Positions 1 to 64,000 of a DNA stretch of 64,000 bases are shown here, one piece after another. How positions within the stretch are numbered: position 1 is the first letter of the stretch; each line of letters starts with the position of its first letter. The position numbers and the translations under genes were made by a program. The stretch lies in NCBI RefSeq assembly GCF_004348545.1, contig NZ_SMKL01000017.1, positions 1 through 64,000 on the forward strand, written 5' to 3'. The notes under the pieces are model-generated. The model made no database searches and was not told the DNA's origin. It was given only the letters and a program-made list of their open reading frames with translations. This stretch comes from Jiangella ureilytica (lineage in GTDB: Bacteria > Actinomycetota > Actinomycetes > Jiangellales > Jiangellaceae).

Positions 1-39
1 CTCCCACACCCACCCACGCACGCGAAGGAGAGACCGGCC

Positions 40-525
40 ATGTCGGACAGCCTCGAGACCATCGCCACCGTCGTCATGATCACCGGCAGTGCCCTCCTGG
101 CCGGCATCACGTTCTTCTACTCCAACACCCTGATGCCGGCCTTGGCGCAGCGCCCGGTCCGCGAGGCGATCGCCCTGATCCAGAAGACCAACGTCGTCAT
201 CCTTAACCCGGTCTTCTGGCTGGCGTTCGGCGGGTCATCTCTGCTCTCGCTCGGCCTGGTCATCAGCACGTTCTTCCGGCTGGACCGGCCGGCGTCGGGC
301 CTGCTGCTGGCCGCGGCCCTCGTGTACTTCGTCGGCATGTTCGTCGTGACGGTCGCCGCCAACGTCCCGCTCAACGACGAGCTGGCCGCCGTCGACCCGG
401 AGAGCCCCGCCGGGGCGAAGGTCTGGGAGCGCTACCGGGCCCGCTGGATCCCGTGGAACAACGTCCGGCTGCTCAGCTCGACCGCGTCGGTGGTGCTGTT
501 CGCCACCTACCTCATCCGGCGCTGA
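40..525 (+). CDS. DUF1772 (anthrone-oxygenase-like) membrane protein
   Basis: Small integral membrane protein of 161 residues with the layout of the DUF1772 family. Four hydrophobic segments are visible, at about residues 8-30, 53-77, 86-108 and 140-158. The loop before the last one holds NVPLNDELA and a WERYRARWIPWNNVR block, which are typical of the family. GAAGGAG lies at good spacing before the ATG. The last 14 bases overlap the end of the convergent epimerase gene. Some relatives act on anthrones in polyketide pathways, but no polyketide gene is near, so the substrate is unknown. The family call is from sequence; any enzymatic role is speculative. Confidence 0.8.
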   Translation: MSDSLETIATVVMITGSALLAGITFFYSNTLMPALAQRPVREAIALIQKTNVVILNPVFWLAFGGSSLLSLGLVISTFFRLDRPASGLLLAAALVYFVGMFVVTVAANVPLNDELAAVDPESPAGAKVWERYRARWIPWNNVRLLSSTASVVLFATYLIRR

Positions 526-1480
526 GCTCGACGTCGAGCTCGCCGTTGCGCGCGAGCCACTCGACCGCCTCGCGGACCGCCTCCTCCGGCGCGTACCGCG
601 GGGCGTAGCCGAGCGTCCGGGCCGCCTTGTCGATCGACGCGAACTGGCTGCGCGACAGGTGGTCCCAGCTCTGCTCGGCGTACGCCTCGGAGGTGCGGGA
701 CCGGAACTCGTCCCAGCTCACGAACTCCAGTGCGGGTTCACGCCCGAACCATCCGGCCGCGTACCCGGCGAACCCGCGCACCGTCATCGCCGAGGCCGCC
801 GTGACGTGGAACGCCTGACCGGCCGCGGCGTCGCGCTGCGAGATCGCCAGCTCGAAGCCCTGCGCGACGTCGTCGGCGTGGACGTGGTGCAGCAGCTCCG
901 CCCCGATGCCCGGGACGGCCAGCGGCGCACCCGACGCCAGCGTCGTCCACACCGACGGGTCGAGGTTGCCCAGCGGGTTGATCGGGCGCCAGCCCGGACC
1001 GCTGATGTGCCCCGGGTGCAGCGACGTCGTGACCAGGCCGCCGCGAGCGGTCTCCTCCTGCAGCAGCCGGGCGATGGCCGCCTTCTGCACGCCGTAGTCG
1101 CCGAACGGCACCGTCTCGCTGTCCTCGTACAGCGGGATCGAGCGGCTCGGCCCGTGCATCCAGATGGATCCGCAGGACACCAGGTGCGCCACCCGGCCGC
1201 GCAGCCCGTCGACCAGCCGGCGCGCGGACTCCTCGGTGAAGCAGACCATGTCGACGACGACCTCGGGTTCGAGATCGGCGACTCGGGCGGCGAACGTGCC
1301 GTCCCGGTCCTGGGCCTCGCGGTCGACGACCAGCTGCTCCACCTCGGCCCAGGCCGGATGCTCCGTGTATGGACGGCGCGTGCCGCGGCTGAGGCTCACG
1401 ACCTCGTGCCCGGCGGCCACCAGCCGCGGGACGAGGTAGGTGCCGACATGTCCGGTTCCGCCGATGACCACGATGCGCAT
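512..1480 (-). CDS. NAD-dependent epimerase/dehydratase family protein
   Basis: Extended short-chain dehydrogenase of 322 residues. The nucleotide-binding motif GGTGHVGTYLV sits at the very N-terminus (from residue 6), which fixes the ATG at 1480; the frame stays open upstream but that part is antisense shadow. The C-terminal half has the substrate-domain features of atypical SDRs, such as HVHADDVAQGFELA (about residue 220) and a terminal LGYAPRY segment. It is divergent from the DapA-like aldolase with only 45 bases between the starts, so the two may share control and a sugar- or keto-acid-related pathway. The substrate cannot be told from sequence. Confidence 0.82.
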   Translation of the reverse strand: MRIVVIGGTGHVGTYLVPRLVAAGHEVVSLSRGTRRPYTEHPAWAEVEQLVVDREAQDRDGTFAARVADLEPEVVVDMVCFTEESARRLVDGLRGRVAHLVSCGSIWMHGPSRSIPLYEDSETVPFGDYGVQKAAIARLLQEETARGGLVTTSLHPGHISGPGWRPINPLGNLDPSVWTTLASGAPLAVPGIGAELLHHVHADDVAQGFELAISQRDAAAGQAFHVTAASAMTVRGFAGYAAGWFGREPALEFVSWDEFRSRTSEAYAEQSWDHLSRSQFASIDKAARTLGYAPRYAPEEAVREAVEWLARNGELDVELSAG

Positions 1481-1525
1481 GGGGGCATCATGGCGTGCCG
1501 CCGCGCCGACCGTAAGGTCGTGCCC

Positions 1526-2455
1526 ATGAAGGCGTTGCGGGCGGTCGATGTCAGGGGCGTGTGGGGGACGGTGCTGCTGCCGATCGACGACGGCGGCGCC
1601 ATCGGCTGGGAGCGGCTGGCGGCGCAGGTCGACACGCTGGTCGCCAGCGGCGTCGACGGCGTCTACGCGCACGGGACGGCGGGGGAGTTCCACGCGCTCA
1701 CCGAGGACGAGTTCGACGGGGTCAACGAGACCCTGGCGACCCGCTGCGAGGCGGCCGGGCTGCCGTTCCAGATCGGTGGGTCGCACCCGGCCACGCCGGT
1801 GATGATGAGCCGGATCCGCCGCGCCGCGTCGCTCGAGCCGGGCGCCGTCCAGGTGATCCTGCCCGACTGGGTGCCGCTGAACGATGACGAGGTGGTGCGG
1901 TTCCTCGCCGGTGCGGCCGAGGCCGCCGGGCCCGTGCCGCTGGTCCTGTACAACCCGCCGCACGCCAAGACACAGGTCGGGCCGGAGCTGCTGGCCCGCG
2001 CCGCGAACGGCACGCCGTCGCTCATCGGGGTGAAGATGGCCGGCGGCGACGAGGACTGGTACACCGCGATGACGGAGTCGGCCGGCGACCTGTCCATCTT
2101 CGTCCCCGGGCACCTGCTCGCGACGGGGATCGCCCGTGGAGCGCATGGGAGCTACTCCAACGTCGCCGCGATGTCGCCGCGTGGCGCCGTCGCCTGGTAC
2201 CGACTCATGACGACCGATCCCGAGGACGCGCTCGACCTCGAGGCGCGCATCGCCGAGTTCTTCCACCGGCACATCGCCCCGCTGCAGGCCGCCGGGCTGT
2301 CCAACCCGGCGCTCGACAAGTTCCTCGCCACCGTCGGCGGCTGGGCCGACATCGGCACCCGGCTGCGCTGGCCCGCGTCGTCGGCGCCCGGCACCGCCGT
2401 CGCGCCGGCCCGGGCCGACGCCCACCGCCTGCTGCCGGAACTGTTCCCGGCCTGA
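1526..2455 (+). CDS. Dihydrodipicolinate synthase/N-acetylneuraminate lyase family aldolase
   Basis: Class I aldolase of the DapA superfamily, 309 residues, the usual length. It shows GTAGE (residues 50-54) in place of the DapA GTTGE phosphate/carboxylate loop, the catalytic Tyr in LYNPP (Tyr142) and the Schiff-base Lys in GVK (Lys170). The ATG at 1526 places these at family-typical positions; a GTG two codons upstream is also possible. The family condenses or cleaves pyruvate-type adducts. Standing next to an epimerase rather than lysine genes, this copy more likely serves sugar-acid or other keto-acid catabolism than lysine synthesis; that is inference. Confidence 0.85.
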   Translation: MKALRAVDVRGVWGTVLLPIDDGGAIGWERLAAQVDTLVASGVDGVYAHGTAGEFHALTEDEFDGVNETLATRCEAAGLPFQIGGSHPATPVMMSRIRRAASLEPGAVQVILPDWVPLNDDEVVRFLAGAAEAAGPVPLVLYNPPHAKTQVGPELLARAANGTPSLIGVKMAGGDEDWYTAMTESAGDLSIFVPGHLLATGIARGAHGSYSNVAAMSPRGAVAWYRLMTTDPEDALDLEARIAEFFHRHIAPLQAAGLSNPALDKFLATVGGWADIGTRLRWPASSAPGTAVAPARADAHRLLPELFPA

Positions 2456-2477
2456 CCACAGCGGCTACCTTGGCGGC

Positions 2478-3491
2478 ATGCTGGAAGCCGCGGGCGTCAC
2501 CGCCGTCGAGGAGCAGGTGTACGGCGCCCTCGTCGACTCGCCCGCCGACGCCGCGGCCGCCATCGCGACCCGGCTCGGGCTGTCGCTCGACGAAACCATC
2601 GCCGTCCTGACGTCGCTCGAGGCCAAGGGGCTGATGAGCCGCACGGCCGACCGCACGCCCCGGTTCCTCGCCACCCCGCCCGACATCGCCATCGAGCCGT
2701 TGATCCTGCAACGCCAGGCCGAGCTGCACGAGACCCGCCGCGCCGTCGACGAGCTGCTGCGCCGCTACCGCGCAAGCCGCCGGCCGCGCGAGGCCGCCGA
2801 GCTGGTCGAGGTGGTCGTCGGCCGGCCCGCGGTGGCGCAGCGGTTCCAGCAGCTGCAGCGCCGTGCCGAGCGTGAGGTGCTGGTGCTGGTCAAGCCGCCG
2901 TTCGCGATCCCGCACGAGGCCAACGACACCGAGCTGGACCTCCTGGCCCGTGGCGTCACCGCTCGTGCGGTCTACGAGCGCTCGGTGCTGGAGTCCGACG
3001 GCGGCAGCGCGGCCATCGCCCGCTACGTCGCCGCCGGCGAGCAGGCCCGCGTGGTCGACGAGCTGCCGGTGAAGTTCGCGCTCATCGACGGGTCCGAGGC
3101 GTTCGTGCCGCTGACCCCCGACGACCCCGAGACCGAGCCGACGTTCATGGTCGTGCACCGCAGCGGCCTGCTCGCGGCGCTGATCGCGCTGTTCGAGTCG
3201 CTCTGGGATCGGGCCTTCGAGCTGTCGGCACTGACGGCGCAGGGCCCGGACGGCGCGCGGTCGCCGCTGCCGCCCGCCGACGCCCAGCTGATCTCTCTGC
3301 TGCTGGCCGGGCTGACCGACAAGGCGATCGCCGGCCAGCTCGGCCTGAGCATCCGCACCGTCCACCGGCGCATCAGCGCGCTGCTGGACCGGGCCCAGGT
3401 CTCGACCCGCATGCAGCTGGGCTGGCACGCCGCCCAGCACGGCTGGCTCGACGGCTACGGACCGTCCGGCGCCCGCGGCGGCGCGGATTAG
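2478..3491 (+). CDS. TrmB-like/LuxR-type transcriptional regulator
   Basis: Regulator of 337 residues with two DNA-binding modules. The N-terminus (about 8-70) reads as a TrmB-type winged helix. A middle region (about 105-260) resembles the phospholipase-D-like sensory domain often found in TrmB/LuxR hybrids. The C-terminus (about 270-325) is a LuxR/GerE helix-turn-helix, with LLLAGLTDKAIAGQLGLSIRTV carrying the recognition helix. It follows the aldolase by 22 bases on the same strand, so it may be cotranscribed and could control the aldolase/epimerase pair. The effector is unknown. Confidence 0.82.
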   Translation: MLEAAGVTAVEEQVYGALVDSPADAAAAIATRLGLSLDETIAVLTSLEAKGLMSRTADRTPRFLATPPDIAIEPLILQRQAELHETRRAVDELLRRYRASRRPREAAELVEVVVGRPAVAQRFQQLQRRAEREVLVLVKPPFAIPHEANDTELDLLARGVTARAVYERSVLESDGGSAAIARYVAAGEQARVVDELPVKFALIDGSEAFVPLTPDDPETEPTFMVVHRSGLLAALIALFESLWDRAFELSALTAQGPDGARSPLPPADAQLISLLLAGLTDKAIAGQLGLSIRTVHRRISALLDRAQVSTRMQLGWHAAQHGWLDGYGPSGARGGAD

Positions 3492-3652
3492 GCGTGTTGC
3501 TCGCCGGCTGGCGGGGGTGAGCCGGGTCGCGGTGCGGCGGTTTCGCTGTAGCCGAGCCTGGACCCCGCCCGGTGAGGGAGGGTCCCCACCCTACGGGCGG
3601 GTACCGACAGTCTCGCTCGACAGCCGGCGGCGCCGGCCATCGCCACCACTCA

Positions 3653-3728
3653 AAGTTGATCTTGGAGAAAGCGGGCCATATACCGGACATTCAGGGCGGC
3701 TTTTGCCCCATGACTCCAAGATCAACTT
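3653..3728. terminator. Long inverted repeat between convergent genes (candidate bidirectional terminator)
   Basis: Perfect 15-base arms (3653-3667, AAGTTGATCTTGGAG, and its complement at 3714-3728) enclose a 46-base loop that itself contains GGGC...GCCC. The element fills the space between the regulator ending at 3491 and the subtilase whose stop is at 3737, so it could end transcripts from both sides. It is noticeably richer in A and T than its surroundings. There is no clear U-tract. It may be a member of a dispersed palindromic repeat family. Confidence 0.6.
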
Positions 3729-3736
3729 CTGTGGGG

Positions 3737-6700
3737 TCAGCGGAGGCCCAACGCCCGGAGCACCGTCTGCTCGATCCGGTTGCCGTCGCCGTCCCAGGCC
3801 TCGACTCGGAGGCCGACGGCGGCGGCGCCGCGCTGCGGGTCCAGCATCGCGGTGTACGTCGATCCTCGGCGGGTGACCCGCGCGGGCTGCCAGCTGACGC
3901 CGTCGTCGTAGGAGGCCCAGAGCCGCAGCCCGCCGCCGCCGACCGGCTCGGCCGACGCCTGCCGGTGCACGGTCAGCTCGACCCGGGTACGGGCGCGGTC
4001 GCTCACCGTGCCCGAGGCGTCGGCCGGCACCGCGTAGCCGACCTGCAGCAGCGGCAGCATCGCCCGCTCACCGGCCGGGGGCCGTGACGACGTGAAGGTC
4101 CAGGCCGTGCGGGTCGAGGTGGATCGCTGCCACCAGGGTGCGTCGCGGTCGACGTCCAGCTCGAGCCGGTAGGTCGCCTCGCCCGCAACCGCCGGCCAGG
4201 TCCCGTACACGCCGTCGCGCTGCGCGATCAGCGTGCCGTCGCGGTAGAGCCTGGCCGCCGTGGTGTCGTACCCGGTCTCGTCGCCGTTGCGGTCGCTGCC
4301 GTCGAGGAACGAGCGCACCAGGACGGTGAACTGGTCGGCCTCGCGGAAGCCGGGCATGCCGAACTGGCCGTAGTGGTCGGTGTCGAGCGGCACGCCGGGG
4401 CGGACCACGGGGCCGAACCAGGACCGCGGGTCGGACTCGCCCGCGGAGTAGGTCCGCTCGCCCTCGATCATGCCGCCGACCAGCAGCCGCTCCGCCCACA
4501 CGAACTGCTGCCAGCGGGTGTCGCCGGGCGAGACCCACTCGTCGCGGTGCGACGGCAGCGGCATCTCGCGCGGGCTGCGGATGGAGTAGTTGTCGTAGGG
4601 CCGGAACGCGTGCCGTGCCTCGTTGCCGAGGTGCGCCGGGCCGGTCGCGACGTACGTGGTGTCCAGCTCGGCGAGGTCGCGGGGACGGACCCGGTACTGC
4701 AGGGACGACGGGATGTGGCCGGCCTCGGACTGCATGAGGTCGTAGAGGTACGGGCTGACGGCGACACCGTCGAACCGCGCCTCGACCGACCCCCCGGCCG
4801 CCAGCCGGTCGAGGATCGCGGCGCCGTCGGCCTGCGAGATCGTCACCGACGGGATCGGCGACCCCGCCCCCACCCGCTCCAGCAGCCAGCCGGGCCGGTC
4901 GTGGTGGACGATCACGGCCTCGGCACCCGCCGCGGCGGCCGCCAGCACCTGGTCGGCCACGCTGATCGCGTCGGACCGGCGGACCAGCGCGATGCTGCCG
5001 GCGAGGTCGCGGCCGGCCAGCTCGGCGGGGGTGCCGGTGCCGGCGTCGGCGACGGGGTGGCGGTGCCGGCCGTCGAGCCTCGGTGAGCCGACGGCGTACT
5101 CGGCGTCGACGTCGTCAGGCCCCACCCGCAACGCCAGCTCGGGCGCGAACAGCTCCCACAGGCTGCTGAACTCGAACGTGCCCCGCTCGACCGGGTCCGT
5201 CGGCGTGGCGTAGGCGACGTCGATGTACTCGTCGAGCATGTACTTGAGGTTGAACATGTGCGCCTCGGAGCTGCGATACCAGCCGAGCGTCAGGCCCTGG
5301 TGCTCGGTCGGCTCCGGGGTGTCGACGGCGACCCGGGTGGCTGCTCGGCCGTCGACGACCAGACGGGTGTCCTCGGTCAGCTCCAGCTCGGTCTCGCCGA
5401 TGAACGCCACCTCGCGGGCCTGCTCACCGGACTCGTCCGGCGTGAACACGATGCCGAGCAGGCTGTACGTGCCCGGTCGCACCCGGAACACCGCCGGCTG
5501 ACTGCCGCCGCCCTTGCCGCCGAAGAACCCGGTGCCCCACCAGTCGGTGTCGAGGCTCCACAGCTCCGCCGAGCTGGTGCCGGTCGCCGGCGCCCCCTCG
5601 TGGTCGATGCCCTCGATGGTCACCTCGATGGTCCGCGGCTCCTTCGTCACGCCGACGACGGTGTGCACGACGGTGCCGCCGCCGGCCGAGCGGGCGGTGA
5701 CGCGGCCGCCGTAGACGGCGGGGTCGCCGACGTTCGGGTCGAGCGTCACGTCGACCGTCGCCGAGCCGCGGGCCGGCACCGTCACCGTCGGGCTGCTCAG
5801 CGTCAGCATGTCGTCCGGCACGGCGGCCCCGGTGTCGGCGTCGAGCGTGGCGTCGAGGGTCAGTGTGACCGGGGCGGCGCCGTCGTTGGTGTAGGTGAGC
5901 GTGCGGGTGACCCGCGGGTCCGTGCCGTCGTGCGGCCAGTCGTAGGTGCCGAGGTTCAGTGCCGCGGTGTCGGCGAACGTCGTCTGGGTGACAGCGCGGG
6001 CGGCGTCGAGGCGGCCGGCGCCCTGCTGGTACACGGTGTAGTCGTCGAGCTCGTGCGCCGACTGCATGAGCGCCCGCTTCAGCTCCGCCGCCGTCCAGTC
6101 CGGGTGCCGCTGCAGCAGCAGCGCGGCCGCGCCGGAGACGTGCGGCGTCGCCATCGAGGTGCCGTTCAGGCTGGTGTAGAGCGCGTCGACGGGGTCGCCG
6201 AGCGACGTGCCGGCCGCCCGGGCCGCGACGATCGCCACGCCCGGCGCAGTGATCTCGGGTTTGACCGCGTTGTCGCGGAAACGCGGGCCGCGGCTGGAGA
6301 ACCCGGCCAGCACGTCGGACTTGTCGACGGCGCCGACGCTCAGCGCCGCGTCGGCCACGCCGGGCGCCCGCACGCTCGTGGCGCCCGGGCCCTCGTTGCC
6401 GGCGGCCGCCACGAACAGCGTCCCGCTGGCCGCCGTGAGGTCGTTCACCGCCTGGCTGAGCGGGTCGGTGCCGTCGGTCACCTCGCTGGACAGGCTCATG
6501 CTGACGATGTCCGCACCCTGCGCGACCGCCCACTCCATGCCCTCGATGAGCCAGGAGTTCTGGCCGGTGCCGTCGTCGCCGATGACCTTTCCGATCAGCA
6601 GCCCGGCACCGGGCGCGACCCCGCGGCGGGCGCCGCCGGAGCCGGCGCCGGTGCCCGCGACCGTCGCCGCGACGTGCGTGCCGTGCCCGTTGACGTCGTG

Positions 6701-7489
6701 GACGGTGGTGCCGGAGAAGTCGGCGGCCTGCGTCACCCGGCCCGCGAGATCCGGGTGCGCGGGATCGTAGCCGGTGTCGAGCACGGCGACGGTGACGCCG
6801 GTGCCGTCGTACCCGTCGGCCCACGCCTCGGGCGCGCCGATCTGCGGCACGCTCTCGGACAGCGCCGGCCGGACCCGCGCATCGAGCCAGACCTTCTCGA
6901 TGGCCGGTGCCGCCCGGCGGGTGTCGCCAGAACCCGGGAGATCCGCGGTGATGCTGCTCCAGAACGTGGGCAGGTCGGTGGCCGTGGCCTCGACGGCGAC
7001 CGCGCCGACGCTCTCGAGGGTGGCGGTGACGACGGCGTGCGCGGGCGGCGCCGGGGCGGCCGCGCGGGCGGTGCCGCCGCGGCCGGGGTCGGCGTAGCTG
7101 ACGATCAGCGGCAGCGTGTCGCCGTCGTAGCCCTGCTCGATCAGGCCGGTGACGTTGAACAGCTCGCGGTCCAGCGAGCCGGCCGCGAGGTACGGCTCGG
7201 CCTCGGCCGGGATGGCGTAGAGGCCCTCGGGCCGCTCGACCAGCTTGAGGTTGGCGCGGACGGCCTCCGCCGCGGGCACGGCGGTGACGGCGTGCCGGCC
7301 GTCGCCGAGGGTGTCGACCCGCAGCCGGTGCCCGGTGACCAGCGTGACCGTCGTGGTGTCGACGGCGCCGTCCGCCGCGGGACGGGGGACCCGCAGGGCG
7401 GACGGCGCCGGGCTCGAGGCGCCCGGGGCAGCCGCCGCGACCAGCACACCGGCGACACAAGTGGCGAGCAGGGTCAGGGACCGGCGCAT
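3737..7489 (-). CDS. Secreted S8 family serine peptidase with PA domain
   Basis: Subtilase of 1250 residues. A Sec signal peptide covers about residues 1-22. The catalytic triad is clear: Asp238 in VAVLDTG, His269 in NGHGTH, Ser445 in NGTSMATPH, with the oxyanion Asn365 in AAAGNEG. A pro-region occupies about 40-210. After the catalytic domain comes an Fn3-like region, and around residues 830-900 a protease-associated (PA) domain. The ATG at 7489 follows GGGAGGT on the minus strand and starts directly at the signal peptide; an ATG 12 codons upstream lacks this context. It stands alone and probably degrades extracellular protein or peptides. Confidence 0.92.
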   Translation of the reverse strand: MRRSLTLLATCVAGVLVAAAAPGASSPAPSALRVPRPAADGAVDTTTVTLVTGHRLRVDTLGDGRHAVTAVPAAEAVRANLKLVERPEGLYAIPAEAEPYLAAGSLDRELFNVTGLIEQGYDGDTLPLIVSYADPGRGGTARAAAPAPPAHAVVTATLESVGAVAVEATATDLPTFWSSITADLPGSGDTRRAAPAIEKVWLDARVRPALSESVPQIGAPEAWADGYDGTGVTVAVLDTGYDPAHPDLAGRVTQAADFSGTTVHDVNGHGTHVAATVAGTGAGSGGARRGVAPGAGLLIGKVIGDDGTGQNSWLIEGMEWAVAQGADIVSMSLSSEVTDGTDPLSQAVNDLTAASGTLFVAAAGNEGPGATSVRAPGVADAALSVGAVDKSDVLAGFSSRGPRFRDNAVKPEITAPGVAIVAARAAGTSLGDPVDALYTSLNGTSMATPHVSGAAALLLQRHPDWTAAELKRALMQSAHELDDYTVYQQGAGRLDAARAVTQTTFADTAALNLGTYDWPHDGTDPRVTRTLTYTNDGAAPVTLTLDATLDADTGAAVPDDMLTLSSPTVTVPARGSATVDVTLDPNVGDPAVYGGRVTARSAGGGTVVHTVVGVTKEPRTIEVTIEGIDHEGAPATGTSSAELWSLDTDWWGTGFFGGKGGGSQPAVFRVRPGTYSLLGIVFTPDESGEQAREVAFIGETELELTEDTRLVVDGRAATRVAVDTPEPTEHQGLTLGWYRSSEAHMFNLKYMLDEYIDVAYATPTDPVERGTFEFSSLWELFAPELALRVGPDDVDAEYAVGSPRLDGRHRHPVADAGTGTPAELAGRDLAGSIALVRRSDAISVADQVLAAAAAGAEAVIVHHDRPGWLLERVGAGSPIPSVTISQADGAAILDRLAAGGSVEARFDGVAVSPYLYDLMQSEAGHIPSSLQYRVRPRDLAELDTTYVATGPAHLGNEARHAFRPYDNYSIRSPREMPLPSHRDEWVSPGDTRWQQFVWAERLLVGGMIEGERTYSAGESDPRSWFGPVVRPGVPLDTDHYGQFGMPGFREADQFTVLVRSFLDGSDRNGDETGYDTTAARLYRDGTLIAQRDGVYGTWPAVAGEATYRLELDVDRDAPWWQRSTSTRTAWTFTSSRPPAGERAMLPLLQVGYAVPADASGTVSDRARTRVELTVHRQASAEPVGGGGLRLWASYDDGVSWQPARVTRRGSTYTAMLDPQRGAAAVGLRVEAWDGDGNRIEQTVLRALGLR

Positions 7490-7619
7490 GGGACCTCCCG
7501 GGCACAGGCGCCGAAACCGGCGCAACTGCCCCGGAGCCTAGGGGCGCTCGCCACCCGCACCGAAGGGGTCGGTGGTGGCCGATGCCCGCCATGTCAGAAA
7601 TCCGCCACGCGCCGTGCCC

Positions 7620-8465
7620 TCACACCCGCCGTCGCAGCGCCCGCACCGACAGCGGCGCGAACACCAGCGCGATGCCGGCCGCCCACAGCAGCGACTGGAC
7701 GGCCGGGGTGGTGGCCGACTCGACGTACCACTGGGTGCCGGCGGTGTCGTCGCCCACCATCAGCGCCCGGCACGCGTCGGAGAGGATGGTGACCGGGTTG
7801 GCTTCGACGATGGGCTGCAGCCAGCCGGGCATGGTGTTGGTCGGGACGAACACGTTGCTGACGAACGTCACCGGGAACAGCGCCGTGAACCCGAACAGCT
7901 GCACCTTCTCGGGATCCTTCGCCACCACGCCGACCAGCACCGACACCCACGAGAAGGCCAGCGCGAACACCAGCATGAGCCCGACCGCGGCCAGCAGCGA
8001 CCAGACGTCGGTGCCGATGCGGAAGCCCAGCACCATGCCGATGGCCAACAGCAGGAAGATCGACCACGCCTGCTTCACCTGGTCGGCGAGGATGCGCCCG
8101 GCCATGGGCGCCCAGCGGGCGATGGGCAGCGAGCGCAGGCGGTCGAAGACGCCCTTGGTGAGGTCGATGTTCAGCCCCGTGCCGACGTACATGGTGATGA
8201 ACAGCATGTTCATGACGATGATGCCGGGGAGCGCGAACGTGAGGTAGTCGCCGGTGGTGCCGGCGATGGCCCCGCCGAACACGTAGGTGAACAGCAGCAC
8301 GAACATGATCGGCTGGATGCTGAAGTCGCCCAGCTCCCACGGGTTGTGCCGGACCTGCACGATGGTGCGCCAGGCCAGGGTCAGCGTCTGCCGGATGCCC
8401 TCGCCGACGCCGACGCGCGGACTCAGCTCGGCCGGTGCGGGGCGGGCCGCGGTGGTGGTGCTCAT
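7620..8465 (-). CDS. ABC-2 type transporter permease (DrrB-like)
   Basis: Membrane subunit of a DrrAB-type exporter, 281 residues, with about six hydrophobic segments between residues 50 and 275 and the ABC-2 signature region (DRLRSLPIARWAPMAGRI, about 110-127). Its ATG overlaps the stop of the ATPase gene by four bases (ATGA), so translation is coupled. Such pairs export hydrophobic compounds including antibiotics; this one's cargo is unknown. The frame stays open far upstream on the minus strand, but homology begins at this start. Confidence 0.88.
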   Translation of the reverse strand: MSTTTAARPAPAELSPRVGVGEGIRQTLTLAWRTIVQVRHNPWELGDFSIQPIMFVLLFTYVFGGAIAGTTGDYLTFALPGIIVMNMLFITMYVGTGLNIDLTKGVFDRLRSLPIARWAPMAGRILADQVKQAWSIFLLLAIGMVLGFRIGTDVWSLLAAVGLMLVFALAFSWVSVLVGVVAKDPEKVQLFGFTALFPVTFVSNVFVPTNTMPGWLQPIVEANPVTILSDACRALMVGDDTAGTQWYVESATTPAVQSLLWAAGIALVFAPLSVRALRRRV

Positions 8466-9424
8466 GCCGGCCTCCCTTCGGACTCGGTCTCGTCCTCGAC
8501 CGGTCGCCCGGTGAGCGAGAGGAACACCTCGTTGAGGCTGGCGCCGCGCAGCGTCAGCTCGGTGACCAGCACGCCGGCGTCGTCGAGCCGCCGGACCACC
8601 GCCGGCAGGACGGCGGGGTCGGTCACCGGCGCGCTGACCCGGGCGCCGTCGACCTCGGGCGTGGCCTTGGCGAGCTCTTCGACGACGCCGACGACGACCG
8701 GCAGGTGCGACTCGTCCTCGGGCCGCACGACCAGGGTCTGCGAGCCGGTCTTCGCCTTGAGCTCGTCGGGCGTGCCGGTGGCGATGACCCGGCCGTGGTC
8801 GATGACGGTGATCTCGTCGGCCAGGGCGTCGGCCTCGTCGAGGTACTGCGTGGTGAGCAGGACGGTGACACCGCCGGCGACGAGGCGGCGGATGAGCGTC
8901 CACAGCTCGGTGCGGGCGCGGGGATCGAGCCCGGTGGTGGGCTCGTCGAGGAACAGGATGGACGGGCGACCGACCAGGCTGGCGGCGAGGTCGAGGCGCC
9001 GTCGCATGCCGCCGGAGTAGGTCTTCGCCGCGCGGTCGGCGGCATCGGTGAGGTCGAAGTCGGACAGCAGCTCGCGCGCCCGCGCCTTGGCGTCGGGCTT
9101 GGGCATGCCGAGCAGCCGGCCGATGAGCAGCAGGTTCTCGGTGCCGGTGAGCATCTCGTCGACGGCGGCGAACTGGCCGGTGAGGCCGACGAGCTGGCGC
9201 ACCTGGTGGGCCTGGCGCACGACGTCGTAGCCGCCGACCGTGGCCCGGCCGTCGTCGGGGCGCAGCAGGGTGGCGAAGATGCGCACGGCGGTGGTCTTGC
9301 CGGCGCCGTTGGGACCCAGCAGGCCCAGCACCGTGCCGGGCCGAACGCCGAGGGTGACGCCGTCGAGCGCCTTGGTCTCGCCGAAGTGCTTCACGAGCCC
9401 TTCGGCCTGGATGGCCAGATCCAT
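8462..9424 (-). CDS. ABC transporter ATP-binding protein (DrrA-like)
   Basis: ATPase of 320 residues, the usual DrrA length. Walker A is GPNGAGKTT (37-45), the signature is YSGGM (136-140), Walker B is ILFLDEP (156-162), and a C-terminal regulatory extension ends in the typical LNEVFLSLTG. The ATG at 9424 follows AAGGAGGTT on the minus strand. It is the first gene of a two-gene unit with the permease and is divergent from the ECF sigma gene 85 bases away, which might be the regulator of the exporter. Confidence 0.93.
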   Translation of the reverse strand: MDLAIQAEGLVKHFGETKALDGVTLGVRPGTVLGLLGPNGAGKTTAVRIFATLLRPDDGRATVGGYDVVRQAHQVRQLVGLTGQFAAVDEMLTGTENLLLIGRLLGMPKPDAKARARELLSDFDLTDAADRAAKTYSGGMRRRLDLAASLVGRPSILFLDEPTTGLDPRARTELWTLIRRLVAGGVTVLLTTQYLDEADALADEITVIDHGRVIATGTPDELKAKTGSQTLVVRPEDESHLPVVVGVVEELAKATPEVDGARVSAPVTDPAVLPAVVRRLDDAGVLVTELTLRGASLNEVFLSLTGRPVEDETESEGRPA

Positions 9425-9471
9425 GGGGAACCTCCTTGGTCCACCTGGCAAGTGACCAGCATGCCGTGCCG

Positions 9472-9491
9472 GTCCGACAATGTCGGTACCC
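9472..9491. promoter_or_regulatory. Candidate palindromic operator between exporter and ECF sigma gene
   Basis: CCGACA-A-TGTCGG (9474-9486) is a perfect inverted repeat, and the flanking bases extend it imperfectly to 20 bases. It lies in the 84-base divergent region between the DrrA-like gene and the sigma gene, where a dimeric repressor could act on both. No matching repressor gene is adjacent, so assignment is open. Confidence 0.35.
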
Positions 9492-9508
9492 GATGCCATC
9501 CTGGTGCG

Positions 9509-10204
9509 GTGCCGCACACCGCGCTGCCGCCCGACGACGTCCTCGCCGGCCTCCTGCTGGCCGGCGACGAGACGGCGTTCGCGCAGGTCGTCGACGCGTG
9601 GTCGCCCGGCATGGTCCGCTTGGCCCGGGTCTACGTGTCCACCGAGGACTCCGCCGCCGAGGTGGTGCAAGAGGCCTGGCTGGCCGTCGTCCGCAGCATC
9701 GCGACGTTCGCCGGCCGGTCGTCGCTGCGCACCTGGGTCTACCGCATCGTCGCCAACATCGCGCGCCGCCGCGGCGGGCGCGAGGCGCGGACGGTCCCGG
9801 CCAGCAGCCTCGGCGCCGGCCCGGGCACCGACGACGCCGGCCCGGGCACCGGCGACACCGGCGGCCCCACCGTCGACCCCGCCCGGTTCGCCGCACCCGG
9901 ACACCCCTTCGCCGGGCACTGGCAGCAGCCGCCGGCGCCCTGGCCCGGCCCCGAGCAGGCGCTGCTGGCGGCCGAGGTCCGAGCCGAGGTGGCCGCCGCG
10001 CTGGCCGGGCTGCCGGCCCGGCAACGGGTCGTCATCACCCTGCGCGACGTGCACGGCTACGACTCCGCCGAAGTGTGCTCGATACTGGAGATCTCGGTGG
10101 CGAACCAGCGGGTGCTGCTGCACCGGGCCCGGGCGGCGGTCCGGCTCCGGCTCGAGCGGTACTTCGACCACGCCGCCGCCCGCGCCGCAGAGGAGGTGCC
10201 ATGA
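9509..10204 (+). CDS. ECF RNA polymerase sigma factor
   Basis: ECF sigma factor of 231 residues. Region 2 spans about residues 15-90 (DETAFAQVVDAW to RTWVYRIVANIARRR) and region 4 about 165-225 (LPARQRVVITLRDVHGYDSAEVCSILEIS). They are joined by an unusually long, Gly/Pro/Thr-rich linker of about 60 residues with repeated GPGTDDAGPGTGDT. The GTG at 9509 puts region 2 at the normal distance from the N-terminus; the upstream open frame is antisense to the exporter. Its stop overlaps the anti-sigma start by four bases, so the pair is a translationally coupled sigma/anti-sigma unit. Confidence 0.88.
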   Translation: MPHTALPPDDVLAGLLLAGDETAFAQVVDAWSPGMVRLARVYVSTEDSAAEVVQEAWLAVVRSIATFAGRSSLRTWVYRIVANIARRRGGREARTVPASSLGAGPGTDDAGPGTGDTGGPTVDPARFAAPGHPFAGHWQQPPAPWPGPEQALLAAEVRAEVAAALAGLPARQRVVITLRDVHGYDSAEVCSILEISVANQRVLLHRARAAVRLRLERYFDHAAARAAEEVP

Positions 10205-10473
10205 CCGATCCGGCCGAGCCGTCGAACGAGCCCGTCGACCACCTCGCCTGCAACGAGCTGGTCGAACTGGTCACCGTCTTCCTCGAGGGCGACCTCGACC
10301 CCGCCACCGAACGGCGCGTGATCGACCACATCTCCCTCTGCGACGGCTGCGACCTCTACGTCGACCAGGTGCGCCAGACCACCGACGTGCTGGCCGGGCT
10401 GTCCGGCGGCGCTCCGCTGTCACCCGCCGACCGCGAGCGGCTGCTGGCGACGTTCCGAGATTCCTCCGGCTGA
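10201..10473 (+). CDS. Zinc-finger (ZAS/zf-HC2) anti-sigma factor
   Basis: Soluble protein of 90 residues. The zinc-binding anti-sigma motif is visible as HISLCDGC (H-x3-C-x2-C, about residues 41-48), after an acidic helix that starts at ELVELVTVFLEGDLD. There is no membrane segment, so it should act in the cytoplasm and may sense redox state or metal through the zinc site. It is coupled to the sigma gene by an ATGA overlap, which makes this sigma factor its likely partner. Confidence 0.87.
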   Translation: MTDPAEPSNEPVDHLACNELVELVTVFLEGDLDPATERRVIDHISLCDGCDLYVDQVRQTTDVLAGLSGGAPLSPADRERLLATFRDSSG

Positions 10474-10544
10474 CTGCGTAACGTTCGGCGGTCCCGCTGA
10501 CACTGCACGGGCAGAGACCCCGTCCGCCGTCACCGGAGACCGCC

Positions 10545-11813
10545 ATGTCGAAGCGACAGTCCCATCCGAGCGCGTTGCGGCGCCGGCTGCGTCCGCTGCA
10601 GCTGGCCGTCACCCTGCAGGGCATCCTGCTCTGGGTGCCGATCGAGAAGCTGTTCCTCGGCGAGATCGGCTTCGACCCGATGACCATCGGCATCATGACC
10701 GCCGTCTACGCCGCCATGGTGCCGTTGATCGAGATCCCCTCCGGCGTGCTGGCCGACCGGTGGAGCCGGCGGTCGGTGCTGCTCGTCGGGACCGCGGGCC
10801 TGGCGGGCGCGGCGCTCATCGGCGGCCTGAGCACGGGCGTCCCGTTGTACCTGGTGAGCGCGATGTCGCTGGGCATCTACTTCGCGATGTCCACGGGCAC
10901 CCTCGACGCCGTGGTCTACGACACCGTGCTCGAGGAGACCGGGAGCAGCGACCTCTTCGAGCGCACCATCGGCCGGGTCCGGCTGATCGAGAGCGTCTCG
11001 CTGGTCTCCAGCTCGCTGGCAGGCGGCTGGCTGGCCGGGCTGCTGTCGCTGCGGGCGACCTACTTCCTGACGGTGCCGTTCATGGTGCTGGCGGCCGTGG
11101 CCCTGCTGCGGTTCCGCGAGCCGCGGCTGCACGAGACCGGCCGGCCGGAGTCGCTGCGCTGCCACCTGGCGCAGACGGCGCGGATCCTCGGCGACCGGGG
11201 GCACGTGCTGCCGATCGTGGCCGCGATCGTGCTGGCGGCGGGCACCACGTCGCTGCTGTTCGAGTTCGGTCCGCTCTGGCTGGTCGCGCTGGCCGTGCCC
11301 GCCGTCGCGTTCGGGCCGTACTGGGCGGCGCTGACGGCGGCGTTCGGCTTCGCCGGCGTGCTGGCGGGACGGGTCCGGCTGGACTCCCCGGCGGTGACGT
11401 CGGCGGCGACGGTGCTGCTGGCCGGGACCGGGCTGGTCCTGACCACGGGCGCGACGGCGGCGCTGATCGTGCCGGCGCAGGTCGTCATGGCGGTGCTCAC
11501 CATCCTCGCCGGCATCCACCTCTCGAAGCTGCTGCACGACGCCGTCCCGTCCACCGTCCGGTCCGGGGTCGCGTCCGGCGTGAGCGCGCTGTCCTGGATG
11601 GCGTTCCTGCCGGTCGCGCTGGTCGCCGGCGCGGTGATCGACGGCGGCGGCGTGCGATCGGCGGGCTGGCTGGTGCTGGCGACGGCGGTCCTGACCGGCG
11701 TGCTCCTGGTCGGGCTGGCCCGCGGGTCGGCGCGCGGCGGCGTCCCTGCGACGGTGAGTGCGGCGGTGGCGCACGAGTGCGTCTCCGAGCCGGAGCTCGT
11801 CGGCGCCGGCTGA
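10545..11813 (+). CDS. MFS transporter
   Basis: Major facilitator protein of 422 residues with about twelve hydrophobic segments. The loop after segment two reads GVLADRWSRRSVL (about residues 68-80), the MFS motif A region. It has the general appearance of drug/metabolite exporters. The short N-terminus is basic (SKRQSHPSALRRRLRP). It is 71 bases after the anti-sigma gene on the same strand, so cotranscription with the sigma pair is possible but not shown. Substrate unknown. Confidence 0.85.
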   Translation: MSKRQSHPSALRRRLRPLQLAVTLQGILLWVPIEKLFLGEIGFDPMTIGIMTAVYAAMVPLIEIPSGVLADRWSRRSVLLVGTAGLAGAALIGGLSTGVPLYLVSAMSLGIYFAMSTGTLDAVVYDTVLEETGSSDLFERTIGRVRLIESVSLVSSSLAGGWLAGLLSLRATYFLTVPFMVLAAVALLRFREPRLHETGRPESLRCHLAQTARILGDRGHVLPIVAAIVLAAGTTSLLFEFGPLWLVALAVPAVAFGPYWAALTAAFGFAGVLAGRVRLDSPAVTSAATVLLAGTGLVLTTGATAALIVPAQVVMAVLTILAGIHLSKLLHDAVPSTVRSGVASGVSALSWMAFLPVALVAGAVIDGGGVRSAGWLVLATAVLTGVLLVGLARGSARGGVPATVSAAVAHECVSEPELVGAG

Positions 11814-11862
11814 CGTCCGAAACCTTCAAGCACCGCGGGGCGGCGCGCGGGAGCATGGCGGT

Positions 11863-12783
11863 ATGGATCTCACCGCTGCTTCCGCGTTCATGGCCGGGCA
11901 CGCCCGCCAGCTCGACCGGCGACGGCTCGAGCTGCTGACCGGCACCGGCGACCGTCGCGCGACTCTCGCGGCCCTCGCCGGCTACCGCAATTCCGACGGC
12001 GGCTTCGGCTGGGGCCTCGAGCCGGACCTGCGCTCGCCGGAGAGCCAGCCGCCGGCCGCGCTGCACGCGTTCGAGGTGCTGGCCGAGACCGGTCCCGGCG
12101 ACGGCGACCTGGCCGGCCCGCTGTGCGACTGGCTGGCGACGGTGACGCTGCCCGACGGCGGGCTGCCGTTCGCGCTGCCGGTCAGGGTGCCGGCCGGCAC
12201 GTCGCGCTGGTGGATCGGCGCCGACCCGGCGGAGTCGTCGCTGCAGATCACCTCGGCCGTCGCCGGCCAGGCCCAGCGCGCCGCCCGGCTCGACCCCGTC
12301 GTCGCCGCGCACCCGTGGCTGGAGCGCGCCACCGACTTCTGCCTGCGGGCCATCGCCGCGACCGAGCGGCCGCGCGCCCACGAGCTGATGTTCTCACTGG
12401 TGTTCCTCGACGCCGTCCACGACAGCCGGCCCGAGGCCGCCGCGCAGCTGGAGCGGCTGGGTGCGCTGGTGCCGTCGGACGGCGGCATCCCCGTCGAGGG
12501 CGGCATCGAGGGCGAGGCGATGCACCTGCTCGACCTGTCGCCGGAGCCCGGCCGGCCGCTGCGCGCGCTGCTCGACCCCGCCGCCGTCGAGAAGGACCTC
12601 GACCGGCTGGAGGCGCTGCAGCAGGACGACGGCGGCTGGGTCGTCGACTTCGACTCGTCGTCGGCGGCCGGTGCGCTGGAGTGGCGCGGCTACCAGACGG
12701 TGTGGGCGATCCGGATCCTGCTCGCCCACGGCCGCCGCCCGGCCGCCGTCACCACCGCCTCCGCCGTCAGGCCGGACGCCTGA
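11863..12783 (+). CDS. Prenyltransferase/squalene-cyclase-fold repeat protein
   Basis: Protein of 306 residues built from alpha/alpha-barrel repeats of the terpenoid cyclase type. Repeat hallmarks are NSDGGFGWGLEPDL (about residue 45), PDGGLPFALP (about 97) and QQDDGGWVVDFD (about 255), the QxxDGGW-type QW motif. There is no DxDD cyclase motif and no obvious signal peptide, so it may be a binding or structural relative rather than a cyclase. Such proteins are common and uncharacterised in actinobacteria. The ATG at 11863 is chosen because upstream sequence overlaps the MFS gene. It overlaps the convergent methyltransferase by 17 bases. Confidence 0.75.
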   Translation: MDLTAASAFMAGHARQLDRRRLELLTGTGDRRATLAALAGYRNSDGGFGWGLEPDLRSPESQPPAALHAFEVLAETGPGDGDLAGPLCDWLATVTLPDGGLPFALPVRVPAGTSRWWIGADPAESSLQITSAVAGQAQRAARLDPVVAAHPWLERATDFCLRAIAATERPRAHELMFSLVFLDAVHDSRPEAAAQLERLGALVPSDGGIPVEGGIEGEAMHLLDLSPEPGRPLRALLDPAAVEKDLDRLEALQQDDGGWVVDFDSSSAAGALEWRGYQTVWAIRILLAHGRRPAAVTTASAVRPDA

Positions 12784-13477
12784 TGCAGGTGTAGGCGCCG
12801 AACAGCCCGCCGTCGTCGTAGGAGACGTCGGCGATGTCGAAGCCGGCGTGGTCGAGCATGGGCTCGAGCAGCCAGCGGAACGTGCTGTGCTCGGTGCGCA
12901 CGTGCTCGGCGTAGTCGGCGCCGGTGTAGCCCTGGGACGGGTCGTCGGCGCCGCCGGTCACCCAGCCGTCCATGATCTGCTCGGTCGACTCGGACGGGAA
13001 GTCGTAGATCAGGTCGCGCAGCCGGAGCACACCGCCCGGCCGCAGCACCCGTGCGATGCGGTGCAGCGCGACGACCTTCCAGAAATCGGGCAGCTGGTGC
13101 AGCGCGTGCCGGGTGTACACGGCGTCGGCGGGCTCGCCCACGTGGGCGTAGCCGAGGAAGCCGGCCTGCACCAGCTCCAGCGTGACGCCCTCGGCCTCGG
13201 CCCGCGACCGCAGGTACCCGAGCATCGCGGGCGAGACGTCGACGGCCACGACCCGGCGGAACCGGCGGGCGGCCGGTACGGCGAACTGGCCGGTGCCGGC
13301 GCCGAGGTCGACCACGGACTCGACGCCGTACGAGGCCAGCAGGTCCAGGTCCGGCGCCGGGTCGGGGTGGCCCTGCTTGCCGTCGAAGCCGGCGACGAAC
13401 TCGGGGTCGAGGTGTTCCGGCCCGGCGTGGGCGGCCTCGTCGAGCATCCAGGACGGTGGCATGTGCCCGATGGTCAC
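12767..13477 (-). CDS. Class I SAM-dependent methyltransferase
   Basis: Methyltransferase of 236 residues with motif I VVDLGAGTG (about 55-63), an acidic strand end VVAVDVS (about 75-81), and the post-motif region VLRPGGVLRLRDL (about 143-155). Methyltransf_25/31 type; the acceptor is unknown. It converges on the terpenoid-cyclase-fold gene with a 17-base overlap. Upstream lies about 200 bp of apparently decayed DNA. Confidence 0.87.
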   Translation of the reverse strand: MTIGHMPPSWMLDEAAHAGPEHLDPEFVAGFDGKQGHPDPAPDLDLLASYGVESVVDLGAGTGQFAVPAARRFRRVVAVDVSPAMLGYLRSRAEAEGVTLELVQAGFLGYAHVGEPADAVYTRHALHQLPDFWKVVALHRIARVLRPGGVLRLRDLIYDFPSESTEQIMDGWVTGGADDPSQGYTGADYAEHVRTEHSTFRWLLEPMLDHAGFDIADVSYDDGGLFGAYTCIRRPA

Positions 13478-13556
13478 ATGCGACCGCGGCCGGCCGCACC
13501 GGGATTTCCGGGCGGCCGGCCGCGGCCTGGGGGGCGCTTGCGCAGATGAGCGGCGG

Positions 13557-13700
13557 TCAGGACCCGCTGGTGATCTCGTTCAGCCGGTCGATGTGCTCCT
13601 GCGCGTTCTCCCGGGTGATCTGCGGGGAGTCGACGACGGGTGTCCGATCTCGTCGGTGCGGTTCAGGCCGGTGCCGGGTGAGCACGACGTCATCGAGCTG
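13557..13700 (-). pseudogene. C-terminal remnant of a probable ABC sugar-binding protein gene
   Basis: Reading the minus strand, the frame ending at the TGA at 13557-13559 gives PVVDSPQITRENAQEHIDR followed by LNEITSGS. This resembles the C-terminal helix of periplasmic sugar-binding proteins (a TPV(V/I)D...IT..N.....DR pattern). An adjacent frame just upstream carries GLNRTDEI, which would also fit such a protein, suggesting a frameshift. No start, signal peptide or full domain remains. It abuts the 3' end of the MmyB-type gene, whose C-terminal tail looks non-homologous, so a deletion junction near 13690-13760 is likely. Confidence 0.45.
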
Positions 13701-14601
13701 ATCCGGACGACGTGACGTTCGTCGCCCGGGACGCGTCCGGCTCGGCTCCGGCCGGACCGGACGCGTTCGCGCCGCCGGGGGCGATGGTGCTGCTGAGCAG
13801 GGCGAGCGCCTGCTCGGACGGGCTGCCGGGCTCGGCGTGGTAGGCGATGACCAGCTGGCCGGGCGCGCTGGTGACGGCCAGCGTCTCGTAGTCGAGCGTG
13901 AGCTGGCCGACCATCGGGTGCCGGAACCGCTTCGTCCCGGAGACCTTCGCGCGGACGTCGTGGCGGGCCCAGAGCCGGCGGAACACGTCGCTCTTCAGTG
14001 ACAGCTCGCCGACCAGCTCGGTGAGTCGCGGGTCGTCGAGGTCGGCGCCCGCCGCGGCGCGCAGGCTGGCGGCGGTGTCGACGGCGACCGCGTCCCAGTC
14101 GGGGTAGATGTCGCGGGCGGCGGGGTCGAGGAAGAACGCCCGGACCTGGTTGACGCCGGCCTGCAGGCAGGAGTTGAGCGCGGTGGCCAGCGGGTTGGCC
14201 GCCAGCACGTCGAGGTAGCGGCCGACGACCAGTGCCGGCGTGAACGTCCAGCTCTGGATCAGCCGCTCCGCGCCCGGGCTCACGCGCTCCGGCCGGGGCT
14301 GCGGGCGACGGCGGCGGCTCACCGGCCGGGCCAGCTCGCGCACGTGGGCCACGGCGTCGTCGTCGAGCCCGAGCACCCCGGCCAGGGCCTCGATGACCTG
14401 CTCGGACGGGTGCTTGTCGCGGCCCTGCTCGAGGCGGACGTAGTAGTCGGCGCTGACCCCGGCCAGCATCGCGACCTCTTCGCGGCGCAGTCCCGGCACC
14501 CGCCGGCGGCCGAACCCGTCGGGCAGCCCGACGTCGGCCGGCTGAGCCAGCTCGCGCCGCGCCCGCAGGTACTCGCCGAGCCGGTTGTCGCCGTCCGCCA
14601 T
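13690..14601 (-). CDS. Helix-turn-helix regulator with MmyB-like ligand-binding domain
   Basis: XRE/MmyB-type regulator of 303 residues. The N-terminal HTH (about 8-75) contains RREEVAMLAGVSADYYVRLEQG; the C-terminal MmyB PAS-like domain (about 105-270) contains ANPLATAL and PDWDAVAVDTAASLRAAAG. Members often regulate a divergent SDR, and here an SDR starts 117 bases away in the opposite direction, so it is the probable target. The last 30 or so residues (Gly/Ala/Ser-rich, ending SSGSAR) are not family-like and run into a gene remnant, which suggests that the original end was lost. Confidence 0.88.
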   Translation of the reverse strand: MADGDNRLGEYLRARRELAQPADVGLPDGFGRRRVPGLRREEVAMLAGVSADYYVRLEQGRDKHPSEQVIEALAGVLGLDDDAVAHVRELARPVSRRRRPQPRPERVSPGAERLIQSWTFTPALVVGRYLDVLAANPLATALNSCLQAGVNQVRAFFLDPAARDIYPDWDAVAVDTAASLRAAAGADLDDPRLTELVGELSLKSDVFRRLWARHDVRAKVSGTKRFRHPMVGQLTLDYETLAVTSAPGQLVIAYHAEPGSPSEQALALLSSTIAPGGANASGPAGAEPDASRATNVTSSGSAR

Positions 14602-14718
14602 GGTCCCGAGCCTAGGCGCTGCGCCGCCGGCCGTGGGTGGCCGTGCGACTCCCAGGGTCTGTTCTCCTGGTCGTCGGGGGAGCTGGTTGGGTTCCGCTTC
14701 CGGCCGCAGCCTGGGTGC

Positions 14719-15474
14719 ATGACAACTTCCACCGAAGGACCCCTGACCGGCCGCGTCGCGGTCGTCACCGGAGCCACGAGCGGGATCGGCGGCGCCACGG
14801 CCCGCAGGCTGGCCGCCGACGGTGCCGCCGTCGCCGTGGTGGGCCGCCGCGAGGACCGGCTCAAGGCCCTCGCCACCGAGATCGGCGCCTTCGCGGTGCC
14901 GGTCGACATCACCGACCAGGACGCCGTCGCCGCCGCGGCCGGGATCGTCCGCGCCGAGCTGGGCCGCGTCGACCTCGTCGTCGCCAACGCAGGCGTCATG
15001 CTGGCCGCGCCGTTCGAGTCGGCCGACACCCGCGAGTGGGACCAGATGATCGGCACGAACATCACGGGGCTGCTGCACACCGGCCGCGCGTTCGCCGCCG
15101 ACCTCATCGCCGCCGCAGCCGACGGTGGCGCGGCCGACCTGGTGCACGTCGGCTCCGTCGGCGGTCATCTGGTGTTCCCGCAGTACGCCGTCTACGGCGC
15201 CACCAAGGCGGCCGTGGCGCAGCTGACCCGGAACCTGCGGGCCGAGCTCGGCCCGCGCAAGGTCCGGGTCAAGAACGTCGAGCCCGGCTTCGTCGGCACC
15301 GAGCTCGGTGACGGCATGCAGCACGACGGCAACCGCGAGCGGCTGGTGCAGTGGCGCGAGTCGATGGAGATCCTGGTGTCCGAGGACATCGCCGACGTGA
15401 TCGCCTACGCCGTCGCCGCTCCGCCGCGGGTCAACCTGGCCGAGCTGGTCGTCGTCCCCGTCGAGCAGGGCTGA
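14719..15474 (+). CDS. SDR family oxidoreductase (MmyB-regulated type)
   Basis: Classical short-chain dehydrogenase of 251 residues. The cofactor motif is TGATSGIG (about 18-25), NAG follows at about 93, the catalytic Tyr and Lys are in YAVYGATK (about 152-159), and the Ser is in VGSVGG. GRREDR after the second strand suggests NADP preference. It is divergent from the MmyB-type regulator, a pairing widespread in actinobacteria and thought to be regulatory. Substrate unknown. The ATG at 14719 is followed directly by the Rossmann fold. Confidence 0.9.
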   Translation: MTTSTEGPLTGRVAVVTGATSGIGGATARRLAADGAAVAVVGRREDRLKALATEIGAFAVPVDITDQDAVAAAAGIVRAELGRVDLVVANAGVMLAAPFESADTREWDQMIGTNITGLLHTGRAFAADLIAAAADGGAADLVHVGSVGGHLVFPQYAVYGATKAAVAQLTRNLRAELGPRKVRVKNVEPGFVGTELGDGMQHDGNRERLVQWRESMEILVSEDIADVIAYAVAAPPRVNLAELVVVPVEQG

Positions 15475-15488
15475 GCGCTGCGAACGCG

Positions 15489-16253
15489 TCAGGACGTTCG
15501 GCTGGACGCCAGGCCTGCGATCGAATCGGCGGCCTGGCGCAACCGCGCGACCACCGTCTCCTCGGTCTCGTCGTGGACGCGGGCCACTGGGACGGCGCAG
15601 CTGAGCGCATCGTGCGGCGGCTCGGCCGTTCGCAACGCCACCGCGAAGCCCTTGATCCCCTCGCTGTTCTCCTCGTTGTCGACGGCGTATCCCCGCTCCC
15701 GCGTCAACGCCAGATCCGCCCGCAACTCCGCGAGATCGGTCTTCGTGTGCGGCGTCAGGCGAGTGAGCGGCTGGGAGAGATGCTCCCGCAGCCGGTCGTC
15801 GGGCAGCTCGGCGAGGATCGACTTGCCCAGCGCCGTCGTGAAGGCGGGCAGGTGCCGGCCGATGGCGGAGAACAGCCGCAGCGGGTGGACCGACTCGCGC
15901 TTGTCGAGGTAGACGATCGACGTGCCGTCGAGCCGGCCGAGGTGCACGGTCTCGCCGGTCTCGGCGGCCAGCTGGTCCAGCGCCGACGCCGCCAGTGCCA
16001 CCAGGGTGTCGGACTCGACGTACGAGCGGCCGACCAAAAGCGCGTGCAGGCCGATGCGGAATCGCCCACTGGCCTCGTCGGACTCGATCCAGCCGCGGCC
16101 GGTCAGGGTCCAGAGCAGTGCGTGCAGCGTGCTCTTCGGAATGTCGAGCGTGCTCGACAGTTCCGCGAGCGTCTGCGGCCGTTCGCTGCGGGCCAGCAGT
16201 TCGACGACGTCCAGTGCGCGGTCCACCGAGCGCACGACCTTGGAACCGGGCAC
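15489..16253 (-). CDS. IclR family transcriptional regulator
   Basis: Regulator of 254 residues. The winged helix (about 6-68) contains TLAELSSTLDIPKSTLHALLWTL and the effector-binding domain (about 80-248) contains FTTALGKSILA and ENSEGIKGFAVAL. The GTG start at 16253 gives the usual IclR N-terminus (KVVRSVDRALDVVELLA). IclR proteins usually repress a divergent catabolic gene. Here the divergent position holds only a decayed reading frame and then the NAS-like gene, so this regulator may be orphaned or may now act on the NAS-like unit. Confidence 0.9.
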   Translation of the reverse strand: MPGSKVVRSVDRALDVVELLARSERPQTLAELSSTLDIPKSTLHALLWTLTGRGWIESDEASGRFRIGLHALLVGRSYVESDTLVALAASALDQLAAETGETVHLGRLDGTSIVYLDKRESVHPLRLFSAIGRHLPAFTTALGKSILAELPDDRLREHLSQPLTRLTPHTKTDLAELRADLALTRERGYAVDNEENSEGIKGFAVALRTAEPPHDALSCAVPVARVHDETEETVVARLRQAADSIAGLASSRTS

Positions 16254-16295
16254 GGCACCCCCTCTCCCCGTCGGTTCGGACTCGTCGTGTCGTGG

Positions 16296-16345
16296 CGAAA
16301 GTTCGATCTTCGCAGATTTTCGCTGCCAAAGCGAACTTTTGTTCG
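16296..16345. promoter_or_regulatory. Candidate IclR operator region
   Basis: Two palindromes stand 26 bases apart: CGAA-AG-TTCG (16296-16305) and CGAAC-TTTT-GTTCG (16332-16345). The longer arms AAAGTTCG (16298-16305) and CGAACTTT (16332-16339) are also complementary to each other. The stretch is A/T-rich against its surroundings and lies 43-92 bases upstream of the IclR start. This fits autoregulation and control of a divergent promoter. Confidence 0.5.
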
Positions 16346-16377
16346 TATCTGGGAATACCGGACACGACCCGGGCGCG

Positions 16378-16628
16378 ATGACGTCGTGGACCGAGACGTT
16401 CGAGCGGCTCACGACACGTACAGCAGCACGATCGGCCGGCCGGCGGTCTTCCGCGCCTCGCTGGTCGACGCCGCCGCGACGTGCCCGCCGCCGTCGGCTA
16501 CCGCCTCGAGCGCGTCGTCGGCCGGGCCTTCCGGCCGGCGACGGGGGACGACGCCGGCCCGCCTCCGCGGGCGCCCGGCGACCCTCCGGGTGATCTTCGC
16601 TCGTTCGGCCACGGCGGGGCGGTGAGAT
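16378..16628. other. Decayed intergenic stretch between IclR and NAS-like genes
   Basis: An ATG at 16378 on the plus strand opens a plausible start (MTSWTETFERLT) in the position where IclR regulators usually have a divergent target, but after about 12 codons the frame turns into low-quality Arg-rich sequence. On the minus strand, the segment around 16409-16460 reads EARKTAGRPIVLLYVS and a stop, which looks like the true C-terminus of an unidentified protein. The simplest reading is two truncated genes joined by deletion. No intact gene is seen here. Confidence 0.35.
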
Positions 16629-17510
16629 GTGGGACCATCGATCGCGATGAACATGAGTCTCACTAGCAACAAATTCGGTCAAACCGACCTGGCCGACCCC
16701 GGCCGGCCCACGGCCGAGGACATTACTGCGTCGGTGGGCGACGTGTACCGCGAACTGGCGAGCCGCGACGATCTTCGTCCCGGACTCGAGGTCGACGGCC
16801 TCTTCGACCGCCTGGTCCGGCTCGTTCTCACCGCTCCCGCCGAGACGGTGCCGGCGGTCCTCGACGACATCGAGATGCGGCACCTCGCCCCGCGGCTGCG
16901 CGCCCTGTGCGCCCGCGGCGAGGGCGAGCTCGAGCACGCCTGGGCGAACCGGATCGTCGCCGCCCGCTCGGCACGCGACGAACTGCTGAGGTTCCCGTAC
17001 GCCGGCAACTACCGGCGGCTCAGCCGCATGGAGGTCGGCATGCTGGCGTCGGCGTTGCCGCCGAGGGTGCGGTCGCTGGCGTTCGTCGGCTCCGGCCCGC
17101 TGCCGCTGAGCTCGCTGTACCTCGCCGCCGAGCTCGAGGTCCACGTGGACAACTTCGACCGCGACCCGGTGGCGCTCGCGGCCGGCGCCCGGGTGGCGGC
17201 GGCGCTCGGCCACGACGCACTCTGCTTCCGCGAGGCCGACGTGCTGGACGCGGACCTGTCCGGCTACGACGTGGTCGTGCTGGCCGCGCTGGTCGGCGAC
17301 ACCCCCGAGGCGAAGCGGCGGATCCTCGGCCGGCTCGCGCGGACCATGCGGCCGGGCGCGATCCTGCTCGCCCGCAGCGCCCGCGGCCTGCGCACGCTGC
17401 TCTACCCGCCGATCGACCGGACCGCGCTCGACGGGTTCGAGCTCCTGACGGAGGTGCACCCGGTGAACGACGTCATCAACTCGGCGATCCTGGCCCGGGC
17501 AGGGGGCTGA
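16629..17510 (+). CDS. Nicotianamine synthase-like protein
   Basis: SAM-using enzyme of 293 residues (GTG 16629; ATG 16647 would give 287). The Rossmann half matches plant and bacterial nicotianamine synthases closely: LAFVGSGPLPLSSLYLA (about 157-173), VDNFDRDP (about 182-189), YDVVVLAALVGD (about 218-229), LARSARGLRTLLYPP (about 250-264) and HPVNDVINSAILAR at the end. NAS enzymes transfer the aminobutyrate of SAM to an amine, building metal chelators (nicotianamine, staphylopine family) or cyclising it. It is one base from the ATP-grasp gene, so the two form a unit. No opine dehydrogenase, histidine racemase or metallophore transporter is nearby, which sets it apart from the Cnt systems. 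Family call strong, product unknown. Confidence 0.87.
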   Translation: MGPSIAMNMSLTSNKFGQTDLADPGRPTAEDITASVGDVYRELASRDDLRPGLEVDGLFDRLVRLVLTAPAETVPAVLDDIEMRHLAPRLRALCARGEGELEHAWANRIVAARSARDELLRFPYAGNYRRLSRMEVGMLASALPPRVRSLAFVGSGPLPLSSLYLAAELEVHVDNFDRDPVALAAGARVAAALGHDALCFREADVLDADLSGYDVVVLAALVGDTPEAKRRILGRLARTMRPGAILLARSARGLRTLLYPPIDRTALDGFELLTEVHPVNDVINSAILARAGG

Positions 17511-17511
17511 C

Positions 17512-18777
17512 GTGGCGACGCTACTCATGGTCGAGAGCTGGGTGCAGTCGACGGGGCTCGCGCTGCCGCCGCTGTTGCGTGAGCTGGGGCACGACTACAT
17601 CCTGTTCACCAGGGATCCGGCGCTCTACCCGGACGTGGACGGCGAGCGGCACCCCGTCGTGCGCGACGCCGACGAGGTGGTCGTCGTCGACACCAACGAC
17701 CGCGCGGCCATGACCGGCGCCGTCATCGGGATCGTCTGCCGGCGGCGCATCGACGGCGTGCTCACGACCTGCGACTATTACCTCGACGCGGTCGCAGAGC
17801 TGGCGAGGATGCTGGGGTTGGCCGGCGCGTCGCCGGACATCGTGCGCCGCGCGGTGCGCAAGGACGCGGTGCGGACGGTGCTGAAGCGGGCCGGGCTGCC
17901 CGGCCCGCGCTTCGCCGTCGCCGCCACCTGGGACGACGCGCAGGCCGGCGCGGCCGAGATCGGGTTCCCGCTGGTCGCGAAGCCGGTCGACCTCAACTCC
18001 GGCACGTCGGTGCAGCTGGTCACCGACGAGGCGGGGCTGAAGGACGCCTTCTACGAGGTCACCAGCGTCGAGCGGAACACCCGCGACCAGCCACTGGCGC
18101 GCCGGCTGCTGCTCGAGGAGGTCCTCACCGGGCCCGAGCTCAGCGTCGAGGCGGTCACCGTCGCCGGCGAGACGACGGTCCTCGGCATCACCGGCAAGAG
18201 CGTGACGCCCTCGTTCGTCGAGGCGGGGCACGTCTTCCCCGCACCGCTGCCCTCGCCCGTCGTCCGCGAGGTCGAGGCGCACGTCCGGGCCGCGCTGACG
18301 GCGATCGGCTACTCGCACGGGCTGAGCCACACGGAGCTGAAGCTGACGCCGTCGGGACCCCGGATCGTCGAGATCAACCCGCGGCAGGCCGGCGGCTACG
18401 TGTTCGACCTGGTCCACCGGGTGACCGGCGTGCACCCGCTGGAGCTGCTCGTCGCTCTCGCCTTGGGTCGCGGTCCGGGCGCCGACGTGACGACGACGGG
18501 GACGGCCGCGGTCGCGTTCGTGCTGTCCCCGGTCGACGGTGTTGTCACCGCCGTCGAGGGGTGCGAGACGCTGGACGCGAACCCGGCCGTCGAGCGCTGG
18601 CAGCTCGACGTGCCGGGAGCCGTGCGCCGTCCGCGCGACAACAACGACCGCGCCGGCCACGTCCTCGCCGTCGACCCGTCGGGCGACCGGGCGGGCGAGC
18701 TCGCCGCGGTCGCCGTCGCCTCCCTGCGGCTGCGCCTGGCCGACGGATCCGTGGTGACGCCGGCCCCCGTGGGCTGA
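17512..18777 (+). CDS. ATP-grasp domain-containing ligase
   Basis: Carboxylate-amine ligase of the ATP-grasp fold, 421 residues, GTG start one base after the NAS-like stop. The N-terminal pre-ATP-grasp domain covers about 1-110. The ATP-grasp core includes FPLVAKPVDLNSGTSVQLV (about 152-170), LLEEVLTGPELSVEA (about 200-214) and the metal-binding end SHTELKLTPSGPRIVEINPR (about 266-285) with GG following. It resembles ligases that join amino acids in small natural products. It most likely amidates or couples the product of the NAS-like enzyme to an amino acid; that is inference from the one-base spacing. Confidence 0.88.
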   Translation: MATLLMVESWVQSTGLALPPLLRELGHDYILFTRDPALYPDVDGERHPVVRDADEVVVVDTNDRAAMTGAVIGIVCRRRIDGVLTTCDYYLDAVAELARMLGLAGASPDIVRRAVRKDAVRTVLKRAGLPGPRFAVAATWDDAQAGAAEIGFPLVAKPVDLNSGTSVQLVTDEAGLKDAFYEVTSVERNTRDQPLARRLLLEEVLTGPELSVEAVTVAGETTVLGITGKSVTPSFVEAGHVFPAPLPSPVVREVEAHVRAALTAIGYSHGLSHTELKLTPSGPRIVEINPRQAGGYVFDLVHRVTGVHPLELLVALALGRGPGADVTTTGTAAVAFVLSPVDGVVTAVEGCETLDANPAVERWQLDVPGAVRRPRDNNDRAGHVLAVDPSGDRAGELAAVAVASLRLRLADGSVVTPAPVG

Positions 18778-18882
18778 TCTGCGGCGGATCAACCCGCGAG
18801 AAGGTGTCGGATCGGGGCCACGCTGTTCGTAGCAGGGGTGAGCGGCGCCTACAGGGGCGTCCACCGTCCTGAGGAGAGCATC

Positions 18883-19461
18883 ATGACCGCGACCTACACC
18901 TTCGACGTCTTCTCGAGCCTCGACGGCTTCGGCACCGCCGGCGGTGACTGGACCGGCTATTGGGGCAAGCAGGGGCCGGAGCTGCTCGGCCACCGCCTCG
19001 CCGTGTACGGCGACGAGCAGCGGATGGTCTTCGGCGCGACCACGTACCGGGCGTTCGCGCGGATGCTGGCCGAGAGCACCGAGGAGTCCGAGGTCCGCGA
19101 TCCCTGGGTCACGCGGATGCGGAACCTCCCGACGACCGTGGTGTCGAACACCCTGCGGGGGCCGCTCGACTGGCCCGACGCCCAGGTCGCGAGCGGCGAT
19201 GCCGTCGACGTCGTCGCCCGGCTCAAGGAGGAGTCGGGCGTGCCGTTGCGTTCGCACGGCAGCCTGTCGCTGAACCGGACGCTGATGGCCGCCGGCCTGG
19301 TCGACCGCGTCCAGGTGACGCTCTTCCCGGTGATCACGGGCCGGACCGGGACGGAGCCGGTCTTCGGCGGCGCGGCCGACTTCGACCTCGAGCTGATCGA
19401 GAGCCGGACCCTCGACGGCCACATCCAGGAGCTGGTCTACCGGCCCACCCTGCACGGCTGA
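18883..19461 (+). CDS. Dihydrofolate reductase family protein (RibD C-terminal-like)
   Basis: Protein of 192 residues with the RibD_C/DHFR-like fold: start YTFDVFSSLDGFG, a nucleotide-binding stretch MVFGATTYRAF (about 47-57), and SHGSLSLNRTLMAAGLVDRVQVTLFPVITGRTG (about 124-156, cited for position). Many actinobacteria carry several such proteins; they are presumed NADPH-dependent reductases, not folate enzymes. GAGGAG lies 8 bases before the ATG. It is 105 bases beyond the ATP-grasp gene, so it may or may not be cotranscribed with it. Confidence 0.82.
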   Translation: MTATYTFDVFSSLDGFGTAGGDWTGYWGKQGPELLGHRLAVYGDEQRMVFGATTYRAFARMLAESTEESEVRDPWVTRMRNLPTTVVSNTLRGPLDWPDAQVASGDAVDVVARLKEESGVPLRSHGSLSLNRTLMAAGLVDRVQVTLFPVITGRTGTEPVFGGAADFDLELIESRTLDGHIQELVYRPTLHG

Positions 19462-19546
19462 GCCGGCCACGGCCTGACGAGTGGACCTGTGTTGCGGCCT
19501 CATGGACGGTTCCTGCCATCGAGGTTGCGGCAGGTCGGCGTCGCGT

Positions 19547-19580
19547 GGGACTTTCACCCGCTATGGCGGGGAGAAGTCCC
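19547..19580. terminator. Two-tier palindrome between convergent genes
   Basis: Outer arms GGGACTT (19547-19553) and AAGTCCC (19574-19580) enclose an inner hairpin CCCGC-TATG-GCGGG (19557-19570). It lies between the reductase ending at 19461 and the histidine kinase ending at 19612, so it could terminate both. It is one of several long palindromes at convergent junctions in this window and may be a dispersed repeat. Confidence 0.5.
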
Positions 19581-19611
19581 TCCCGACGGACGCGGTCCGG
19601 GCCGCCGACGG

Positions 19612-21033
19612 TCAGGTGGCGGGGGACAGGGGGAGCCGCACGCTGAACGTCGTCCCTGAGGGGCTCGTCGTGTAGTCGATGGTGCCGCGGTGCCGCTTCT
19701 CGACGATGCGCTTGGCGTTGTCCAGACCCAGCCCGCTGCCCTCGCCCATGGGCTTGGTGGTGACGAACGCCTCGAACAGCCGGCCCTTGACCTCGTCGGG
19801 GACGCCGTGGCCGGTGTCGGTGACGTCGACGACGGCGTACTCGCCGTCGCGGTGGGTGCGAAGGGTCAGCGTGCCGTGGCCCTTCATGGCGTCGACGGCG
19901 TTGTCGATGAGGTTGGTCCACACCTGGTTGAGCTCGGCGGCGAAGGCGGGCACCGGCGGCAGCGAGGTGTCGTAGTCGCGCTTCACCTCGATCTCGCCGA
20001 GCTTGTGGCCCAGCATGACGAGGGTGCTGTCGATGCCCGGGTGCAGGTCGACCTCTTGATGGGCGGCCTGGTCGAGGTGGGTGTACTGCTTGATCGAGGC
20101 GACCAGCGTGGAGATGCGGTTCGACGCGTCCTCGATCTCGTCCATGAGCGCCTCGGTCTCGAGCGTGTAGCCGAGCCAGGCCAGCGCGGACGGCAGGTTC
20201 TCGCCGGTCTCGGCGGCGACGTCGTCGAAGAAGGTGGTGTCGAGGCCGGACGCGACGAAGACCGGGGCGACGTCGACGGCGTGGTCGAAGCCGAGGCCCT
20301 CGAGATGGTCGATCAGCTCGTCCTCGAGGTCGCTCTCCTGCAGCGGGCTGAGCGGGTCGCGCTTCTTCGCGGCGATCTCGACGGCGCGCTCCTGGATGCC
20401 GATGAGCCGGGCGATCATCGCAGGGTCGAGCGTGCCCGACGCGATCATGCCGAGCTTGCGCCGCATGTGCCCCACCCGGTCGCGCAGCTGCCCTGCCGCC
20501 CGGACGGTGGCGGCGGCGGGGTTGTTCAGCTCGTGCGCGAGGTTCGCCGACAGCGTGCCCAGCTGGGCCAGGTGCTCGCGCTGGCGCACCGTCGCCTCGG
20601 TGGTGCGGATGCCGAGGTAGAGCCCGTCGAACAGGTGCACCGCCATGGGGAACCACTTGCGCACGAACGCCGCGAAGGCGTCGGCGGGGAAGCGGAGGAA
20701 CCGGCAGTCGGTGACGGCGTGCAGCGACGTCGGGTAGGCCGCCGCCTCGGCCGACGTGGCGAAGGCGCGGACGGCGCCGGCGTAGGCGCCGCGGTAGTCG
20801 GTCTCGTTGACGATGACCTCTTCACCGTCGGCGTGGCGGACCAGCCGCAGGGTCCCGTCGAGCAGCACCCAGAGCGCGACGGACGGCTCGCCGGCGCGGT
20901 AGATGGTGCTGCCCGCGGGGTACGCGCGCACCTCGCAGGCGGCGGCGACCTCGTCGAGCTGCTCCGAGGACATGCCTTCGAAGAGGAACAGCGTGCGCAG
21001 TTCCTCGACGTCGATGGGCGTACCGGTGGTCAC
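19612..21033 (-). CDS. Histidine kinase with N-terminal cyclic-nucleotide-binding domain
   Basis: Soluble sensor kinase of 473 residues with no membrane segment. A cNMP-binding (CRP-like) domain fills about 10-130. The phosphoacceptor is His167 in LSANLAHELNNPAAA. The ATPase domain has the N box NQVWTNLIDNAVDAM (about 370-384), G1 DTGHGVP and G2 GEGSGLGLDNA. Its GTG overlaps the stop of the receiver/flavoprotein gene by four bases (GTGA), so the two are produced together and the kinase probably phosphorylates the fused receiver. It ends the two-gene unit. Input signal unknown; the domain may bind a nucleotide or act only structurally. Confidence 0.9.
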   Translation of the reverse strand: MTTGTPIDVEELRTLFLFEGMSSEQLDEVAAACEVRAYPAGSTIYRAGEPSVALWVLLDGTLRLVRHADGEEVIVNETDYRGAYAGAVRAFATSAEAAAYPTSLHAVTDCRFLRFPADAFAAFVRKWFPMAVHLFDGLYLGIRTTEATVRQREHLAQLGTLSANLAHELNNPAAATVRAAGQLRDRVGHMRRKLGMIASGTLDPAMIARLIGIQERAVEIAAKKRDPLSPLQESDLEDELIDHLEGLGFDHAVDVAPVFVASGLDTTFFDDVAAETGENLPSALAWLGYTLETEALMDEIEDASNRISTLVASIKQYTHLDQAAHQEVDLHPGIDSTLVMLGHKLGEIEVKRDYDTSLPPVPAFAAELNQVWTNLIDNAVDAMKGHGTLTLRTHRDGEYAVVDVTDTGHGVPDEVKGRLFEAFVTTKPMGEGSGLGLDNAKRIVEKRHRGTIDYTTSPSGTTFSVRLPLSPAT

Positions 21034-22691
21034 GTCGCCTCCAGGTAGCGGTGCACCAGCGTGACGGCCATGGCGCCCTCGCCGACGGCGGACGCCACGC
21101 GCTTCACGGACTCCGCGCGCACGTCGCCGGCGACGAACACGCCCGGGACGCTGGACTCGAGGTGGTACGGGGTGCGGGTCAGCGGCCACTCGCGCGGCGG
21201 ACGGCCGTCGGCGTCGAGCAGGGCGGGACCCGTCAAGAGGAAACCGCGTTCGTTGCGCGCGAATTCCGGGCCGAGCCACGACGTCGGCGGCTCGGCGCCG
21301 ATGAACACGAACAGCCGGGTGGCGTTCAGGGTCTCGGTGCCGCCGCTCACGGTGTCGGTGACCACGATGCGCTCGAGCCGGCCGTCGCCCTGGGCGGCGG
21401 TGACCTCGGTGCAGGTGCGCACCTCGATGCGGGAGTCGGCCTCGATGCGCTCGACCAGGTACTCCGACATCCGCAGCCGCAGGTCGGGGCCGCGCACCAG
21501 CATGACGACGCGGTTGGCGTACTGGGCGAAGTGCAGCGCGGCCTGGCCGGCGGAGTTGGCCGCGCCGACGACGAAGACGTCCTCGCCCTTGCAGCCGGCC
21601 GCCTCGTGCGCGGACGCGCCGTAGTAGATGCCGCGTCCGGCGTAGTCGTCGGCGCCCTTGGCCGGCAGTTGCGACCACCAGACGCCGGTGGCGATGACGA
21701 CGGCGTGCGCGGTGACCTCGTGGCCGTCGTCGAAGCGGACGACCCTGCCCTCGCCCTGGGCGACGACGTCGACGGCGGCGGCCGCGGTGAGCATCTCGAC
21801 GTCGAAGCGGACCGCCTGGTCGCGGGCGCGCTGGGCCAGCTCGGCGCCGGACACGCCCTGCGGGAAGCCCAGGTAGTTCTCGATGAGACTGCTCCGCGCG
21901 GCCTGGCCGCCGACGCCGGCGCGGTCGACCAGCAGCGTGCGCAGGCCCTCGCTGGCGCCGTAGACCGCGGCGCCGAGGCCGGCCGGCCCGCTGCCGATGA
22001 CCACGAGGTCGTAGAGCGGGCTGCCGGCGGTGGTGGCCAGGCCCAGCCGCTCGGCCACCTCGCGCAGCGGCGGCGAGGTGAGCACGACGCCGTCGGGCAT
22101 GATGACCGCCGGCAGGGACTCGTCCGGGATGGCCGCCGTGTCCTGCAGCGCCGAGCCCTCGGGGCCGCGCAGGTGCCGGTACGGGACCTGGTTGCTGGTC
22201 AGGAACTCCTTGAGGTCCTGGGTCTCGGACGCCCACTGGTGACCCAGCAGCGTGACGCCCTCGAAGCCCGGCCGGCTGTCGCGCGCCCAGTTCTCGAGCA
22301 GTTCGTCGAGCACCGGGTAGAGGTGCTCCTCGGGCGGATCCCACGGCTTGACCAGGTAGTGGTCGAGGTCGATGTCGTTGACGGCGCGGATGGCGGCCTG
22401 GGTGTCGGCGTACGCCGTCAGCAGCACCCGCTTGGCCTGCGGCACGACGTCCATGGCCTGTTCGAGGAAGTCGATGCCGTTCATGCCGGGCATGCGGTAG
22501 TCGGCCAGGATCAGCGCCGTGGCCTCGCCGCGCAGCGTCAGCTCGCGCAGCACCTCGAGCGCGCCGGCCCCGGTCTCGGAGCGCACCACGCGGTGGTCCG
22601 ACCCGTAGCGGCGGCGCAGGTCGCGGGCGATGGCCCGGCTCACCGCCGGGTCGTCCTCGACGGTCAGCAGCACAGGTCCCTGTCGTGGCAC
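21030..22691 (-). CDS. Receiver domain fused to thioredoxin-reductase-like flavoprotein
   Basis: Fusion of 553 residues. The receiver (1-125) is complete: acidic pocket EDD (12-14), phosphoacceptor Asp64 in LADYRMPG, Thr in LLTAY and Lys in LVKPW. A thioredoxin-fold-like spacer follows (about 140-215; QDLKEFLTSNQVPYRHL). The rest is a TrxB-type oxidoreductase with FAD motif VVIGSGPAGLGAA (about 230) and NADPH region VFVVGAANSAGQAALHFA. Where thioredoxin reductase has CATC, this protein has YYGASAHEA, so the redox disulfide is absent. The output may be NADPH oxidation or flavin-state sensing under phosphorylation control. GTG start after GGAGGG. Known architecture, no settled function. Confidence 0.9.
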   Translation of the reverse strand: MPRQGPVLLTVEDDPAVSRAIARDLRRRYGSDHRVVRSETGAGALEVLRELTLRGEATALILADYRMPGMNGIDFLEQAMDVVPQAKRVLLTAYADTQAAIRAVNDIDLDHYLVKPWDPPEEHLYPVLDELLENWARDSRPGFEGVTLLGHQWASETQDLKEFLTSNQVPYRHLRGPEGSALQDTAAIPDESLPAVIMPDGVVLTSPPLREVAERLGLATTAGSPLYDLVVIGSGPAGLGAAVYGASEGLRTLLVDRAGVGGQAARSSLIENYLGFPQGVSGAELAQRARDQAVRFDVEMLTAAAAVDVVAQGEGRVVRFDDGHEVTAHAVVIATGVWWSQLPAKGADDYAGRGIYYGASAHEAAGCKGEDVFVVGAANSAGQAALHFAQYANRVVMLVRGPDLRLRMSEYLVERIEADSRIEVRTCTEVTAAQGDGRLERIVVTDTVSGGTETLNATRLFVFIGAEPPTSWLGPEFARNERGFLLTGPALLDADGRPPREWPLTRTPYHLESSVPGVFVAGDVRAESVKRVASAVGEGAMAVTLVHRYLEAT

Positions 22692-22766
22692 GTGCCCTCC
22701 ATGAAGCGCCGAACGGTCGGTGCCCCAAGGGTACGGCGTCAGAGACCCTGTGCCGCTTCCGTCTCG

Positions 22767-23252
22767 TTACAACCGGAGCAGGTGGGAACCGAACCAGTAC
22801 CATCCTGAGCTGCCGTACTGCAGCGTTCCGGGGAGGGAGACCGTTCCACCTGTGTCGTTCTGCAACGTCGAGTGCCGGGCGTAGACCCAGTCATACGACG
22901 GGGTGATGTGGTACTCGATGCAGTCCTTCCAGTAGTACCTGCCCTTGCGCAGGTCGTACTCGCGGGTGGCGCCGCCGATCTGGGTCCACCGGTAGCGGCC
23001 GGCGGCGAGATCGATCTTCCGCGTCGTGCAGGCCCGGGCGCCGTTGGGCGCGGGGAACCTCAGGTAGATCCGCCGCTGGTTGACGGCGACGCCGCCGGCT
23101 CGGGCTTCGGCGGTGGCCGGCGCGCCGACGGAGGCCGGGCTCTTCGCCGGACTCGGCTGCGGGCCGGCCTGGGCCGGCGCTGTGCCGAGGAGCGAGAGCC
23201 CGAGGACGCCGGCCACCAGGCTGAGCGCGAACGATCGGACGGACGGGCGCAT
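22767..23252 (-). CDS. Small secreted hypothetical protein
   Basis: Protein of 161 residues with a clear Sec signal peptide ending at AQA (residues 1-29). The mature part starts with a Pro/Ala/Ser spacer (about 30-55), then a compact domain rich in Tyr, Trp and Arg with two cysteines (ARACTTRK and YWKDCIEY) that could form a disulfide. The ATG at 23252 follows GGGAAGGAA at good spacing. I recognise no family. It is a stand-alone gene between the flavoprotein and hydrolase genes. Confidence 0.75.
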   Translation of the reverse strand: MRPSVRSFALSLVAGVLGLSLLGTAPAQAGPQPSPAKSPASVGAPATAEARAGGVAVNQRRIYLRFPAPNGARACTTRKIDLAAGRYRWTQIGGATREYDLRKGRYYWKDCIEYHITPSYDWVYARHSTLQNDTGGTVSLPGTLQYGSSGWYWFGSHLLRL

Positions 23253-23340
23253 CAGGCATTTCCTTCCCTTTGGAGTGCTGCTGCTCGAGACCGTAGGAGA
23301 GGCGCCTTTCACCTTGGTGTCAGTACTGCTTCACCCGACG

Positions 23341-24141
23341 TCAGGGGACGCGAGCCCCCAGCCAGGCGAGGACGTCGTCGGCGACGACCCGCCAGCCGCT
23401 GTCGATGCAGAGGCTGTGGCCGCGGTCGGGGTACTGCCGCAGCTCGGTGACGGCCGGGGACTTCCGGTACAGCCGCGCGGTGGTGCGGACGATCGCCGGC
23501 GCGACGGTGTGGTCCTCGCCGCCGAGCGTCAGCAGCAGCGGCCCGCGGGTGGCGTTGCGGACGTCGACCTTCGCCGGCGACGATCGGCTGACGTTGGCGA
23601 ACGCGGCCTCGAACAGCGGACGGCCGGGCGACGGGATCGCCCAGCGCTCGTACAGCTCGTCGGACTCCTGCTCGGTGAGCGCGTTGCCGAAGCCGTACCG
23701 GAACTGCGCGCGGGTCAGGGCGACGGCGCCCTTGCGGTGGGCCGGGTTGCGCAGCGCGATCGAGGCCACCCGCAGCGACGACGGCGGCAGGTACATGACG
23801 CCCTTGATCGGCGCCGGGTCGACGGCGACCGCCGCGGCGCCGAGGTTCTCGCCGAGCAGCCGCTGCACGATCAGGCCGCCGAACGAGTGACCGACGAGGA
23901 TCGGCGGCCGGTCCAGCTCGCGGATCAGGCCGGCGTAGTGGCCGACGACGGCGTCGATGCCGAACCCGGCGACCCGGCCGGGGTCGGCGCGGGTCTCCTC
24001 GGGCGTCGGCGAATCGCCCGGCCAGCCGGGGGCCCGCGGGTCGTAGCCGGCCTCGCGGAACAGCTCGACCCACGGGTCCCACGAGTCGGCGTGCAGCCAC
24101 AGGCCGTGGACGAAGACGACGGGACGTCGATCGGTGGTCAC
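23341..24141 (-). CDS. Alpha/beta hydrolase
   Basis: Hydrolase of 266 residues. The oxyanion region is VVFVHGLWLH (about 8-17), the nucleophile elbow is GHSFGG with Ser at about 85, the acid is in GGEDHT (about 208-213) and the His is in RGHSLC (about 240-245). There is no signal peptide, so it is cytoplasmic. The family covers esterases, lipases and epoxide hydrolases; the substrate is unknown. It lies 33 bases downstream of the NhaA-DsbA gene on the same strand. Confidence 0.87.
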   Translation of the reverse strand: MTTDRRPVVFVHGLWLHADSWDPWVELFREAGYDPRAPGWPGDSPTPEETRADPGRVAGFGIDAVVGHYAGLIRELDRPPILVGHSFGGLIVQRLLGENLGAAAVAVDPAPIKGVMYLPPSSLRVASIALRNPAHRKGAVALTRAQFRYGFGNALTEQESDELYERWAIPSPGRPLFEAAFANVSRSSPAKVDVRNATRGPLLLTLGGEDHTVAPAIVRTTARLYRKSPAVTELRQYPDRGHSLCIDSGWRVVADDVLAWLGARVP

Positions 24142-24174
24142 GGGGTCCTCCTCGGGATGGTGGCGATACGCCGA

Positions 24175-26067
24175 TCATCTGCCCGGATCGTCGTCCTGGG
24201 ACCGAGTCACACGCATGGTGTTCGCGGCGGCGAGCTCGCGGGTGATGGCCGCGCGCAGCGACTCGAGGTCGTACGCGCCGTGGTGGCGCTGTCCGTTGAC
24301 GAAGAACGTGGGCGTGCCGGCGACACCGCTCTGCTCCGCGCTCTCGACGTCGCGGGTGACGCGCAGCGCGAAGTGCCGCGACGAGAGGTCGCGCGCGAAC
24401 CGGTCGGCATCGAGGCCCAGGTCGGTGGCATAGCCCAGCAGGTCCTCGTGGGTGAGCGCGTCCTGGCGGGTGAGCAGCAGGTCGTGCAGCTCCCAGAACC
24501 GGCCCTGCTTGCCGGCGGCCTCGGCGGCCTCGGCGGCGAGCTGGGCGTGCTCGTGCACGTCGGTGAGCGGCAGGTGCCGGAACACGAACGTGAGGTCGTC
24601 ACCGAAGGCCTGTGTCAGCTCGCGCAGCACCGGCTCGGCCCGGCCGCAGTAGGGACACTCGAAGTCGCCGTACTCGACGAGGGTGACCTTGCCGTCGACG
24701 GGGCCGCGGATGTGGTCGACCTCGGGGTCGACAGGGTCGGCGAGGTCGACGATCGGTGCGGCCAGCCCTGCCTGCCCGGCTGCCCGCGCCCGCTGCGGCA
24801 GCCGGCCGATGACCCGGAACACCAGCAGCGAGAGCAGCGTGGCGATCAGCGACGCCGCCAGGATGCCGAGCTTGGCGTCGTCGAGCTCGCGCCCGTCGAA
24901 CGCGATGCCGGCGATGAGCAGCGAGACGGTGAACCCGACGCCGCCGATGGTCCCGGCGCCGATGAGCTGCGGCCAAGGCACCGTCAGCGGGAACCCGAAC
25001 CGGCTCACCAGCCAGGTCATACCGACGATGCCGACCGGCTTGCCGACCACCAGCCCGAGCACGATGCCGAGCGTGATCGGCGACGTCGCCGCCTCGCGCA
25101 GCACGTCGCCGTTGATGACCATGCCGGCGTTGGCCAGCGCGAACACCGGGACGATGAGGTAGTTGGTCCACGGATGGAACAGGTGCTGCAGCCGCTCGTT
25201 CGGCGAGATCGCGGTCGCGAGCGTCCGGCTGGCGGTCCGCGCGTACTCCGGCACCGGCTGCTCGCGGAACAGCCGCCACACCGCGCCGACCCGCTCCAGG
25301 TCCTCGCGCGACGGCGGGAAGGCCGACGCGATCAGGCCCAGCGCGATGCCGGCCAGCGTCGCGTGCACCCCGGAGACGAGCGTGGCCAGCCAGATGCCGG
25401 TGCCGACCAGGAAGTACGGCACGCCGTGGCGGACGCCGGCGTGCTTGAGCACCAGCACGACACCGAACAGGGCGACGGCGACGGCGAGCGCGGCCAGCGA
25501 CACGTCGTCGGAGTAGGCGATCGCGATGATGGTCAGCGCCATGACGTCGTCGACGATCACCGCCGTCAGCACGAACGTCCGGGTCCGCGGCGTCGCGCGT
25601 TCGCCGGCCAGCGCCAGCACGCCCAGCGCGAACGCGGTGTCGGTGCCCATGGCGATGGCCCAGCCGTGGACGGCCGAGTCGCCGGCGTTGACGGCCAGGT
25701 AGAGCAGCGCCGGTACGGCCATGCCGCCGAGCGCCGCCAGCACCGGCGTGGCGACCCGCCGGCGTTCACGCAGCTCACCCATGTCGAACTCGCGCCGGAC
25801 CTCGAGCCCGACCACGAAGAAGAACAGCGCCATCAGCCCGTCGTTGGCCCAGTGCCGCAGGTCGAGCGACAGCTCCGCGCCGCCCAGCCGGAGCGCGAAC
25901 TCGGTGTGCCAGAACTCCTCATAGGTGTCCGACCACGGCGAGTTCGCCCAGGCCAGCGCCACGACGGTGGCGGCCAGCAGCACCACCGCGCCGGAGCTCT
26001 GCGTCGCGATGAACTCGCGGATCGGCGACGCCAGGCGGCGCGACCGTGGCGTCTGCCCGGTGGCCAT
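24175..26067 (-). CDS. nhaA: NhaA Na+/H+ antiporter fused to a DsbA-like thioredoxin domain
   Basis: Fusion of 630 residues. Residues 1-420 are NhaA with about twelve membrane segments; the pair of membrane Asp residues lies in TAVIVDDVMALTIIAIAY (about 165-182). Residues about 440-620 form a DsbA/thioredoxin_4 domain with CPYC in FECPYCGRAEP and the cis-Pro in GVAGTPTFFVNG. The C-terminal domain is expected on the cytoplasmic side if NhaA has its usual even number of segments. The fusion is known in actinobacteria; the idea that it redox-regulates ion exchange is untested. The ATG start gives the normal NhaA N-terminus. Confidence 0.93.
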   Translation of the reverse strand: MATGQTPRSRRLASPIREFIATQSSGAVVLLAATVVALAWANSPWSDTYEEFWHTEFALRLGGAELSLDLRHWANDGLMALFFFVVGLEVRREFDMGELRERRRVATPVLAALGGMAVPALLYLAVNAGDSAVHGWAIAMGTDTAFALGVLALAGERATPRTRTFVLTAVIVDDVMALTIIAIAYSDDVSLAALAVAVALFGVVLVLKHAGVRHGVPYFLVGTGIWLATLVSGVHATLAGIALGLIASAFPPSREDLERVGAVWRLFREQPVPEYARTASRTLATAISPNERLQHLFHPWTNYLIVPVFALANAGMVINGDVLREAATSPITLGIVLGLVVGKPVGIVGMTWLVSRFGFPLTVPWPQLIGAGTIGGVGFTVSLLIAGIAFDGRELDDAKLGILAASLIATLLSLLVFRVIGRLPQRARAAGQAGLAAPIVDLADPVDPEVDHIRGPVDGKVTLVEYGDFECPYCGRAEPVLRELTQAFGDDLTFVFRHLPLTDVHEHAQLAAEAAEAAGKQGRFWELHDLLLTRQDALTHEDLLGYATDLGLDADRFARDLSSRHFALRVTRDVESAEQSGVAGTPTFFVNGQRHHGAYDLESLRAAITRELAAANTMRVTRSQDDDPGR

Positions 26068-26108
26068 GCCGCGATCCTAGGTGCGCTACGGGTCTCGCAC
26101 GTTTCGGA

Positions 26109-27059
26109 TCAGGTGAGCCGGCTCAGCTTCTGCTTCGCCTCGCGCCGACGGCGGCGAGCCGCCTCGGAGGCCTTGCGGGCGGCCTCGACGTCGTCCTCGG
26201 CGGACTCGACGTCGTCGCGGGCCTGCTCCAGCTCCCGCCGCGCCGCGGCCAGCTCCTCGGTGAGCCGTTCCGCCGTGGCCTGGGCCTCCTCGAGCCGGCG
26301 GCGCTGTTCGTCGAGGGCGGCCTCGGCGTCGTCGACCTGCTCCTCGGCGTCGTCGACGGCGGTCTCGGCCTGCTCGAGATCGCGCTGGGCGGCCGCCACC
26401 TCGTCGCCGTCGACGGCCTGCTCGGCGGCCTCGTCGTCGCTCTCGGCCTCGTCGGCGTCGGTGGCCTCCTCCTCGGCGGGCGAGTCGCCCTTCGACCGGG
26501 AGCGGCGGGTGGTCTCGAGCCGCTGGCCGCGGGCGACCCGGGCCTCGGAGAGCGAGATGACCTCGGCCGGCTCGCCGTCGTCGTCGACGGCGCCGAAGCC
26601 GACGTGCTGCAGCCCGTGCGACAGGCGCGCGGCCAGCAGCTGCTCGGCGGCGCGGGGGTCGGCGATGGCGGCCTCGAGCGACCCGGCGATCGTCTCGATG
26701 AGGTCGGGGCTCGCCTTCTGCCCGGCGTCCTTGGCGATCTTCCGGGCCGCCTTGAGCAGGGTGTCGACCTGCTTCTTCCGCTCACCGGTCAGCTCGCGCA
26801 GCGCGGCGCCGTCCATGCCGGACATCGCCTCGCGCATGCGCTCACCGAGCTCGGCCAGCTCGGCGACCTCGTCGGCGTGCCGGCGGGCCAGGCGGTTGGT
26901 CAGCCAGGCGGCCAGCGTGGGCTTGCGCAGCGCCTTGATGCGCGCGGCGACGTCGGCCGCGCCCTCGCTCTTGACCTTCTTCGCCAGCGCGTTGCGGGCT
27001 TCGACGAACTCCTCGGGCGGGAGCGCGTACAGCTCGTCCGCCGCGTCGTCGAGGTTCAT
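26109..27059 (-). CDS. Coiled-coil hypothetical protein
   Basis: Protein of 316 residues. The N-terminal 160 residues are helical and basic (LYALPPEEFVEARNALAKKVK, KALRKPTLAAWLTNRLARR). Residues about 195-310 are extremely acidic and then a long Glu/Ala/Arg coiled coil. The ATG at 27059 is preferred over one 13 codons upstream because the family start (MNLDDAADELYALPP) is recognisable from other actinobacteria. No enzyme motif. It lies downstream of the DUF2630 gene by 60 bases on the same strand, so probably one transcript. Confidence 0.78.
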   Translation of the reverse strand: MNLDDAADELYALPPEEFVEARNALAKKVKSEGAADVAARIKALRKPTLAAWLTNRLARRHADEVAELAELGERMREAMSGMDGAALRELTGERKKQVDTLLKAARKIAKDAGQKASPDLIETIAGSLEAAIADPRAAEQLLAARLSHGLQHVGFGAVDDDGEPAEVISLSEARVARGQRLETTRRSRSKGDSPAEEEATDADEAESDDEAAEQAVDGDEVAAAQRDLEQAETAVDDAEEQVDDAEAALDEQRRRLEEAQATAERLTEELAAARRELEQARDDVESAEDDVEAARKASEAARRRRREAKQKLSRLT

Positions 27060-27119
27060 GGGTCCAGCTTCCCATCGGCGGCGCGGAAAGGGGACCACCC
27101 GCGCCGCCGGCCGGCCCGG

Positions 27120-27365
27120 CTACTGCAGGTAGCCCTCGACCTCGCCGACGGGGCGAGCGGCGGCCTCGTCGGGGTTCTGCCCGGCCTCGACCCGGGCCCG
27201 GCGCTGGCGCAGCAGGTCCCAGCACTGGTCGAGCTGCTCCTCGACCTGGCGGAGCCGGGAGTGCTCCTCGTCGGTGGAGATGTCGCCGGCCTGCAGCCGC
27301 TGCCGCAGGTCGTGCTCGTCTTCGACCAGCGCGCTGATCCGGGCCCTGATGTCGTCGTCCTGCAT
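27120..27365 (-). CDS. DUF2630 family protein
   Basis: Protein of 81 residues that matches the DUF2630 pattern from end to end: DDDIRARISALVEDEH, GDISTDEEHSRLRQVEEQLDQCWDLLRQRRA and the terminal VEGYLQ. The family is small, highly conserved in actinobacteria and uncharacterised, with an alpha-helical hairpin shape. The start at 27365 (MQDDDI) matches the family better than the ATG four codons upstream. Confidence 0.9.
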   Translation of the reverse strand: MQDDDIRARISALVEDEHDLRQRLQAGDISTDEEHSRLRQVEEQLDQCWDLLRQRRARVEAGQNPDEAAARPVGEVEGYLQ

Positions 27366-27483
27366 GACTGCTCCCACGCCGTCGGTCCGTGCGGTGTCCC
27401 ACCGAGCATAGGCTCTGGTGGCGCACCGCCGGCTCAGCTAGCGTCGATCATGCAGGCAGGCGCGGAGACTCGGGGGGTCCGTC

Positions 27484-28434
27484 ATGGTCGTCATCGGCAC
27501 GTGGAATCTGGAGAACCTGTTCCGGCCCGGCGACGAGGACGGCCGGCCGCCGGACCAGGCCACGTACGAGGTCAAGCTCGACGCGCTGGCCGGCACCGTC
27601 GACCGCATGGCGCCCGACGTGCTCGGCCTGCAGGAGATCGGCGAGTCCGTCGCGCTGGACGACCTCGTCGCGCGGCTCGCGGGCGACTGGTCCGCGCATG
27701 TGTCGGCGAACCCGGACCCGCGCGGCATCCGGGTCGCCGTGATCTCGAGGCTGCCCGTCGAGGAGACCGAGGACCTGGTCGCCTACGCCGACGGCGTCGG
27801 CCCGGTCCGCGCGTCGGACGGCGGCGCGCTGTCGACGGAGATGGGCCGCGGCGCGCTGCGGGCCCGCGTGCGCACGCCCGGCGGCGACCTCGTCGACGTC
27901 GTCACCTGCCATCTCAAGTCGAAGCTGCTGAGCTACCCGGGCGGCCGGTTCAACCCGCGCGACGAGGGCGAGCGGGCCCGCTACGGCGCCTTCGCGCTGT
28001 ACCGCCGGTCAGCCGAGGCGGCCACCGTCCGCGCATGGGCGAACTCCCTGCTCGGCGGCGACGGGCAGCGGCGGTCGCTGGTCGTCTGCGGCGACCTCAA
28101 CGACGAGCCCGCCGCCGCGACGACGCAGATCCTGCTCGGCCCCGGCGGCTCGGAGATCGGGACGGCCGGCGAGAAGACCCCGGACAAGGGCGACGCCTGG
28201 CGGCTCTGGAACACCGCGCCGCTGATCCCCGAGCCGCGCCGCTACAGCCGCGTCTACCGCGGCCGCGGCGAGCTGATCGACCACGTCCTCGTCTCGCACG
28301 AGCTGCTGCAGCGGCTCGAGAAGGTCGACAGCCTGGTCGACCGCGGCCTCCCGTCGGTCACCGACGACCCGCAGGCCCGGGCCGCGGCCACCGACTCCGA
28401 CCACGCCCCAGTGGTGGCGACCTTCAGCGACTGA
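27484..28434 (+). CDS. Endonuclease/exonuclease/phosphatase family protein
   Basis: EEP-fold hydrolase of 316 residues. Motifs: GTWNLENLF (about 5-13), LQEIGE (about 53-58), CGDLNDEP (about 202-209), RGRGELIDHVLVS (about 258-270) and SDHAPVVATF at the C-terminus, which together give the metal site (Asn, Glu, Asp, Asn, Asp, His). There is no signal peptide. Substrates in this family range from DNA to phosphoinositides, so no function is assigned. It is divergent from the DUF2630 gene and faces the FAD oxidoreductase across a long palindrome. Confidence 0.9.
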   Translation: MVVIGTWNLENLFRPGDEDGRPPDQATYEVKLDALAGTVDRMAPDVLGLQEIGESVALDDLVARLAGDWSAHVSANPDPRGIRVAVISRLPVEETEDLVAYADGVGPVRASDGGALSTEMGRGALRARVRTPGGDLVDVVTCHLKSKLLSYPGGRFNPRDEGERARYGAFALYRRSAEAATVRAWANSLLGGDGQRRSLVVCGDLNDEPAAATTQILLGPGGSEIGTAGEKTPDKGDAWRLWNTAPLIPEPRRYSRVYRGRGELIDHVLVSHELLQRLEKVDSLVDRGLPSVTDDPQARAAATDSDHAPVVATFSD

Positions 28435-28462
28435 CGACGAGGACCGTCGGCGCGTCGCTCCC

Positions 28463-28514
28463 CATGATCATCCAGGATCGACCACACCCTGCGGGTCGAT
28501 CCTGGATGATCATG
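28463..28514. terminator. 21-bp perfect palindrome between convergent genes, containing a stop codon
   Basis: Arms at 28463-28483 and 28494-28514 are exact complements with a 10-base loop. The core of the arm is GATCATCCAGGATCG. The element lies 29 bases past the EEP gene and covers the stop codon (28510-28512) of the FAD oxidoreductase, so both transcripts would end in the hairpin. There is no U-tract. The sequence is unlike the surrounding codon-biased DNA. Confidence 0.6.
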
Positions 28515-31047
28515 AAGGAGCGCTGACCGAGAGGTTCTCGAAGACCGCCAGGCCGAGCCGGTCCTGGACGTGCGCGCACGACAGCACGCCGACGTCCTGG
28601 ACGGCAGCGGCGGACGGCAGGTCGGCCGAGCCGATCGACGACCACTGCGCGCCGTCCAGGCTGTAGGAGCCGTGGAACCGCTGGCCCTCGCGGACCAGCC
28701 GCAGGTGGACGGGGTACGGCGACGGCGTCACCACCGCCCGCAGCACCGACTCCACCGTCCCGCTGCCGTCGGCGTCCCAGAGCAGCAGCAGGCCGTTCTC
28801 CGGCTTGACCACCAGCGCCACGTAGCCGGTGGACGTGCCGGCCGCGCGCAGGTCGTTGCGGATCACCAGGCCGGCGCGCGCGTTGGGGTCGGTGGCCTCC
28901 TGGGACACGACGGTGACCGTCGCCGTCGTGGCGGGTCCGGCGGCGCCGTCGTGGAAGATCGCGCCGTACTGGTCGATGCCGGTCCACAGGTCCGCGCCGT
29001 TGGCCAGGATCGCCAGCCGCGAGCCGCGCTGCCCGAAGTGCGCCCGCGTCGACGCCGCCGTCCGCAGCGGCGCCTGCACGGGTTCGACGACGGCGACCGC
29101 GTGCGTCGCTGTGTGGCCGGCGGCGCCGGCATACGTGACGGCGGCCTCCAGGGTGGCCTGGGCGACGGGCTCGGCCGGTGCTGTTGCCGTCACCCGCCAG
29201 GTCGCCGCGAACTCCGCGCCCGGCTCGACGGCATCGGCCTCCACGGGGGTCGACGGCGTCACCGTCCAGCCGGCGGGGGCGGTCAGTGCGAGCCGCACCG
29301 CTGACACCGTCGTCAGCTCCTCGTTGGTGAACGTGACGGTGACGTCGTCGGCGGTGCCCGGGCGCAGCTCGTCCGGCGCGTCGAACGCGAGCACGCCGGC
29401 GTTGGGCGGCCAGCTGAGCACCATCTGCTCCGCGCGCAGCCGCTGCCGCAGCGTCGGGTAGGGAACGTCCTGCACGGCGATGCCACCGGCCAGCGCGAGG
29501 TCGGCCGCGACCGCCGCCGCGTGCCCCGTCGCCATGAACACCGGCTCCATGCGTGCCGACCCGAATGCGATGTGCGACGCCGAGATCGCGCAGGTCACCA
29601 GCAGGTTCGTGCACTCGCCGCGGGGCGGGACGATGGCGCGGTAGGAGATCCCATACGGCCCGGCCGGCGGCACCTGCACGTCGCCCTCGTTGCGGGCGAA
29701 GCCGCCCACGACCACGCGGGCGCAGTTGTGCGAGTCCATCGTGTACGACGCCAGCGCGATCGGGTCCGGGGCGGCCACCGTCCACCGGCAGTCGTGCTCG
29801 GTGATGACGTAGTCGCCGAGCATGCGGCGGGCCTCGCGGATGTACAGCTCGTGCGACCAGCCGCCGGTCGCGGTGAACTCGTCGTTCGTCAGGCCCCAGC
29901 CGTTGACCTCGGCCCGGATCGCCTCGGGCACTCGCGGGTCGTTGGCCAGGAACCAGAGCAGCCCCTGCTGGTAGGTCACGTGGTCCTGGAAGATCGCCTC
30001 GCGGGTGGCGTGGTCGCCGTCGGGCCAGGCGTAGTTGCGTCCGATGTTGTCCGTGCTCACGGCGCCGTTGTTGTTCATGTCGGTCTTGCCGTTCGGCATC
30101 GGCGTGTTCAGCCGCATCGCGTCCCAGACGCCCGCCTGCAGGTAGCGCAGGAGGAGCTCGTACCTGCTCGGGTCATAGGACGGCGGCCGCGGGAACGGGC
30201 GCCGGTCGGCCGCGCGGGTCAGGCAGATGCGGAAGTTGAACGCCTGGATGCGGTCGTCGCCCTGGCCGGTCGTGCCGGGGTCGTCGGCCGAGACGCCCGC
30301 GAGCAGGCCGCTGGACGGGTCGCCGGGTGTGACGTACGGGTCGATCTGGCGCTGGAACTGGTGGCCGGTGCGGAACTGCACGCCGTTGAGCGTCTCGCCG
30401 TAGGTCGCGTTCGACTCGCGGCCGACGGTGTAGCTCACGCCCGCCGCCGCCATCAGGTCGCCCTCGTAGCTCGCGTCGATGAACGCGCCGGCGACGAAGA
30501 CCTTGCCGTTCTCGGTGCGCAGCGAGTGGATCCGGTCCCCGACCATGCGGACGTCCTCGAGCCGGTGGTCGCGGTAGACGTCGATGCCCTCGTCCTCGAC
30601 CCACGCGTCGAAGGTCTGCTCGGCGACGTGCGGCTCGAACGTGAACGACTCCGGGCGGCCGTAGTGCGCGCCGAGGCGCCGGTAGAACTCGCGGCTCAGC
30701 CCGCCGATCGACTCGATCCGCCCGGTGTCGGTCGCCCCCAGCCCGGCCGAGCTGAGTCCGCCCAGGTGCCGCCCGAACACCACGAGGGCCACGCTGCGGC
30801 CGGCCTGCGCGGCCCGCACCGCCGCCGTCACCCCGGCCGACGTGCCGCCGTACACGCACACGTCGGTCCGCACGACGCCCGGGTCGCGGGGGACCGGGTA
30901 CCAGTAGCGCAGGCCGGGGTTCTCATCAGGGCCGACGACGGCGTCGGCTGCGGCCGCGGTGGGAGTGGAGGCACCGGTCGCGAGCCAGAGGGCGCCGGCG
31001 CCGGCTCCGGCGAGAACGGTCCGGCGGGTCGGTTCGGGAGCGGACAT
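28510..31047 (-). CDS. Tat-exported FAD-dependent oxidoreductase with NEW3-like domain
   Basis: Protein of 845 residues. A twin-arginine signal (TRRTVLAGAGAGALWLATG, about 6-24) starts it. The FAD_oxidored fold begins at VCVYGGTSAGVTAAVRAAQ (about 65-83), followed by GGLSSAGLGATDTGR and, further on, FIDASYEGDLMAAAGV. After about residue 560 comes an Ig-like NEW3-type region (LTAPAGWTVTPSTP) and then a jelly-roll-like end. ATG 31047 lies 9 bases after GGAGG; an ATG two codons upstream is also possible. The family occurs with polysaccharide catabolism genes. The LacI/cre-like site upstream supports a sugar-related role; the substrate is unknown. Confidence 0.85.
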   Translation of the reverse strand: MSAPEPTRRTVLAGAGAGALWLATGASTPTAAAADAVVGPDENPGLRYWYPVPRDPGVVRTDVCVYGGTSAGVTAAVRAAQAGRSVALVVFGRHLGGLSSAGLGATDTGRIESIGGLSREFYRRLGAHYGRPESFTFEPHVAEQTFDAWVEDEGIDVYRDHRLEDVRMVGDRIHSLRTENGKVFVAGAFIDASYEGDLMAAAGVSYTVGRESNATYGETLNGVQFRTGHQFQRQIDPYVTPGDPSSGLLAGVSADDPGTTGQGDDRIQAFNFRICLTRAADRRPFPRPPSYDPSRYELLLRYLQAGVWDAMRLNTPMPNGKTDMNNNGAVSTDNIGRNYAWPDGDHATREAIFQDHVTYQQGLLWFLANDPRVPEAIRAEVNGWGLTNDEFTATGGWSHELYIREARRMLGDYVITEHDCRWTVAAPDPIALASYTMDSHNCARVVVGGFARNEGDVQVPPAGPYGISYRAIVPPRGECTNLLVTCAISASHIAFGSARMEPVFMATGHAAAVAADLALAGGIAVQDVPYPTLRQRLRAEQMVLSWPPNAGVLAFDAPDELRPGTADDVTVTFTNEELTTVSAVRLALTAPAGWTVTPSTPVEADAVEPGAEFAATWRVTATAPAEPVAQATLEAAVTYAGAAGHTATHAVAVVEPVQAPLRTAASTRAHFGQRGSRLAILANGADLWTGIDQYGAIFHDGAAGPATTATVTVVSQEATDPNARAGLVIRNDLRAAGTSTGYVALVVKPENGLLLLWDADGSGTVESVLRAVVTPSPYPVHLRLVREGQRFHGSYSLDGAQWSSIGSADLPSAAAVQDVGVLSCAHVQDRLGLAVFENLSVSAPS

Positions 31048-31065
31048 GTGCATCACCCTCCGGGC

Positions 31066-31080
31066 TGGAAAGCGTTTGCC
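31066..31080. promoter_or_regulatory. LacI/cre-like operator upstream of FAD oxidoreductase
   Basis: TGGAAAGCGTTTGCC fits the central-CG palindrome recognised by LacI/GalR regulators and CcpA-type cre sites (TG-A-A--CG-T). It lies 19-33 bases upstream of the oxidoreductase start, where repressor binding would block transcription. It is A/T-rich against its surroundings. No LacI-family gene is present in the window. Confidence 0.5.
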
Positions 31081-31260
31081 CGGATCGTAACGATCATCCC
31101 GGTCGAACGGAACCCCACGTCCCGCCTCACCTCCACGCCGATCGTGAAGCACCTGCGGAGGTGCGCGTGCCGACATGTCCGGTCTGTCCCGCGGTTGCTC
31201 CACGATCGACGCGGGTGGGCGCCCGGTGGGAGCACGACGGCCCCGTCTACGCCGTCGAGC

Positions 31261-32094
31261 TCACTCCGACGCCGTAGCCGGAGCGGCGGAGGCGACGGCG
31301 TCGACCAGCGCGTCGAGGGCCGGCGAGTCCGTCTCGCGGACCGACTGCACCGCGGTGACGACGGCGTGGCCGTCGGCCAGCAGCGCGGCGTCGGTGCCGG
31401 GCGCGGGTGGCTCGGACATGTCGGTGACGGTGAGCCGGATGTGGTCATCGGCGTGCTCGGTCATGGTCGTCTGGACGATGCCGAACTCCGCCAGCGGAGC
31501 CGAGCGCAGCGCGGCCACGTCGTCCGGGTCGCGGTCGGGGACGTTGAGGTTGAGCACCGTCCCCGGCCGCTGCTGCAGCAGGAACGGGACCACCCGGCCG
31601 GCCAGGTCGGCCGCCGTCGACCAGCGCGGCTCGGTGGCCTGCGGCTTCAGGTGGAACTCGGCGGCGAGGCCGACGTCGAGGGAGACGGCCAGGCCGCGGC
31701 TGCCGTTGATGCCGGCCGTGAGCGCGGCGCCGACGGTGCCCGAGTGCAGGATCGCGCGCCCGACGTTGGCGCCGTGGTTGACCCCGGAGAGCACGACGTC
31801 GGGCGGGTCGCCGAACGCGCCGAACGCCGCGATCAGCGCGATCAGTCCTGGCGCGGCGCCGACGGCATAGGTGAGCACGTCGTCAAGGCCCTCGAGCCGG
31901 CGCCGCTCCAGCGCGATGCGGTCGCGGTCCTCCAGTCCGGCGACGATGGACGCGCCGCTGCCGCTGAACTGGACCGCCGGCGCCGCCACGACCACGTCGA
32001 GGCCGATCTCGCGAGCCGTCATGGCCAGGACGCGCAGGCCGGGTGCGTCGATGCCGTCGTCGTTGGTGATGAGCGCGCGCTTCGCCGCGCTCAC
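31261..32094 (-). CDS. surE: SurE-family 5'/3'-nucleotidase
   Basis: Survival protein SurE of 277 residues. The metal-binding NDDG is at 11-14, followed by APGLRVL. SGSGAS (about 43-48) contains the phosphate-binding Ser, and VVLSGVNHGANVG (about 98-110) holds the second metal ligand region. SurE dephosphorylates nucleoside monophosphates. The GTG at 32094 overlaps the stop of the PfkB-kinase gene by four bases, so kinase and phosphatase are made together, which is unusual for SurE. Confidence 0.88.
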   Translation of the reverse strand: MSAAKRALITNDDGIDAPGLRVLAMTAREIGLDVVVAAPAVQFSGSGASIVAGLEDRDRIALERRRLEGLDDVLTYAVGAAPGLIALIAAFGAFGDPPDVVLSGVNHGANVGRAILHSGTVGAALTAGINGSRGLAVSLDVGLAAEFHLKPQATEPRWSTAADLAGRVVPFLLQQRPGTVLNLNVPDRDPDDVAALRSAPLAEFGIVQTTMTEHADDHIRLTVTDMSEPPAPGTDAALLADGHAVVTAVQSVRETDSPALDALVDAVASAAPATASE

Positions 32095-33101
32095 GATTCG
32101 CGGGTCCGTTCGGCCAGATCGCGCGGCGTCACCTTCTCGGGCGGGTCGTCGGTGTGCTGCCGAGCCTCGCCCAGCGTCTCGACCGTCACCAGCTCGCGCA
32201 GCTTCAGCACGGCCTCGACGTCGCCGGTGCCGAGGCCGTGCCGGGTGACGTTGAGCATCCCCGCCGCGGCGCCCAGCCGGATCGCGTCCTCGACGTCGCC
32301 GCCGCGGGCCAGCGTCGCCGTGACGCCCGCGGTGAGGGAGTCGCCGGCGCCATGAGTGTCGGCGGCCTGCAGTTGCGGCATCCGGACGATCCGGACGACG
32401 CCGTCGGCGAGCAGCAGCAGCGGCTCGTGCGCGCGGGTGACGATGACGTACTCGGCGCCCTGTTCGTGCACCTCGTGCATCGCCGTGATCAGCGAGTCCG
32501 GGTCGTCGGCGCCGGCCCGGCCGTCCTCGAGCAGCTCCTGGTGGCTGACCTTGACCGCCGTCACCCCGCTTTCCAGCACGGCGCCGAGGCGGTCGCCGGC
32601 GAGATCGGCGATGACCGGCTTGCCGACGGCACGCAGGTCGGCCGCGAGCCGGCGGTAGGCGTCGGCGGGTACGGCGTCCTCGTCGGTCTGGTGGTCCGCC
32701 GGCCCGCTCAGCAGCACCGCCCCGGCGTCGAGCGCCGCGCTGAGCGTGACGCCGTAGAGCTCGTCCAGCTCGTGCCGCGAGAGCGGGTCCGACGGAGCCT
32801 CGGCCACCACGACCCGCTCGCCGTCGCGGCGGTCGTGTACGTAGGCGCCGTTGCGGCCGGTGCCCTGGACGGCCTTGACCACGACCCCCTCGTCCTCGAG
32901 CAGATGCCGCAGCACCGTCCCGGTCTCGCCGGCCAGGACGCAGCACATCGTCACCGAGGCGCCGAGCGTGACCAGCATCCGGGCCTGCCAGACGCCCTGG
33001 CTGCCGGCGTGCAGGTGGATGTCGGGCCGGCCGGCGTGGTCCTCGACGGTCAGCGTCAGCACGGGCAACGGGGCGAACAACGCGACGTCGCTCTGCGCCA
33101 T
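32091..33101 (-). CDS. PfkB family carbohydrate/nucleoside kinase
   Basis: Ribokinase-fold kinase of 336 residues. The N-terminal GSQGVWQARMLVTLGASV (about 33-50) corresponds to the GG-x-N-A sugar-binding region, here with GSQG. The second PfkB signature is ADTHGAGDSLTAGV (about 263-276) with the catalytic Asp in GAGD. The middle region (AVKVSHQELLEDG) is typical for the lid. The substrate could be a sugar, nucleoside or fructose-1-phosphate-like compound. It is the first gene of a two-gene unit with surE (4-base overlap). Confidence 0.87.
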   Translation of the reverse strand: MAQSDVALFAPLPVLTLTVEDHAGRPDIHLHAGSQGVWQARMLVTLGASVTMCCVLAGETGTVLRHLLEDEGVVVKAVQGTGRNGAYVHDRRDGERVVVAEAPSDPLSRHELDELYGVTLSAALDAGAVLLSGPADHQTDEDAVPADAYRRLAADLRAVGKPVIADLAGDRLGAVLESGVTAVKVSHQELLEDGRAGADDPDSLITAMHEVHEQGAEYVIVTRAHEPLLLLADGVVRIVRMPQLQAADTHGAGDSLTAGVTATLARGGDVEDAIRLGAAAGMLNVTRHGLGTGDVEAVLKLRELVTVETLGEARQHTDDPPEKVTPRDLAERTRES

Positions 33102-33182
33102 GGGACTCCCTCCGCGTCGAGCGTGACTGTGCTCCGGCCCGTACCCACGGCAGGCCGAGTCCACGCCGTCGGGGACCCGCCG

Positions 33183-33842
33183 TCAGGACGACGGCGACAG
33201 CACGCGCGGGACGGCCCGCAGGTCGGCGACGAAGCCGGCGTACGCCGCGTTCCGGTCGCGGGAGCGCAGCACCGCCGACGGATGCACGGTCGCGACGACC
33301 ACGGCGTCGTCGATCGGCGGGCCGTCGTCCGTCGTCAGCGGCGAGCTCTCGGCGTAGTCGGCCCACTCCAGCGGCTCACCGTGCTGCTTGGTGACCCGGA
33401 ACGACCGGCCCAGGATGGTCGCCGCCGCGGTGGCGCCCAGCACCACCAGGACCTGGGGCCGGACGACGGACAGCTCGGCCCGCAGCCACGGCCGGCAGGC
33501 CGCGATCTCGCCCGCGTCGGGCTTCTCGTGGATGCGGCGCTTGCCCTCGCGGTGGAACTTGAAGTGCTTGACGGCGTTGGAGACGTAGGCGTGTTCGCGG
33601 TCGAGCCCCACCTCCTCCAGTGCCCGGTCCAGCAGCCGCCCGGCCGGACCAGCGAACGGCCGGCCCTCGCGGTCCTCGACGTCGCCGGGCGTCTCACCGA
33701 CGAGCATCACGGCCGCGTCCCTCGGGCCTTCGCCGAACACCGTCTGGGTGGCGTCGCGGTACAGGTCGCAGGCCCGGCAGTCCGCCGCCGCGCTGCGCAG
33801 CCGGGTCAGCGACGACGTGGACGGGACCGCGGCGTCAGGCAT
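33183..33842 (-). CDS. udgX: UdgX-type uracil-DNA-binding glycosylase
   Basis: Family 4-like uracil-DNA glycosylase of 219 residues. GETPGD with EDREGRPFAGPAGRLLDRAL (about 49-75) is the catalytic region. KRRIH (101-105) is the special loop of UdgX whose His forms a covalent bond with uracil-excised DNA in the characterised mycobacterial enzyme. Cys22, Cys25 and Cys116 are in Fe-S ligand positions, with a His (about residue 93, in VKHFK) in place of the remaining Cys. HPSAVLR is the last motif. The ATG at 33842 overlaps the epimerase stop by 8 bases; an ATG five codons upstream is possible. A classical ung gene is also present in this window. Confidence 0.9.
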   Translation of the reverse strand: MPDAAVPSTSSLTRLRSAAADCRACDLYRDATQTVFGEGPRDAAVMLVGETPGDVEDREGRPFAGPAGRLLDRALEEVGLDREHAYVSNAVKHFKFHREGKRRIHEKPDAGEIAACRPWLRAELSVVRPQVLVVLGATAAATILGRSFRVTKQHGEPLEWADYAESSPLTTDDGPPIDDAVVVATVHPSAVLRSRDRNAAYAGFVADLRAVPRVLSPSS

Positions 33843-34806
33843 GGCGGACGCCGGCATCCTGGAACCAGGCCAGCGTCGTCGCCAGGCCCTTGCGCACGGT
33901 GGTCTGCGGCTGCCAGTCCAGCAGCTGACCGGCGAGGGAGATGTCGGGACGCCGCGCGTGCGTCTCGGCGGGCGGCGGCTCGACGAAGAGGATCTCGGCG
34001 CTCGGTCCGGCGATCTCGGCGACCTCCTGGGCGATCGCGAAGACCGAGATCTCCTCCGGGCTGCCGATGTTCACCGGGCCGGGGTAGGCGCCGTCGGCCA
34101 GGGCGAGCAGGCCGGCGACGGCGTCGTCGACGTAGCAGAGCGAGCGGGTCTGGGTGCCCGGACCGGGCACCGTCAGCGGCGCGCCGGACATCACCTGCCG
34201 GATGAACCTCGACAGCACGCGGCCGTCGTCGAGGCGCATGCGCGGCCCATAGGTGCTGAAGATGCGGGCGATCGCCGTGCGCAGGTTGTACGTCGAGCGG
34301 TACGCGGTGGTCAGCGCCTCGGCGAACCGGCGCGACTCGTAGTAGGCGCCGTAGCCGTCGGCCGGGTTGACGTGGCCGGGGTCGTCCTCGCGGTGCGGCT
34401 CGTCACCGGCCGCCCCGTAGACCTCCGACGTCGACGCCAGCACGAACCCGGCCGCGCGGTCGCGGGCGAGGTCCAGCGCGTTGAGGGTGCCGACGCTGGC
34501 GACCCGCATGGTCGCGACGGGGTCGAGCAGGTAGTCGCTCGGCGCGGCCGGCGCCGCCAGGTGGAAGACGACGTCGACCGGCCCGGTCACCTCGCCGTCG
34601 ATCTGCTCGTTGAGGTCGCGGCGCAGCAGCGTGAAGCGGGGCTCGTCGCGCAGGTGCCGCACGTTCGCCGAGCGCCCGGTCTCGAAGTTGTCGATGCACG
34701 TCACCCGCTGCCCGGCGCGGATCAGGGCGTCGCAGAGATGGGAACCGAGGAAGCCGGCGCCACCAGTGACCACCGCATGTCGCTCCTGGGCTCCCGCGTC
34801 CACCAT
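33835..34806 (-). CDS. NAD-dependent epimerase/dehydratase (UXS-like) with catalytic Lys replaced by Arg
   Basis: Extended SDR of 323 residues. The cofactor motif is VTGGAGFLGSHL (about 13-24), LAAPAAPSDYLLDPVATM follows UDP-glucuronate decarboxylase style, and LASTSEVYG is intact. The catalytic YxxxK is YYESR here, so Lys has become Arg; in the paralogue at 40092 the same place reads YDESK. It is translationally coupled to udgX (8-base overlap). It may be an active sugar-nucleotide enzyme with altered activity, or a binding protein. C-terminal LLDWQPQTTVRKGL is typical for the family. Confidence 0.85.
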   Translation of the reverse strand: MVDAGAQERHAVVTGGAGFLGSHLCDALIRAGQRVTCIDNFETGRSANVRHLRDEPRFTLLRRDLNEQIDGEVTGPVDVVFHLAAPAAPSDYLLDPVATMRVASVGTLNALDLARDRAAGFVLASTSEVYGAAGDEPHREDDPGHVNPADGYGAYYESRRFAEALTTAYRSTYNLRTAIARIFSTYGPRMRLDDGRVLSRFIRQVMSGAPLTVPGPGTQTRSLCYVDDAVAGLLALADGAYPGPVNIGSPEEISVFAIAQEVAEIAGPSAEILFVEPPPAETHARRPDISLAGQLLDWQPQTTVRKGLATTLAWFQDAGVRHA

Positions 34807-34906
34807 GATGCGTGCATACCCGCTGTGACGGGATCGACACGGCGGTCCGGTGACGAGGATGATGGACAGGCCGAGTACCGTGCTCGACGTGGCCGAAGGG
34901 GCGGGC

Positions 34907-35590
34907 ATGACCGAGCCTGATGCGAGCGACTTCGCCGAGATGGCACTCGCGCTGCACGAAGAGCCTGATGTCGAGCAGACGCTCGAACGTGTGGTCGGGT
35001 ATGCGCGGCAGGCCACCGTGTGCGACGACGCCGGGCTGATCCTGCAGCACGGGCAGGGCCGCCTCGAGACCGCCGTCGCCAGCGACCCGCGGGTGCGCAA
35101 GGCCGACGAGCTGCAGACGGAGCTGGCCGAGGGCCCGTGCTTCCAGGCCATCCAGGGCCAGATCTCGACCCTCGTCGACGACACCGCCACCGACCCGCGC
35201 TGGCCGGAATGGGGCCCGCGGGCCGCCGAGCTCGGCCTGCGCAGCGTGCTGTCGGTGCGGCTGCACACCGCCCACACCACGCTCGGAGCGCTGAACCTCT
35301 ACGGCGGCCGGCCCGGCATGTTCGACGACGACGACGTCGACGTCGCCGAGATCTTCGGCCGGCACGCCTCCATCGCGCTGGCGTCGGCCCGCGAGGAGGA
35401 CGGGCTGCGCCAGGCCATCGGCGCGCGTCATCTCATCGGGCTGGCGCAGGGCATCCTCATGGAGCGGTACGGCCTCGACGCCGATCGCGCGTTCGCCGTC
35501 CTGCGCCGCTACTCGCGCCACACGAACACCAAACTGCGCAGCGTCGCCGAGCGGGTCATCGCCACCGGCCGGCTGCCCGACGAGCCCTGA
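34907..35590 (+). CDS. GAF-ANTAR domain regulator
   Basis: RNA-binding antiterminator-type regulator of 227 residues. A GAF domain (about 15-160) contains GPCFQAIQGQ and LGALNLYGG. The ANTAR domain (about 168-222) contains IGLAQGILMERYGLDADRAFAVLRRYSRHTNTKLRSVAERV, with the conserved AxGILM and ALxxS-like region. ANTAR proteins bind paired RNA hairpins to prevent termination. The ATG at 34907 follows AAGGGGCG; a GTG 19 codons upstream is also open. Signal and targets are unknown. It sits next to a WhiB gene as in many actinobacterial stress loci. Confidence 0.87.
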   Translation: MTEPDASDFAEMALALHEEPDVEQTLERVVGYARQATVCDDAGLILQHGQGRLETAVASDPRVRKADELQTELAEGPCFQAIQGQISTLVDDTATDPRWPEWGPRAAELGLRSVLSVRLHTAHTTLGALNLYGGRPGMFDDDDVDVAEIFGRHASIALASAREEDGLRQAIGARHLIGLAQGILMERYGLDADRAFAVLRRYSRHTNTKLRSVAERVIATGRLPDEP

Positions 35591-35681
35591 TCGGAGGAGA
35601 CCTCCGGCCTGCTCCCCGCCGGTTCTCCCCGGCCTCCTGGCAGCCCGGTTTGTCCGCTCGACCCCTGGGTAACCGGGGTGC

Positions 35682-36038
35682 ATGACAGTCGGGTTGATGC
35701 GGATCATCCGGAGGGCCGACGCCGACCACCGCAGCGGCGTGGTGGTCCCCAGTCCGGACGATCCCGGCGCGCGGGTCGACGCCACCTCGTGGTGGGAGTA
35801 CGCGCTGTGCCGGGCGTGGGACGCGGACCTGTTCTGTGTGCCGGACGGCGTGTCACCCAGCCGCAAGCGGGCGCAGGAGAAGAAGGCCAAGGGCATCTGC
35901 CAGACCTGCCCGGTGCGTGAGCGCTGCCTCGATGAGGCCATGGCCCGCGGCGAGCAGTACGGCGTCTGGGGCGGCCTCGACGCCGAGGAGCGGCGGGAGC
36001 TGGAACGGCGCAGGCGGGGGTTGCGCCGCTCCAGCTGA
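35682..36038 (+). CDS. WhiB family transcriptional regulator
   Basis: Fe-S cluster protein of 118 residues. Cysteines at 43, 73, 76 and 82 (ALCRAW, ICQTCPVRERC) fit the WhiB pattern C-x29-C-x2-C-x5-C, and an extra Cys52 replaces the usual Phe in LFF. The turn motif GVWGGL (95-100) precedes a basic Arg-rich tail for DNA binding. WhiB proteins bind the principal sigma factor and respond to redox or NO. The unusually basic N-terminus (MRIIRR) may or may not be translated; the ATG at 35682 is the first start. Confidence 0.92.
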   Translation: MTVGLMRIIRRADADHRSGVVVPSPDDPGARVDATSWWEYALCRAWDADLFCVPDGVSPSRKRAQEKKAKGICQTCPVRERCLDEAMARGEQYGVWGGLDAEERRELERRRRGLRRSS

Positions 36039-36060
36039 CCCGCTGACCCTGCCGCGCGGT

Positions 36061-36537
36061 TCACCAGCCGCGGCCCCCGCGATCCCGGTCGTCCGCGACG
36101 ACGTCGTGATCGGTCACGACGTCGTCGTCGGTACGGTCCTCGGCCACCGTGCGCCGGTCGTCCGCCACCGTGCGGTGGCCGTCGACCACGTCGCGGTCGC
36201 CGGTGGTCGCGTCGGCGTCGGGGTGCAGCGCGTCGGCGGAGCGACGGCGTTCCGCTGCGGCGGCCGCCTCGTCCTCCGCGGCGGCGCGCATGCGCTCGGC
36301 CTCGACCGCCCGCTCCTCCGCCTCGACCTGCTGGCGCCGGGCCCGGGCGGCCAGTTCGTCGGCCTCCGAGCGGTGCAGCGCCGCAGTGCGTTCGGCGGCC
36401 TCCGCCTCTCTGCGCTCCTGGATGGCGGCCTCGCGCCGCGCCTCCGCCCCGTGTCGGCGCCGCTGGGCGACGACCCAGGCGGCGATCGCGATCAGCACCA
36501 CCAGCACGATCAGCACGATGACGAGCTCGGTACTCAT
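36061..36537 (-). CDS. Membrane-anchored coiled-coil protein
   Basis: Protein of 158 residues with one N-terminal membrane segment (about 4-25), then an Ala/Glu/Arg coiled coil (about 28-100) and a His/Asp-rich tail with imperfect repeats of DRDVV-DDRRTV type. The ATG at 36537 has AAGG eight bases upstream and is preferred to the GTG three codons before it. No family recognised; the shape suggests a membrane-bound scaffold. It converges on whiB with 22 bases between. Confidence 0.72.
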   Translation of the reverse strand: MSTELVIVLIVLVVLIAIAAWVVAQRRRHGAEARREAAIQERREAEAAERTAALHRSEADELAARARRQQVEAEERAVEAERMRAAAEDEAAAAAERRRSADALHPDADATTGDRDVVDGHRTVADDRRTVAEDRTDDDVVTDHDVVADDRDRGGRGW

Positions 36538-36606
36538 GTCGGGCACCTTCCCTCCGCCGCGGCCACGGTGGCCGCGGCGCTGAACTCGTACCCGAAATGT
36601 CCGAGT

Positions 36607-38070
36607 TCAGCTCTCCGGTGGCGGCACCGGCTCCTCACGGACGACGTCGCGGGCCGGCTTGTCCTCGCGCAGCCCCTCGTACGAGGGGTGCCGCAGCGTG
36701 CCGCCGCTGGTCCACTCGGCGAACTCGACCTCGGCGACCAGCTCCGGCCGGACGAAGACGGCCTCCTTCTGCGGCTGCCGGCCGGTGAACGGGCTCTCGT
36801 CGGTGCGCAGCTCGTCGAGGCGTCGCTGCAGGTCGTCGCGGGTGCGCCTGTCGAAGCCGGTGCCGACCTTGCCCGCGAACCGCAGGCTGCCGCCGTCGTC
36901 GTACACGCCCACCAGCAGCGCGCCGAAGCCGCCGCTCAGCCGGCCCTGGCCGGCCACCCAGCCGCCGACGACGACCTCTTGCCGGCGGACGTTCTTGACC
37001 TTGAGCCAGTCGCGGCTGCGTCTCCCCGGCTGGTACGGACTGGCCAGCCGCTTGGCGACGATGCCCTCGAGTCCCTGCGCGCGGGTGGCGTCGAGCAGGA
37101 CGTCGCCGTCGCCGCGCTGGTAGTCCGGGACCTGCCAGTGCGGCCCGGCCAGCTCGAGCTTCGCCAGCTCGCGGCGGCGCTCCTCGTAGGGCTCCTTCAG
37201 CAGCGACCGCCCGTCCAGGTAGAGCAGGTCGAAGATGACGTAGACCACGGGCGTGAGCTGCGACTGGCGGCGGATGTCGGCCTCGGAGGCGAGGTGGATG
37301 CGCGGCTGGATCCGCTGGAAGCTGGGCCGGCCGTCGTCGTCGAACGCCACGATCTCGCCGTCGAGCACCAGGCGGTGGGCGCCGACGGCGTTCATCAGCG
37401 GCCGCAGCTCGGGGTACTGCCGGGTGAACTCGCGCAGGTTGCGGCCCACCAGGCGCAGCCGCCCGGGCTCGCCGTAGGCGAGGGCGCGCACGCCGTCCCA
37501 CTTGATCTCGAAGGCCCACGCGTCCTGGTCCGGCGGCAGCGTGGACAGCGTCGCCGCCATGGGGACGAGGTCGTCCGGCAGCGGCTCGCCGTCGTCGGCC
37601 GGGCCGTCCATGCGGTGGATCATCCAGTCCTGGCCCTTGGTCCGGAACAGCGCGAACCGGCCGCTGACCTGCTCACCGTGCAGCCGCACCACGACCTTGT
37701 CGTCCTGGAACTTCTCCGCCTCGTACGTGCCGTGGTCCCAGATGGTCATGCTGCCGCCGCCGTACTCGCCGGCCGGGATCTCGCCGTCGAACGTGAGGTA
37801 CTCGAGCGGGTGGTCCTCGGTGTGGACGGCGAGGTGGTTCTCCTCGGGCGTGCGCGGGAACCCGCGCGGCAATGCCCACGACGCCAGCACGCCGTCGCGC
37901 TCCAGCCGCAGATCCCAGTGCAGCCGGCGGGCGTGGTGCTCCTGGACGACGAACCGCGGCTCGGCCTGCTCCTTCGAGGAACGACGGCGGCCGCGCGGCT
38001 CCGGGGTCTTGTCGAAGGACCGCTTGCGCTGGTACTCCGCGAGGCCGCCGGAACCGTCGTCGTCGCTCAT
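36607..38070 (-). CDS. ligD: LigD-type phosphoesterase-ATP-dependent DNA ligase
   Basis: Protein of 487 residues combining two LigD modules. The 3'-phosphoesterase domain (about 35-160) has HHARRLHWDLRLERDG and the GEIPAGEYG motif. The ligase domain (about 165-480) has Lys190 in EIKWDGVRA as the AMP acceptor, LDGEIVAFD (motif III) and LEGIVAKR (motif IV), then an OB fold with RQEVVVGGW (motif V region). The primase-polymerase domain of full LigD is absent. Such PE-LIG proteins work in non-homologous end joining or 3'-end healing; no Ku gene is in the window. The start is uncertain between 38070 and 38079. Confidence 0.9.
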   Translation of the reverse strand: MSDDDGSGGLAEYQRKRSFDKTPEPRGRRRSSKEQAEPRFVVQEHHARRLHWDLRLERDGVLASWALPRGFPRTPEENHLAVHTEDHPLEYLTFDGEIPAGEYGGGSMTIWDHGTYEAEKFQDDKVVVRLHGEQVSGRFALFRTKGQDWMIHRMDGPADDGEPLPDDLVPMAATLSTLPPDQDAWAFEIKWDGVRALAYGEPGRLRLVGRNLREFTRQYPELRPLMNAVGAHRLVLDGEIVAFDDDGRPSFQRIQPRIHLASEADIRRQSQLTPVVYVIFDLLYLDGRSLLKEPYEERRRELAKLELAGPHWQVPDYQRGDGDVLLDATRAQGLEGIVAKRLASPYQPGRRSRDWLKVKNVRRQEVVVGGWVAGQGRLSGGFGALLVGVYDDGGSLRFAGKVGTGFDRRTRDDLQRRLDELRTDESPFTGRQPQKEAVFVRPELVAEVEFAEWTSGGTLRHPSYEGLREDKPARDVVREEPVPPPES

Positions 38071-38348
38071 CCGTTCCATCGTCGTCGGGTCGCGGCCCGG
38101 CGACAAGCAGGGCACCATGGAATACCCGGCACGGCCGGGGCGTTCTATCGATCGGAAGTCTTCGGCAGGCCGTCATCGGCCCCGGGACTCAGGGAGACGG
38201 ACCGGAAGGTCCACGGCTCCCGCAGGGCGAACCCACTACACGCATCGGCGGTCCGTGCCGTCGTTCGCGCCCATGCGAGCGATGCTGCCGCGTCGGTGTG
38301 CCGTGGGTCGTCACAGACGTGTCGACGAGCAGAGGAGAACGAACGGGA
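38071..38348. other. Intergenic region between ligase and sigma factor genes
   Basis: About 280 bases of divergent upstream DNA. It must hold the promoters of the ligase and the sigma gene. AGAGGAG at 38331-38337 is the likely ribosome binding site of the sigma gene. I could not pick out convincing -35/-10 boxes and see no gene or repeat in it. Confidence 0.5.
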
Positions 38349-39305
38349 ATGACGATGGTGGAGGAGCATGTGCGCGCCCCGGCACGGGGACGCGACGAGG
38401 ACTACGACATGGTCGGCCAGTACCTCAGGCAGATCAGCACGACGCCGCTGCTGAGCGCGGCCCAGGAGGTCGAGCTGGCACGGCGCATCGAGGCAGGCGT
38501 GTTCGCCGCGTCGCTGCTGGACGGCGGCGTGTACGGCGACGCGTCGCGGGCCGAGCTCGAGGCGCTGGTCCGCGACGGCGAGCAGGCCAAGGACCACATG
38601 ATCCGGGCCAACCTGCGCCTGGTCGTGTCGGCGGCGCGCAAGTACTACCGCAACAGCGGCCTGCCGTTCCTGGACATCGTGCAGGAGGGCAACCTGGGCC
38701 TGATCCGTGCGGTCGAGAAGTTCGACTACACGAAGGGGTTCAAGTTCTCGACCTACGCGATGTGGTGGATCCGGCAGGCCATCGAGCGCGGCAAGGCCGA
38801 GCGGGCCCGGACGATCCGGCTCCCGGTGCACGTGCTCGAGACGCTGTCCAAGATCGGCAAGGCCGAGCGCAAGCTCGCCGTCAGCCTGGGCCGCGAGCCC
38901 ACGGCCGACGAGCTGGCCGCCGAGACCGACCTCGCCCCCGCACGGGTGACGGAGCTGCGGCGCATCTCGCGCGACACCGTCAGCCTCGACACCCCCCTCG
39001 GCGACGAGGGCAGCGCCAGCATCGGCGACCTCATCGAGGACACCGAGACGCCGCAGGCCACCGACGTCATCGAGTTCAAGGTACTCGGCGAGCAGGTCCG
39101 CGAGCTGGTTGGCACCCTCGCCCCGCGCGAGGCGCTGATCGTCTCGATGCGCTTCGGCCTCGAGGACGGCGAGCAGCACACGCTGCAGGAGGTCGCCGAG
39201 CGCGTCGGCCTCACCAAGGAGCGGGTGCGGCAGCTGGAGAAGCTGGCGCTTTCCGAGCTGCGCGACCCCAAGCGGCACCAGCCGCTGCTGGAGTGGGCCG
39301 GCTGA
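38349..39305 (+). CDS. Group 2 RNA polymerase sigma-70 factor (SigB/HrdB-like)
   Basis: Sigma-70 factor of 318 residues with regions 1.2 to 4 and no long N-terminal extension, so it is a non-essential principal-like type. Region 1.2 is VGQYLRQISTTPLLSAAQEVELARRIEAG (about 22-50, cited for position), region 2 has NLRLVVSAARKYYRNSGLPF and FSTYAMWWIRQAI, and region 4 has LQEVAERVGLTKERVRQLE. It should bind -10/-35 promoters like those of the housekeeping factor, probably in stress or stationary phase. The ATG at 38349 follows AGAGGAG. A perfect terminator hairpin lies just after the stop. Confidence 0.92.
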   Translation: MTMVEEHVRAPARGRDEDYDMVGQYLRQISTTPLLSAAQEVELARRIEAGVFAASLLDGGVYGDASRAELEALVRDGEQAKDHMIRANLRLVVSAARKYYRNSGLPFLDIVQEGNLGLIRAVEKFDYTKGFKFSTYAMWWIRQAIERGKAERARTIRLPVHVLETLSKIGKAERKLAVSLGREPTADELAAETDLAPARVTELRRISRDTVSLDTPLGDEGSASIGDLIEDTETPQATDVIEFKVLGEQVRELVGTLAPREALIVSMRFGLEDGEQHTLQEVAERVGLTKERVRQLEKLALSELRDPKRHQPLLEWAG

Positions 39306-39318
39306 GATCAGTGCACAT

Positions 39319-39353
39319 CGATGGGCCCCGCCGAGATTCGGCGGGGCCCATCG
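39319..39353 (+). terminator. Hairpin terminator of the sigma factor gene
   Basis: Perfect 16-base arms (39319-39334 and 39338-39353) with a 3-base loop GAT begin 14 bases after the sigma stop. The stem is G/C-rich (core GGGCCCCGCC). There is no U-tract, as is common for actinobacterial terminators. Confidence 0.8.
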
Positions 39354-39420
39354 GCTCGTGTGGGGTAAGGGCCGTGGAGACTCGGGAGAAGCGCCCGGGC
39401 ACCGGCACAGGGAGACAGCG

Positions 39421-39675
39421 ATGACCGAACACCCCGATGGCGTGCACCACACGACGCAGGAGGAGCGCGACCGCGCGATGGCGGTGCACTCCCTCGACGA
39501 CGAGACCCGCGTGCGCGGTGACGCCGACGAGACCGACCGCGTCATGGGCGCCGACGGCGACCTGCGGGTGCCCGACCCGAATGACGCGGGCGAGGGCGCC
39601 ATCGTCCCCGACACGGACACGGACCCGGACACGGACGCGGACACGGACACCGTCGAGGACGACGACGCCGGCTGA
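39421..39675 (+). CDS. Small acidic hypothetical protein
   Basis: Protein of 84 residues, very acidic, with a C-terminal Asp/Thr repeat (DTDTDPDTDADTDT, encoded by near-identical GACACGGACACGGA units). The ATG at 39421 follows GGGAGACAGCG. It is probably disordered. It may be a genuine stress-associated protein because it lies behind the stress sigma gene, though a terminator stands between them. Its stop codon is part of a terminator stem shared with the next gene. Confidence 0.65.
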   Translation: MTEHPDGVHHTTQEERDRAMAVHSLDDETRVRGDADETDRVMGADGDLRVPDPNDAGEGAIVPDTDTDPDTDADTDTVEDDDAG

Positions 39676-39693
39676 CGATCAGCCGGCGTCGTC
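39661..39693. terminator. Bidirectional terminator formed by the ends of two convergent genes
   Basis: Perfect 15-base stem (GACGACGCCGGCTGA at 39661-39675, complement at 39679-39693) with a 3-base loop. Each arm is the last five codons of a gene: both proteins end in DDAG and their TGA stops sit at the loop. The element ends transcription from both sides while being coding. Confidence 0.8.
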
Positions 39694-39966
39694 GCGTCTC
39701 ACCAGCTTGACGAACGTGCTGTCCGTGCCGTCGGCCTTCTCCTGCTGGTAGAGGAAGGCGAGGCCGCGGTCATCGAACGTGGCGAACCAGGTGTCCCAGT
39801 CCACGTGCTCCAGCTCGTCCTCGCCCGCGCCGCCGGGGAAATCGATGCGCAGGACGCCCCCGTCGCCATCGCCGGTGCCGCGCACGATCGCGGGTATGCC
39901 GTCGTGCTCCTCGACCCACCTGCGGATCTCGTCGTGGTCGGTCGTGGTGTGACTGGTCGCCGCCAT
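39679..39966 (-). CDS. Small conserved hypothetical protein
   Basis: Soluble protein of 95 residues: EIRRWVEEHDGIPAIVRGTGDG, LRIDFPGGAGEDELEHVDWDTWF, FDDRGLAFLYQQEKADGTDSTFVKLV. The pattern is that of a widespread small family often found in bacteria with stress genes and of no known activity (relatives are sometimes mislabelled as glucan-branching enzymes). GGAGCAAC precedes the ATG. It is divergent from the UXS-like gene. Confidence 0.8.
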   Translation of the reverse strand: MAATSHTTTDHDEIRRWVEEHDGIPAIVRGTGDGDGGVLRIDFPGGAGEDELEHVDWDTWFATFDDRGLAFLYQQEKADGTDSTFVKLVRRDDAG

Positions 39967-40091
39967 GGTTGCTCCTTCCCGATACGGACCGACGACCGAT
40001 ACCCCCGATCGAGCGGCCCAACCCGCCGGACGCTACGGCGTGCGTGCGCTCCGGCGGGAGGGGTACCGGGCCCGCGAGGAGGTACGTACCG

Positions 40092-41108
40092 ATGCTGAAC
40101 GGATCGCGAGTCGTGGTCACCGGCGGAGCGGGGTTCCTGGGATCGCATGTGTGTGAGGCGCTGGTCGAGGCCGGCGCCGATGTCGTCTGCCTGGACAACT
40201 ACGTGACCTCGACACCGGCGAACCTCGATCGGCTGCGCGAGGGGACCGGGTTCACGTTCGTGCGCTGCGACGTGTCCGACGCCGTCGCGGTGGACGGTGC
40301 CGTCGACCTCGTGCTGCACCTGGCGTCGCCGGCCTCTCCGGCCGACTACCTGAGGCTCCCGCTGGAGACGATGCGGGCCGGCTCGGCGGGTACCACGCAC
40401 GCCCTGGAACTGGCCCGGGCCAAGGGCGCCCGGTTCCTCCTCGCGTCGACATCGGAGGTGTACGGCGACCCGTTGTGTCATCCGCAGCCGGAGGAGTACT
40501 GGGGCAACGTGAACCCGATCGGGCCCCGTGCGGTGTACGACGAGTCGAAGCGGTTCTCCGAGACGCTGACCAGCGCCTACCGGTCCGAACACGGCGTCGA
40601 CACCGCGATCGTGCGCATCTTCAACAGCTATGGGGAGCGGATGCGCGCCCACGACGGCCGGGCGGTGCCGACGTTCATCCGGCAGGCACTGGCGGGCGAG
40701 CCGATCACCGTCGCCGGCGACGGCAGCCAGACCCGCACTCTCTGCCACGTCACGGACACCGTGCGCGGGCTGCTGGCCATGGCACAGAGCGAGCACGCGG
40801 GTCCGGTCAACATCGGCGGCACCCACGAGGTCACCGTCCTGGAGCTGGCCGAGCGGATCCGCGCGATCAGCGGCTCGCGGTCGCCGATCCGGTTCGTGGA
40901 GCTCCCAGAGAACGACCCACGGCTGCGCCGGCCGGACCTGTCCCGAGCCGTGCGCCTGCTGGGCTGGCAGCCGCGGGTGCGGCTGGCAGACGGCCTGGCC
41001 CAGACGGTGCGCTGGTTCGCCGACCACGGGATCGATGGTGTGCCCACGGGTCAGACGCGCACCAGCGATGCCAGCGTGTCGACGGCCGCGATCACCTCGT
41101 CGACCTGA
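40092..41108 (+). CDS. UDP-glucuronate decarboxylase-like NAD-dependent epimerase
   Basis: Extended SDR of 338 residues. VVTGGAGFLGSHV (about 7-19) binds NAD; LHLASPASPADYL, LLASTSEVYGDPL, YWGNVNPIGPR and YDESKR follow the UDP-xylose synthase pattern, with the catalytic YxxxK intact. This family makes UDP-xylose from UDP-glucuronate. The last 58 bases overlap the convergent GT9 gene, and the C-terminal 20 or so residues (Ser/Thr-rich) are not family-like. It flanks a large glycan operon and could supply it with a sugar. It is a paralogue of the gene at 33835. Confidence 0.87.
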   Translation: MLNGSRVVVTGGAGFLGSHVCEALVEAGADVVCLDNYVTSTPANLDRLREGTGFTFVRCDVSDAVAVDGAVDLVLHLASPASPADYLRLPLETMRAGSAGTTHALELARAKGARFLLASTSEVYGDPLCHPQPEEYWGNVNPIGPRAVYDESKRFSETLTSAYRSEHGVDTAIVRIFNSYGERMRAHDGRAVPTFIRQALAGEPITVAGDGSQTRTLCHVTDTVRGLLAMAQSEHAGPVNIGGTHEVTVLELAERIRAISGSRSPIRFVELPENDPRLRRPDLSRAVRLLGWQPRVRLADGLAQTVRWFADHGIDGVPTGQTRTSDASVSTAAITSST

Positions 41109-41986
41109 ATGCGGTCCAGCGCCGGGTCGAGCACGTCCGCGTGCGGGTCGCCGGCGGGACCGTGCCACAACGCGATGTGCGGCCCTGTCTCCGGCGGCCC
41201 CCAGGCGCGCGGCGACGTCGGCCCGAACAGCACCACCGACGGCGTCCGGTAGGCCGACGCCAGGTGCGCGATGCCGGTGTCGCCCGCCACGACCAGCCGT
41301 GCGGCGGCCACCAGCGCGGCCAACTCGTCCAGCGCCGTCCGGCCGGCGAGGACGGCTGACGGCGGCAGCCCGGCGGCGTCGGCGACGGCCCGCGCGAGCT
41401 CCGTCTCCGCGGCCGAGCCGGTGACGACCACAGGTCCGGCCTTCGACGCCGCCAGCCACCGCGCCACGGTCGCGAAGCGGCCGGCCGGCCAGCGCCGGGC
41501 GGCGGCCGCGGCACCCGGATGCACGATCAGCGCGCCCTCGACCTGCGGCGCCGCGGCCGGTCGGCGCAGCACCAGATCGTGGTCCGGCGCGCAGACCCGC
41601 AGCTCGGCCGCGACCAGCCGGCACCAACGGCGCACTTCGTGCTCGGCCGCCCGCCACACCGGGCCGCGGAGACGCGCCTCCTCGTTGCCGAACGCGATCA
41701 GCCGGCGAGGGCGCAACGCCGCCAGCACCTGGTGACTCTGCGGCCCGCGCCCGTGCAGGTTCACCGCCACGTCGGGCGGATCGCCGGCCCAGGGCAACGG
41801 CCGCAGCGCACGAGTCGGCAGCATCTCGTCGATGCCGCCCACCAGCGGGACCAGCGGGGCCAGCGGCGGCGACGTCGCGAGCACCAGGCGATGCTGCGGC
41901 AGGGCGCGCCGGACCGCCCGCAGCGCCGGCACGCCGGTGAGGAAGTCACCGAGGCCGATCGCGCGGTAGACCAGGACTACGGCCAC
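41051..41986 (-). CDS. Glycosyltransferase family 9 (heptosyltransferase-like)
   Basis: GT-B enzyme of 311 residues. The N-terminal acceptor motif is YRAIGLGDFLTGVPALRAVR (about 7-26), the C-terminal donor site is VVAGDTGIAHLASAYRTPSVV with LFGPTSPRAWGPP. GT9 proteins transfer heptose from ADP-heptose in Gram-negative LPS. It is the last gene of a seven-gene overlapping operon that also encodes HldE and GmhB, so ADP-heptose is a plausible donor here. The GTG at 41986 overlaps the SDR stop by 10 bases. Confidence 0.87.
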   Translation of the reverse strand: MAVVLVYRAIGLGDFLTGVPALRAVRRALPQHRLVLATSPPLAPLVPLVGGIDEMLPTRALRPLPWAGDPPDVAVNLHGRGPQSHQVLAALRPRRLIAFGNEEARLRGPVWRAAEHEVRRWCRLVAAELRVCAPDHDLVLRRPAAAPQVEGALIVHPGAAAAARRWPAGRFATVARWLAASKAGPVVVTGSAAETELARAVADAAGLPPSAVLAGRTALDELAALVAAARLVVAGDTGIAHLASAYRTPSVVLFGPTSPRAWGPPETGPHIALWHGPAGDPHADVLDPALDRIQVDEVIAAVDTLASLVRV

Positions 41987-42660
41987 GAGCTCTCGACCGA
42001 CGGCGTCACGACCAGCTCGCGGACCTCGCAGCCGGGCGGCTGCTCCAGGGCGAACAGCACCGTCCGGGCCACGTCGGCGGGCCGGTTCAGCTTGGCGTCC
42101 GGCGGTGGCTTGTACTGCTCGTCGCGGCCGTCGAAGAACGGGGTGTCCATGCCGCCGGGCACGAGCAGCGTGACGCCGACCCGTCCGGCCGTCTCCGCCG
42201 CCAACGCCCGGGTGAACCCGACCACGCCGAACTTCGACGCGCAGTAGGCGGTGGCATCGCTCACCGCCCGCAGCCCCAACGTCGACGCGACCGTCACGAT
42301 GCGCCCGTTCCGGGATTCCAGCAGCGGCAGCGCGGCCCGGACCACCCTGACCGTGCCCAGCAGGTTCACCTGGATCACCCGTTCCCAGTCGGTCGCCGGC
42401 ACGTCCTCCAGCCGCCCGCACGCGTCGACCCCGGCGCAGGTGACGACGGCGTCCAGCCCGCCGGTCCGCTCCACGGCCGCGCGGACGGCGCCGTCCGCGG
42501 CGCCCGGGTCGGCGAGGTCGGCGACGACGTGCTCCAGCGGCGCGTCCGGTGCCACCCGGTCCAGCACGATGGGCCGGCCGCCGGCGTCGTCGACGGCCCG
42601 GGCCACTGCCGCGCCCAGACCCGACGCTCCTCCGGTGACCAGCACGGTTCCCAGCGTCAT
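41977..42660 (-). CDS. SDR family oxidoreductase
   Basis: Classical SDR of 227 residues. TGGASGLGAAVAR (about 9-21) binds the cofactor, DLAD marks the base-binding acidic region, VTCAGV replaces NAG, the Ser is in VASTLGL and the catalytic pair is in YCASK (about 153-157). Its ATG overlaps the hldE-like stop by four bases. Within the glycan operon it might reduce or oxidise a sugar or act as an epimerase half-reaction; the role is not deducible. Confidence 0.88.
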   Translation of the reverse strand: MTLGTVLVTGGASGLGAAVARAVDDAGGRPIVLDRVAPDAPLEHVVADLADPGAADGAVRAAVERTGGLDAVVTCAGVDACGRLEDVPATDWERVIQVNLLGTVRVVRAALPLLESRNGRIVTVASTLGLRAVSDATAYCASKFGVVGFTRALAAETAGRVGVTLLVPGGMDTPFFDGRDEQYKPPPDAKLNRPADVARTVLFALEQPPGCEVRELVVTPSVESSWP

Positions 42661-44087
42661 GAGCTCCTCCTCGTGGTCAGTTCCGGGATCTTGGCCGCCG
42701 AGCGGGCGACGGCGCGGACCAGCGCCGTCGTGGAGTGCCCGTCGACGTACGGCAGGGTGACGATCTGCCCGCCCCACTCGCGGACCACCGCCGCCTCCGG
42801 CAGCTCGGCTCCGGCGTAGTCGCCGCCCTTGGCCCACAGGTCCGGTCGCAGCCGGCGCAGCACCGGCACCGGGGTGTCGTCGTCGAAGATCTCGACGGCG
42901 TCGACGCATTCCAGCGCCTGGAGCACCCGGGCCCGGTCCGCGGCGGCGACCACGGGACGGGCCGGGCCCTTGAGCCGGCGCACGGACGCGTCGGAGTTCA
43001 GGCAGACGACCAGGGCGTCACCGAGCCGCCGGGCCGCCTGCAGGCTGGCCACGTGCCCGGCGTGCAGCAGGTCGAAACAGCCGCCGGTCGCCACCACCAC
43101 GCCGCCGCGGGCCTGGACCTCGGCGATCACGTCGCGGCCGTACCGCCCGCCCGGCCCGGACGCCGGTTCCGCACCGTCGGAGATCGCCAGGCTCGTCGCG
43201 CCCCCGGCCGCCACGTACGCCGTCGCAGCCACGACAGCGTGCCGCACCGCCTCGCCGGTCATCCGGCCCGCACCCAGCAGCGTCGCCGCCGCCGCCGCGA
43301 ACATGTCGCCGGCCCCGCACGGGTCGAGGTCCGGCGCGGACGGCGCCGGGACCGCCACCGGGGCGCCCTGGCCGTGCGACAGCAATGCACCCCGGGCGCC
43401 CAGCGTCACGGCCACCGCGCCGGCGCCCCACTCGCGCACCAGGGTGTCAGCGTCATGCGCCGCCCGCGCCCACGAACTGCTCGCGCTGTAGTCACCGGTC
43501 CCACCGGTGCGCCGGACCCACGTGCTCGCCTCAATCGCGTTGGGCGTCACGAGATGGACGCCAGGAACGGGGCGGTCGCCGCGCGGGTGCGGGTCCCAGA
43601 CGACGGGTGCCCTCCGCGGCAGAGTCTCGAGGAACCACCGGATGCTCGGCACCGCCGTGACCCCGCGCCCGTAGTCCGACACCAGCACCGCGTCGGCCTC
43701 GGAGAGCGCGTTGACCGCCGGGCGGGTGAGCTCGCCGATCTCCGCGGGCTCGCCGCCCCTGTCCAGCCGTGCGACGGACTGCCCACCTGCGCGGATGCGC
43801 TCTTTCACTGGTGTGTGCCCGACGGAGGACAGCGGCAGCACCGTCACCCGCCCGGCCAGCAGGTCACACAGTGTGCGCGCCGCGTCGTCGTGGGCCATGG
43901 GTGCGACCAGGGTCACGTCGGCACCGCCGGCGGCCAACCAGGCGGCCAGCGCCGCGCCCCCGGGACGCGGGTGCTCGGTGAGGTCCTCCAGGACCGGCAC
44001 CGGTGCGTCCGGGGCCAGCCGGGTCGCCTGTCCGACCAGGTCGACGTCGAGGAGCACGTCGCCGATCACGGTGAGTCGCACGGTCAT
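42657..44087 (-). CDS. hldE: Bifunctional heptose-7-phosphate kinase/heptose-1-phosphate adenylyltransferase
   Basis: HldE-type fusion of 476 residues. Residues 1-315 form a PfkB kinase (GDVLLDVDLVG near the start, HPRPGGAALAAWLAAGG, and DPCGAGDMFAAAAATLLG with the catalytic Asp). Residues about 335-465 form a nucleotidyltransferase (GGCFDLLHAGHVASLQAARR with HxGH; SDASVRRLKGPARPV). HldE makes ADP-glycero-manno-heptose with GmhA, GmhB and HldD. Its presence in a probable Gram-positive beside GmhB and two GT9 genes is strong evidence for an ADP-heptose pathway. Both ends overlap neighbouring genes by four bases. Confidence 0.92.
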   Translation of the reverse strand: MTVRLTVIGDVLLDVDLVGQATRLAPDAPVPVLEDLTEHPRPGGAALAAWLAAGGADVTLVAPMAHDDAARTLCDLLAGRVTVLPLSSVGHTPVKERIRAGGQSVARLDRGGEPAEIGELTRPAVNALSEADAVLVSDYGRGVTAVPSIRWFLETLPRRAPVVWDPHPRGDRPVPGVHLVTPNAIEASTWVRRTGGTGDYSASSSWARAAHDADTLVREWGAGAVAVTLGARGALLSHGQGAPVAVPAPSAPDLDPCGAGDMFAAAAATLLGAGRMTGEAVRHAVVAATAYVAAGGATSLAISDGAEPASGPGGRYGRDVIAEVQARGGVVVATGGCFDLLHAGHVASLQAARRLGDALVVCLNSDASVRRLKGPARPVVAAADRARVLQALECVDAVEIFDDDTPVPVLRRLRPDLWAKGGDYAGAELPEAAVVREWGGQIVTLPYVDGHSTTALVRAVARSAAKIPELTTRRSS

Positions 44088-45286
44088 CCCGGCGCCTCCG
44101 TCGAGACGGCCGCGGCGACGCGGGCGTAGACGCGTTCGGTGTCGCGGGCCACGCGGTCCCAGCCGTAGAGCCGGCGGGCGCGGCGCACGCCGGCGCGGCC
44201 GTAGGCCTCGCGCCGAGGCCGGGCGGCCAGCAGGTCGCGCAGCACCCGTGCCAGCAGGTCCGGCCGTCGCGGTGGCACCAACTCGCCGGTGACTCCGGGC
44301 CGGACGGTGTCGAGCAGGCCGCCGACCGCGGTGCCGACGACCGGCCGCCCGCACGCCATCGCCTCGACGGGCACGATGCCGAACGGCTCGTACCACGGCA
44401 CGGCCACCACGACGTCGGCGGAGGCGATCAGTCTCGGCACTGCGGCGCGGTCGACCCGGCCGAGCAGCCGGACCCGGTCCGCCGTGCCGTTGTCCCGCGC
44501 CCGCGCCAGCAGCCGCTGGGCCTCGGGGTCGATGGCCAGTGCGTCGGCGGAGGGCCCGCCGGCGACCACCAGCTCCGCGCCCGGCACCTCGGCGAGGGCT
44601 TCGACGGCGTCCGCGAGGCCCTTGCGCTCCACGAGCCGGCCGACGGCCAGCAGCCGCGGCCGCCGGTCCGGCGGCGGGGCCGGCTGCGGGCCGAACGCCT
44701 GGAGGTCGACGCCGCACGGGACGATCGTCGCGCGGCCGGGGCCCAGACCCATCCCGCACAGCTCGGCCACCTCGTCGGTGCACGTCGCGATGACGTGGTC
44801 GGCCTGGCGGCAGAGCCCGGACTCCACCGCGATGCGCTCCGCCGGGCTGGTGTCCTTGCGGCCCTGATGGCGTCGCTTCACCGTGCCGAGGGCGTGGAAG
44901 GTCTGCACGACCGGCACACCAGTCGCCTGTCCGGCCCGGACCGCGGCGAGGCCGCTCATCCAGAAGTGCGCGTGGGCGACGTCGTAATGCTCGGTGGCCC
45001 ATCGGTCGGTCAGGTACGCCGCGAACGCGTCCATGTGTGGCAGCAGTTCGTCCTTCGGGACGTCGGCCGGAGGCCCGGCGGGGACGTGCTCGACGACGTA
45101 ACCGTCCGGCGCCCGCACGCGCGGCGGCGCCTGAGGGTCGTCGCGCCGGGTGAAGACCGTGACGTCGTGACCACGTGCGACCAGGTGTGCGGCCAACGCG
45201 GCGACGTGCACGTTCTGGCCGCCGGCATCGACACCGCCGATGACGGCGAGCGGGCTGGCGTGCTCGGACACCATCGCGATCCGCAT
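44084..45286 (-). CDS. Glycosyltransferase family 4 protein
   Basis: GT-B retaining glycosyltransferase of 400 residues. The N-terminus MRIAMVSEHASPL and GGVDAGGQNVHVAALA give the GT4 donor-loop motif; the C-terminal half has LLAVGRLVERKGLADAVEAL and EPFGIVPVEAMACGRPVVGTAVGG (E-x7-E motif). It is closest in style to sucrose-phosphate-synthase/MshA-like GT4 enzymes. Its ATG shares one base with the stop of the upstream GT9 gene and its end overlaps hldE by four bases. Part of the glycan operon. Confidence 0.92.
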   Translation of the reverse strand: MRIAMVSEHASPLAVIGGVDAGGQNVHVAALAAHLVARGHDVTVFTRRDDPQAPPRVRAPDGYVVEHVPAGPPADVPKDELLPHMDAFAAYLTDRWATEHYDVAHAHFWMSGLAAVRAGQATGVPVVQTFHALGTVKRRHQGRKDTSPAERIAVESGLCRQADHVIATCTDEVAELCGMGLGPGRATIVPCGVDLQAFGPQPAPPPDRRPRLLAVGRLVERKGLADAVEALAEVPGAELVVAGGPSADALAIDPEAQRLLARARDNGTADRVRLLGRVDRAAVPRLIASADVVVAVPWYEPFGIVPVEAMACGRPVVGTAVGGLLDTVRPGVTGELVPPRRPDLLARVLRDLLAARPRREAYGRAGVRRARRLYGWDRVARDTERVYARVAAAVSTEAPG

Positions 45287-46311
45287 CAGACCACCTTCTC
45301 CACGAGACGGGACATCGCGGCGACGGCGCGGACCACCTCGTCCGCGGTCACCGACGACAGGCAGGGATGTCCGGGGACCGAGCACGTCGTCACCCTGCTG
45401 TCGCGGCAAGGGGCGTGCTGGTCGCCGAGTAGGACGCGCGGCACCCCGTACGGCGCCCAGCGGGCGGCGGGCACCGTCGGGGCGAACAGCGAGACGACCG
45501 GCGTGCCGACGGCGGCCGCCAGGTGCGCCGGACCGGTGTTCCCCACCACGACCACCTCGGCCCCGGAGAGCACGGCGGCCAGCTGGGCCAGGTCGGTGCG
45601 GCCGCCGAGATCGACGGCGACGTCCGCCGCGACCATGCCGGTCAGCGCGGTCTCGGCCGGGGCTCCCGTGACGACCACCCGGTGGCCGGCGTCATGGAGG
45701 AGCCGTGCGACCGCGGCGAACCGGTCCGGCGGCCAGGCCCGGGCCGGCGCCGACGTACCCGGATGCAGGACGACGTAGGGCGGCGCTCCCGTCAGGGACC
45801 GCACGTCGGGCAGCGGCCGCCGCACCGCGAGCCGGCCGTCGTCGCCCGCGGGCAGCCGGTATCCCGCGACGAGCGCCAGCGACAGCGCTCGCTCCGACTC
45901 CGGGCGGTCGTCGGTCAGGCGATGGCGCAGATCCAGCAGCGCGCCGGGGTAGTCCTCGCTGATGCCGCCGACCCAGCCGACGCCGGCCAGTCGCAGCAGC
46001 AGCGCCGTCGGCAGTGGGGACTGGTGGAAGGACGTGAAGACCAGCGCCGCGTCGTACCGCCGGTCCCGCAGCGTCGCGACCAGGGCGGCCACGTCGCCGG
46101 GATCGGCGGGGGACGGGTTCAGGCCGACCCAGGGGCACTGCCAGACGAGGACGTCCTCGACGCCGGGCAGCAACCGGGCCGCCGTGCCCCCACGCGGGCC
46201 GGCCAGCACGTCGACCGTGGCACCGGACGCGGCGACGGCACGGATGGCCGGCCCCGCCAGCAGTACGTCGCCGGTGGCGTCGAGGCGCACGCAGAGCACG
46301 CGGGAGCTCAC
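45286..46311 (-). CDS. Glycosyltransferase family 9 (heptosyltransferase-like)
   Basis: Second GT9 of the operon, 341 residues. RLDATGDVLLAGPAIRAVAA (about 9-28) is the N-terminal signature; VVLHPGTSAPARAWPPDRFAAVA and VVVGNTGPAHLAAAVGTPVVSLFAPTVP form the donor site. A Cys-containing tail (HAPCRDSRVTTCSVPGHPCLS) is seen in other GT9 enzymes. GTG 46311 overlaps the previous stop by four bases (GTGA); GTG 46314 is an alternative. With hldE and gmhB it suggests two different heptosyl or hexosyl transfers. Confidence 0.88.
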   Translation of the reverse strand: MSSRVLCVRLDATGDVLLAGPAIRAVAASGATVDVLAGPRGGTAARLLPGVEDVLVWQCPWVGLNPSPADPGDVAALVATLRDRRYDAALVFTSFHQSPLPTALLLRLAGVGWVGGISEDYPGALLDLRHRLTDDRPESERALSLALVAGYRLPAGDDGRLAVRRPLPDVRSLTGAPPYVVLHPGTSAPARAWPPDRFAAVARLLHDAGHRVVVTGAPAETALTGMVAADVAVDLGGRTDLAQLAAVLSGAEVVVVGNTGPAHLAAAVGTPVVSLFAPTVPAARWAPYGVPRVLLGDQHAPCRDSRVTTCSVPGHPCLSSVTADEVVRAVAAMSRLVEKVV

Positions 46312-47741
46312 CACGCACCTCCCAGCACCGTCTCGACCGCGCGCCCGAGGTCGGGAGCGACGTGCCGCGCGGCGCTCACCTCGGCCGAACGGGTCTGCGG
46401 GCCGGGCACGAGCAGGCCCGTCGCACCGGCCGCCTCGGCTGCGTCGACGTCGGCCCCGATGTCGCCGATGACGACGCACCGGGCCGGCTCGACGCCGAGC
46501 TCGGCGCACGCGGCCAGGACCATGCCTGCCGCGGGCTTGCGGCAGCCGCAGCCGTCGCCGGGTCCGTGCGGACACACCCGCCAGACGTCGAAGGGGCCCA
46601 GCAGCTGCTCGACGCGGGTGTTCACGCGCTCGACGTCGTCCTCGGCGAGCAGTCCGCGGGCCACGCCGGACTGGTTGGTGACCACGCCGAGCCGGACACC
46701 GGCGGCACGCAATCGGCCGAGTGCGGCCTCCGCGCCCGGCATCGGGTCGACCAGCTCCGGATCGCCGTTGTAGGGCACGTCGCGCACCAGGGTGCCGTCC
46801 CGGTCCAGCAGTACCAGCTCCGGGACGCCGCGCCACTGGCCGGCGCCGCGGTGCCGCCACCAGCCGCGGGCGGTGTGCCACATCGCGGCGGGCGGAATCA
46901 CGGCGCTGGTCACCAGCATCATGACGATCTCGGCGGGGTCGCGTGGACCCGGGGTGATCCGGCCGACGGCGAAGTCCCCGGTCGCGGCCAGCCAGCCGGC
47001 CGCGGCCATGGCGGCCGCCCGGTGCCGGCCCGCGGCGGTGGCGAGGAGCGCACCGGCGCCCAGAGCCGTCGTCACCAGGTGGGCCCGGCGGCGACCCGGC
47101 CCGGCGCCGGCCTGTGCCCGCCAGTCCGGGCCGTGCAGCCGCCGCATGAGCACGTCGTCGGCGTTGCCGGCCTGCACCTTCACGCTGGTCCAGAAGCCGG
47201 CCGGCCGAACCGGGTGGACGATGCCGCGGCCGCCGCGGACCAGCAGGCCACCGGCGGCCCGCACCCGTAGCGCCAGGTCGGAGTCCTCGCGGTACGCGCG
47301 CGGGAATCGTTCGTCGAAGCCGCCCGCTGCAGCCAGTGCCTCCCGGCGGTAGGTCAGATCGGCTGTGATCCACCGTCCCGCCTCCAGCCCGGCGGTGCTG
47401 CGCTCCCAGTCGGTCGGACGCCGGTGCTCCGGCAGCGGCACGGTCACCCGGCCCTGGCTGCCCGCGACGTCATCGGCGGCCGTCGCCAGATCCTCAGCGA
47501 GGCGCTGCAGCCAGTCCGGCCCCACGATCACGTCATCGTCCAGGAAGCTCACCCAGGGCGTCCGGGCCCGCCGCCAGCCGCGATTGCGAGCGGCGGCCGG
47601 GCCGGACCTGGTCGCGGAGTCGTCGACGACGATGACGTCGGCCGGTCGCGGACCGCGCGACTCGCGCAGCGACCGGAGCAACACCCCCAGGCTCGGCCGC
47701 CCGACCGTGGGGATCACGACGGTGGTGGGCAGCACCGGCAT
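46308..47741 (-). CDS. Glycosyltransferase family 2 fused to GmhB-type HAD phosphatase
   Basis: Fusion of 477 residues. The GT2 domain (1-205) has TVVIPTVGRPSL, VDDSATRSGPAAARNRG and the DDD metal motif at 68-70 (VSFLDDDVIVG). A hydrophobic stretch (about 222-300) follows. The HAD domain (305-477) is GmhB-like: LLDRDGTLVRDVPYNGDPE (nucleophile Asp313 and Asp315), TNQSGVARG, and zinc ligands Cys390, His392, Cys398, Cys400 in CPHGPGDGCGCRKP. GmhB removes the C7 phosphate of heptose bisphosphate, the step between the two HldE activities. Fusion to a glycosyltransferase is unusual. One-base overlap with the carbamoyltransferase stop. Confidence 0.9.
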   Translation of the reverse strand: MPVLPTTVVIPTVGRPSLGVLLRSLRESRGPRPADVIVVDDSATRSGPAAARNRGWRRARTPWVSFLDDDVIVGPDWLQRLAEDLATAADDVAGSQGRVTVPLPEHRRPTDWERSTAGLEAGRWITADLTYRREALAAAGGFDERFPRAYREDSDLALRVRAAGGLLVRGGRGIVHPVRPAGFWTSVKVQAGNADDVLMRRLHGPDWRAQAGAGPGRRRAHLVTTALGAGALLATAAGRHRAAAMAAAGWLAATGDFAVGRITPGPRDPAEIVMMLVTSAVIPPAAMWHTARGWWRHRGAGQWRGVPELVLLDRDGTLVRDVPYNGDPELVDPMPGAEAALGRLRAAGVRLGVVTNQSGVARGLLAEDDVERVNTRVEQLLGPFDVWRVCPHGPGDGCGCRKPAAGMVLAACAELGVEPARCVVIGDIGADVDAAEAAGATGLLVPGPQTRSAEVSAARHVAPDLGRAVETVLGGAW

Positions 47742-49381
47742 CACCCAGCCCCCGGGCGGCGGACGACGAACGGACCGAGCGCGAGCAGGTCCACTGGCGC
47801 GGAGCCGAAGCACTCCAGCGCGTCCCGCGGGCTGTCGACCATGGGCCGGCCGGCGGTGTTCAGGCTGGTGTTGATGACGACGGGCAGCCCGGTGCGCCGT
47901 TCGAAGGCGGAGAGCATGCGGACCACCAGCGGCTCGGCCCTCTGGTCGACCGTCTGGATGCGCGCGGTGCCGTCGACGTGGACGGCGGCCGGGACGCGAT
48001 CGCGCCACGCCGGGTTCACCTCATGGGTGAACAGCATGTACGGCGACGGGATCGGGCCGCGGGAGAACACGTCGCCGGCCCGCTCGGCCAGCACCATCGG
48101 CGCGACCGGCCGGAACTGCTCGCGGCCCTTGACGTCGTTGAGCCGGGCCAGATTCGCCACCCGACCGGGGTGCGCGAGCAGCGACCGGTGCCCGAGCGCC
48201 CGCGGTCCGTACTCGCTGCGGCCCTGGAACCAGGCGACGATGCCGTCAGCGGCCAGCGCGCCGGCCACCGCGTCTGCGACGTCGGCCGGCCTCTCGTACG
48301 GGAGCCGGGCGGTCCGCAGGACGCCCTCGAGCTCGTCGTCGGTCCACTCGCGGCCGAGATCGGCGCCGGGCATCGGCCGCACGGCGTCGCCGACCGACCG
48401 GGCCACGTGAAGAGCCGCGCCGAGCGCCGTCCCGGCGTCACCGGCCGCCGGCTGCACCCACACCTCGTCGTAGCCGCTCTCCTGAGCGACGACGGTGTTG
48501 GCCACGCAGTTCAGCGCGACGCCCCCGGCCAGGGTCAGCCTGGTGCCGCCGCTCTGTGCCCGAAGCCACGACGTGAGCTCGACCAGCACCTCCTCCAGCC
48601 GGCGCTGCACGCTCGCGGCGAGGTCGGCGTGCGCCTCGGTCCACTCCTGGCCGGGCCTGCGGGCCGGCGCGTAGACGGCCCAGTCGACCGGGTCGGTGCG
48701 GAAGCCGCCGTCGGCCGTGGCGTACACCGCGTCGCGGACGGCGTCGAGGTAGCGCGGACGACCATAGGCCGCCAGTGCCATGACCTTGTACTCGTCGCTG
48801 CTGCGCAGGAATCCCAGGTGCTCGGTGACATCCTCGTAGAGCAGCCCGATCGAGTGCGGCAGCTCCTGCGTGACCAGCGTCTTCAGCGCGCCGGACTCGT
48901 CGTACCGGCCGGCCAGATGGCTGGCGCGCTCGCCTCGGCCGTCGAGCACCAGCACGTCGCAGCCCTCGAAGGGCGCGGCCAGCCCGGCCGATGCCGCGTG
49001 GGCGACATGATGGGCGACGTAGCGGACCCGGCGCGGATCGAGCCCGGGCAGCGCGGTCGCGATGAACCGGGGTGCGGCCTCGGCGTAGGTCAGCCGCAGG
49101 TGGTCCCAGGGGTCGTGCAGGCCCATCTCCGCGGTCGGCCGGGCCAGCGCCGGATCGAAGGAGTAGCCGACGGCGTCGAGGTCGGCCGGCTCGAGGCCGG
49201 CGTATTCCAAGCACCACCGCGCCGACTCCTCAGGCAGTTCCCACGCCGAGAACGGGACCGGCCGCTTGCCGTGTTTGCGGCGGCTGAACCGTTCCTCCTC
49301 TGTGGCGGCGACGACCTCGCCGTCGATCACCAGGGCGGCTGCGGGGTCGTGGAAGATCGCGTTGATGCCCAGTACTTTCAT
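47741..49381 (-). CDS. Carbamoyltransferase (NodU/TobZ family)
   Basis: Protein of 546 residues with a Kae1-like N-terminal domain (LGINAIFHDPAAALVIDG; metal ligands in VAHHVAHAASA; VLVLDGRGERAS) and a YrdC-like C-terminal domain (GRSEYGPRALGHRSLLA and PVVINTSLNTAGRPMVDSP). The family O-carbamoylates sugars or antibiotic aglycones using carbamoyl phosphate and ATP. It is first in the seven-gene glycan operon, with GGAAGG upstream of the ATG. It most likely decorates the glycan made by the downstream enzymes. Confidence 0.92.
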   Translation of the reverse strand: MKVLGINAIFHDPAAALVIDGEVVAATEEERFSRRKHGKRPVPFSAWELPEESARWCLEYAGLEPADLDAVGYSFDPALARPTAEMGLHDPWDHLRLTYAEAAPRFIATALPGLDPRRVRYVAHHVAHAASAGLAAPFEGCDVLVLDGRGERASHLAGRYDESGALKTLVTQELPHSIGLLYEDVTEHLGFLRSSDEYKVMALAAYGRPRYLDAVRDAVYATADGGFRTDPVDWAVYAPARRPGQEWTEAHADLAASVQRRLEEVLVELTSWLRAQSGGTRLTLAGGVALNCVANTVVAQESGYDEVWVQPAAGDAGTALGAALHVARSVGDAVRPMPGADLGREWTDDELEGVLRTARLPYERPADVADAVAGALAADGIVAWFQGRSEYGPRALGHRSLLAHPGRVANLARLNDVKGREQFRPVAPMVLAERAGDVFSRGPIPSPYMLFTHEVNPAWRDRVPAAVHVDGTARIQTVDQRAEPLVVRMLSAFERRTGLPVVINTSLNTAGRPMVDSPRDALECFGSAPVDLLALGPFVVRRPGAG

Positions 49382-49507
49382 GGGACGTGCCTTCCGGGCG
49401 AATGGCGGGTCCCCGCCTCCATTCCCCTGTTCGCCGATGAGAAACACCTCGACTGCGAAGCGTTTCTCAGGGTGCATGGACCGAGTAACGCCGGGCATTG
49501 CCGCGGC

Positions 49508-50476
49508 ATGCGGGTTCTCGTCTGGCACGTGCACGGCGCCTACACCACGTCGCTGGTCCAAGGCGGCCACGACTACCTGGTTCCGGTGATGCCGGATCGC
49601 GGCCCCTACGGACGGGGGCGGGCCGACACCTACCTGTGGCCGCGCAGCGCCCTCGAGGTGTCGCCCGGCGACCTGCGCGACCAGGAGGTCGACGTCGTGA
49701 TCCTGCAGCGGCCGCACGAGGTGACGCTGGCGGCGCAGTGGCTGGACCGGCGGCCGGGAGCAGACGTGCCGGCGGTGTATCTCGAGCACAACACGCCCGG
49801 AGGCGGCGGCGCGGTGACGACCGTGCACCCGCTGGCCGGGCAGAGGGACATTCCGATCGTGCACGTGACCCACTTCAACGCCCTGGTGTGGGACTCCGGC
49901 GCGGCGCCGGCGAGGGTGATCGAGCACGGGATCGTCGACCCCGGACACCGCTACACCGGCGAGATCGAGGCGGCCGGCGTGGTCGTGAACGAACCGGTCC
50001 GCCGCGGCCGCGCCGTAGGCACCGACCTGGTGCCGGAGCTGGCGCGCGCCGCACCACTCGACGTGTTCGGCATGGCGGTCGACGACCTGCACGGCGCCGT
50101 GCTGGTGCCGGCGGGGCGGCTGCGGACGTTCGCCGACCTGTCTCAGGACCGCATGCATGCCGAGCTGGCGCGCCGCCGGGTGTACGTCCACCTGCACCGC
50201 TGGACATCGCTCGGGCTGTCACTGCTGGAAGCGATGCACCTGGGGATGCCGGTGGTGGTGCTGGGTTGCACCGAGGCGCCGTTCGCGGTGCCGCCCGCCG
50301 CCGGGTGTGTCTCGGTGCGGCCGTCGGAGCTGGCCGACGCGGTGGCCTCGTTCCTTCGCGATGCGGACGCCGCCCGCGCGGCCGGGACCGCGGCCCGCGA
50401 CGCCGCGCTGTCGCGCTACGGTCTCGAGCGTTTCCTCTCCGACTGGGACGCCGTCCTGGCCGAGGCCGCCGGCTGA
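49508..50476 (+). CDS. Glycosyltransferase (GT4-like)
   Basis: Protein of 322 residues of GT-B appearance. MRVLVWHVHGAYTTSL begins it, AVYLEHNTPGG and IVHVTHFNALVWDSG lie in the middle, HGIVDPGHRYTGE follows, and the C-terminal donor region is HRWTSLGLSLLEAMHLGMPVVVLGCTEA (cited for position, about 228-255), which carries the E-x7 type motif. It is divergent from the operon head with 126 bases between the starts, so it belongs to the same glycan locus. Donor unknown. Confidence 0.82.
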   Translation: MRVLVWHVHGAYTTSLVQGGHDYLVPVMPDRGPYGRGRADTYLWPRSALEVSPGDLRDQEVDVVILQRPHEVTLAAQWLDRRPGADVPAVYLEHNTPGGGGAVTTVHPLAGQRDIPIVHVTHFNALVWDSGAAPARVIEHGIVDPGHRYTGEIEAAGVVVNEPVRRGRAVGTDLVPELARAAPLDVFGMAVDDLHGAVLVPAGRLRTFADLSQDRMHAELARRRVYVHLHRWTSLGLSLLEAMHLGMPVVVLGCTEAPFAVPPAAGCVSVRPSELADAVASFLRDADAARAAGTAARDAALSRYGLERFLSDWDAVLAEAAG

Positions 50477-50501
50477 CCGTCCGGCCGCGGTGCGGGGCGT
50501 G

Positions 50502-50903
50502 TCACCCGGCGAGGAACGACAGCCGCAGCCGGCGCTCGCGGTTGTCGACATTGGAGTCGACGACGACCACGCTCTGCCAGGTGCCCAGCGCCGGCGCGCC
50601 GCCCAGGACCGGCAGGGTGAGCGACGGCGCGATGAAGGCGGGCAGCACGTGGTCGCGGCCGTGGCCCCGGCTGCCGTGGCGGTGCCGGTAGACGTCCTCG
50701 CGGGGGAGCAGGCGGTCGACCGCGCCGGCGAGGTCGGGCTCGGTGCCGGAGCCGGTCTCGATGAGCGCCAGCCCGGCCGTCGCGTGCGGCACGAAGAGGT
50801 GGCACAGCCCGTCGCCGCGGCCGCGGCAGAACTCGAGCACCTCGCGCGTCACGTCGGTGACCAGGTCGGTGCCCGTGCGCAGGTCGATGATCAGACTGTC
50901 CAC
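50502..50903 (-). CDS. YjbQ (UPF0047) family protein
   Basis: Protein of 133 residues with the full YjbQ pattern: VTREVLEFCRGRGDGLCHLFVPHATAGLALIETG (cited for position, about 18-50), GRDHVLPAFIAPSLTLPVLGG and the terminal GTWQSVVVVDSNVDNRERRLRLSFL. The fold is a trimer with a His-rich site; some members have weak thiamine-phosphate synthase activity but the true role is unsettled. GTG start. It converges on the glycosyltransferase gene with 25 bases between. Confidence 0.9.
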   Translation of the reverse strand: MDSLIIDLRTGTDLVTDVTREVLEFCRGRGDGLCHLFVPHATAGLALIETGSGTEPDLAGAVDRLLPREDVYRHRHGSRGHGRDHVLPAFIAPSLTLPVLGGAPALGTWQSVVVVDSNVDNRERRLRLSFLAG

Positions 50904-51018
50904 CGGACCATTGTGACCGCTCGCCGCCATCGGCGTTCCGGCTGGGCTCCGTCTGCCCGTAACCTTCTGGCCAGCGAGGTGATCACACTGTGCGGCGGGC
51001 GCCACGGGGAGGCGAGCG

Positions 51019-51552
51019 GTCATCGGCGAAGACTTCGAGATCGTTCTCGGCGCGGCGCGCGCGGGCGCGCCGTGGGCCTTCGAGCGCCTGTACACCGATC
51101 TCGCGCCCGTCGTCACCGGCTATCTGCGCCTGCAGGGCTCGGCCGAACCCGACGATCTGACCAGCGAGGTCTTCCTCGGTGTGTTCGCCGGGCTGTCCTC
51201 GTTCACCGGGTCCGAGCAACAGTTCCGGTCCTGGGTGTTCACCATCGCGCACCGGAGGCTCGTCGACGAACGACGGCGGGCGGTGCGACGCCCGGCGGAG
51301 CCCACCGCCGACCCCGCGATGCTCGATGGCCGAGGCGGCGACACCGAGGCGGAGGCCCTCGACGCGCTGGGGCTGCGCCGGGTGTACGAGCTGTGCGCCA
51401 CGCTCTCGCCGGACCAGCGCGAGGTGCTGTTGCTGCGCATCGTCGGCGACCTCACCGTCGAGCAGGTGGCCCGCACCGTCGGCCGCTCCGTCGGCGCCGT
51501 GAAGGCCCTGCAGCGACGCGGCCTGGCGGCGCTGCGGAAAAAAATCGGGTGA
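51019..51552 (+). CDS. ECF sigma factor without a canonical start codon
   Basis: ECF sigma factor of about 177 residues. Region 2 begins near the N-terminus (GEDFEIVLGAARAGAPWAFE, then LRLQGSAEPDDLTSEVFLGV and FRSWVFTIAHRRLVDERRR); region 4 is LSPDQREVLLLRIVGDLTVEQVARTVGRSVGAVKAL. The first ATG/GTG/TTG in frame (GTG 51181) would delete half of region 2. The frame is open back to a TGA at 50980. GGGGAGG at 51007-51012 sits six bases before GTC-ATC-GGC, exactly where a start belongs, so translation may begin at GTC 51019 or ATC 51022, or the start codon has mutated. It is followed by its probable anti-sigma gene after 42 bases. Confidence 0.8.
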   Translation, partial: VIGEDFEIVLGAARAGAPWAFERLYTDLAPVVTGYLRLQGSAEPDDLTSEVFLGVFAGLSSFTGSEQQFRSWVFTIAHRRLVDERRRAVRRPAEPTADPAMLDGRGGDTEAEALDALGLRRVYELCATLSPDQREVLLLRIVGDLTVEQVARTVGRSVGAVKALQRRGLAALRKKIG

Positions 51553-51594
51553 CCCCGTACCCCCGGGGGCGCTCGCGGCGATCACAGGGACGAG

Positions 51595-52461
51595 ATGCTT
51601 CCACTCCACCTGCTCGACGACGACACCGTCGAGGCCCTGCTGGCCGGTCGCCCGGTCACGCCCGGATTGGCGCCGCTGGCCGGGGCCGTCGGGGAGCTGA
51701 GGGCTGCCGCCCGGCAGCCGGTGCGGCCGTCGGCCGAGCTGGCGCAGCGGCTGGCCAGCGGTGACTTCACCGGCATCTCGCCCGCCCCGCAGCCGCCCTC
51801 GCACCGGCTGCGGACCTGGCTCGCCGGCGTCAGCCCGCGGGCCCGCGTCGTCACCGGCGCGGTCGTCCTCGTCACCGGCCTCACGGCCGCCACCGCCGCG
51901 GGCGCGCTGCCAGGCGGCGCCCAGGCGCGCATGCAGACGATCATCGAGACGGTGACGCCGATCAGCTTCCAGCGCGACGAGCCCGCCCCGGACACCGTCG
52001 AGGACGTCCGCGACCCCGGTTCCGGCCGAGGCGACTCGTCCACCACCGAAGACCCTGGCTCGCCGGTGACTCAGCCGCCCGGCAAGCCAGAGACACCTCC
52101 CGGGAGGCCCGATGAGCCGGGCAACCCGGAGAAGCCCGAGAGCAGGCCGGAGGAGCCTCCGGGCAAACCCGAGTCCCCGCCTGGCAAGCCCGAGTCCCCG
52201 CCTGGCAAGCCCGAGTCCCCGCCTGGCAAGCCCGAGTCCCCGCCTGGCAAGCCCGAGAGTCCGGGGAAGCCCGACACGCCTCCCGGGCAGGAGGACAGGC
52301 CCGCGACGCCGGACCAGCCCAACGGCAACGGCGGCTCCCAGGAGAACGGCAACGGCTCCGGAGACGGAAACGGCCAGGGCCAGGGCAGCGGGAACGGCTC
52401 CGGCGATCGCCCTCACGGTCCAGACCGTCAGGGCCCCAGAACGCCCGACGTACCACGATGA
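51595..52461 (+). CDS. Membrane protein with proline-rich repeats, probable anti-sigma partner
   Basis: Protein of 288 residues. A cytoplasmic N-terminal part (1-80) precedes one membrane segment (about 84-106). The outer part (about 120-288) is disordered: Pro/Gly/Glu/Lys-rich with PGKPESP repeats, then Asn/Gly-rich. The layout (short inside domain, one membrane segment, external tail) and its place right after an ECF sigma gene suggest a membrane anti-sigma or sigma-linked wall protein. No zinc motif is seen. The repeat is encoded by four identical 21-base units. Confidence 0.75.
   Translation: MLPLHLLDDDTVEALLAGRPVTPGLAPLAGAVGELRAAARQPVRPSAELAQRLASGDFTGISPAPQPPSHRLRTWLAGVSPRARVVTGAVVLVTGLTAATAAGALPGGAQARMQTIIETVTPISFQRDEPAPDTVEDVRDPGSGRGDSSTTEDPGSPVTQPPGKPETPPGRPDEPGNPEKPESRPEEPPGKPESPPGKPESPPGKPESPPGKPESPPGKPESPGKPDTPPGQEDRPATPDQPNGNGGSQENGNGSGDGNGQGQGSGNGSGDRPHGPDRQGPRTPDVPR
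52168..52251 (+). repeat. Four identical 21-bp tandem repeats within a coding region
   Basis: The unit CCCGAGTCCCCGCCTGGCAA plus G occurs four times without a mismatch (52168-52188, 52189-52209, 52210-52230, 52231-52251), encoding PESPPGK. Perfect identity means recent expansion, so copy number probably varies between strains. Confidence 0.95.
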
Positions 52462-52593
52462 CGTCGGGTGCAGGTTGCGGCCCCGGTTCGCTGCGGAGGC
52501 CGGGGTCGCAACCTTCAACTGTTCCCCGTGCGGAGTGTGTGCGCCGCCGGACCGGGTAATCGGACGCACGTCGCCCACCCGTGAGGAGTCGCG

Positions 52594-53112
52594 GTGTCCG
52601 AACCCGCAGACGAGGCCGTCCGGCCGGAGCCCCGGCTGCTCGGCATCTACCTCAACGACCACCTGGCCGGCTCGACGGCCGGCGTCCGGCTGGTCCGCCG
52701 GCTCGCGCGCGGCCTGCGCGGCACTCCGCTGAAGGAGCCCCTGGCCGGGTTGGCGCAGGAGATCGCCGCCGACCACGCCGACCTGCTCGCGATCATGGCC
52801 GAGCTGAATGTCCCGGTCCGCCGCTACAAGATCTACACGGCCGCGGCCGCCGAGCTCGCGGGGCGGCTGAAGCTCAACGGCCACCTGCTGACGCGGTCGC
52901 CGCTGAGCACCGTGGTCGAGCTGGAGATGCTGCGCCTGGGCATCGAGGGGAAGGCCAGCGGCTGGCGCACGCTGCGGGCCGTCGGCGCGGCTCGCGGGCG
53001 GCCCGACCCGGAGCGCGTGGATCACCTCATCGACCGGGCGACGTCGCAGTCCGCGCTGCTCGAGACGCTGCGGATCCGCGCCGCCGCACGCGTCTTCGGC
53101 GTGCCGGCCTGA
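52594..53112 (+). CDS. Helical hypothetical protein
   Basis: Soluble all-helical protein of 172 residues, GTG start after GAGGAG. RLLGIYLNDHLAGSTAGVRLVRRLAR and EPLAGLAQEIAADHADLLAIM suggest a helical bundle, and a basic stretch VRRYKIY follows; the general look recalls ferritin-like bundles but metal ligands are not evident. It is conserved in style in actinobacteria but I know no function. The following epimerase starts 14 bases later on the same strand, so they are probably one operon. Confidence 0.72.
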   Translation: MSEPADEAVRPEPRLLGIYLNDHLAGSTAGVRLVRRLARGLRGTPLKEPLAGLAQEIAADHADLLAIMAELNVPVRRYKIYTAAAAELAGRLKLNGHLLTRSPLSTVVELEMLRLGIEGKASGWRTLRAVGAARGRPDPERVDHLIDRATSQSALLETLRIRAAARVFGVPA

Positions 53113-53126
53113 GGGGAGTGGATGCC

Positions 53127-54122
53127 ATGCGTGTGGCCGTCACCGGCGCCACCGGGAACCTCGGCAGCAGCATCGTGCCGATGCTGGCGGGCGCCGACGG
53201 GGTCACCGAGGTGGTGGCGATCGCCCGGCGCCGGCCCGAGCGGCTGCCCGCCCGCGCCACCTTCGCCGTCGCCGACATCGCGCGGGGCGACCCGGGGCCC
53301 GCGCTCGCCGGCAGCGACGCGCTGGTGCACCTGGCCTGGGCGTTCCAGCCGACGCACGACCCGCTGCGGACCTGGGACGTCAACGTGCGCGGCGGCATCG
53401 CCACGTTCGAGGCGGCAGCGCGAGCCGGTGTGCGCACGCTCGTGTACGTGTCGTCCGTGGGCGCCTACTCGCCGGGAGCGGGCCGGCAGGTCGACGAGAC
53501 CTGGCCGACGCACAGCCTGCCGACCGCGGCGTACGGGCGCGAGAAGGCCTACCTCGAGCGCTACCTCGACGCGTTCGAGCTGCGCCACCCCGACGTGCGC
53601 GTGGTGCGCCTGCGGCCCTGCTTCGTCTTCCAGCGGCCGGCCGCCAGCGAGCAGGCGCGGATCTTCGCCGGCCCGCTGCTGCCCCGGACGCTGCTGCGGC
53701 CGGGCCGGCTGCCGGTCGTGCCGGTGCCCGCGCGGCTGCGGTTCCAGGCCGTGCACGCCGACGACGTCGCCGACGCGGTCCGGCGGGTGGTGACGGGCGA
53801 GGCCCGCGGCGCCTACAACCTGGCCACCGACGACGTCATCGACGTGGCCGCGCTGGGCGAGGTGCTGGGGACGCGCACAGTGGCGGTGCCCGAGAGCGTG
53901 ACGGTCCTGGCGACGGAGGCGGCCTGGCGGCTGCGGCTGGTCCCGGCCGACCACGAGCTGCTGCGGCTGCTGCTGTCGCTGCCGACGCTGGACAGCGGCC
54001 GCGCCCGCCGGGAGCTGGGCTGGCAGCCGGTCCGCACCGGCCGGCAGGCGCTGCGCGAGGCCCTGGTGGGCATGGCCGAGGGCGCCGGCGGCTCGACGCC
54101 GCCGTTGCACTCCGGCCGGTGA
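53127..54122 (+). CDS. NAD-dependent epimerase/dehydratase family protein
   Basis: Extended SDR of 331 residues. VTGATGNLGSSIVPML (about 5-20) binds the cofactor, LVYVSSVGAYSPG (about 106-118) carries the Ser, and AAYGREKAYLERYLD holds the catalytic YxxxK (YGREK, about 136-140). FQAVHADDVADAVRR and RRELGWQPVRTG are C-terminal family features. The style is that of atypical, sugar-nucleotide or flavonoid-reductase-like SDRs. It follows the helical protein by 14 bases. Substrate unknown. Confidence 0.85.
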   Translation: MRVAVTGATGNLGSSIVPMLAGADGVTEVVAIARRRPERLPARATFAVADIARGDPGPALAGSDALVHLAWAFQPTHDPLRTWDVNVRGGIATFEAAARAGVRTLVYVSSVGAYSPGAGRQVDETWPTHSLPTAAYGREKAYLERYLDAFELRHPDVRVVRLRPCFVFQRPAASEQARIFAGPLLPRTLLRPGRLPVVPVPARLRFQAVHADDVADAVRRVVTGEARGAYNLATDDVIDVAALGEVLGTRTVAVPESVTVLATEAAWRLRLVPADHELLRLLLSLPTLDSGRARRELGWQPVRTGRQALREALVGMAEGAGGSTPPLHSGR

Positions 54123-54197
54123 CACCTCTCGGCCGGGGTTCCGACGGGTACTGCTCGCCTGCACGTCGCCGGGCGGACACGCGACCGGCGCATCCTG

Positions 54198-54239
54198 GAT
54201 CCTCATCATTCGGACATCCGGGGGCGCATCATGAGGATC
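54198..54239 (+). promoter_or_regulatory. Inverted repeat that pairs with the start codon of the PHP hydrolase
   Basis: GATCCTCAT (54198-54206) is complementary to ATGAGGATC (54231-54239), which begins with the start codon. A nine-pair stem with a 24-base loop could hide the start and ribosome binding site in the mRNA. The upstream arm includes ATCCTGGAT, also present in the palindrome at 28463-28514. Confidence 0.3.
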
Positions 54240-55742
54240 GACCGCCGCACGCTGCTCGCCGGAGGCCTCGCCACCGGCGCCGTGCTCGCGCTGCAGCCGG
54301 CGCAGACGTTCGCCCAGCCGCTCTGGACCGGGCGGGCCGAGGGCGCCTCGCGGCGTTCGGCGCTGTTCCCGGGCGTGCGCCTGGTCCACGGCGACCTGCA
54401 CAACCACAGCCACCTGTCCGACGGGATGGGCGACCCCACCCAGCTCTACGCGACGCTGCGTGCGGCCGGCATCGACGTCGCCGCGCTGACCGATCACACG
54501 GTGGGCGCGTCGGCGTTCGGCCGCGACGTGTGCGCGCCGGTGCCGAACACCGTCGGCGAGCGCAACCCGTGCCGCGAGCTGTTCGGCCTCGGTGAGGACG
54601 GCTGGCAGCTGGTCCGGTCGCTGGCCGACGACGCCGACGCCCCGGCGCAGTACACGGCGCTGTCCGGGTTCGAGTGGTCCAGCCCGTACCTCGGACACAT
54701 GAACGTCTGGTTCAGCGAGGAGTGGGTCGACCCGCTGCGCACCGGCGGCCTGACGGCTGACGGGCTGGCCGGCATCGGGCTGCCGGTGGAGCTGCTGGCC
54801 GTGCTGCTGCGCACCGAGTTCGGCGCGCTGCTCACCGAGGCGGAGATCGCCGGCTTCATCGCGTCGGTCCGCGACCAGGACCCGGCCGGCATGCGCCGTC
54901 TGTACGACTGGATGCTGCGCCGGCCGGGGCACCCGCAGGGCGGCGGCTCCGACGCGCTGGTCGGCTTCAACCACCCCAACCGCGAGCCCGACGTGTTCGA
55001 CGGCTTCCGCTATGACGAGCGGGTGGCCGGCCGCGTCGTCAGCCTCGAGCTGTTCAACCGCCGCGACGACTACCTGTTCGAGGGCGTCCGCGACGGCATG
55101 GCCTCGCCGCTGGTGGCCTGCCTGAACGCGGGCTGGCACGTCGGCATCATCGGGGTCACCGACGAGCACGAGCCGAACTGGGGGTCCGAGGTCGGCAAGG
55201 GCCGGGCCGGCCTCTGGCTGCGCACGCTGACCCGCCGCGGCGTCCGCGACGCGCTGCTGTCGCGCCGGGTGTTCGCCACCCGCGAGGCCGGCCTGGCGCT
55301 GGCCGCGACCGCCGACGGCATCCCCATGGGGCAGCCGGTGCCGGAGCCCACCGGCGACGTCGCGTTCGAGCTCGACCTCGACCTCGGCCCGGACCTCGGC
55401 GGCACGCCGGTGACCATCCAGGTGCTGCGGCCCGGGCCGCAGGTGCCCGCCGTCGCCGCCGTCGTCGAGGCCACGGCCGGCGGCCCGGAGCCGATCCGGT
55501 TCAGCGTGCCGCTGGACCCGGCCGACGGCGACTGGGTGGTGCTGCGCGTCTCCGACCCGGCCCGCCCGAACGACGCGCCGGCGCCGTTCGACCACCCGTG
55601 CAACGACCGCGGACTGGCCTACAGCAGCCCGTGGTGGCTCGGCGGCGCCCGGCGCCGGCCCGCCACCGCCGTCGCACGCAACGCCCACCGGGCCCGGCGC
55701 ATGAGCGCGCACGACCTGGCCTGGTGGGGACACGCGCACTGA
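54231..55742 (+). CDS. Exported CehA/McbA-type PHP metallohydrolase
   Basis: Protein of 503 residues. A twin-arginine-like signal (RIDRRTLLAGGLATGAVLAL, about 2-21) opens it. The PHP metal motif is VHGDLHNHSHLSDG (about 51-64), then LTDHTVG, GFEWSS and FNHPNREPD; DEHEPN lies further on. PHP/CehA proteins hydrolyse phosphoesters or carbamates with a metal centre. C-terminal beta-rich region after about residue 370. Substrate unknown; export suggests scavenging or wall turnover. Confidence 0.87.
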   Translation: MRIDRRTLLAGGLATGAVLALQPAQTFAQPLWTGRAEGASRRSALFPGVRLVHGDLHNHSHLSDGMGDPTQLYATLRAAGIDVAALTDHTVGASAFGRDVCAPVPNTVGERNPCRELFGLGEDGWQLVRSLADDADAPAQYTALSGFEWSSPYLGHMNVWFSEEWVDPLRTGGLTADGLAGIGLPVELLAVLLRTEFGALLTEAEIAGFIASVRDQDPAGMRRLYDWMLRRPGHPQGGGSDALVGFNHPNREPDVFDGFRYDERVAGRVVSLELFNRRDDYLFEGVRDGMASPLVACLNAGWHVGIIGVTDEHEPNWGSEVGKGRAGLWLRTLTRRGVRDALLSRRVFATREAGLALAATADGIPMGQPVPEPTGDVAFELDLDLGPDLGGTPVTIQVLRPGPQVPAVAAVVEATAGGPEPIRFSVPLDPADGDWVVLRVSDPARPNDAPAPFDHPCNDRGLAYSSPWWLGGARRRPATAVARNAHRARRMSAHDLAWWGHAH

Positions 55743-55745
55743 CCG

Positions 55746-56537
55746 TTACACCGACCGCTGGTAGGCCCGGAAGGCCCGGGTCGCAAGCCAGGCCATGACG
55801 AGCGTCAGGGCGATCAGCATCGCGGCCCGGCCGAACACCGCCGGCCAGTCCGGGTCGCCGAGCAGCGCGTCGCGGCTCGCCCGGGCCGCCCAGTCGACCG
55901 GGTTGTACCGCGCGACGGTGCCGACCCAGCCGGGCAGCAGCGCGGGCGCCATCATCACCGTCGACAGGAACGCCAGCGGCAGGGTCAGGAACTGCGACAC
56001 CCCGATGAGCGACTCCTGCGACCGCAGCGTCAGCGCGACCGCGCACGACAGCGCCGCGAAGATCACCGCGAGCAGGGTGGCGCAGAGCAGCACCACCAGC
56101 ACGCCGGCCACGCCGCCGTCGTAGCGCGCCCCGGCCAGCAGCCCGACGCCGAACACGATGAGCGACTGCACCACCGTCACGACCGCCTGGTAGGCCAGCG
56201 CGCCGGTGATCAGCGCGCCCCGGCTGACCGGCGACGTGAGGGTGCGGTCCATGACGCCGCGCTGCATGTCGTCGATGAAGCCGGTGCCGGCCCACCCGGC
56301 CGACATCATCGCCGTCATGACGACGACGCCCGGGGTCAGGTACTCCAGGTACGAGGTGTCGCCGAAGCCCGGCAGGTCGGCGACGCGCTGGAACAGCTGG
56401 CCGAACAGCAGCAGCCAGACCATCGGCTGGATCAGTGTGAACGCGAGGTACACCGGCTCGCGGCGCAGGATGCGCAGCGACCGCCCGGTGAGATGTCCGG
56501 CGTGGCGCAGCGCGACGGGGACGGTGGTCGTGCTCAC
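55746..56537 (-). CDS. ABC-2 type transporter permease (DrrB-like)
   Basis: Permease of 263 residues with about six hydrophobic segments and the ABC-2 motif region (GVMDRTLTSPVSRGALITG, about 94-112). GTG 56537 overlaps the ATPase stop by four bases. It is the second DrrAB-type exporter of the window, only distantly like the one at 7620. It converges on the PHP hydrolase gene with three bases between. Its unit is preceded by a PadR repressor, which probably controls it. Confidence 0.88.
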   Translation of the reverse strand: MSTTTVPVALRHAGHLTGRSLRILRREPVYLAFTLIQPMVWLLLFGQLFQRVADLPGFGDTSYLEYLTPGVVVMTAMMSAGWAGTGFIDDMQRGVMDRTLTSPVSRGALITGALAYQAVVTVVQSLIVFGVGLLAGARYDGGVAGVLVVLLCATLLAVIFAALSCAVALTLRSQESLIGVSQFLTLPLAFLSTVMMAPALLPGWVGTVARYNPVDWAARASRDALLGDPDWPAVFGRAAMLIALTLVMAWLATRAFRAYQRSV

Positions 56538-57496
56538 GCGGCCACCTTCGTGTCGGCGCTGTGGAAGGACCGGCCGGCGTGGCGCAGGTACACGTCGTCG
56601 AGCGAGGGCCGGGCGAGCGTCACCGAGGCCAGCGGCACGCCGGAGGTCTCCAGCGCGGCCAGCAGGCCGGGCAGCGGCGCGGCGCCGTCGTCGACGCGGG
56701 CATGCAGCCGGGCGCCGTCGACCGTGATCTCGCCGACGCCCGGCACCGAGCCGACGGCCCGTCGGGCGGCCTCCTGCTGCCTCGCGTCGGCCAGCTCGAC
56801 CTGGACCGCGTCGCCGTGCAGGCCGCCCTTGAGCTCCTCGGGCGTGCCCTCGGCCACGACCCGGCCGCGGTCGATGATGACCAGCCGGTCGGCCTCCTCG
56901 AGGTAGTGCGTCGTCAGCAGGACGGTGACACCGTCGGCCGCCGTGACCCCGGAGATCTCCGCCCACATGCCGGCGCGGGCCTCGGGGTCCAGCCCGGTCG
57001 TGGGCTCGTCGAGGAAGAGCACCCGGGGCCGGTGCATGAGCGCCAGCGCGACGTCGAGCTTGCGCTGCATGCCGCCGGACCACGTCTTCGTGACCCGGCC
57101 GGCGGCGTCGGCCAGCCCGAACCGCTCGAGCAGCTGGTCGCCGCGGGCGCGGATGTCCGCCCGCGTCATGCCGTAGACGTGTCCCTGCAGGGTGACGTTC
57201 TCGCGCCCCGTGGCGGTGGGGTCGAAGCACGGCTTCTGTGGCACGTAGCCGATGGCGTGGCGGACCCGGCCCGGCTCCGTCGCGACGTCGAGCCCGGCGA
57301 CGGCGGTGCCGCTGTCAGGGGTGACGAGCGTGGTGAGGATCTTCGTGGTGGTGGACTTGCCGGCGCCGTTCGGCCCGAGCAGGCCGAACACGGTGCCGCT
57401 GGGCACCGTGAAGCCGACGCCGGACAGCGCCCGGACGGCCTTGGCGCCCTTGCCGTAGGTCTTCACGAGGCCATCGGCCTCGATGGCGTGGTGCAT
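56534..57496 (-). CDS. ABC transporter ATP-binding protein (DrrA-like)
   Basis: ATPase of 320 residues. Walker A is GPNGAGKST (41-49), the signature is WSGGM (139-143), Walker B is VLFLDEP (159-165) and the C-terminal extension ends SLDDVYLRHAGRSF. GGAAGGAGC lies upstream of the ATG. Downstream of the padR gene by about 170 bases, all on the minus strand. This arrangement is typical of inducible drug efflux: PadR repressor plus DrrAB pump. Confidence 0.92.
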   Translation of the reverse strand: MHHAIEADGLVKTYGKGAKAVRALSGVGFTVPSGTVFGLLGPNGAGKSTTTKILTTLVTPDSGTAVAGLDVATEPGRVRHAIGYVPQKPCFDPTATGRENVTLQGHVYGMTRADIRARGDQLLERFGLADAAGRVTKTWSGGMQRKLDVALALMHRPRVLFLDEPTTGLDPEARAGMWAEISGVTAADGVTVLLTTHYLEEADRLVIIDRGRVVAEGTPEELKGGLHGDAVQVELADARQQEAARRAVGSVPGVGEITVDGARLHARVDDGAAPLPGLLAALETSGVPLASVTLARPSLDDVYLRHAGRSFHSADTKVAA

Positions 57497-57666
57497 GGTG
57501 CGGTGCTCCTTCCGATGGAGGGAGCCGGTGCCGCACGGCGTCGCCCGTATCCTTGGGAGTGCAGGATCCTGGGGTCGGGCCGATCCGTCCGTTGAGTCTC
57601 CGGCTCCTGGTTTCCGATGGGCTCCCGGCCGTGGTGTTGCAGCACCGTGGCCGGGAGTCGCTGCGT

Positions 57667-58353
57667 CTAGTGGTTCTCGTCGTGCTGGGCGAAGACGAGC
57701 TCGTCGGGGAACTCCGCGGCGATCTTCGCCTCGATCTCGCCGGGTGCGACGCCGTCGCGGCGCAGCTCGTGGATGCGCCGCCACATGCCGAACCCGCCGA
57801 GGGTCTCGTCGCGCAAGTCGTGGAGCAGGTGCTCGACGAACGCGATCTCGGCGTTCTGGAGCGCGACGGTGAACTCCGTCTCGATCATGAAGAGCCGTGG
57901 CAGCCCGACCGACCGCGCCTCCTCGAACACCGCCTCGGCCGCCTTCTGCTGGAAGCGCAGGTTGCGCAGCCGCTGGCCGAGCAGCTCAATCACCTGCTCC
58001 GGCGGCAGCGCGCCGGCCAGCGACAGTGCCGCCTCGAACTGCGTGAACTCCTTCTTCGGCGTGCTCAGCAGTTCGACCAGCCAGTCGACCATGACCTGCC
58101 CGCCGGTCTCGGTGATGGCGTAGACGGTCCGTTCGGGCCGGCGGCCCTCGCGGACCGTCTCGGTGGCCTCGATCAGGCCGCGCTTCATGAGCGACTCGAC
58201 GACGGAGTACAGCGAGCCGTAGTTGACCTTGATGCTGTCCTCCTTGCGCCGTTCGCGGAGGGTGCTCGACATCTCGTACGGATGCATCGGCCGTTCCCAG
58301 AGCAGGACGAGGACGGCCAGCGCCAGGGGATTGGCGGGGCGGGTCGCGGCCAT
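57667..58353 (-). CDS. PadR family transcriptional regulator
   Basis: Repressor of 228 residues. The PadR winged helix (about 8-85) contains LALAVLVLLWERPMHPYEM and KVNYGSLYSVVESLMKRGLIEATE; a C-terminal helical dimerisation domain follows. The ATG at 58353 has GAGGAG nearby; an upstream ATG at 58383 falls inside the operator-like repeats and is therefore unlikely. PadR proteins commonly repress themselves and an adjacent ABC pump; the pump genes lie directly downstream. Confidence 0.9.
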   Translation of the reverse strand: MAATRPANPLALAVLVLLWERPMHPYEMSSTLRERRKEDSIKVNYGSLYSVVESLMKRGLIEATETVREGRRPERTVYAITETGGQVMVDWLVELLSTPKKEFTQFEAALSLAGALPPEQVIELLGQRLRNLRFQQKAAEAVFEEARSVGLPRLFMIETEFTVALQNAEIAFVEHLLHDLRDETLGGFGMWRRIHELRRDGVAPGEIEAKIAAEFPDELVFAQHDENH

Positions 58354-58368
58354 GGGAACTCCTCTAAG

Positions 58369-58393
58369 TCGAATATTCGACATCGAGTATTCG
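58369..58393. promoter_or_regulatory. Tandem palindromic operator of the PadR repressor
   Basis: TCGAATATTCGA (58369-58380) is a perfect 12-base palindrome and TCGAGTATTCG (58383-58393) a near copy 14 bases further, 16-40 bases upstream of the padR start. The sites are A/T-rich islands in GC-rich DNA and lie where a repressor would act on padR and perhaps the divergent cutA. Confidence 0.65.
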
Positions 58394-58450
58394 CCGCCGA
58401 GCAGACGCTGTCAACCGCTGGGATGCAGGGTCGCGGGTTAGGCTGCGGAC

Positions 58451-58768
58451 GTGGCCGGTGAGCAGGTGAGCGTGACGACGACGGCGGGCAGCGAGGCGGT
58501 GGCGCGTGAGCTCGCCGAGAGCGTCGTGGCGGCCCGGCTCGGCGCCTGCGCGCAGATCGTGCCCGTCACGAGCGTCTACCGCTGGGAGGGGACGGTGCAC
58601 GCCGACCCGGAATGGCGGGTCGAGATCAAGACCTCCGCCGACCGCGCCGACGCCCTCGTGGCGCACGTGCGCGAGCGGCATCCGTACGACCTGCCCGAGA
58701 TCGTGGTGACCCCGGTCATCGGCGGGAGCGCCGAGTACCTGGCCTGGGTGGATGCCGAGACCAGCTGA
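58451..58768 (+). CDS. cutA: CutA family divalent-cation tolerance protein
   Basis: Protein of 105 residues, full-length CutA: AARLGACAQIVP (about 26-37), TSVYRWEGTV (about 39-48) and HPYDLPEIVVTPVIGGSAEYLAWV (cited for position, about 76-99). CutA is a small trimer linked to copper tolerance in Escherichia coli; its exact role is unclear. GTG start. It is divergent from padR with 97 bases between, including the PadR-type sites. Confidence 0.93.
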   Translation: MAGEQVSVTTTAGSEAVARELAESVVAARLGACAQIVPVTSVYRWEGTVHADPEWRVEIKTSADRADALVAHVRERHPYDLPEIVVTPVIGGSAEYLAWVDAETS

Positions 58769-58956
58769 CGGCCGTCGCGGCTCGCCGGAGGACGACTCGC
58801 CCGAACGACCCCCACAGCGGCATCCCGCATGGTACCGTCCCTTCCCCGGCACAAAGGATCTTGCCTCGCCGGGGCCGGCATGCCGGAGTGACCTCCGCGT
58901 CACGATCCACGGGGACCTTGACAGTTCTAGCGACCCTCAGCAAAGGTAAGCGTCGG

Positions 58957-59421
58957 ATGACAACCCGGCACTTCGGTGCCGACCCCAGGAGCCAGGCGGG
59001 AACCAGGGTGGAGTTCCCGGCTTCGCGAACAGATGGTGGTGAAGCGTCCGTGAGCAACGACGTCGCCGTGCAGACCCGCGACTTCGGTGGCTGCACGATC
59101 CTGACCGTCCCCGGCGACCTCGACGCCGCACTGGCCGACGAGATCCGCTGGGCCGCCAACGCCGCCGACAGCCGACACGTCGTGGTCGACCTCGGCCGCG
59201 CCGGCTCGGTGGACGCGTCGGCGGCCACGGCGTTGGTCGGCCTGCACGAGCGGGCGCGGGCACGGGGCGGCGGCGTCTGCGTGGTCACGCGCGAGCTCGG
59301 GGTGCGGGCCCAGTTCGAGCAGGTGGCGCCCGGTTTCGCGCCCCGCTGCTACGACCAGATCGGCGACGCCCTCGAGGCCTCCATGTCCGACCGCGACGCG
59401 GCGCCGGCCGACCTGGCGTAG
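58957..59421 (+). CDS. STAS domain protein (anti-sigma-factor-antagonist-like)
   Basis: Protein of 154 residues from ATG 58957, or 123 from GTG 59050. The STAS domain (C-terminal 110 residues) has GCTILTVPGDLDAALADEIRWAAN, HVVVDLGRAGSVDASAATALVGLHERA and a final VAPGF. The phosphorylatable Ser of SpoIIAA-type antagonists is in the SVDASAA segment. AAAGG precedes the first start. It may act in a partner-switching system, but no anti-sigma kinase gene is next to it; a SigF-type sigma gene lies about 2 kb away. Confidence 0.8.
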   Translation: MTTRHFGADPRSQAGTRVEFPASRTDGGEASVSNDVAVQTRDFGGCTILTVPGDLDAALADEIRWAANAADSRHVVVDLGRAGSVDASAATALVGLHERARARGGGVCVVTRELGVRAQFEQVAPGFAPRCYDQIGDALEASMSDRDAAPADLA

Positions 59422-59430
59422 CGCGCGGCC

Positions 59431-60285
59431 TCAGCCGAGCGCGGCCAGCTCGTCGGCGGTGAGCACCAGGTCCGCCGCGGCGGCGGAGTCGCGGATCGTC
59501 TCGGGCCGGCTCGAGCCCGGGATCGGGATGACCCGATCGCTCTTCGCCAGCATCCAGGCGAGGCACACCTGCTGCGGGCTGACGCCGTGCGCGTCGGCCA
59601 CACGGGCGAACTCGTCGTGCGCCGACCCGAGCTCGCCGGCCCGTGAGATGCCGCCCAGCGGGCTCCACGGCAGGAACGCGATGCCGAGACGGTCGCACAG
59701 CTCGAGCTCCGGCTCGCTGCTGCGGAACCGCGGCGAGAACTGGTTCTGCACCGACACCAGCCGGCCGCCCAGGATCTCGTTGGCGAGCAGGATCTGCTCC
59801 GGGTTGGCGTTGGAGATGCCGGCCATCCGGATCTTGCCCTCGTCGAGCAGGTCACGGATGGCGCCGACGGAGTCCGCGTACTCCACCGTGGGGTCGGGCC
59901 GGTGGAACTGGTAGAGGCCGATCGCGTCGACGCCGAGCCGCTTCAGCGATGCCTCGCAGGCCTGCTTGAGGTACTCGGGCGAGCCGTTCTTCGTCCACGA
60001 CCCGTCGCCGGGGCGCAGGTGACCGCCCTTGGTGGCGACCAGCACGCCGGACGTGTCGCCGCCGTAGCTCGCCAGCGCCTTGGCGATGAGCGTCTCGTTG
60101 TGACCCACCTCGCCGGCGAGCAGGTGGTAGGCGTCGGCGGTGTCGATGAGCGTGACGCCCGCGTCGAGCGCCGCGTGGACGGTGGCGATCGAGCGCGCCT
60201 CGTCGGGCCGGCCCTCGATCGACATGGGCATGCCGCCCAGCCCGATGGCGCTGACGTGGACCTCGCCGATGCGGCGGTACTGCAT
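59431..60285 (-). CDS. Aldo/keto reductase
   Basis: NADPH-dependent reductase of 284 residues with the AKR tetrad: Asp and Tyr in LIDTADAYHL (about 46-55), Lys in VATKGGH (about 83-89) and His in YQFHRPDP (about 123-130). The C-terminus has PIPGSSRPETI for cofactor binding. GGAGGTTCC precedes the ATG. It is divergent from a LysR gene 106 bases away, which is the likely regulator. Substrate unknown. Confidence 0.92.
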   Translation of the reverse strand: MQYRRIGEVHVSAIGLGGMPMSIEGRPDEARSIATVHAALDAGVTLIDTADAYHLLAGEVGHNETLIAKALASYGGDTSGVLVATKGGHLRPGDGSWTKNGSPEYLKQACEASLKRLGVDAIGLYQFHRPDPTVEYADSVGAIRDLLDEGKIRMAGISNANPEQILLANEILGGRLVSVQNQFSPRFRSSEPELELCDRLGIAFLPWSPLGGISRAGELGSAHDEFARVADAHGVSPQQVCLAWMLAKSDRVIPIPGSSRPETIRDSAAAADLVLTADELAALG

Positions 60286-60391
60286 GGGGGAACCTCCGGG
60301 GATGTGGTGGTGACCGATCCAGTCTTCGGCGGCACGGGCTGACTGTCCAACAGGAGAAGCCGAACGCATTCAGAAGCTACGATTCTCAATT

Positions 60392-61273
60392 GTGGAACTG
60401 CGGCACCTCGAACACTTCGTCGCCGTCGCCGAGGAGGGCCATTTCACCCGGGCGGCGCAGCGGCTGATCATCAGTCAGTCCGGTCTCTCGGCCTCGATCC
60501 GGACGCTGGAGCGCGAGCTGGGCGCGGCGCTGTTCCACCGCAACACCCGGCAGGTCAGCCTCACCGAGGCCGGCCGCGCGCTGCTCGCCGAGTCGCGGCG
60601 CACGCTGGCGTCGGTCGAGGCGGCCCGCGAGGCCGTCGCCGCGGTCAACGGGCTGCTGCGCGGCACGCTGCGCATCGGCACCGAGCAGTGCCTGGGCGCT
60701 GTCGACGTGCCCCGGCTGCTGGCACGGTTCCGGGCGGCCCACGCCGGGGTCGAGGTGCGGCTGGACCAGGCCGGCTCGGCCCGGCTCCTCGACGACGTCC
60801 GGGCCAGCGTGCTCGACGCCGCGTTCGTGCCCGTCGTGGGAGTGCCGCCCGACGACGTCGAGCTCGTCCCGCTGCACTCCGAGGCCGTGGTGGCGCTGTG
60901 CCGGCCCGACCATCCGCTGGCGGGCTCCGGCACCGTCAAGCTCGACGAGCTGCACGACGCGGCCTTCGTCGACCTGCAGGAGGGCTGGGGCGCCCGGCAG
61001 GCCGCCGACGCCGCGTTCGCCGCGGCCGGGCTGGACCGTCGGGTGACCATGGAGGTCAACGACGTCCACACGCTGCTCGACCTCGTGGGCCACGGGCTCG
61101 GCGTCGCGTTGGTGCCCGAGCACGTCACGCGCAAGAGAGCCGCCCAGGGGCTGGACGTCCTCATGATCGAGGACGTCCTGCCGCGCTGGGCGGTCTCCGT
61201 GGCGCTGCCGGCTGCCGAGCGACGCGGGGTCGCCGTCGACCGGCTGCTCGAGCTGCTGGGTCAGCCGGCCTGA
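60392..61273 (+). CDS. LysR family transcriptional regulator
   Basis: Regulator of 293 residues. The HTH (about 1-60) reads MELRHLEHFVAVAEEGHFTRAAQRL, then ISQSGLSASIRTLERELGAALFHR. The substrate-binding domain (about 90-290) has GTLRIGTEQCLGAVDVPRLLARF. GTG start. LysR proteins normally control a divergent gene; here that is the aldo/keto reductase. Its last 13 bases overlap the end of the convergent sigma factor gene. Confidence 0.93.
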   Translation: MELRHLEHFVAVAEEGHFTRAAQRLIISQSGLSASIRTLERELGAALFHRNTRQVSLTEAGRALLAESRRTLASVEAAREAVAAVNGLLRGTLRIGTEQCLGAVDVPRLLARFRAAHAGVEVRLDQAGSARLLDDVRASVLDAAFVPVVGVPPDDVELVPLHSEAVVALCRPDHPLAGSGTVKLDELHDAAFVDLQEGWGARQAADAAFAAAGLDRRVTMEVNDVHTLLDLVGHGLGVALVPEHVTRKRAAQGLDVLMIEDVLPRWAVSVALPAAERRGVAVDRLLELLGQPA

Positions 61274-62091
61274 CTGCCGCTCGCGGCCGGCTCCTGTACG
61301 CCGACCTTGGTGCGCAGCTGGCCGAGGATGCGGGCCAGCAGGCGCGAGACCTGCATCTGGGTCACGCCCAGCTCCTTGGCGATCTCCTGCTGCGTCCAGC
61401 CCTTGAAGAACCGGAGGTACAGGATCTGCCGGTCGCGGGGCTTGAGCTCGCGACAGGCCGGAGCCAGAGCGACCACGGCCTCGGCGCGGTCGAAGCCGTC
61501 CTCGTTCTCGCCGAGGCTCTCGGCGAGGGGTGTCTCGTCGCCGCCGCTGCCGCGGTAGTCGATCGAGGCCACCGTGAAGCACTCGTGCGACGCGCTCGCC
61601 TCGAGGACGTCGGAGACCTCGACGCCGAGGTGTTCGGCGAGGTCGGACGGCGTCGGCGCCGTGCCCTTGGTCTGCGAGATCTCCGCCGTGGCGGCGGTGA
61701 TCTGTGCGTGCAGCTCCTGGACCCGGCGGGGTGGGCGAACCGTCCAGCCGTGGTCGCGGAAGTAGCGCTTCACCTCGCCGGTGATGGTGGGGACGGCGAA
61801 GGAGATGAAGTCCTTGCCCATGTCCGGGTCGAACCGCTTGGCGGCGTTGACCAGGCCGAGGTTGGCGACCTGCACCAGGTCGTCGCGCTCGATGCCTCGT
61901 CCGTAGTACCGCCTGGCGATGGACTCGGCGAGGCGCAGATGAAGAAGAACGACCTCGTCGATCAGACGTTGCCGGTCCGCGCCGGTGGCCTGGGCCGCCC
62001 GGCGGAGGAGGTCGGTGGTCAGTTCGTGACGGTCAGCGTTCTGGTGCTGGTGCTGATGGTCGTCCGTCGTTGCGACAACGTGGGTCTGCAC
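61261..62091 (-). CDS. SigB/SigF/SigG-type RNA polymerase sigma factor
   Basis: Sigma factor of 276 residues in the stress/sporulation group. Region 2 has IARRYYGRGIERDDLVQVANLGLVNAAKRFDP and FAVPTITGEVKRYFRDHGW, region 3 has APTPSDLAEHLGVEVSDVLEA and region 4 has LKPRDRQILYLRFFKGWTQQEIAKELGVTQMQVSRLL. Members are controlled by anti-sigma kinases and STAS antagonists; the STAS protein at 58957 could belong to such a circuit. The N-terminus is unusually His/Gln-rich (DDHQHQHQN). GTG start after GGAGAGG. Confidence 0.93.
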   Translation of the reverse strand: MQTHVVATTDDHQHQHQNADRHELTTDLLRRAAQATGADRQRLIDEVVLLHLRLAESIARRYYGRGIERDDLVQVANLGLVNAAKRFDPDMGKDFISFAVPTITGEVKRYFRDHGWTVRPPRRVQELHAQITAATAEISQTKGTAPTPSDLAEHLGVEVSDVLEASASHECFTVASIDYRGSGGDETPLAESLGENEDGFDRAEAVVALAPACRELKPRDRQILYLRFFKGWTQQEIAKELGVTQMQVSRLLARILGQLRTKVGVQEPAASGSQAG

Positions 62092-62453
62092 GGCCTACAC
62101 CTCTCCAGAATGAGTCGATGTGGCGATTGCTTGACCACGTGCGGACTACCGAATCACAGTGTCCCGTTCGTTATCAAGCCCTCTCTGCACAGAACGGTCC
62201 GTCTGCCCCGCGGCGAGGGTCGCTTGACGACCCCGCGCGGGCTCGGGGCGCGCCATTCCACGATCGCTGACGCCCTCCGTGACGTGCGGCTAAACCCGTC
62301 GGTAACCGCGAAGTTCCAGGACTGTCGAGGGACGGGGCGGGCGGCGGAGGAGTTCCTCGGTGGTACGTACCACTGGGCATGGTGATCGAGCCCGGACGCA
62401 ACACTGCCCCCGTACCTCGCGGGAGGTACGGGGGCAGCGGTGTGACAGGTTGA
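62092..62453. other. Upstream region of the sigma factor gene
   Basis: About 360 bases between the sigma gene and the cold-shock gene. It holds the sigma-gene ribosome binding site (GGAGAGG), a relatively A/T-rich stretch around 62140-62180 on the promoter side, and the terminator of the cold-shock gene at its far end. I see no coding potential and no secure promoter boxes. Confidence 0.5.
62404..62437 (-). terminator. Terminator of the cold-shock gene
   Basis: Perfect 14-base arms (CTGCCCCCGTACCT at 62404-62417, complement at 62424-62437) with a 6-base loop, beginning 16 bases after the csp stop on the minus strand. Very stable G/C-rich hairpin without U-tract. Confidence 0.85.
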
Positions 62454-62657
62454 TCAGACCGGACGGACCGCGTCAGCCTGCGGGCCCTTGGGACCCTGGG
62501 TGATCTCGAACTCCACGCGCTGGTTCTCGTCCAGCGTGCGGTAGCCGTCGGACTGAATCGCCGAGTAGTGCACGAAGACGTCCGGCTCGCCGTTGTCCTG
62601 TGCGATGAAGCCGAAGCCCTTCTCGGCGTTGAACCACTTGACGGTTCCCTGTGCCAT
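62454..62657 (-). CDS. Cold-shock protein (CspA family)
   Basis: Full-length cold-shock domain of 67 residues: [15 protein letters not shown] (about 4-18) is RNP1, DVFVHYSAI (about 26-34) is RNP2, and the end is [17 protein letters not shown]. Single-stranded nucleic-acid-binding RNA chaperone. GGAGG lies upstream of the ATG. The leader upstream of the gene is long (over 100 bases) and contains a terminator-like hairpin at 62761-62792, which fits post-transcriptional control typical of csp genes. Confidence 0.96.
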
Positions 62658-62760
62658 GTGCCGTGTCCTCCTACGGGACGGTGACGAGGGCCGCACCGTG
62701 CGACCCCCGGGTTGCTGCCGCCGTCTCCCGCTGCCACAGTGCTGGAGGCACAGAGAAGCG

Positions 62761-62792
62761 AAAAACGCCCGCGATAACATCCCACGGGCGTT
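62761..62792 (-). terminator. Rho-independent-type terminator between ung and csp
   Basis: On the minus strand AACGCCCG (62792-62785) pairs with CGGGCGTT (62771-62764) across a 13-base loop and is followed by a run of T residues (62763-62761). It lies 127 bases after the ung stop and 104 bases before csp. It could end ung transcripts or act as an attenuator inside the csp leader. Confidence 0.6.
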
Positions 62793-62918
62793 CAAGGACG
62801 TGCGAGGAACTGTTACTGCAACCGCGGAAACAGTACCACCTTGGGCCCGCGCGGGGAAGCATACGATGATCGAACGCTAGTTGCACAAGTGTGTGTCCCA
62901 CTTCGTGAACGAAGAGTG

Positions 62919-63596
62919 TCAGGGCAGCTTCCAGTCGACCGGCTGGGTACCCAGCCCCTGCAGGAGCTCGTTCGCCCTAGTGAACGGCCGTGAGCCGAAG
63001 AAACCGTTGCGCGCGGACATGGGGCTCGGGTGGGCCGATTCAATACATGGAACGTTACCGAGTAGTGGCCGGAGATTTCTCGCATCGCGACCCCACAAGA
63101 TGGCAACCATTGGTGTTCCCCGCGCGACGAGCGCCCTGATGGCTTGCTCGGTGACTTCTTCCCAGCCCTTTCCACGGTGCGCGCCGGGATTTCTCGGCGC
63201 CACCGTGAGGGCCCGGTTGAGCAGCAGGATTCCGTGTTCGGACCACGGCGAGAGATCACCGGTACTCGGGGCCGGATAGCCGAGGTCGGCGCAGTACTCC
63301 TGGAAGATGTTGACCAGGCTGGGCGGCAGCGGCCGGACGTCGGGCGCGACGGAGAAGCTGAGCCCGACGGCGTGCCCGGGTGTGGGGTAGGGGTCCTGCC
63401 CGACGATGAGCACCCGGACCGACTCGAACGGCTGCGTGAACGCGCGCAGCACGTGCTGCCCGGCCGGGAGGTAGGTGCGGCCGGCGGCGATCTCGGCCCG
63501 CAGGAACTCGCCCATGGCGGCGATGCGCGGGGCGACCGGCTCGAGGGCGCGCGCCCAGCCCGGATCGACGAGTTCGGAGAGCGGCCGAGCGGTCAT
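62919..63596 (-). CDS. ung: Uracil-DNA glycosylase, family 1
   Basis: Enzyme of 225 residues that removes uracil from DNA. The catalytic water-activating motif is [18 protein letters not shown] (about 64-81, catalytic Asp in GQDPY), the uracil-binding LLLNRALTV (about 123-131) follows and the DNA-intercalation loop is [17 protein letters not shown] (about 188-204). Full length. A UdgX gene lies 29 kb away, so the organism has two uracil-recognising proteins of different types. Confidence 0.96.
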
Positions 63597-63642
63597 GACC
63601 GCACAGTGTAGAGAAGGTGCGCGACGGCGTCAGGGCCCGGCG

Positions 63643-64000
63643 TCAGTCGGCGCCGGCGACGAGCGGGGCGAGCGTGACGTCCGGGTGCCGGCGTTCCACC
63701 GAGGCGAGCCGCCACTTGTCCGGGAACAGCGCCAGCAGGGCGCCGTCGCGGCGCTCGGCGACCTCGACCCCGGCCTCGGCGTCGAGCACGGGGACGCCGT
63801 CGGCGTCGGTGAGCCGGGCCAGCCCGTACGGCAGTGAGTCGAGCGCGATGGGCACGCCGAACTCCTGGCCGAGCCGGGCGGTGGCGACCTCGAACTGCAG
63901 CGGGCCTACTGCGGCGAGGATCGGGGCGCCGTCGCCGCGCTGCTTCGACGTCAGGATCTGCACGACGCCCTCTTCGGCCAGCTGCTCGATGCCGCGACGG
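63643..64000 (-). CDS. prfC: Peptide chain release factor 3, C-terminal part
   Basis: Partial; the gene runs off the window at 64000. About 118 C-terminal residues are seen: a segment RRGIEQLAEEGVVQILTSKQ enters at the edge, then PILAAVGPLQFEVATARLGQEFGVP and WRLASVERRHPDVTLAPL, which is the domain III end of RF3. RF3 is the GTPase that recycles RF1/RF2 after termination. It is 46 bases upstream of ung on the same strand. Confidence 0.9.
   Translation of the reverse strand, partial: RRGIEQLAEEGVVQILTSKQRGDGAPILAAVGPLQFEVATARLGQEFGVPIALDSLPYGLARLTDADGVPVLDAEAGVEVAERRDGALLALFPDKWRLASVERRHPDVTLAPLVAGAD

What the first reader, a model, noticed from the sequence alone, without database searches (positions are those of the whole stretch)
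16629..18777. Nicotianamine-synthase-like enzyme coupled to an ATP-grasp ligase
The first protein carries near-complete NAS signatures (VGSGPLPLSS, VVVLAALVGD, RSARGLRTLLYPP, NDVINSAILAR). One base later starts an ATP-grasp ligase. Known bacterial NAS systems (staphylopine, pseudopaline) pair NAS with an opine dehydrogenase; none is here. A NAS product amidated or joined to an amino acid by ATP-grasp would be a different chelator or an azetidine-carboxylate-type peptide. No transporter is adjacent, so the product may stay inside the cell.
Basis: partly seen in the sequence, partly recalled or inferred. Interest (0 to 1): 0.78.

Follow-up and report, generated by a model that had tools for sequence, protein, structure and literature searches.

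The report
Zinc-controlled nicotianamine synthase plus ligase operon
A two-gene unit in actinobacteria of the Jiangella group joins a plant-like metal-chelator enzyme (nicotianamine synthase) to a peptide-bond-forming ligase behind what looks like the cell's zinc-shortage switch, which points to an undescribed kind of bacterial zinc-scavenging molecule.

Summary
Observation confirmed. Window 16647-17510 encodes a nicotianamine synthase family protein (PF03059, 194 bits; catalytic Glu/Tyr of MtNAS conserved). One base later, 17512-18777 encodes an ATP-grasp ligase of the L-amino-acid-ligase type. The pair is adjacent in 20 of 20 near-complete family genomes, while flanking genes vary. No staphylopine-type opine dehydrogenase was found (control silent). 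New here: a 15-bp box at 16648-16662 is the window's best match to a Zur-type (zinc repressor) matrix built only from promoters of a zinc-importer/Fur-family regulator pair and type-B L31 genes of the family; its 16-mer is exact in all 20 genomes. Coding look-alikes of similar or higher score exist elsewhere. The ligase's nearest outside relatives head a conserved cluster (DUF364, SbnA-like enzyme, dipeptide epimerase, MFS, Nik-like ABC) with a Zur-like box upstream in 7 of 8 loci. Another actinobacterial synthase (G648) has two Zur-like boxes beside a Nik-like transporter. Most likely: a zinc-starvation operon making an amide-extended nicotianamine-like zincophore, the ligase standing in for the opine dehydrogenase. 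Product, substrates, regulation and transport are unproven. New variant of a known kind.

The parts
16647..17510 (+). Nicotianamine synthase family protein (287 aa from ATG 16647; alternative GTG 16629). Glu96 and Tyr122 (287-aa numbering) align with catalytic Glu81 and Tyr107 of MtNAS.
   Evidence: PF03059 194.3 bits; alignment to MtNAS 3fpe; Glu96, Tyr122 invariant in 20 rows; Foldseek best hit MtNAS, TM 0.77; role of Glu81/Tyr107 from passages of PMC10491745.
17512..18777 (+). ATP-grasp ligase, 421 aa, L-amino-acid-ligase type with LAL_C2 domain; GTG start one base after the synthase stop.
   Evidence: 3vot BL00235 4.1e-22; first five Foldseek hits are L-amino acid ligases.
16648..16662 (.). 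Candidate Zur operator TGAACATGAGTCTCA, overlapping the ATG.
   Evidence: score 17.8 with a matrix trained without any NAS site; only 1 of 63,986 window positions reaches it. The 16-mer ATGAACATGARTCTCA is exact at this locus in 20 of 20 near-complete family genomes.
16628..16639 (+). Possible extended -10 region, implying transcription starting at or near the ATG (leaderless mRNA). Inference only.
   Evidence: Conserved columns of the upstream alignment, read by eye; the sigma-70 consensus scan found no promoter in 16400-19000.
16675..16689 (.). Short inverted repeat inside the 5' coding part; CGGTCAAACCG core in 10 of 12 genomes of the genus. Role unknown.
   Evidence: sequences; listed as a stem.

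Best explanation
The two genes form a small operon that a Zur-type zinc repressor shuts off when zinc is plentiful and that switches on when zinc is scarce. The first enzyme uses SAM to link aminocarboxypropyl units into a nicotianamine-like chelator (nicotianamine itself, or a relative started on another amino acid). The second enzyme uses ATP to activate a carboxylate as an acyl phosphate and joins that chelator to an amino acid or a second amine, giving an amide-extended zincophore in place of the opine made by CntM in staphylopine-type pathways. The product is probably exported and taken back with zinc by transporters encoded elsewhere. Shown by computation: family membership of both proteins, conserved catalytic residues, conserved coupling, and a box matching those at the family's own zinc genes. 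Inferred: the enzymatic activities, Zur binding, that the ligase acts on the synthase product, the ligation partner, secretion and uptake.
For: NAS. Ligase. Coupling: ligase adjacent in 20 of 20 genomes holding the synthase; distances of the two proteins correlate at r = 0.95 over the 20 genomes (expected for vertically inherited genes, so only consistent); flanking genes change (19 of the 20 genomes). Zinc control: a matrix from 19 distinct sites at the zinc-importer/Fur-family-regulator pair and at type-B L31 genes ranks the NAS box first in the 64-kb window (17.8; next non-overlapping site 10.3). In 537 kb of other held loci 23 sites score at least as high, of which 19 are the same box at the other synthase genes. 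Unfiltered first-order Markov sequence gave 4 such sites in 12 Mb. Zinc metallochaperone AztD genes in G018 (489 bits) and G011 (490 bits, cut-off 400) have such boxes (23.0 and 18.4) at or before their starts, and neither was in the training set. The box uses rare codons (AGT 6 of 322 Ser codons, ACT 13 of 475 Thr codons in these two genes of the genus), yet both are fixed in the 14 genomes where it is in frame; in 6 of 6 genomes of two other genera it lies in a separate leader ORF. Ligase relatives. Standalone synthases: G648 with two Zur-like boxes beside a Nik-like ABC/MFS set; G364 about 2.4-3.3 kb from AztB (296 bits, cut-off 280) and AztC-like zinc importer genes.
Against: No product, activity or regulation has been measured. 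No transporter was recognised among the neighbours searched in the window. None of four full-length synthases examined outside the family (G098, G364, G648, Halocatena) has this ligase in the held flanks, so the synthase can work without it. G098 has no convincing Zur-like box near its synthase. The regulator taken as Zur is Fur-family, but no NCBIfam model names it above cut-off (best Fur 78.5 of 220; E. coli Zur 44.5 of 167). The matrix is not perfect: look-alikes at starts of the L9 gene score 17.8 and, in G012, 23.8; one inside an infB-like frame scores 17.8; a protease-like start in G004, G008 and G011 scores 17.3-17.4; and some high sites, such as 26.7 in G003, have no evident target gene. 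The family's ligases and the outside ones differ in a C-terminal motif (NPRQAGGY or NPRQGGGY against NPRPAGNR), so their substrates probably differ.
Confidence: 0.57

Rival explanations
1. The synthase makes nicotianamine as an intracellular zinc buffer under zinc control, and the ligase does a separate job, for example making a dipeptide, merely co-regulated with it.
For: Synthases without this ligase beside them exist in G098, G364 and G648; no adjacent transporter recognised in the window.
Against: One- or two-base coupling and strict co-occurrence in 20 of 20 genomes although neighbours change; the ligase's nearest outside relatives sit in clusters with a Nik-like importer, an MFS protein and, in 7 of 8, a Zur-like box.
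Confidence: 0.2
2. The first enzyme makes azetidine-2-carboxylate or an azetidine-bearing unit and the ligase caps it into an antimetabolite dipeptide, like the ATP-grasp genes noted beside azeJ-like genes.
For: ATP-grasp enzymes are named among neighbours of AZE synthase genes in PMC11794875 (passages and section 10). Nicotianamine itself carries an azetidine ring.
Against: The protein is a NAS family member with the MtNAS catalytic pair, and MtNAS and CntL head the PDB matches. Zinc control fits a chelator better. AzeJ itself was not compared directly.
Confidence: 0.08
3. A variant that overlaps the best explanation: the synthase, CntL-like, adds one aminocarboxypropyl unit to an amino acid (His, Glu), and the ligase extends that intermediate; no nicotianamine is made.
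For: [quoted passage not shown]
Against: The staphylopine CntL model scores only 15.7 bits (cut-off 350) and CntL is a weaker match than MtNAS. Starter choice cannot be read from the sequence.
Confidence: 0.3

Closest known systems
Nicotianamine synthase family (PF03059): plant/fungal NAS, MtNAS
   Same: Fold, catalytic Glu/Tyr, GSGPLPL motif; PF03059 194 bits.
   Different: Operon with an ATP-grasp ligase, behind a Zur-type box; product not known.
Opine-type zincophore pathways (staphylopine, pseudopaline, yersinopine, bacillopaline)
   Same: NAS-like aminocarboxypropyl transferase followed by a second, joining enzyme; Zur control is known for pseudopaline (PMC6103462, passages).
   Different: No CntM-type dehydrogenase found (control silent); an ATP-grasp ligase occupies its place; no adjacent transport genes recognised in the window.
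L-amino acid ligases (BL00235, BacD/YwfE, RizA)
   Same: ATP-grasp fold; nearest solved structures by sequence and by fold; LAL_C2 domain.
   Different: About 20-23% identity in the Foldseek alignments; substrate unknown; partner gene is a nicotianamine synthase.
   Same: Closest relatives of the ligase outside the family (39-44% identity); Zur-like box upstream in 7 of 8 loci.
   Different: SbnA-like enzyme (best match, but below the SbnA cut-off) instead of nicotianamine synthase; no PF03059 match in G076 and G091; own transporter genes.
AZE synthase (AzeJ/VioH) loci with ATP-grasp genes
   Same: SAM-derived amino acid chemistry next to ATP-grasp genes (PMC11794875).
   Different: A different SAM enzyme from NAS; no zinc link named in the passages read.

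Membership tests
Nicotianamine synthase family PF03059 | Profile match above the gathering score | tested here: met
   194.3 bits vs 27.1
Nicotianamine synthase family PF03059 | Catalytic Glu81/Tyr107 of MtNAS | tested here: met
   Glu96 and Tyr122 align and are invariant in 20 rows; role read in passages of PMC10491745
Nicotianamine synthase family PF03059 | Aminocarboxypropyl transfer from SAM | not testable with these tools
   needs an enzyme assay
Staphylopine enzyme CntL (NF033601) | Equivalog model cut-off | tested here: not met
   15.7 bits vs 350
Opine-type metallophore pathway | CntM-type opine dehydrogenase (PF10100) | tested here: inconclusive
   0 of 22 family genomes, but no control genome rang
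L-amino acid ligase / ATP-grasp | ATP-grasp and LAL_C2 domains above cut-off | tested here: met
   57.1 and 50.3 bits; nearest folds 3vot, BacD
L-amino acid ligase / ATP-grasp | ATP-dependent amide bond formation between amino acids | not testable with these tools
   needs an enzyme assay
Zur regulon | Operator matching boxes at the family's own zinc genes | tested here: met
   Matrix from the zinc-importer/regulator pair and type-B L31 sites; NAS box ranks first in the window. Look-alikes at coding starts exist
Zur regulon | A regulator identified as Zur | tested here: inconclusive
   Fur-family protein beside zinc importer genes in L170; no model over cut-off
Zur regulon | Zur binding and zinc-dependent expression | not testable with these tools
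   needs gel shift and transcription data
AZE synthase (AzeJ/VioH) | Closest similarity to AzeJ/VioH | not tested
   No AzeJ sequence was compared; NAS/CntL structures head the matches

The most novel reading that the evidence does not exclude
Actinobacteria have a class of zincophores assembled by ATP-grasp ligases rather than by opine dehydrogenases or NRPSs: in the Jiangella family a nicotianamine-type core, and in Streptomyces, Embleya, Rhodococcus and others an SbnA-type diaminodicarboxylate core, is extended by amide ligation under Zur control. The Jiangella operon would make a peptide-linked nicotianamine, which I do not know from any described pathway.
Probability: 0.45. Interest if true: 0.78.

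Novelty: new variant of a known kind. Interest (0 to 1): 0.64.

Why it matters
Nicotianamine chemistry is central to metal handling in plants, and in bacteria its characterised relatives end in opines. A synthase-ligase pair behind a Zur-type box, kept in all 20 near-complete held genomes of one actinobacterial family, predicts a chemically different zinc chelator from two genes that can be tested directly. It also links two otherwise separate groups of gene clusters (NAS-based and SbnA-like) through one ligase subfamily, giving a handle for finding zincophores that searches keyed on CntM cannot see; the authors of PMC7438024 state that limit themselves (passages).

Tried and rejected
Opine dehydrogenase search (PF10100) in 22 family genomes gave nothing, but the control genomes were silent too, so absence is not proven. 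The general Zur consensus with at most 2 mismatches gave no site in G000; with 3 mismatches it gave 15 in G000 against 2 for the reversed control, which led to the family's own boxes. IdeR, Fur, MntR and Nur consensus scans upstream of the synthase gave no conserved independent site; one IdeR-like site (15 of 19) lies in G017 only and probably belongs to the neighbouring aminotransferase gene (inference).

Regulon idea: the exact 16-mer occurs only at the synthase locus; the five copies with one mismatch were three protease-like gene starts, one site inside a coding frame, and in G002 a decayed second copy of the synthase 5' end. RNA element: no Rfam family at gathering score in the window; microRNA matches in one locus, all below their gathering scores, were ignored as artefacts; folding z-scores -0.8 and +1.7. 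Leader-peptide attenuation was considered because of the short ORF in two genera, but by eye only its first codons, which are the box, are conserved.

Literature (held PMC library only). 'nicotianamine synthase' + 'ATP-grasp' gave 2 papers: PMC5845732 seen as a listing only, PMC11794875 read in passages and section 10; neither, as far as seen, describes this pair. 'Zur' + 'ATP-grasp' + 'metallophore' gave 1 (listing only), 'nicotianamine' + 'D-alanine-D-alanine ligase' + 'metallophore' 0, 'Jiangella' + 'nicotianamine' 0. Wider searches returned 221, 14, 275, 12 and 17 papers, of which listings of at most 20 were seen and few opened. The Laffont and Arnoux 2020 review was seen only as a reference in PMC12454661, not read.

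Rows dropped: of 18 L31 loci, L191, L193, L195, L196 and L203 had weaker or no candidate boxes and were left out of the matrix. Partial synthase hits in G328 and G408 were fetched but not analysed. Alignment A1 used 16 of 20 family synthases plus G098, G364, G648 and Halocatena; A2 used 14 of 20 family ligases plus 8 outside ones. The first Markov control (0 in 3 Mb) counted only positions beginning with seven allowed triplets; the unfiltered repeat gave 4 in 12 Mb.
Full report
WHAT IS THERE. The window lies in a genome of the Jiangella group: six named Jiangella loci carry the synthase at 70-84% identity. Frame 16647-17510 (+) encodes a 287-residue protein, and frame 17512-18777 (+) a 421-residue protein starting one base after the first stop. 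Protein 1 is a nicotianamine synthase family member (PF03059, 194.3 bits, cut-off 27.1). Its best solved relative is MtNAS, and a profile of 20 relatives reaches MtNAS at 1.5e-33 and CntL at 6.2e-9. Glu81 and Tyr107 of MtNAS, named as the residues that deprotonate the acceptor amine in PMC10491745 (passages), correspond to Glu96 and Tyr122, invariant in all 20 aligned sequences, one of them archaeal. The AlphaFold model (pLDDT 86) matches MtNAS first (TM 0.77) and CntL next. The staphylopine-specific CntL model scores only 15.7. Protein 2 is an ATP-grasp ligase with a LAL_C2 domain; the L-amino acid ligase BL00235 is its nearest structure by sequence, and L-amino acid ligases fill the first five Foldseek places (model pLDDT 72, most of residues 1-88 below 50).

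HOW WIDESPREAD. In the family (which equals the order in the held set), 20 of 22 genomes have the synthase, 20 of 20 among those at least 90% complete. All 20 have the ligase directly behind it. The spacing is 1-2 bases in 19 and a 16-base overlap in one. Each of these genomes shows one match to the ligase at E below 1e-30, with seven candidates scored per genome. Genes around the pair differ between genera and partly within the genus (19 of the 20 genomes). Outside the family the synthase is rare: 5 of 396 genomes in a phylum sample, own included, and 22 of 393 in a class sample, of which 20 are the family. Four full-length outside synthases were examined: G098, G364, G648 and a Halocatena plasmid. 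None has this ligase in the held 17-19.5 kb: tblastn at E up to 1 found only one 28-residue match at 0.4. So the pairing is, in what was searched, a family-level trait and not a general feature of bacterial NAS.

A ZINC SWITCH. Aligning upstream regions showed an almost invariant block at the ATG in all 20 genomes while the sequence before it has diverged. The 16-mer ATGAACATGARTCTCA is exact once per genome, at this locus, in 20 of 20. To test whether it is a Zur box without circularity, I collected boxes at two classical kinds of Zur target in the same family. One is the region between a Fur-family regulator gene (taken as zur; no model names it above cut-off) and an AztC/ZnuA-like zinc-binding-protein gene (taken as znuA; also below cut-offs), 20 loci. 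The other is the type-B L31 ribosomal protein gene (131 bits, cut-off 86), 18 loci of which 5 were left out. A matrix from 19 distinct sites, none from the synthase, gives the window box 17.8, against 14.6-26.4 for training sites left out one at a time. It is the only one of 63,986 window positions to reach that score; the next non-overlapping site has 10.3. Unfiltered Markov sequence gives 4 such sites in 12 Mb, about 0.02 expected per 64 kb. Two sites not in training, in G018 and G011, stand at AztD zinc chaperone genes (489 and 490 bits, cut-off 400), the G018 box overlapping the gene start as at the synthase.

CAUTION. Coding look-alikes exist: L9 gene starts score 17.8 and, in G012, 23.8; a site inside an infB-like frame 17.8; a protease-like gene start in three genomes 17.3-17.4; and some high sites have no evident target. 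Two facts speak against such a coincidence at the synthase. First, in the 14 genomes where the box is in frame it fixes codons that are rare in these genes (AGT 6 of 322 serines, ACT 13 of 475 threonines, counted in 12 genomes). Second, in six genomes of two other genera it opens a separate 25-52 residue ORF whose TGA stop overlaps a possible synthase start (6 of 6; in G012 an earlier in-frame ATG also exists). In the window's genus the same stretch is fused in frame and is predicted disordered (residues 1-18, pLDDT below 50).

WHAT THE LIGASE'S RELATIVES SAY. The SbnA, NikA and MFS names are best matches below their curated cut-offs. The Jiangella-family matrix, applied unchanged, puts the best site of each 17-19.5 kb locus (15.7-20.7) 58-119 bp before the ligase gene in 7 of 8 loci; the eighth (L121) has only weak sites; two more distant ligase loci (L123, L124) have none. 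These clusters have not been tied to a product here. SbnA-type enzymes and nicotianamine synthases both build N-linked amino-dicarboxylate backbones (SbnA chemistry recalled, not tested), so a ligase that extends such a backbone by an amide bond would explain both settings. The two ligase groups differ at NPRQ(A/G)GGY against NPRPAGNR, which fits different substrates.

STANDALONE SYNTHASES POINT TO ZINC IN TWO OF THREE ACTINOBACTERIAL CASES. G648's synthase is divergent from two Nik/Opp-like ATPases, an MFS protein, a NikA-like binding protein and a fused permease (all below equivalog cut-offs), with Zur-like boxes at 10004 and 10095 of L111, ahead of the inferred Met start near 9999. G364's lies 2.4-3.3 kb from AztB (296 bits, cut-off 280) and AztC-like genes, but without a strong box at its own start. 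G098's shows neither in the genes looked at.

MECHANISM. Shown by computation: families, catalytic residues, coupling, Zur-type box. Inferred: a zinc-loaded repressor sits on the start region and blocks transcription; on zinc depletion a possibly leaderless mRNA is made; the synthase builds a nicotianamine-type chelator from SAM; the coupled ligase joins it through an amide bond to an amino acid or amine; the product captures zinc. Whether nicotianamine itself or a glutamate- or histidine-started relative is made cannot be read from the sequence (known starters). Whether it is secreted is open: in the window no transporter is adjacent, in G015 one is.

COMPARISON. It works like the opine zincophore pathways (NAS-type step, then a joining step, zinc control) but shows no sign of their defining dehydrogenase as far as could be tested, so it is not filed as one. 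It is a member of the NAS family and of the ATP-grasp L-amino-acid-ligase group by profile; the activities are untested. In the searches of the held open-access library that named both enzymes or both names I saw no paper that couples nicotianamine synthase with an ATP-grasp ligase; wider searches were seen as capped listings only, and subscription papers were not searchable. PMC7438024 mapped zincophore clusters with CntM as handle and says such a search misses systems without it (passages).

VERDICT. Observation confirmed, interpretation partly supported and extended: most likely a Zur-controlled pathway to an amide-extended nicotianamine-like zincophore. New variant of a known kind.

Noticed in passing
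L115:9001-18192 (Streptomyces angustmyceticus plasmid); also L116-L122: Conserved cluster of ATP-grasp ligase, DUF364, SbnA-like enzyme, dipeptide epimerase, MFS, methyltransferase and Nik-like ABC, with a Zur-like box before the ligase in 7 of 8 loci: a candidate zincophore cluster in its own right.
   Followed up: partly
L111:9118-16405 (G648): Nicotianamine synthase divergent from Nik-like ABC and MFS genes with two Zur-like boxes (10004, 10095); no ATP-grasp ligase match there, and no opine dehydrogenase recognised by eye.
   Followed up: partly
L015-L019, L025 (genera g2 and g5): A 25-52 residue leader ORF starts on the Zur-like box and its stop overlaps a possible synthase start (6 of 6), suggesting translational coupling; by eye only the first codons are conserved.
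   Followed up: partly
L147 (G002:C249:69187): A second, decayed copy of the synthase 5' end (box with one mismatch, then a frame resembling the synthase N-terminus that stops after 41 residues), perhaps a relic of a duplication or move of the locus.
   Followed up: no
window 16675-16689: Inverted repeat inside the 5' coding region; CGGTCAAACCG core in 10 of 12 genomes of the genus; purpose unknown.
   Followed up: no
L068:10320-15633 (G015): MsbA/CydCD-like ABC gene pair with a Zur-like box (13955) directly before the synthase, and a diaminobutyrate aminotransferase family gene on the other side of the box.
   Followed up: partly
L169:2009 and 2365 (G000 C82): Zur-like boxes before a type-B L31 gene and before a gene that looks by eye like a SAM methyltransferase; the latter may be a further Zur target.
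   Followed up: no
L175:1978 (G003): A site scoring 26.7 with the Zur matrix, among the highest seen, with no evident target gene.
   Followed up: no
window 19612-22691 (-): A response regulator fused to a thioredoxin-reductase-like domain (21030-22691), followed by a frame that looks by eye like a cyclic-nucleotide-binding histidine kinase (second part not searched).
   Followed up: no
L145, L146, L148 (G004, G008, G011): A protease-like secreted protein gene begins with a near-copy of the box and scores 17.3-17.4 with the Zur matrix; either a coding look-alike or a further Zur target.
   Followed up: no
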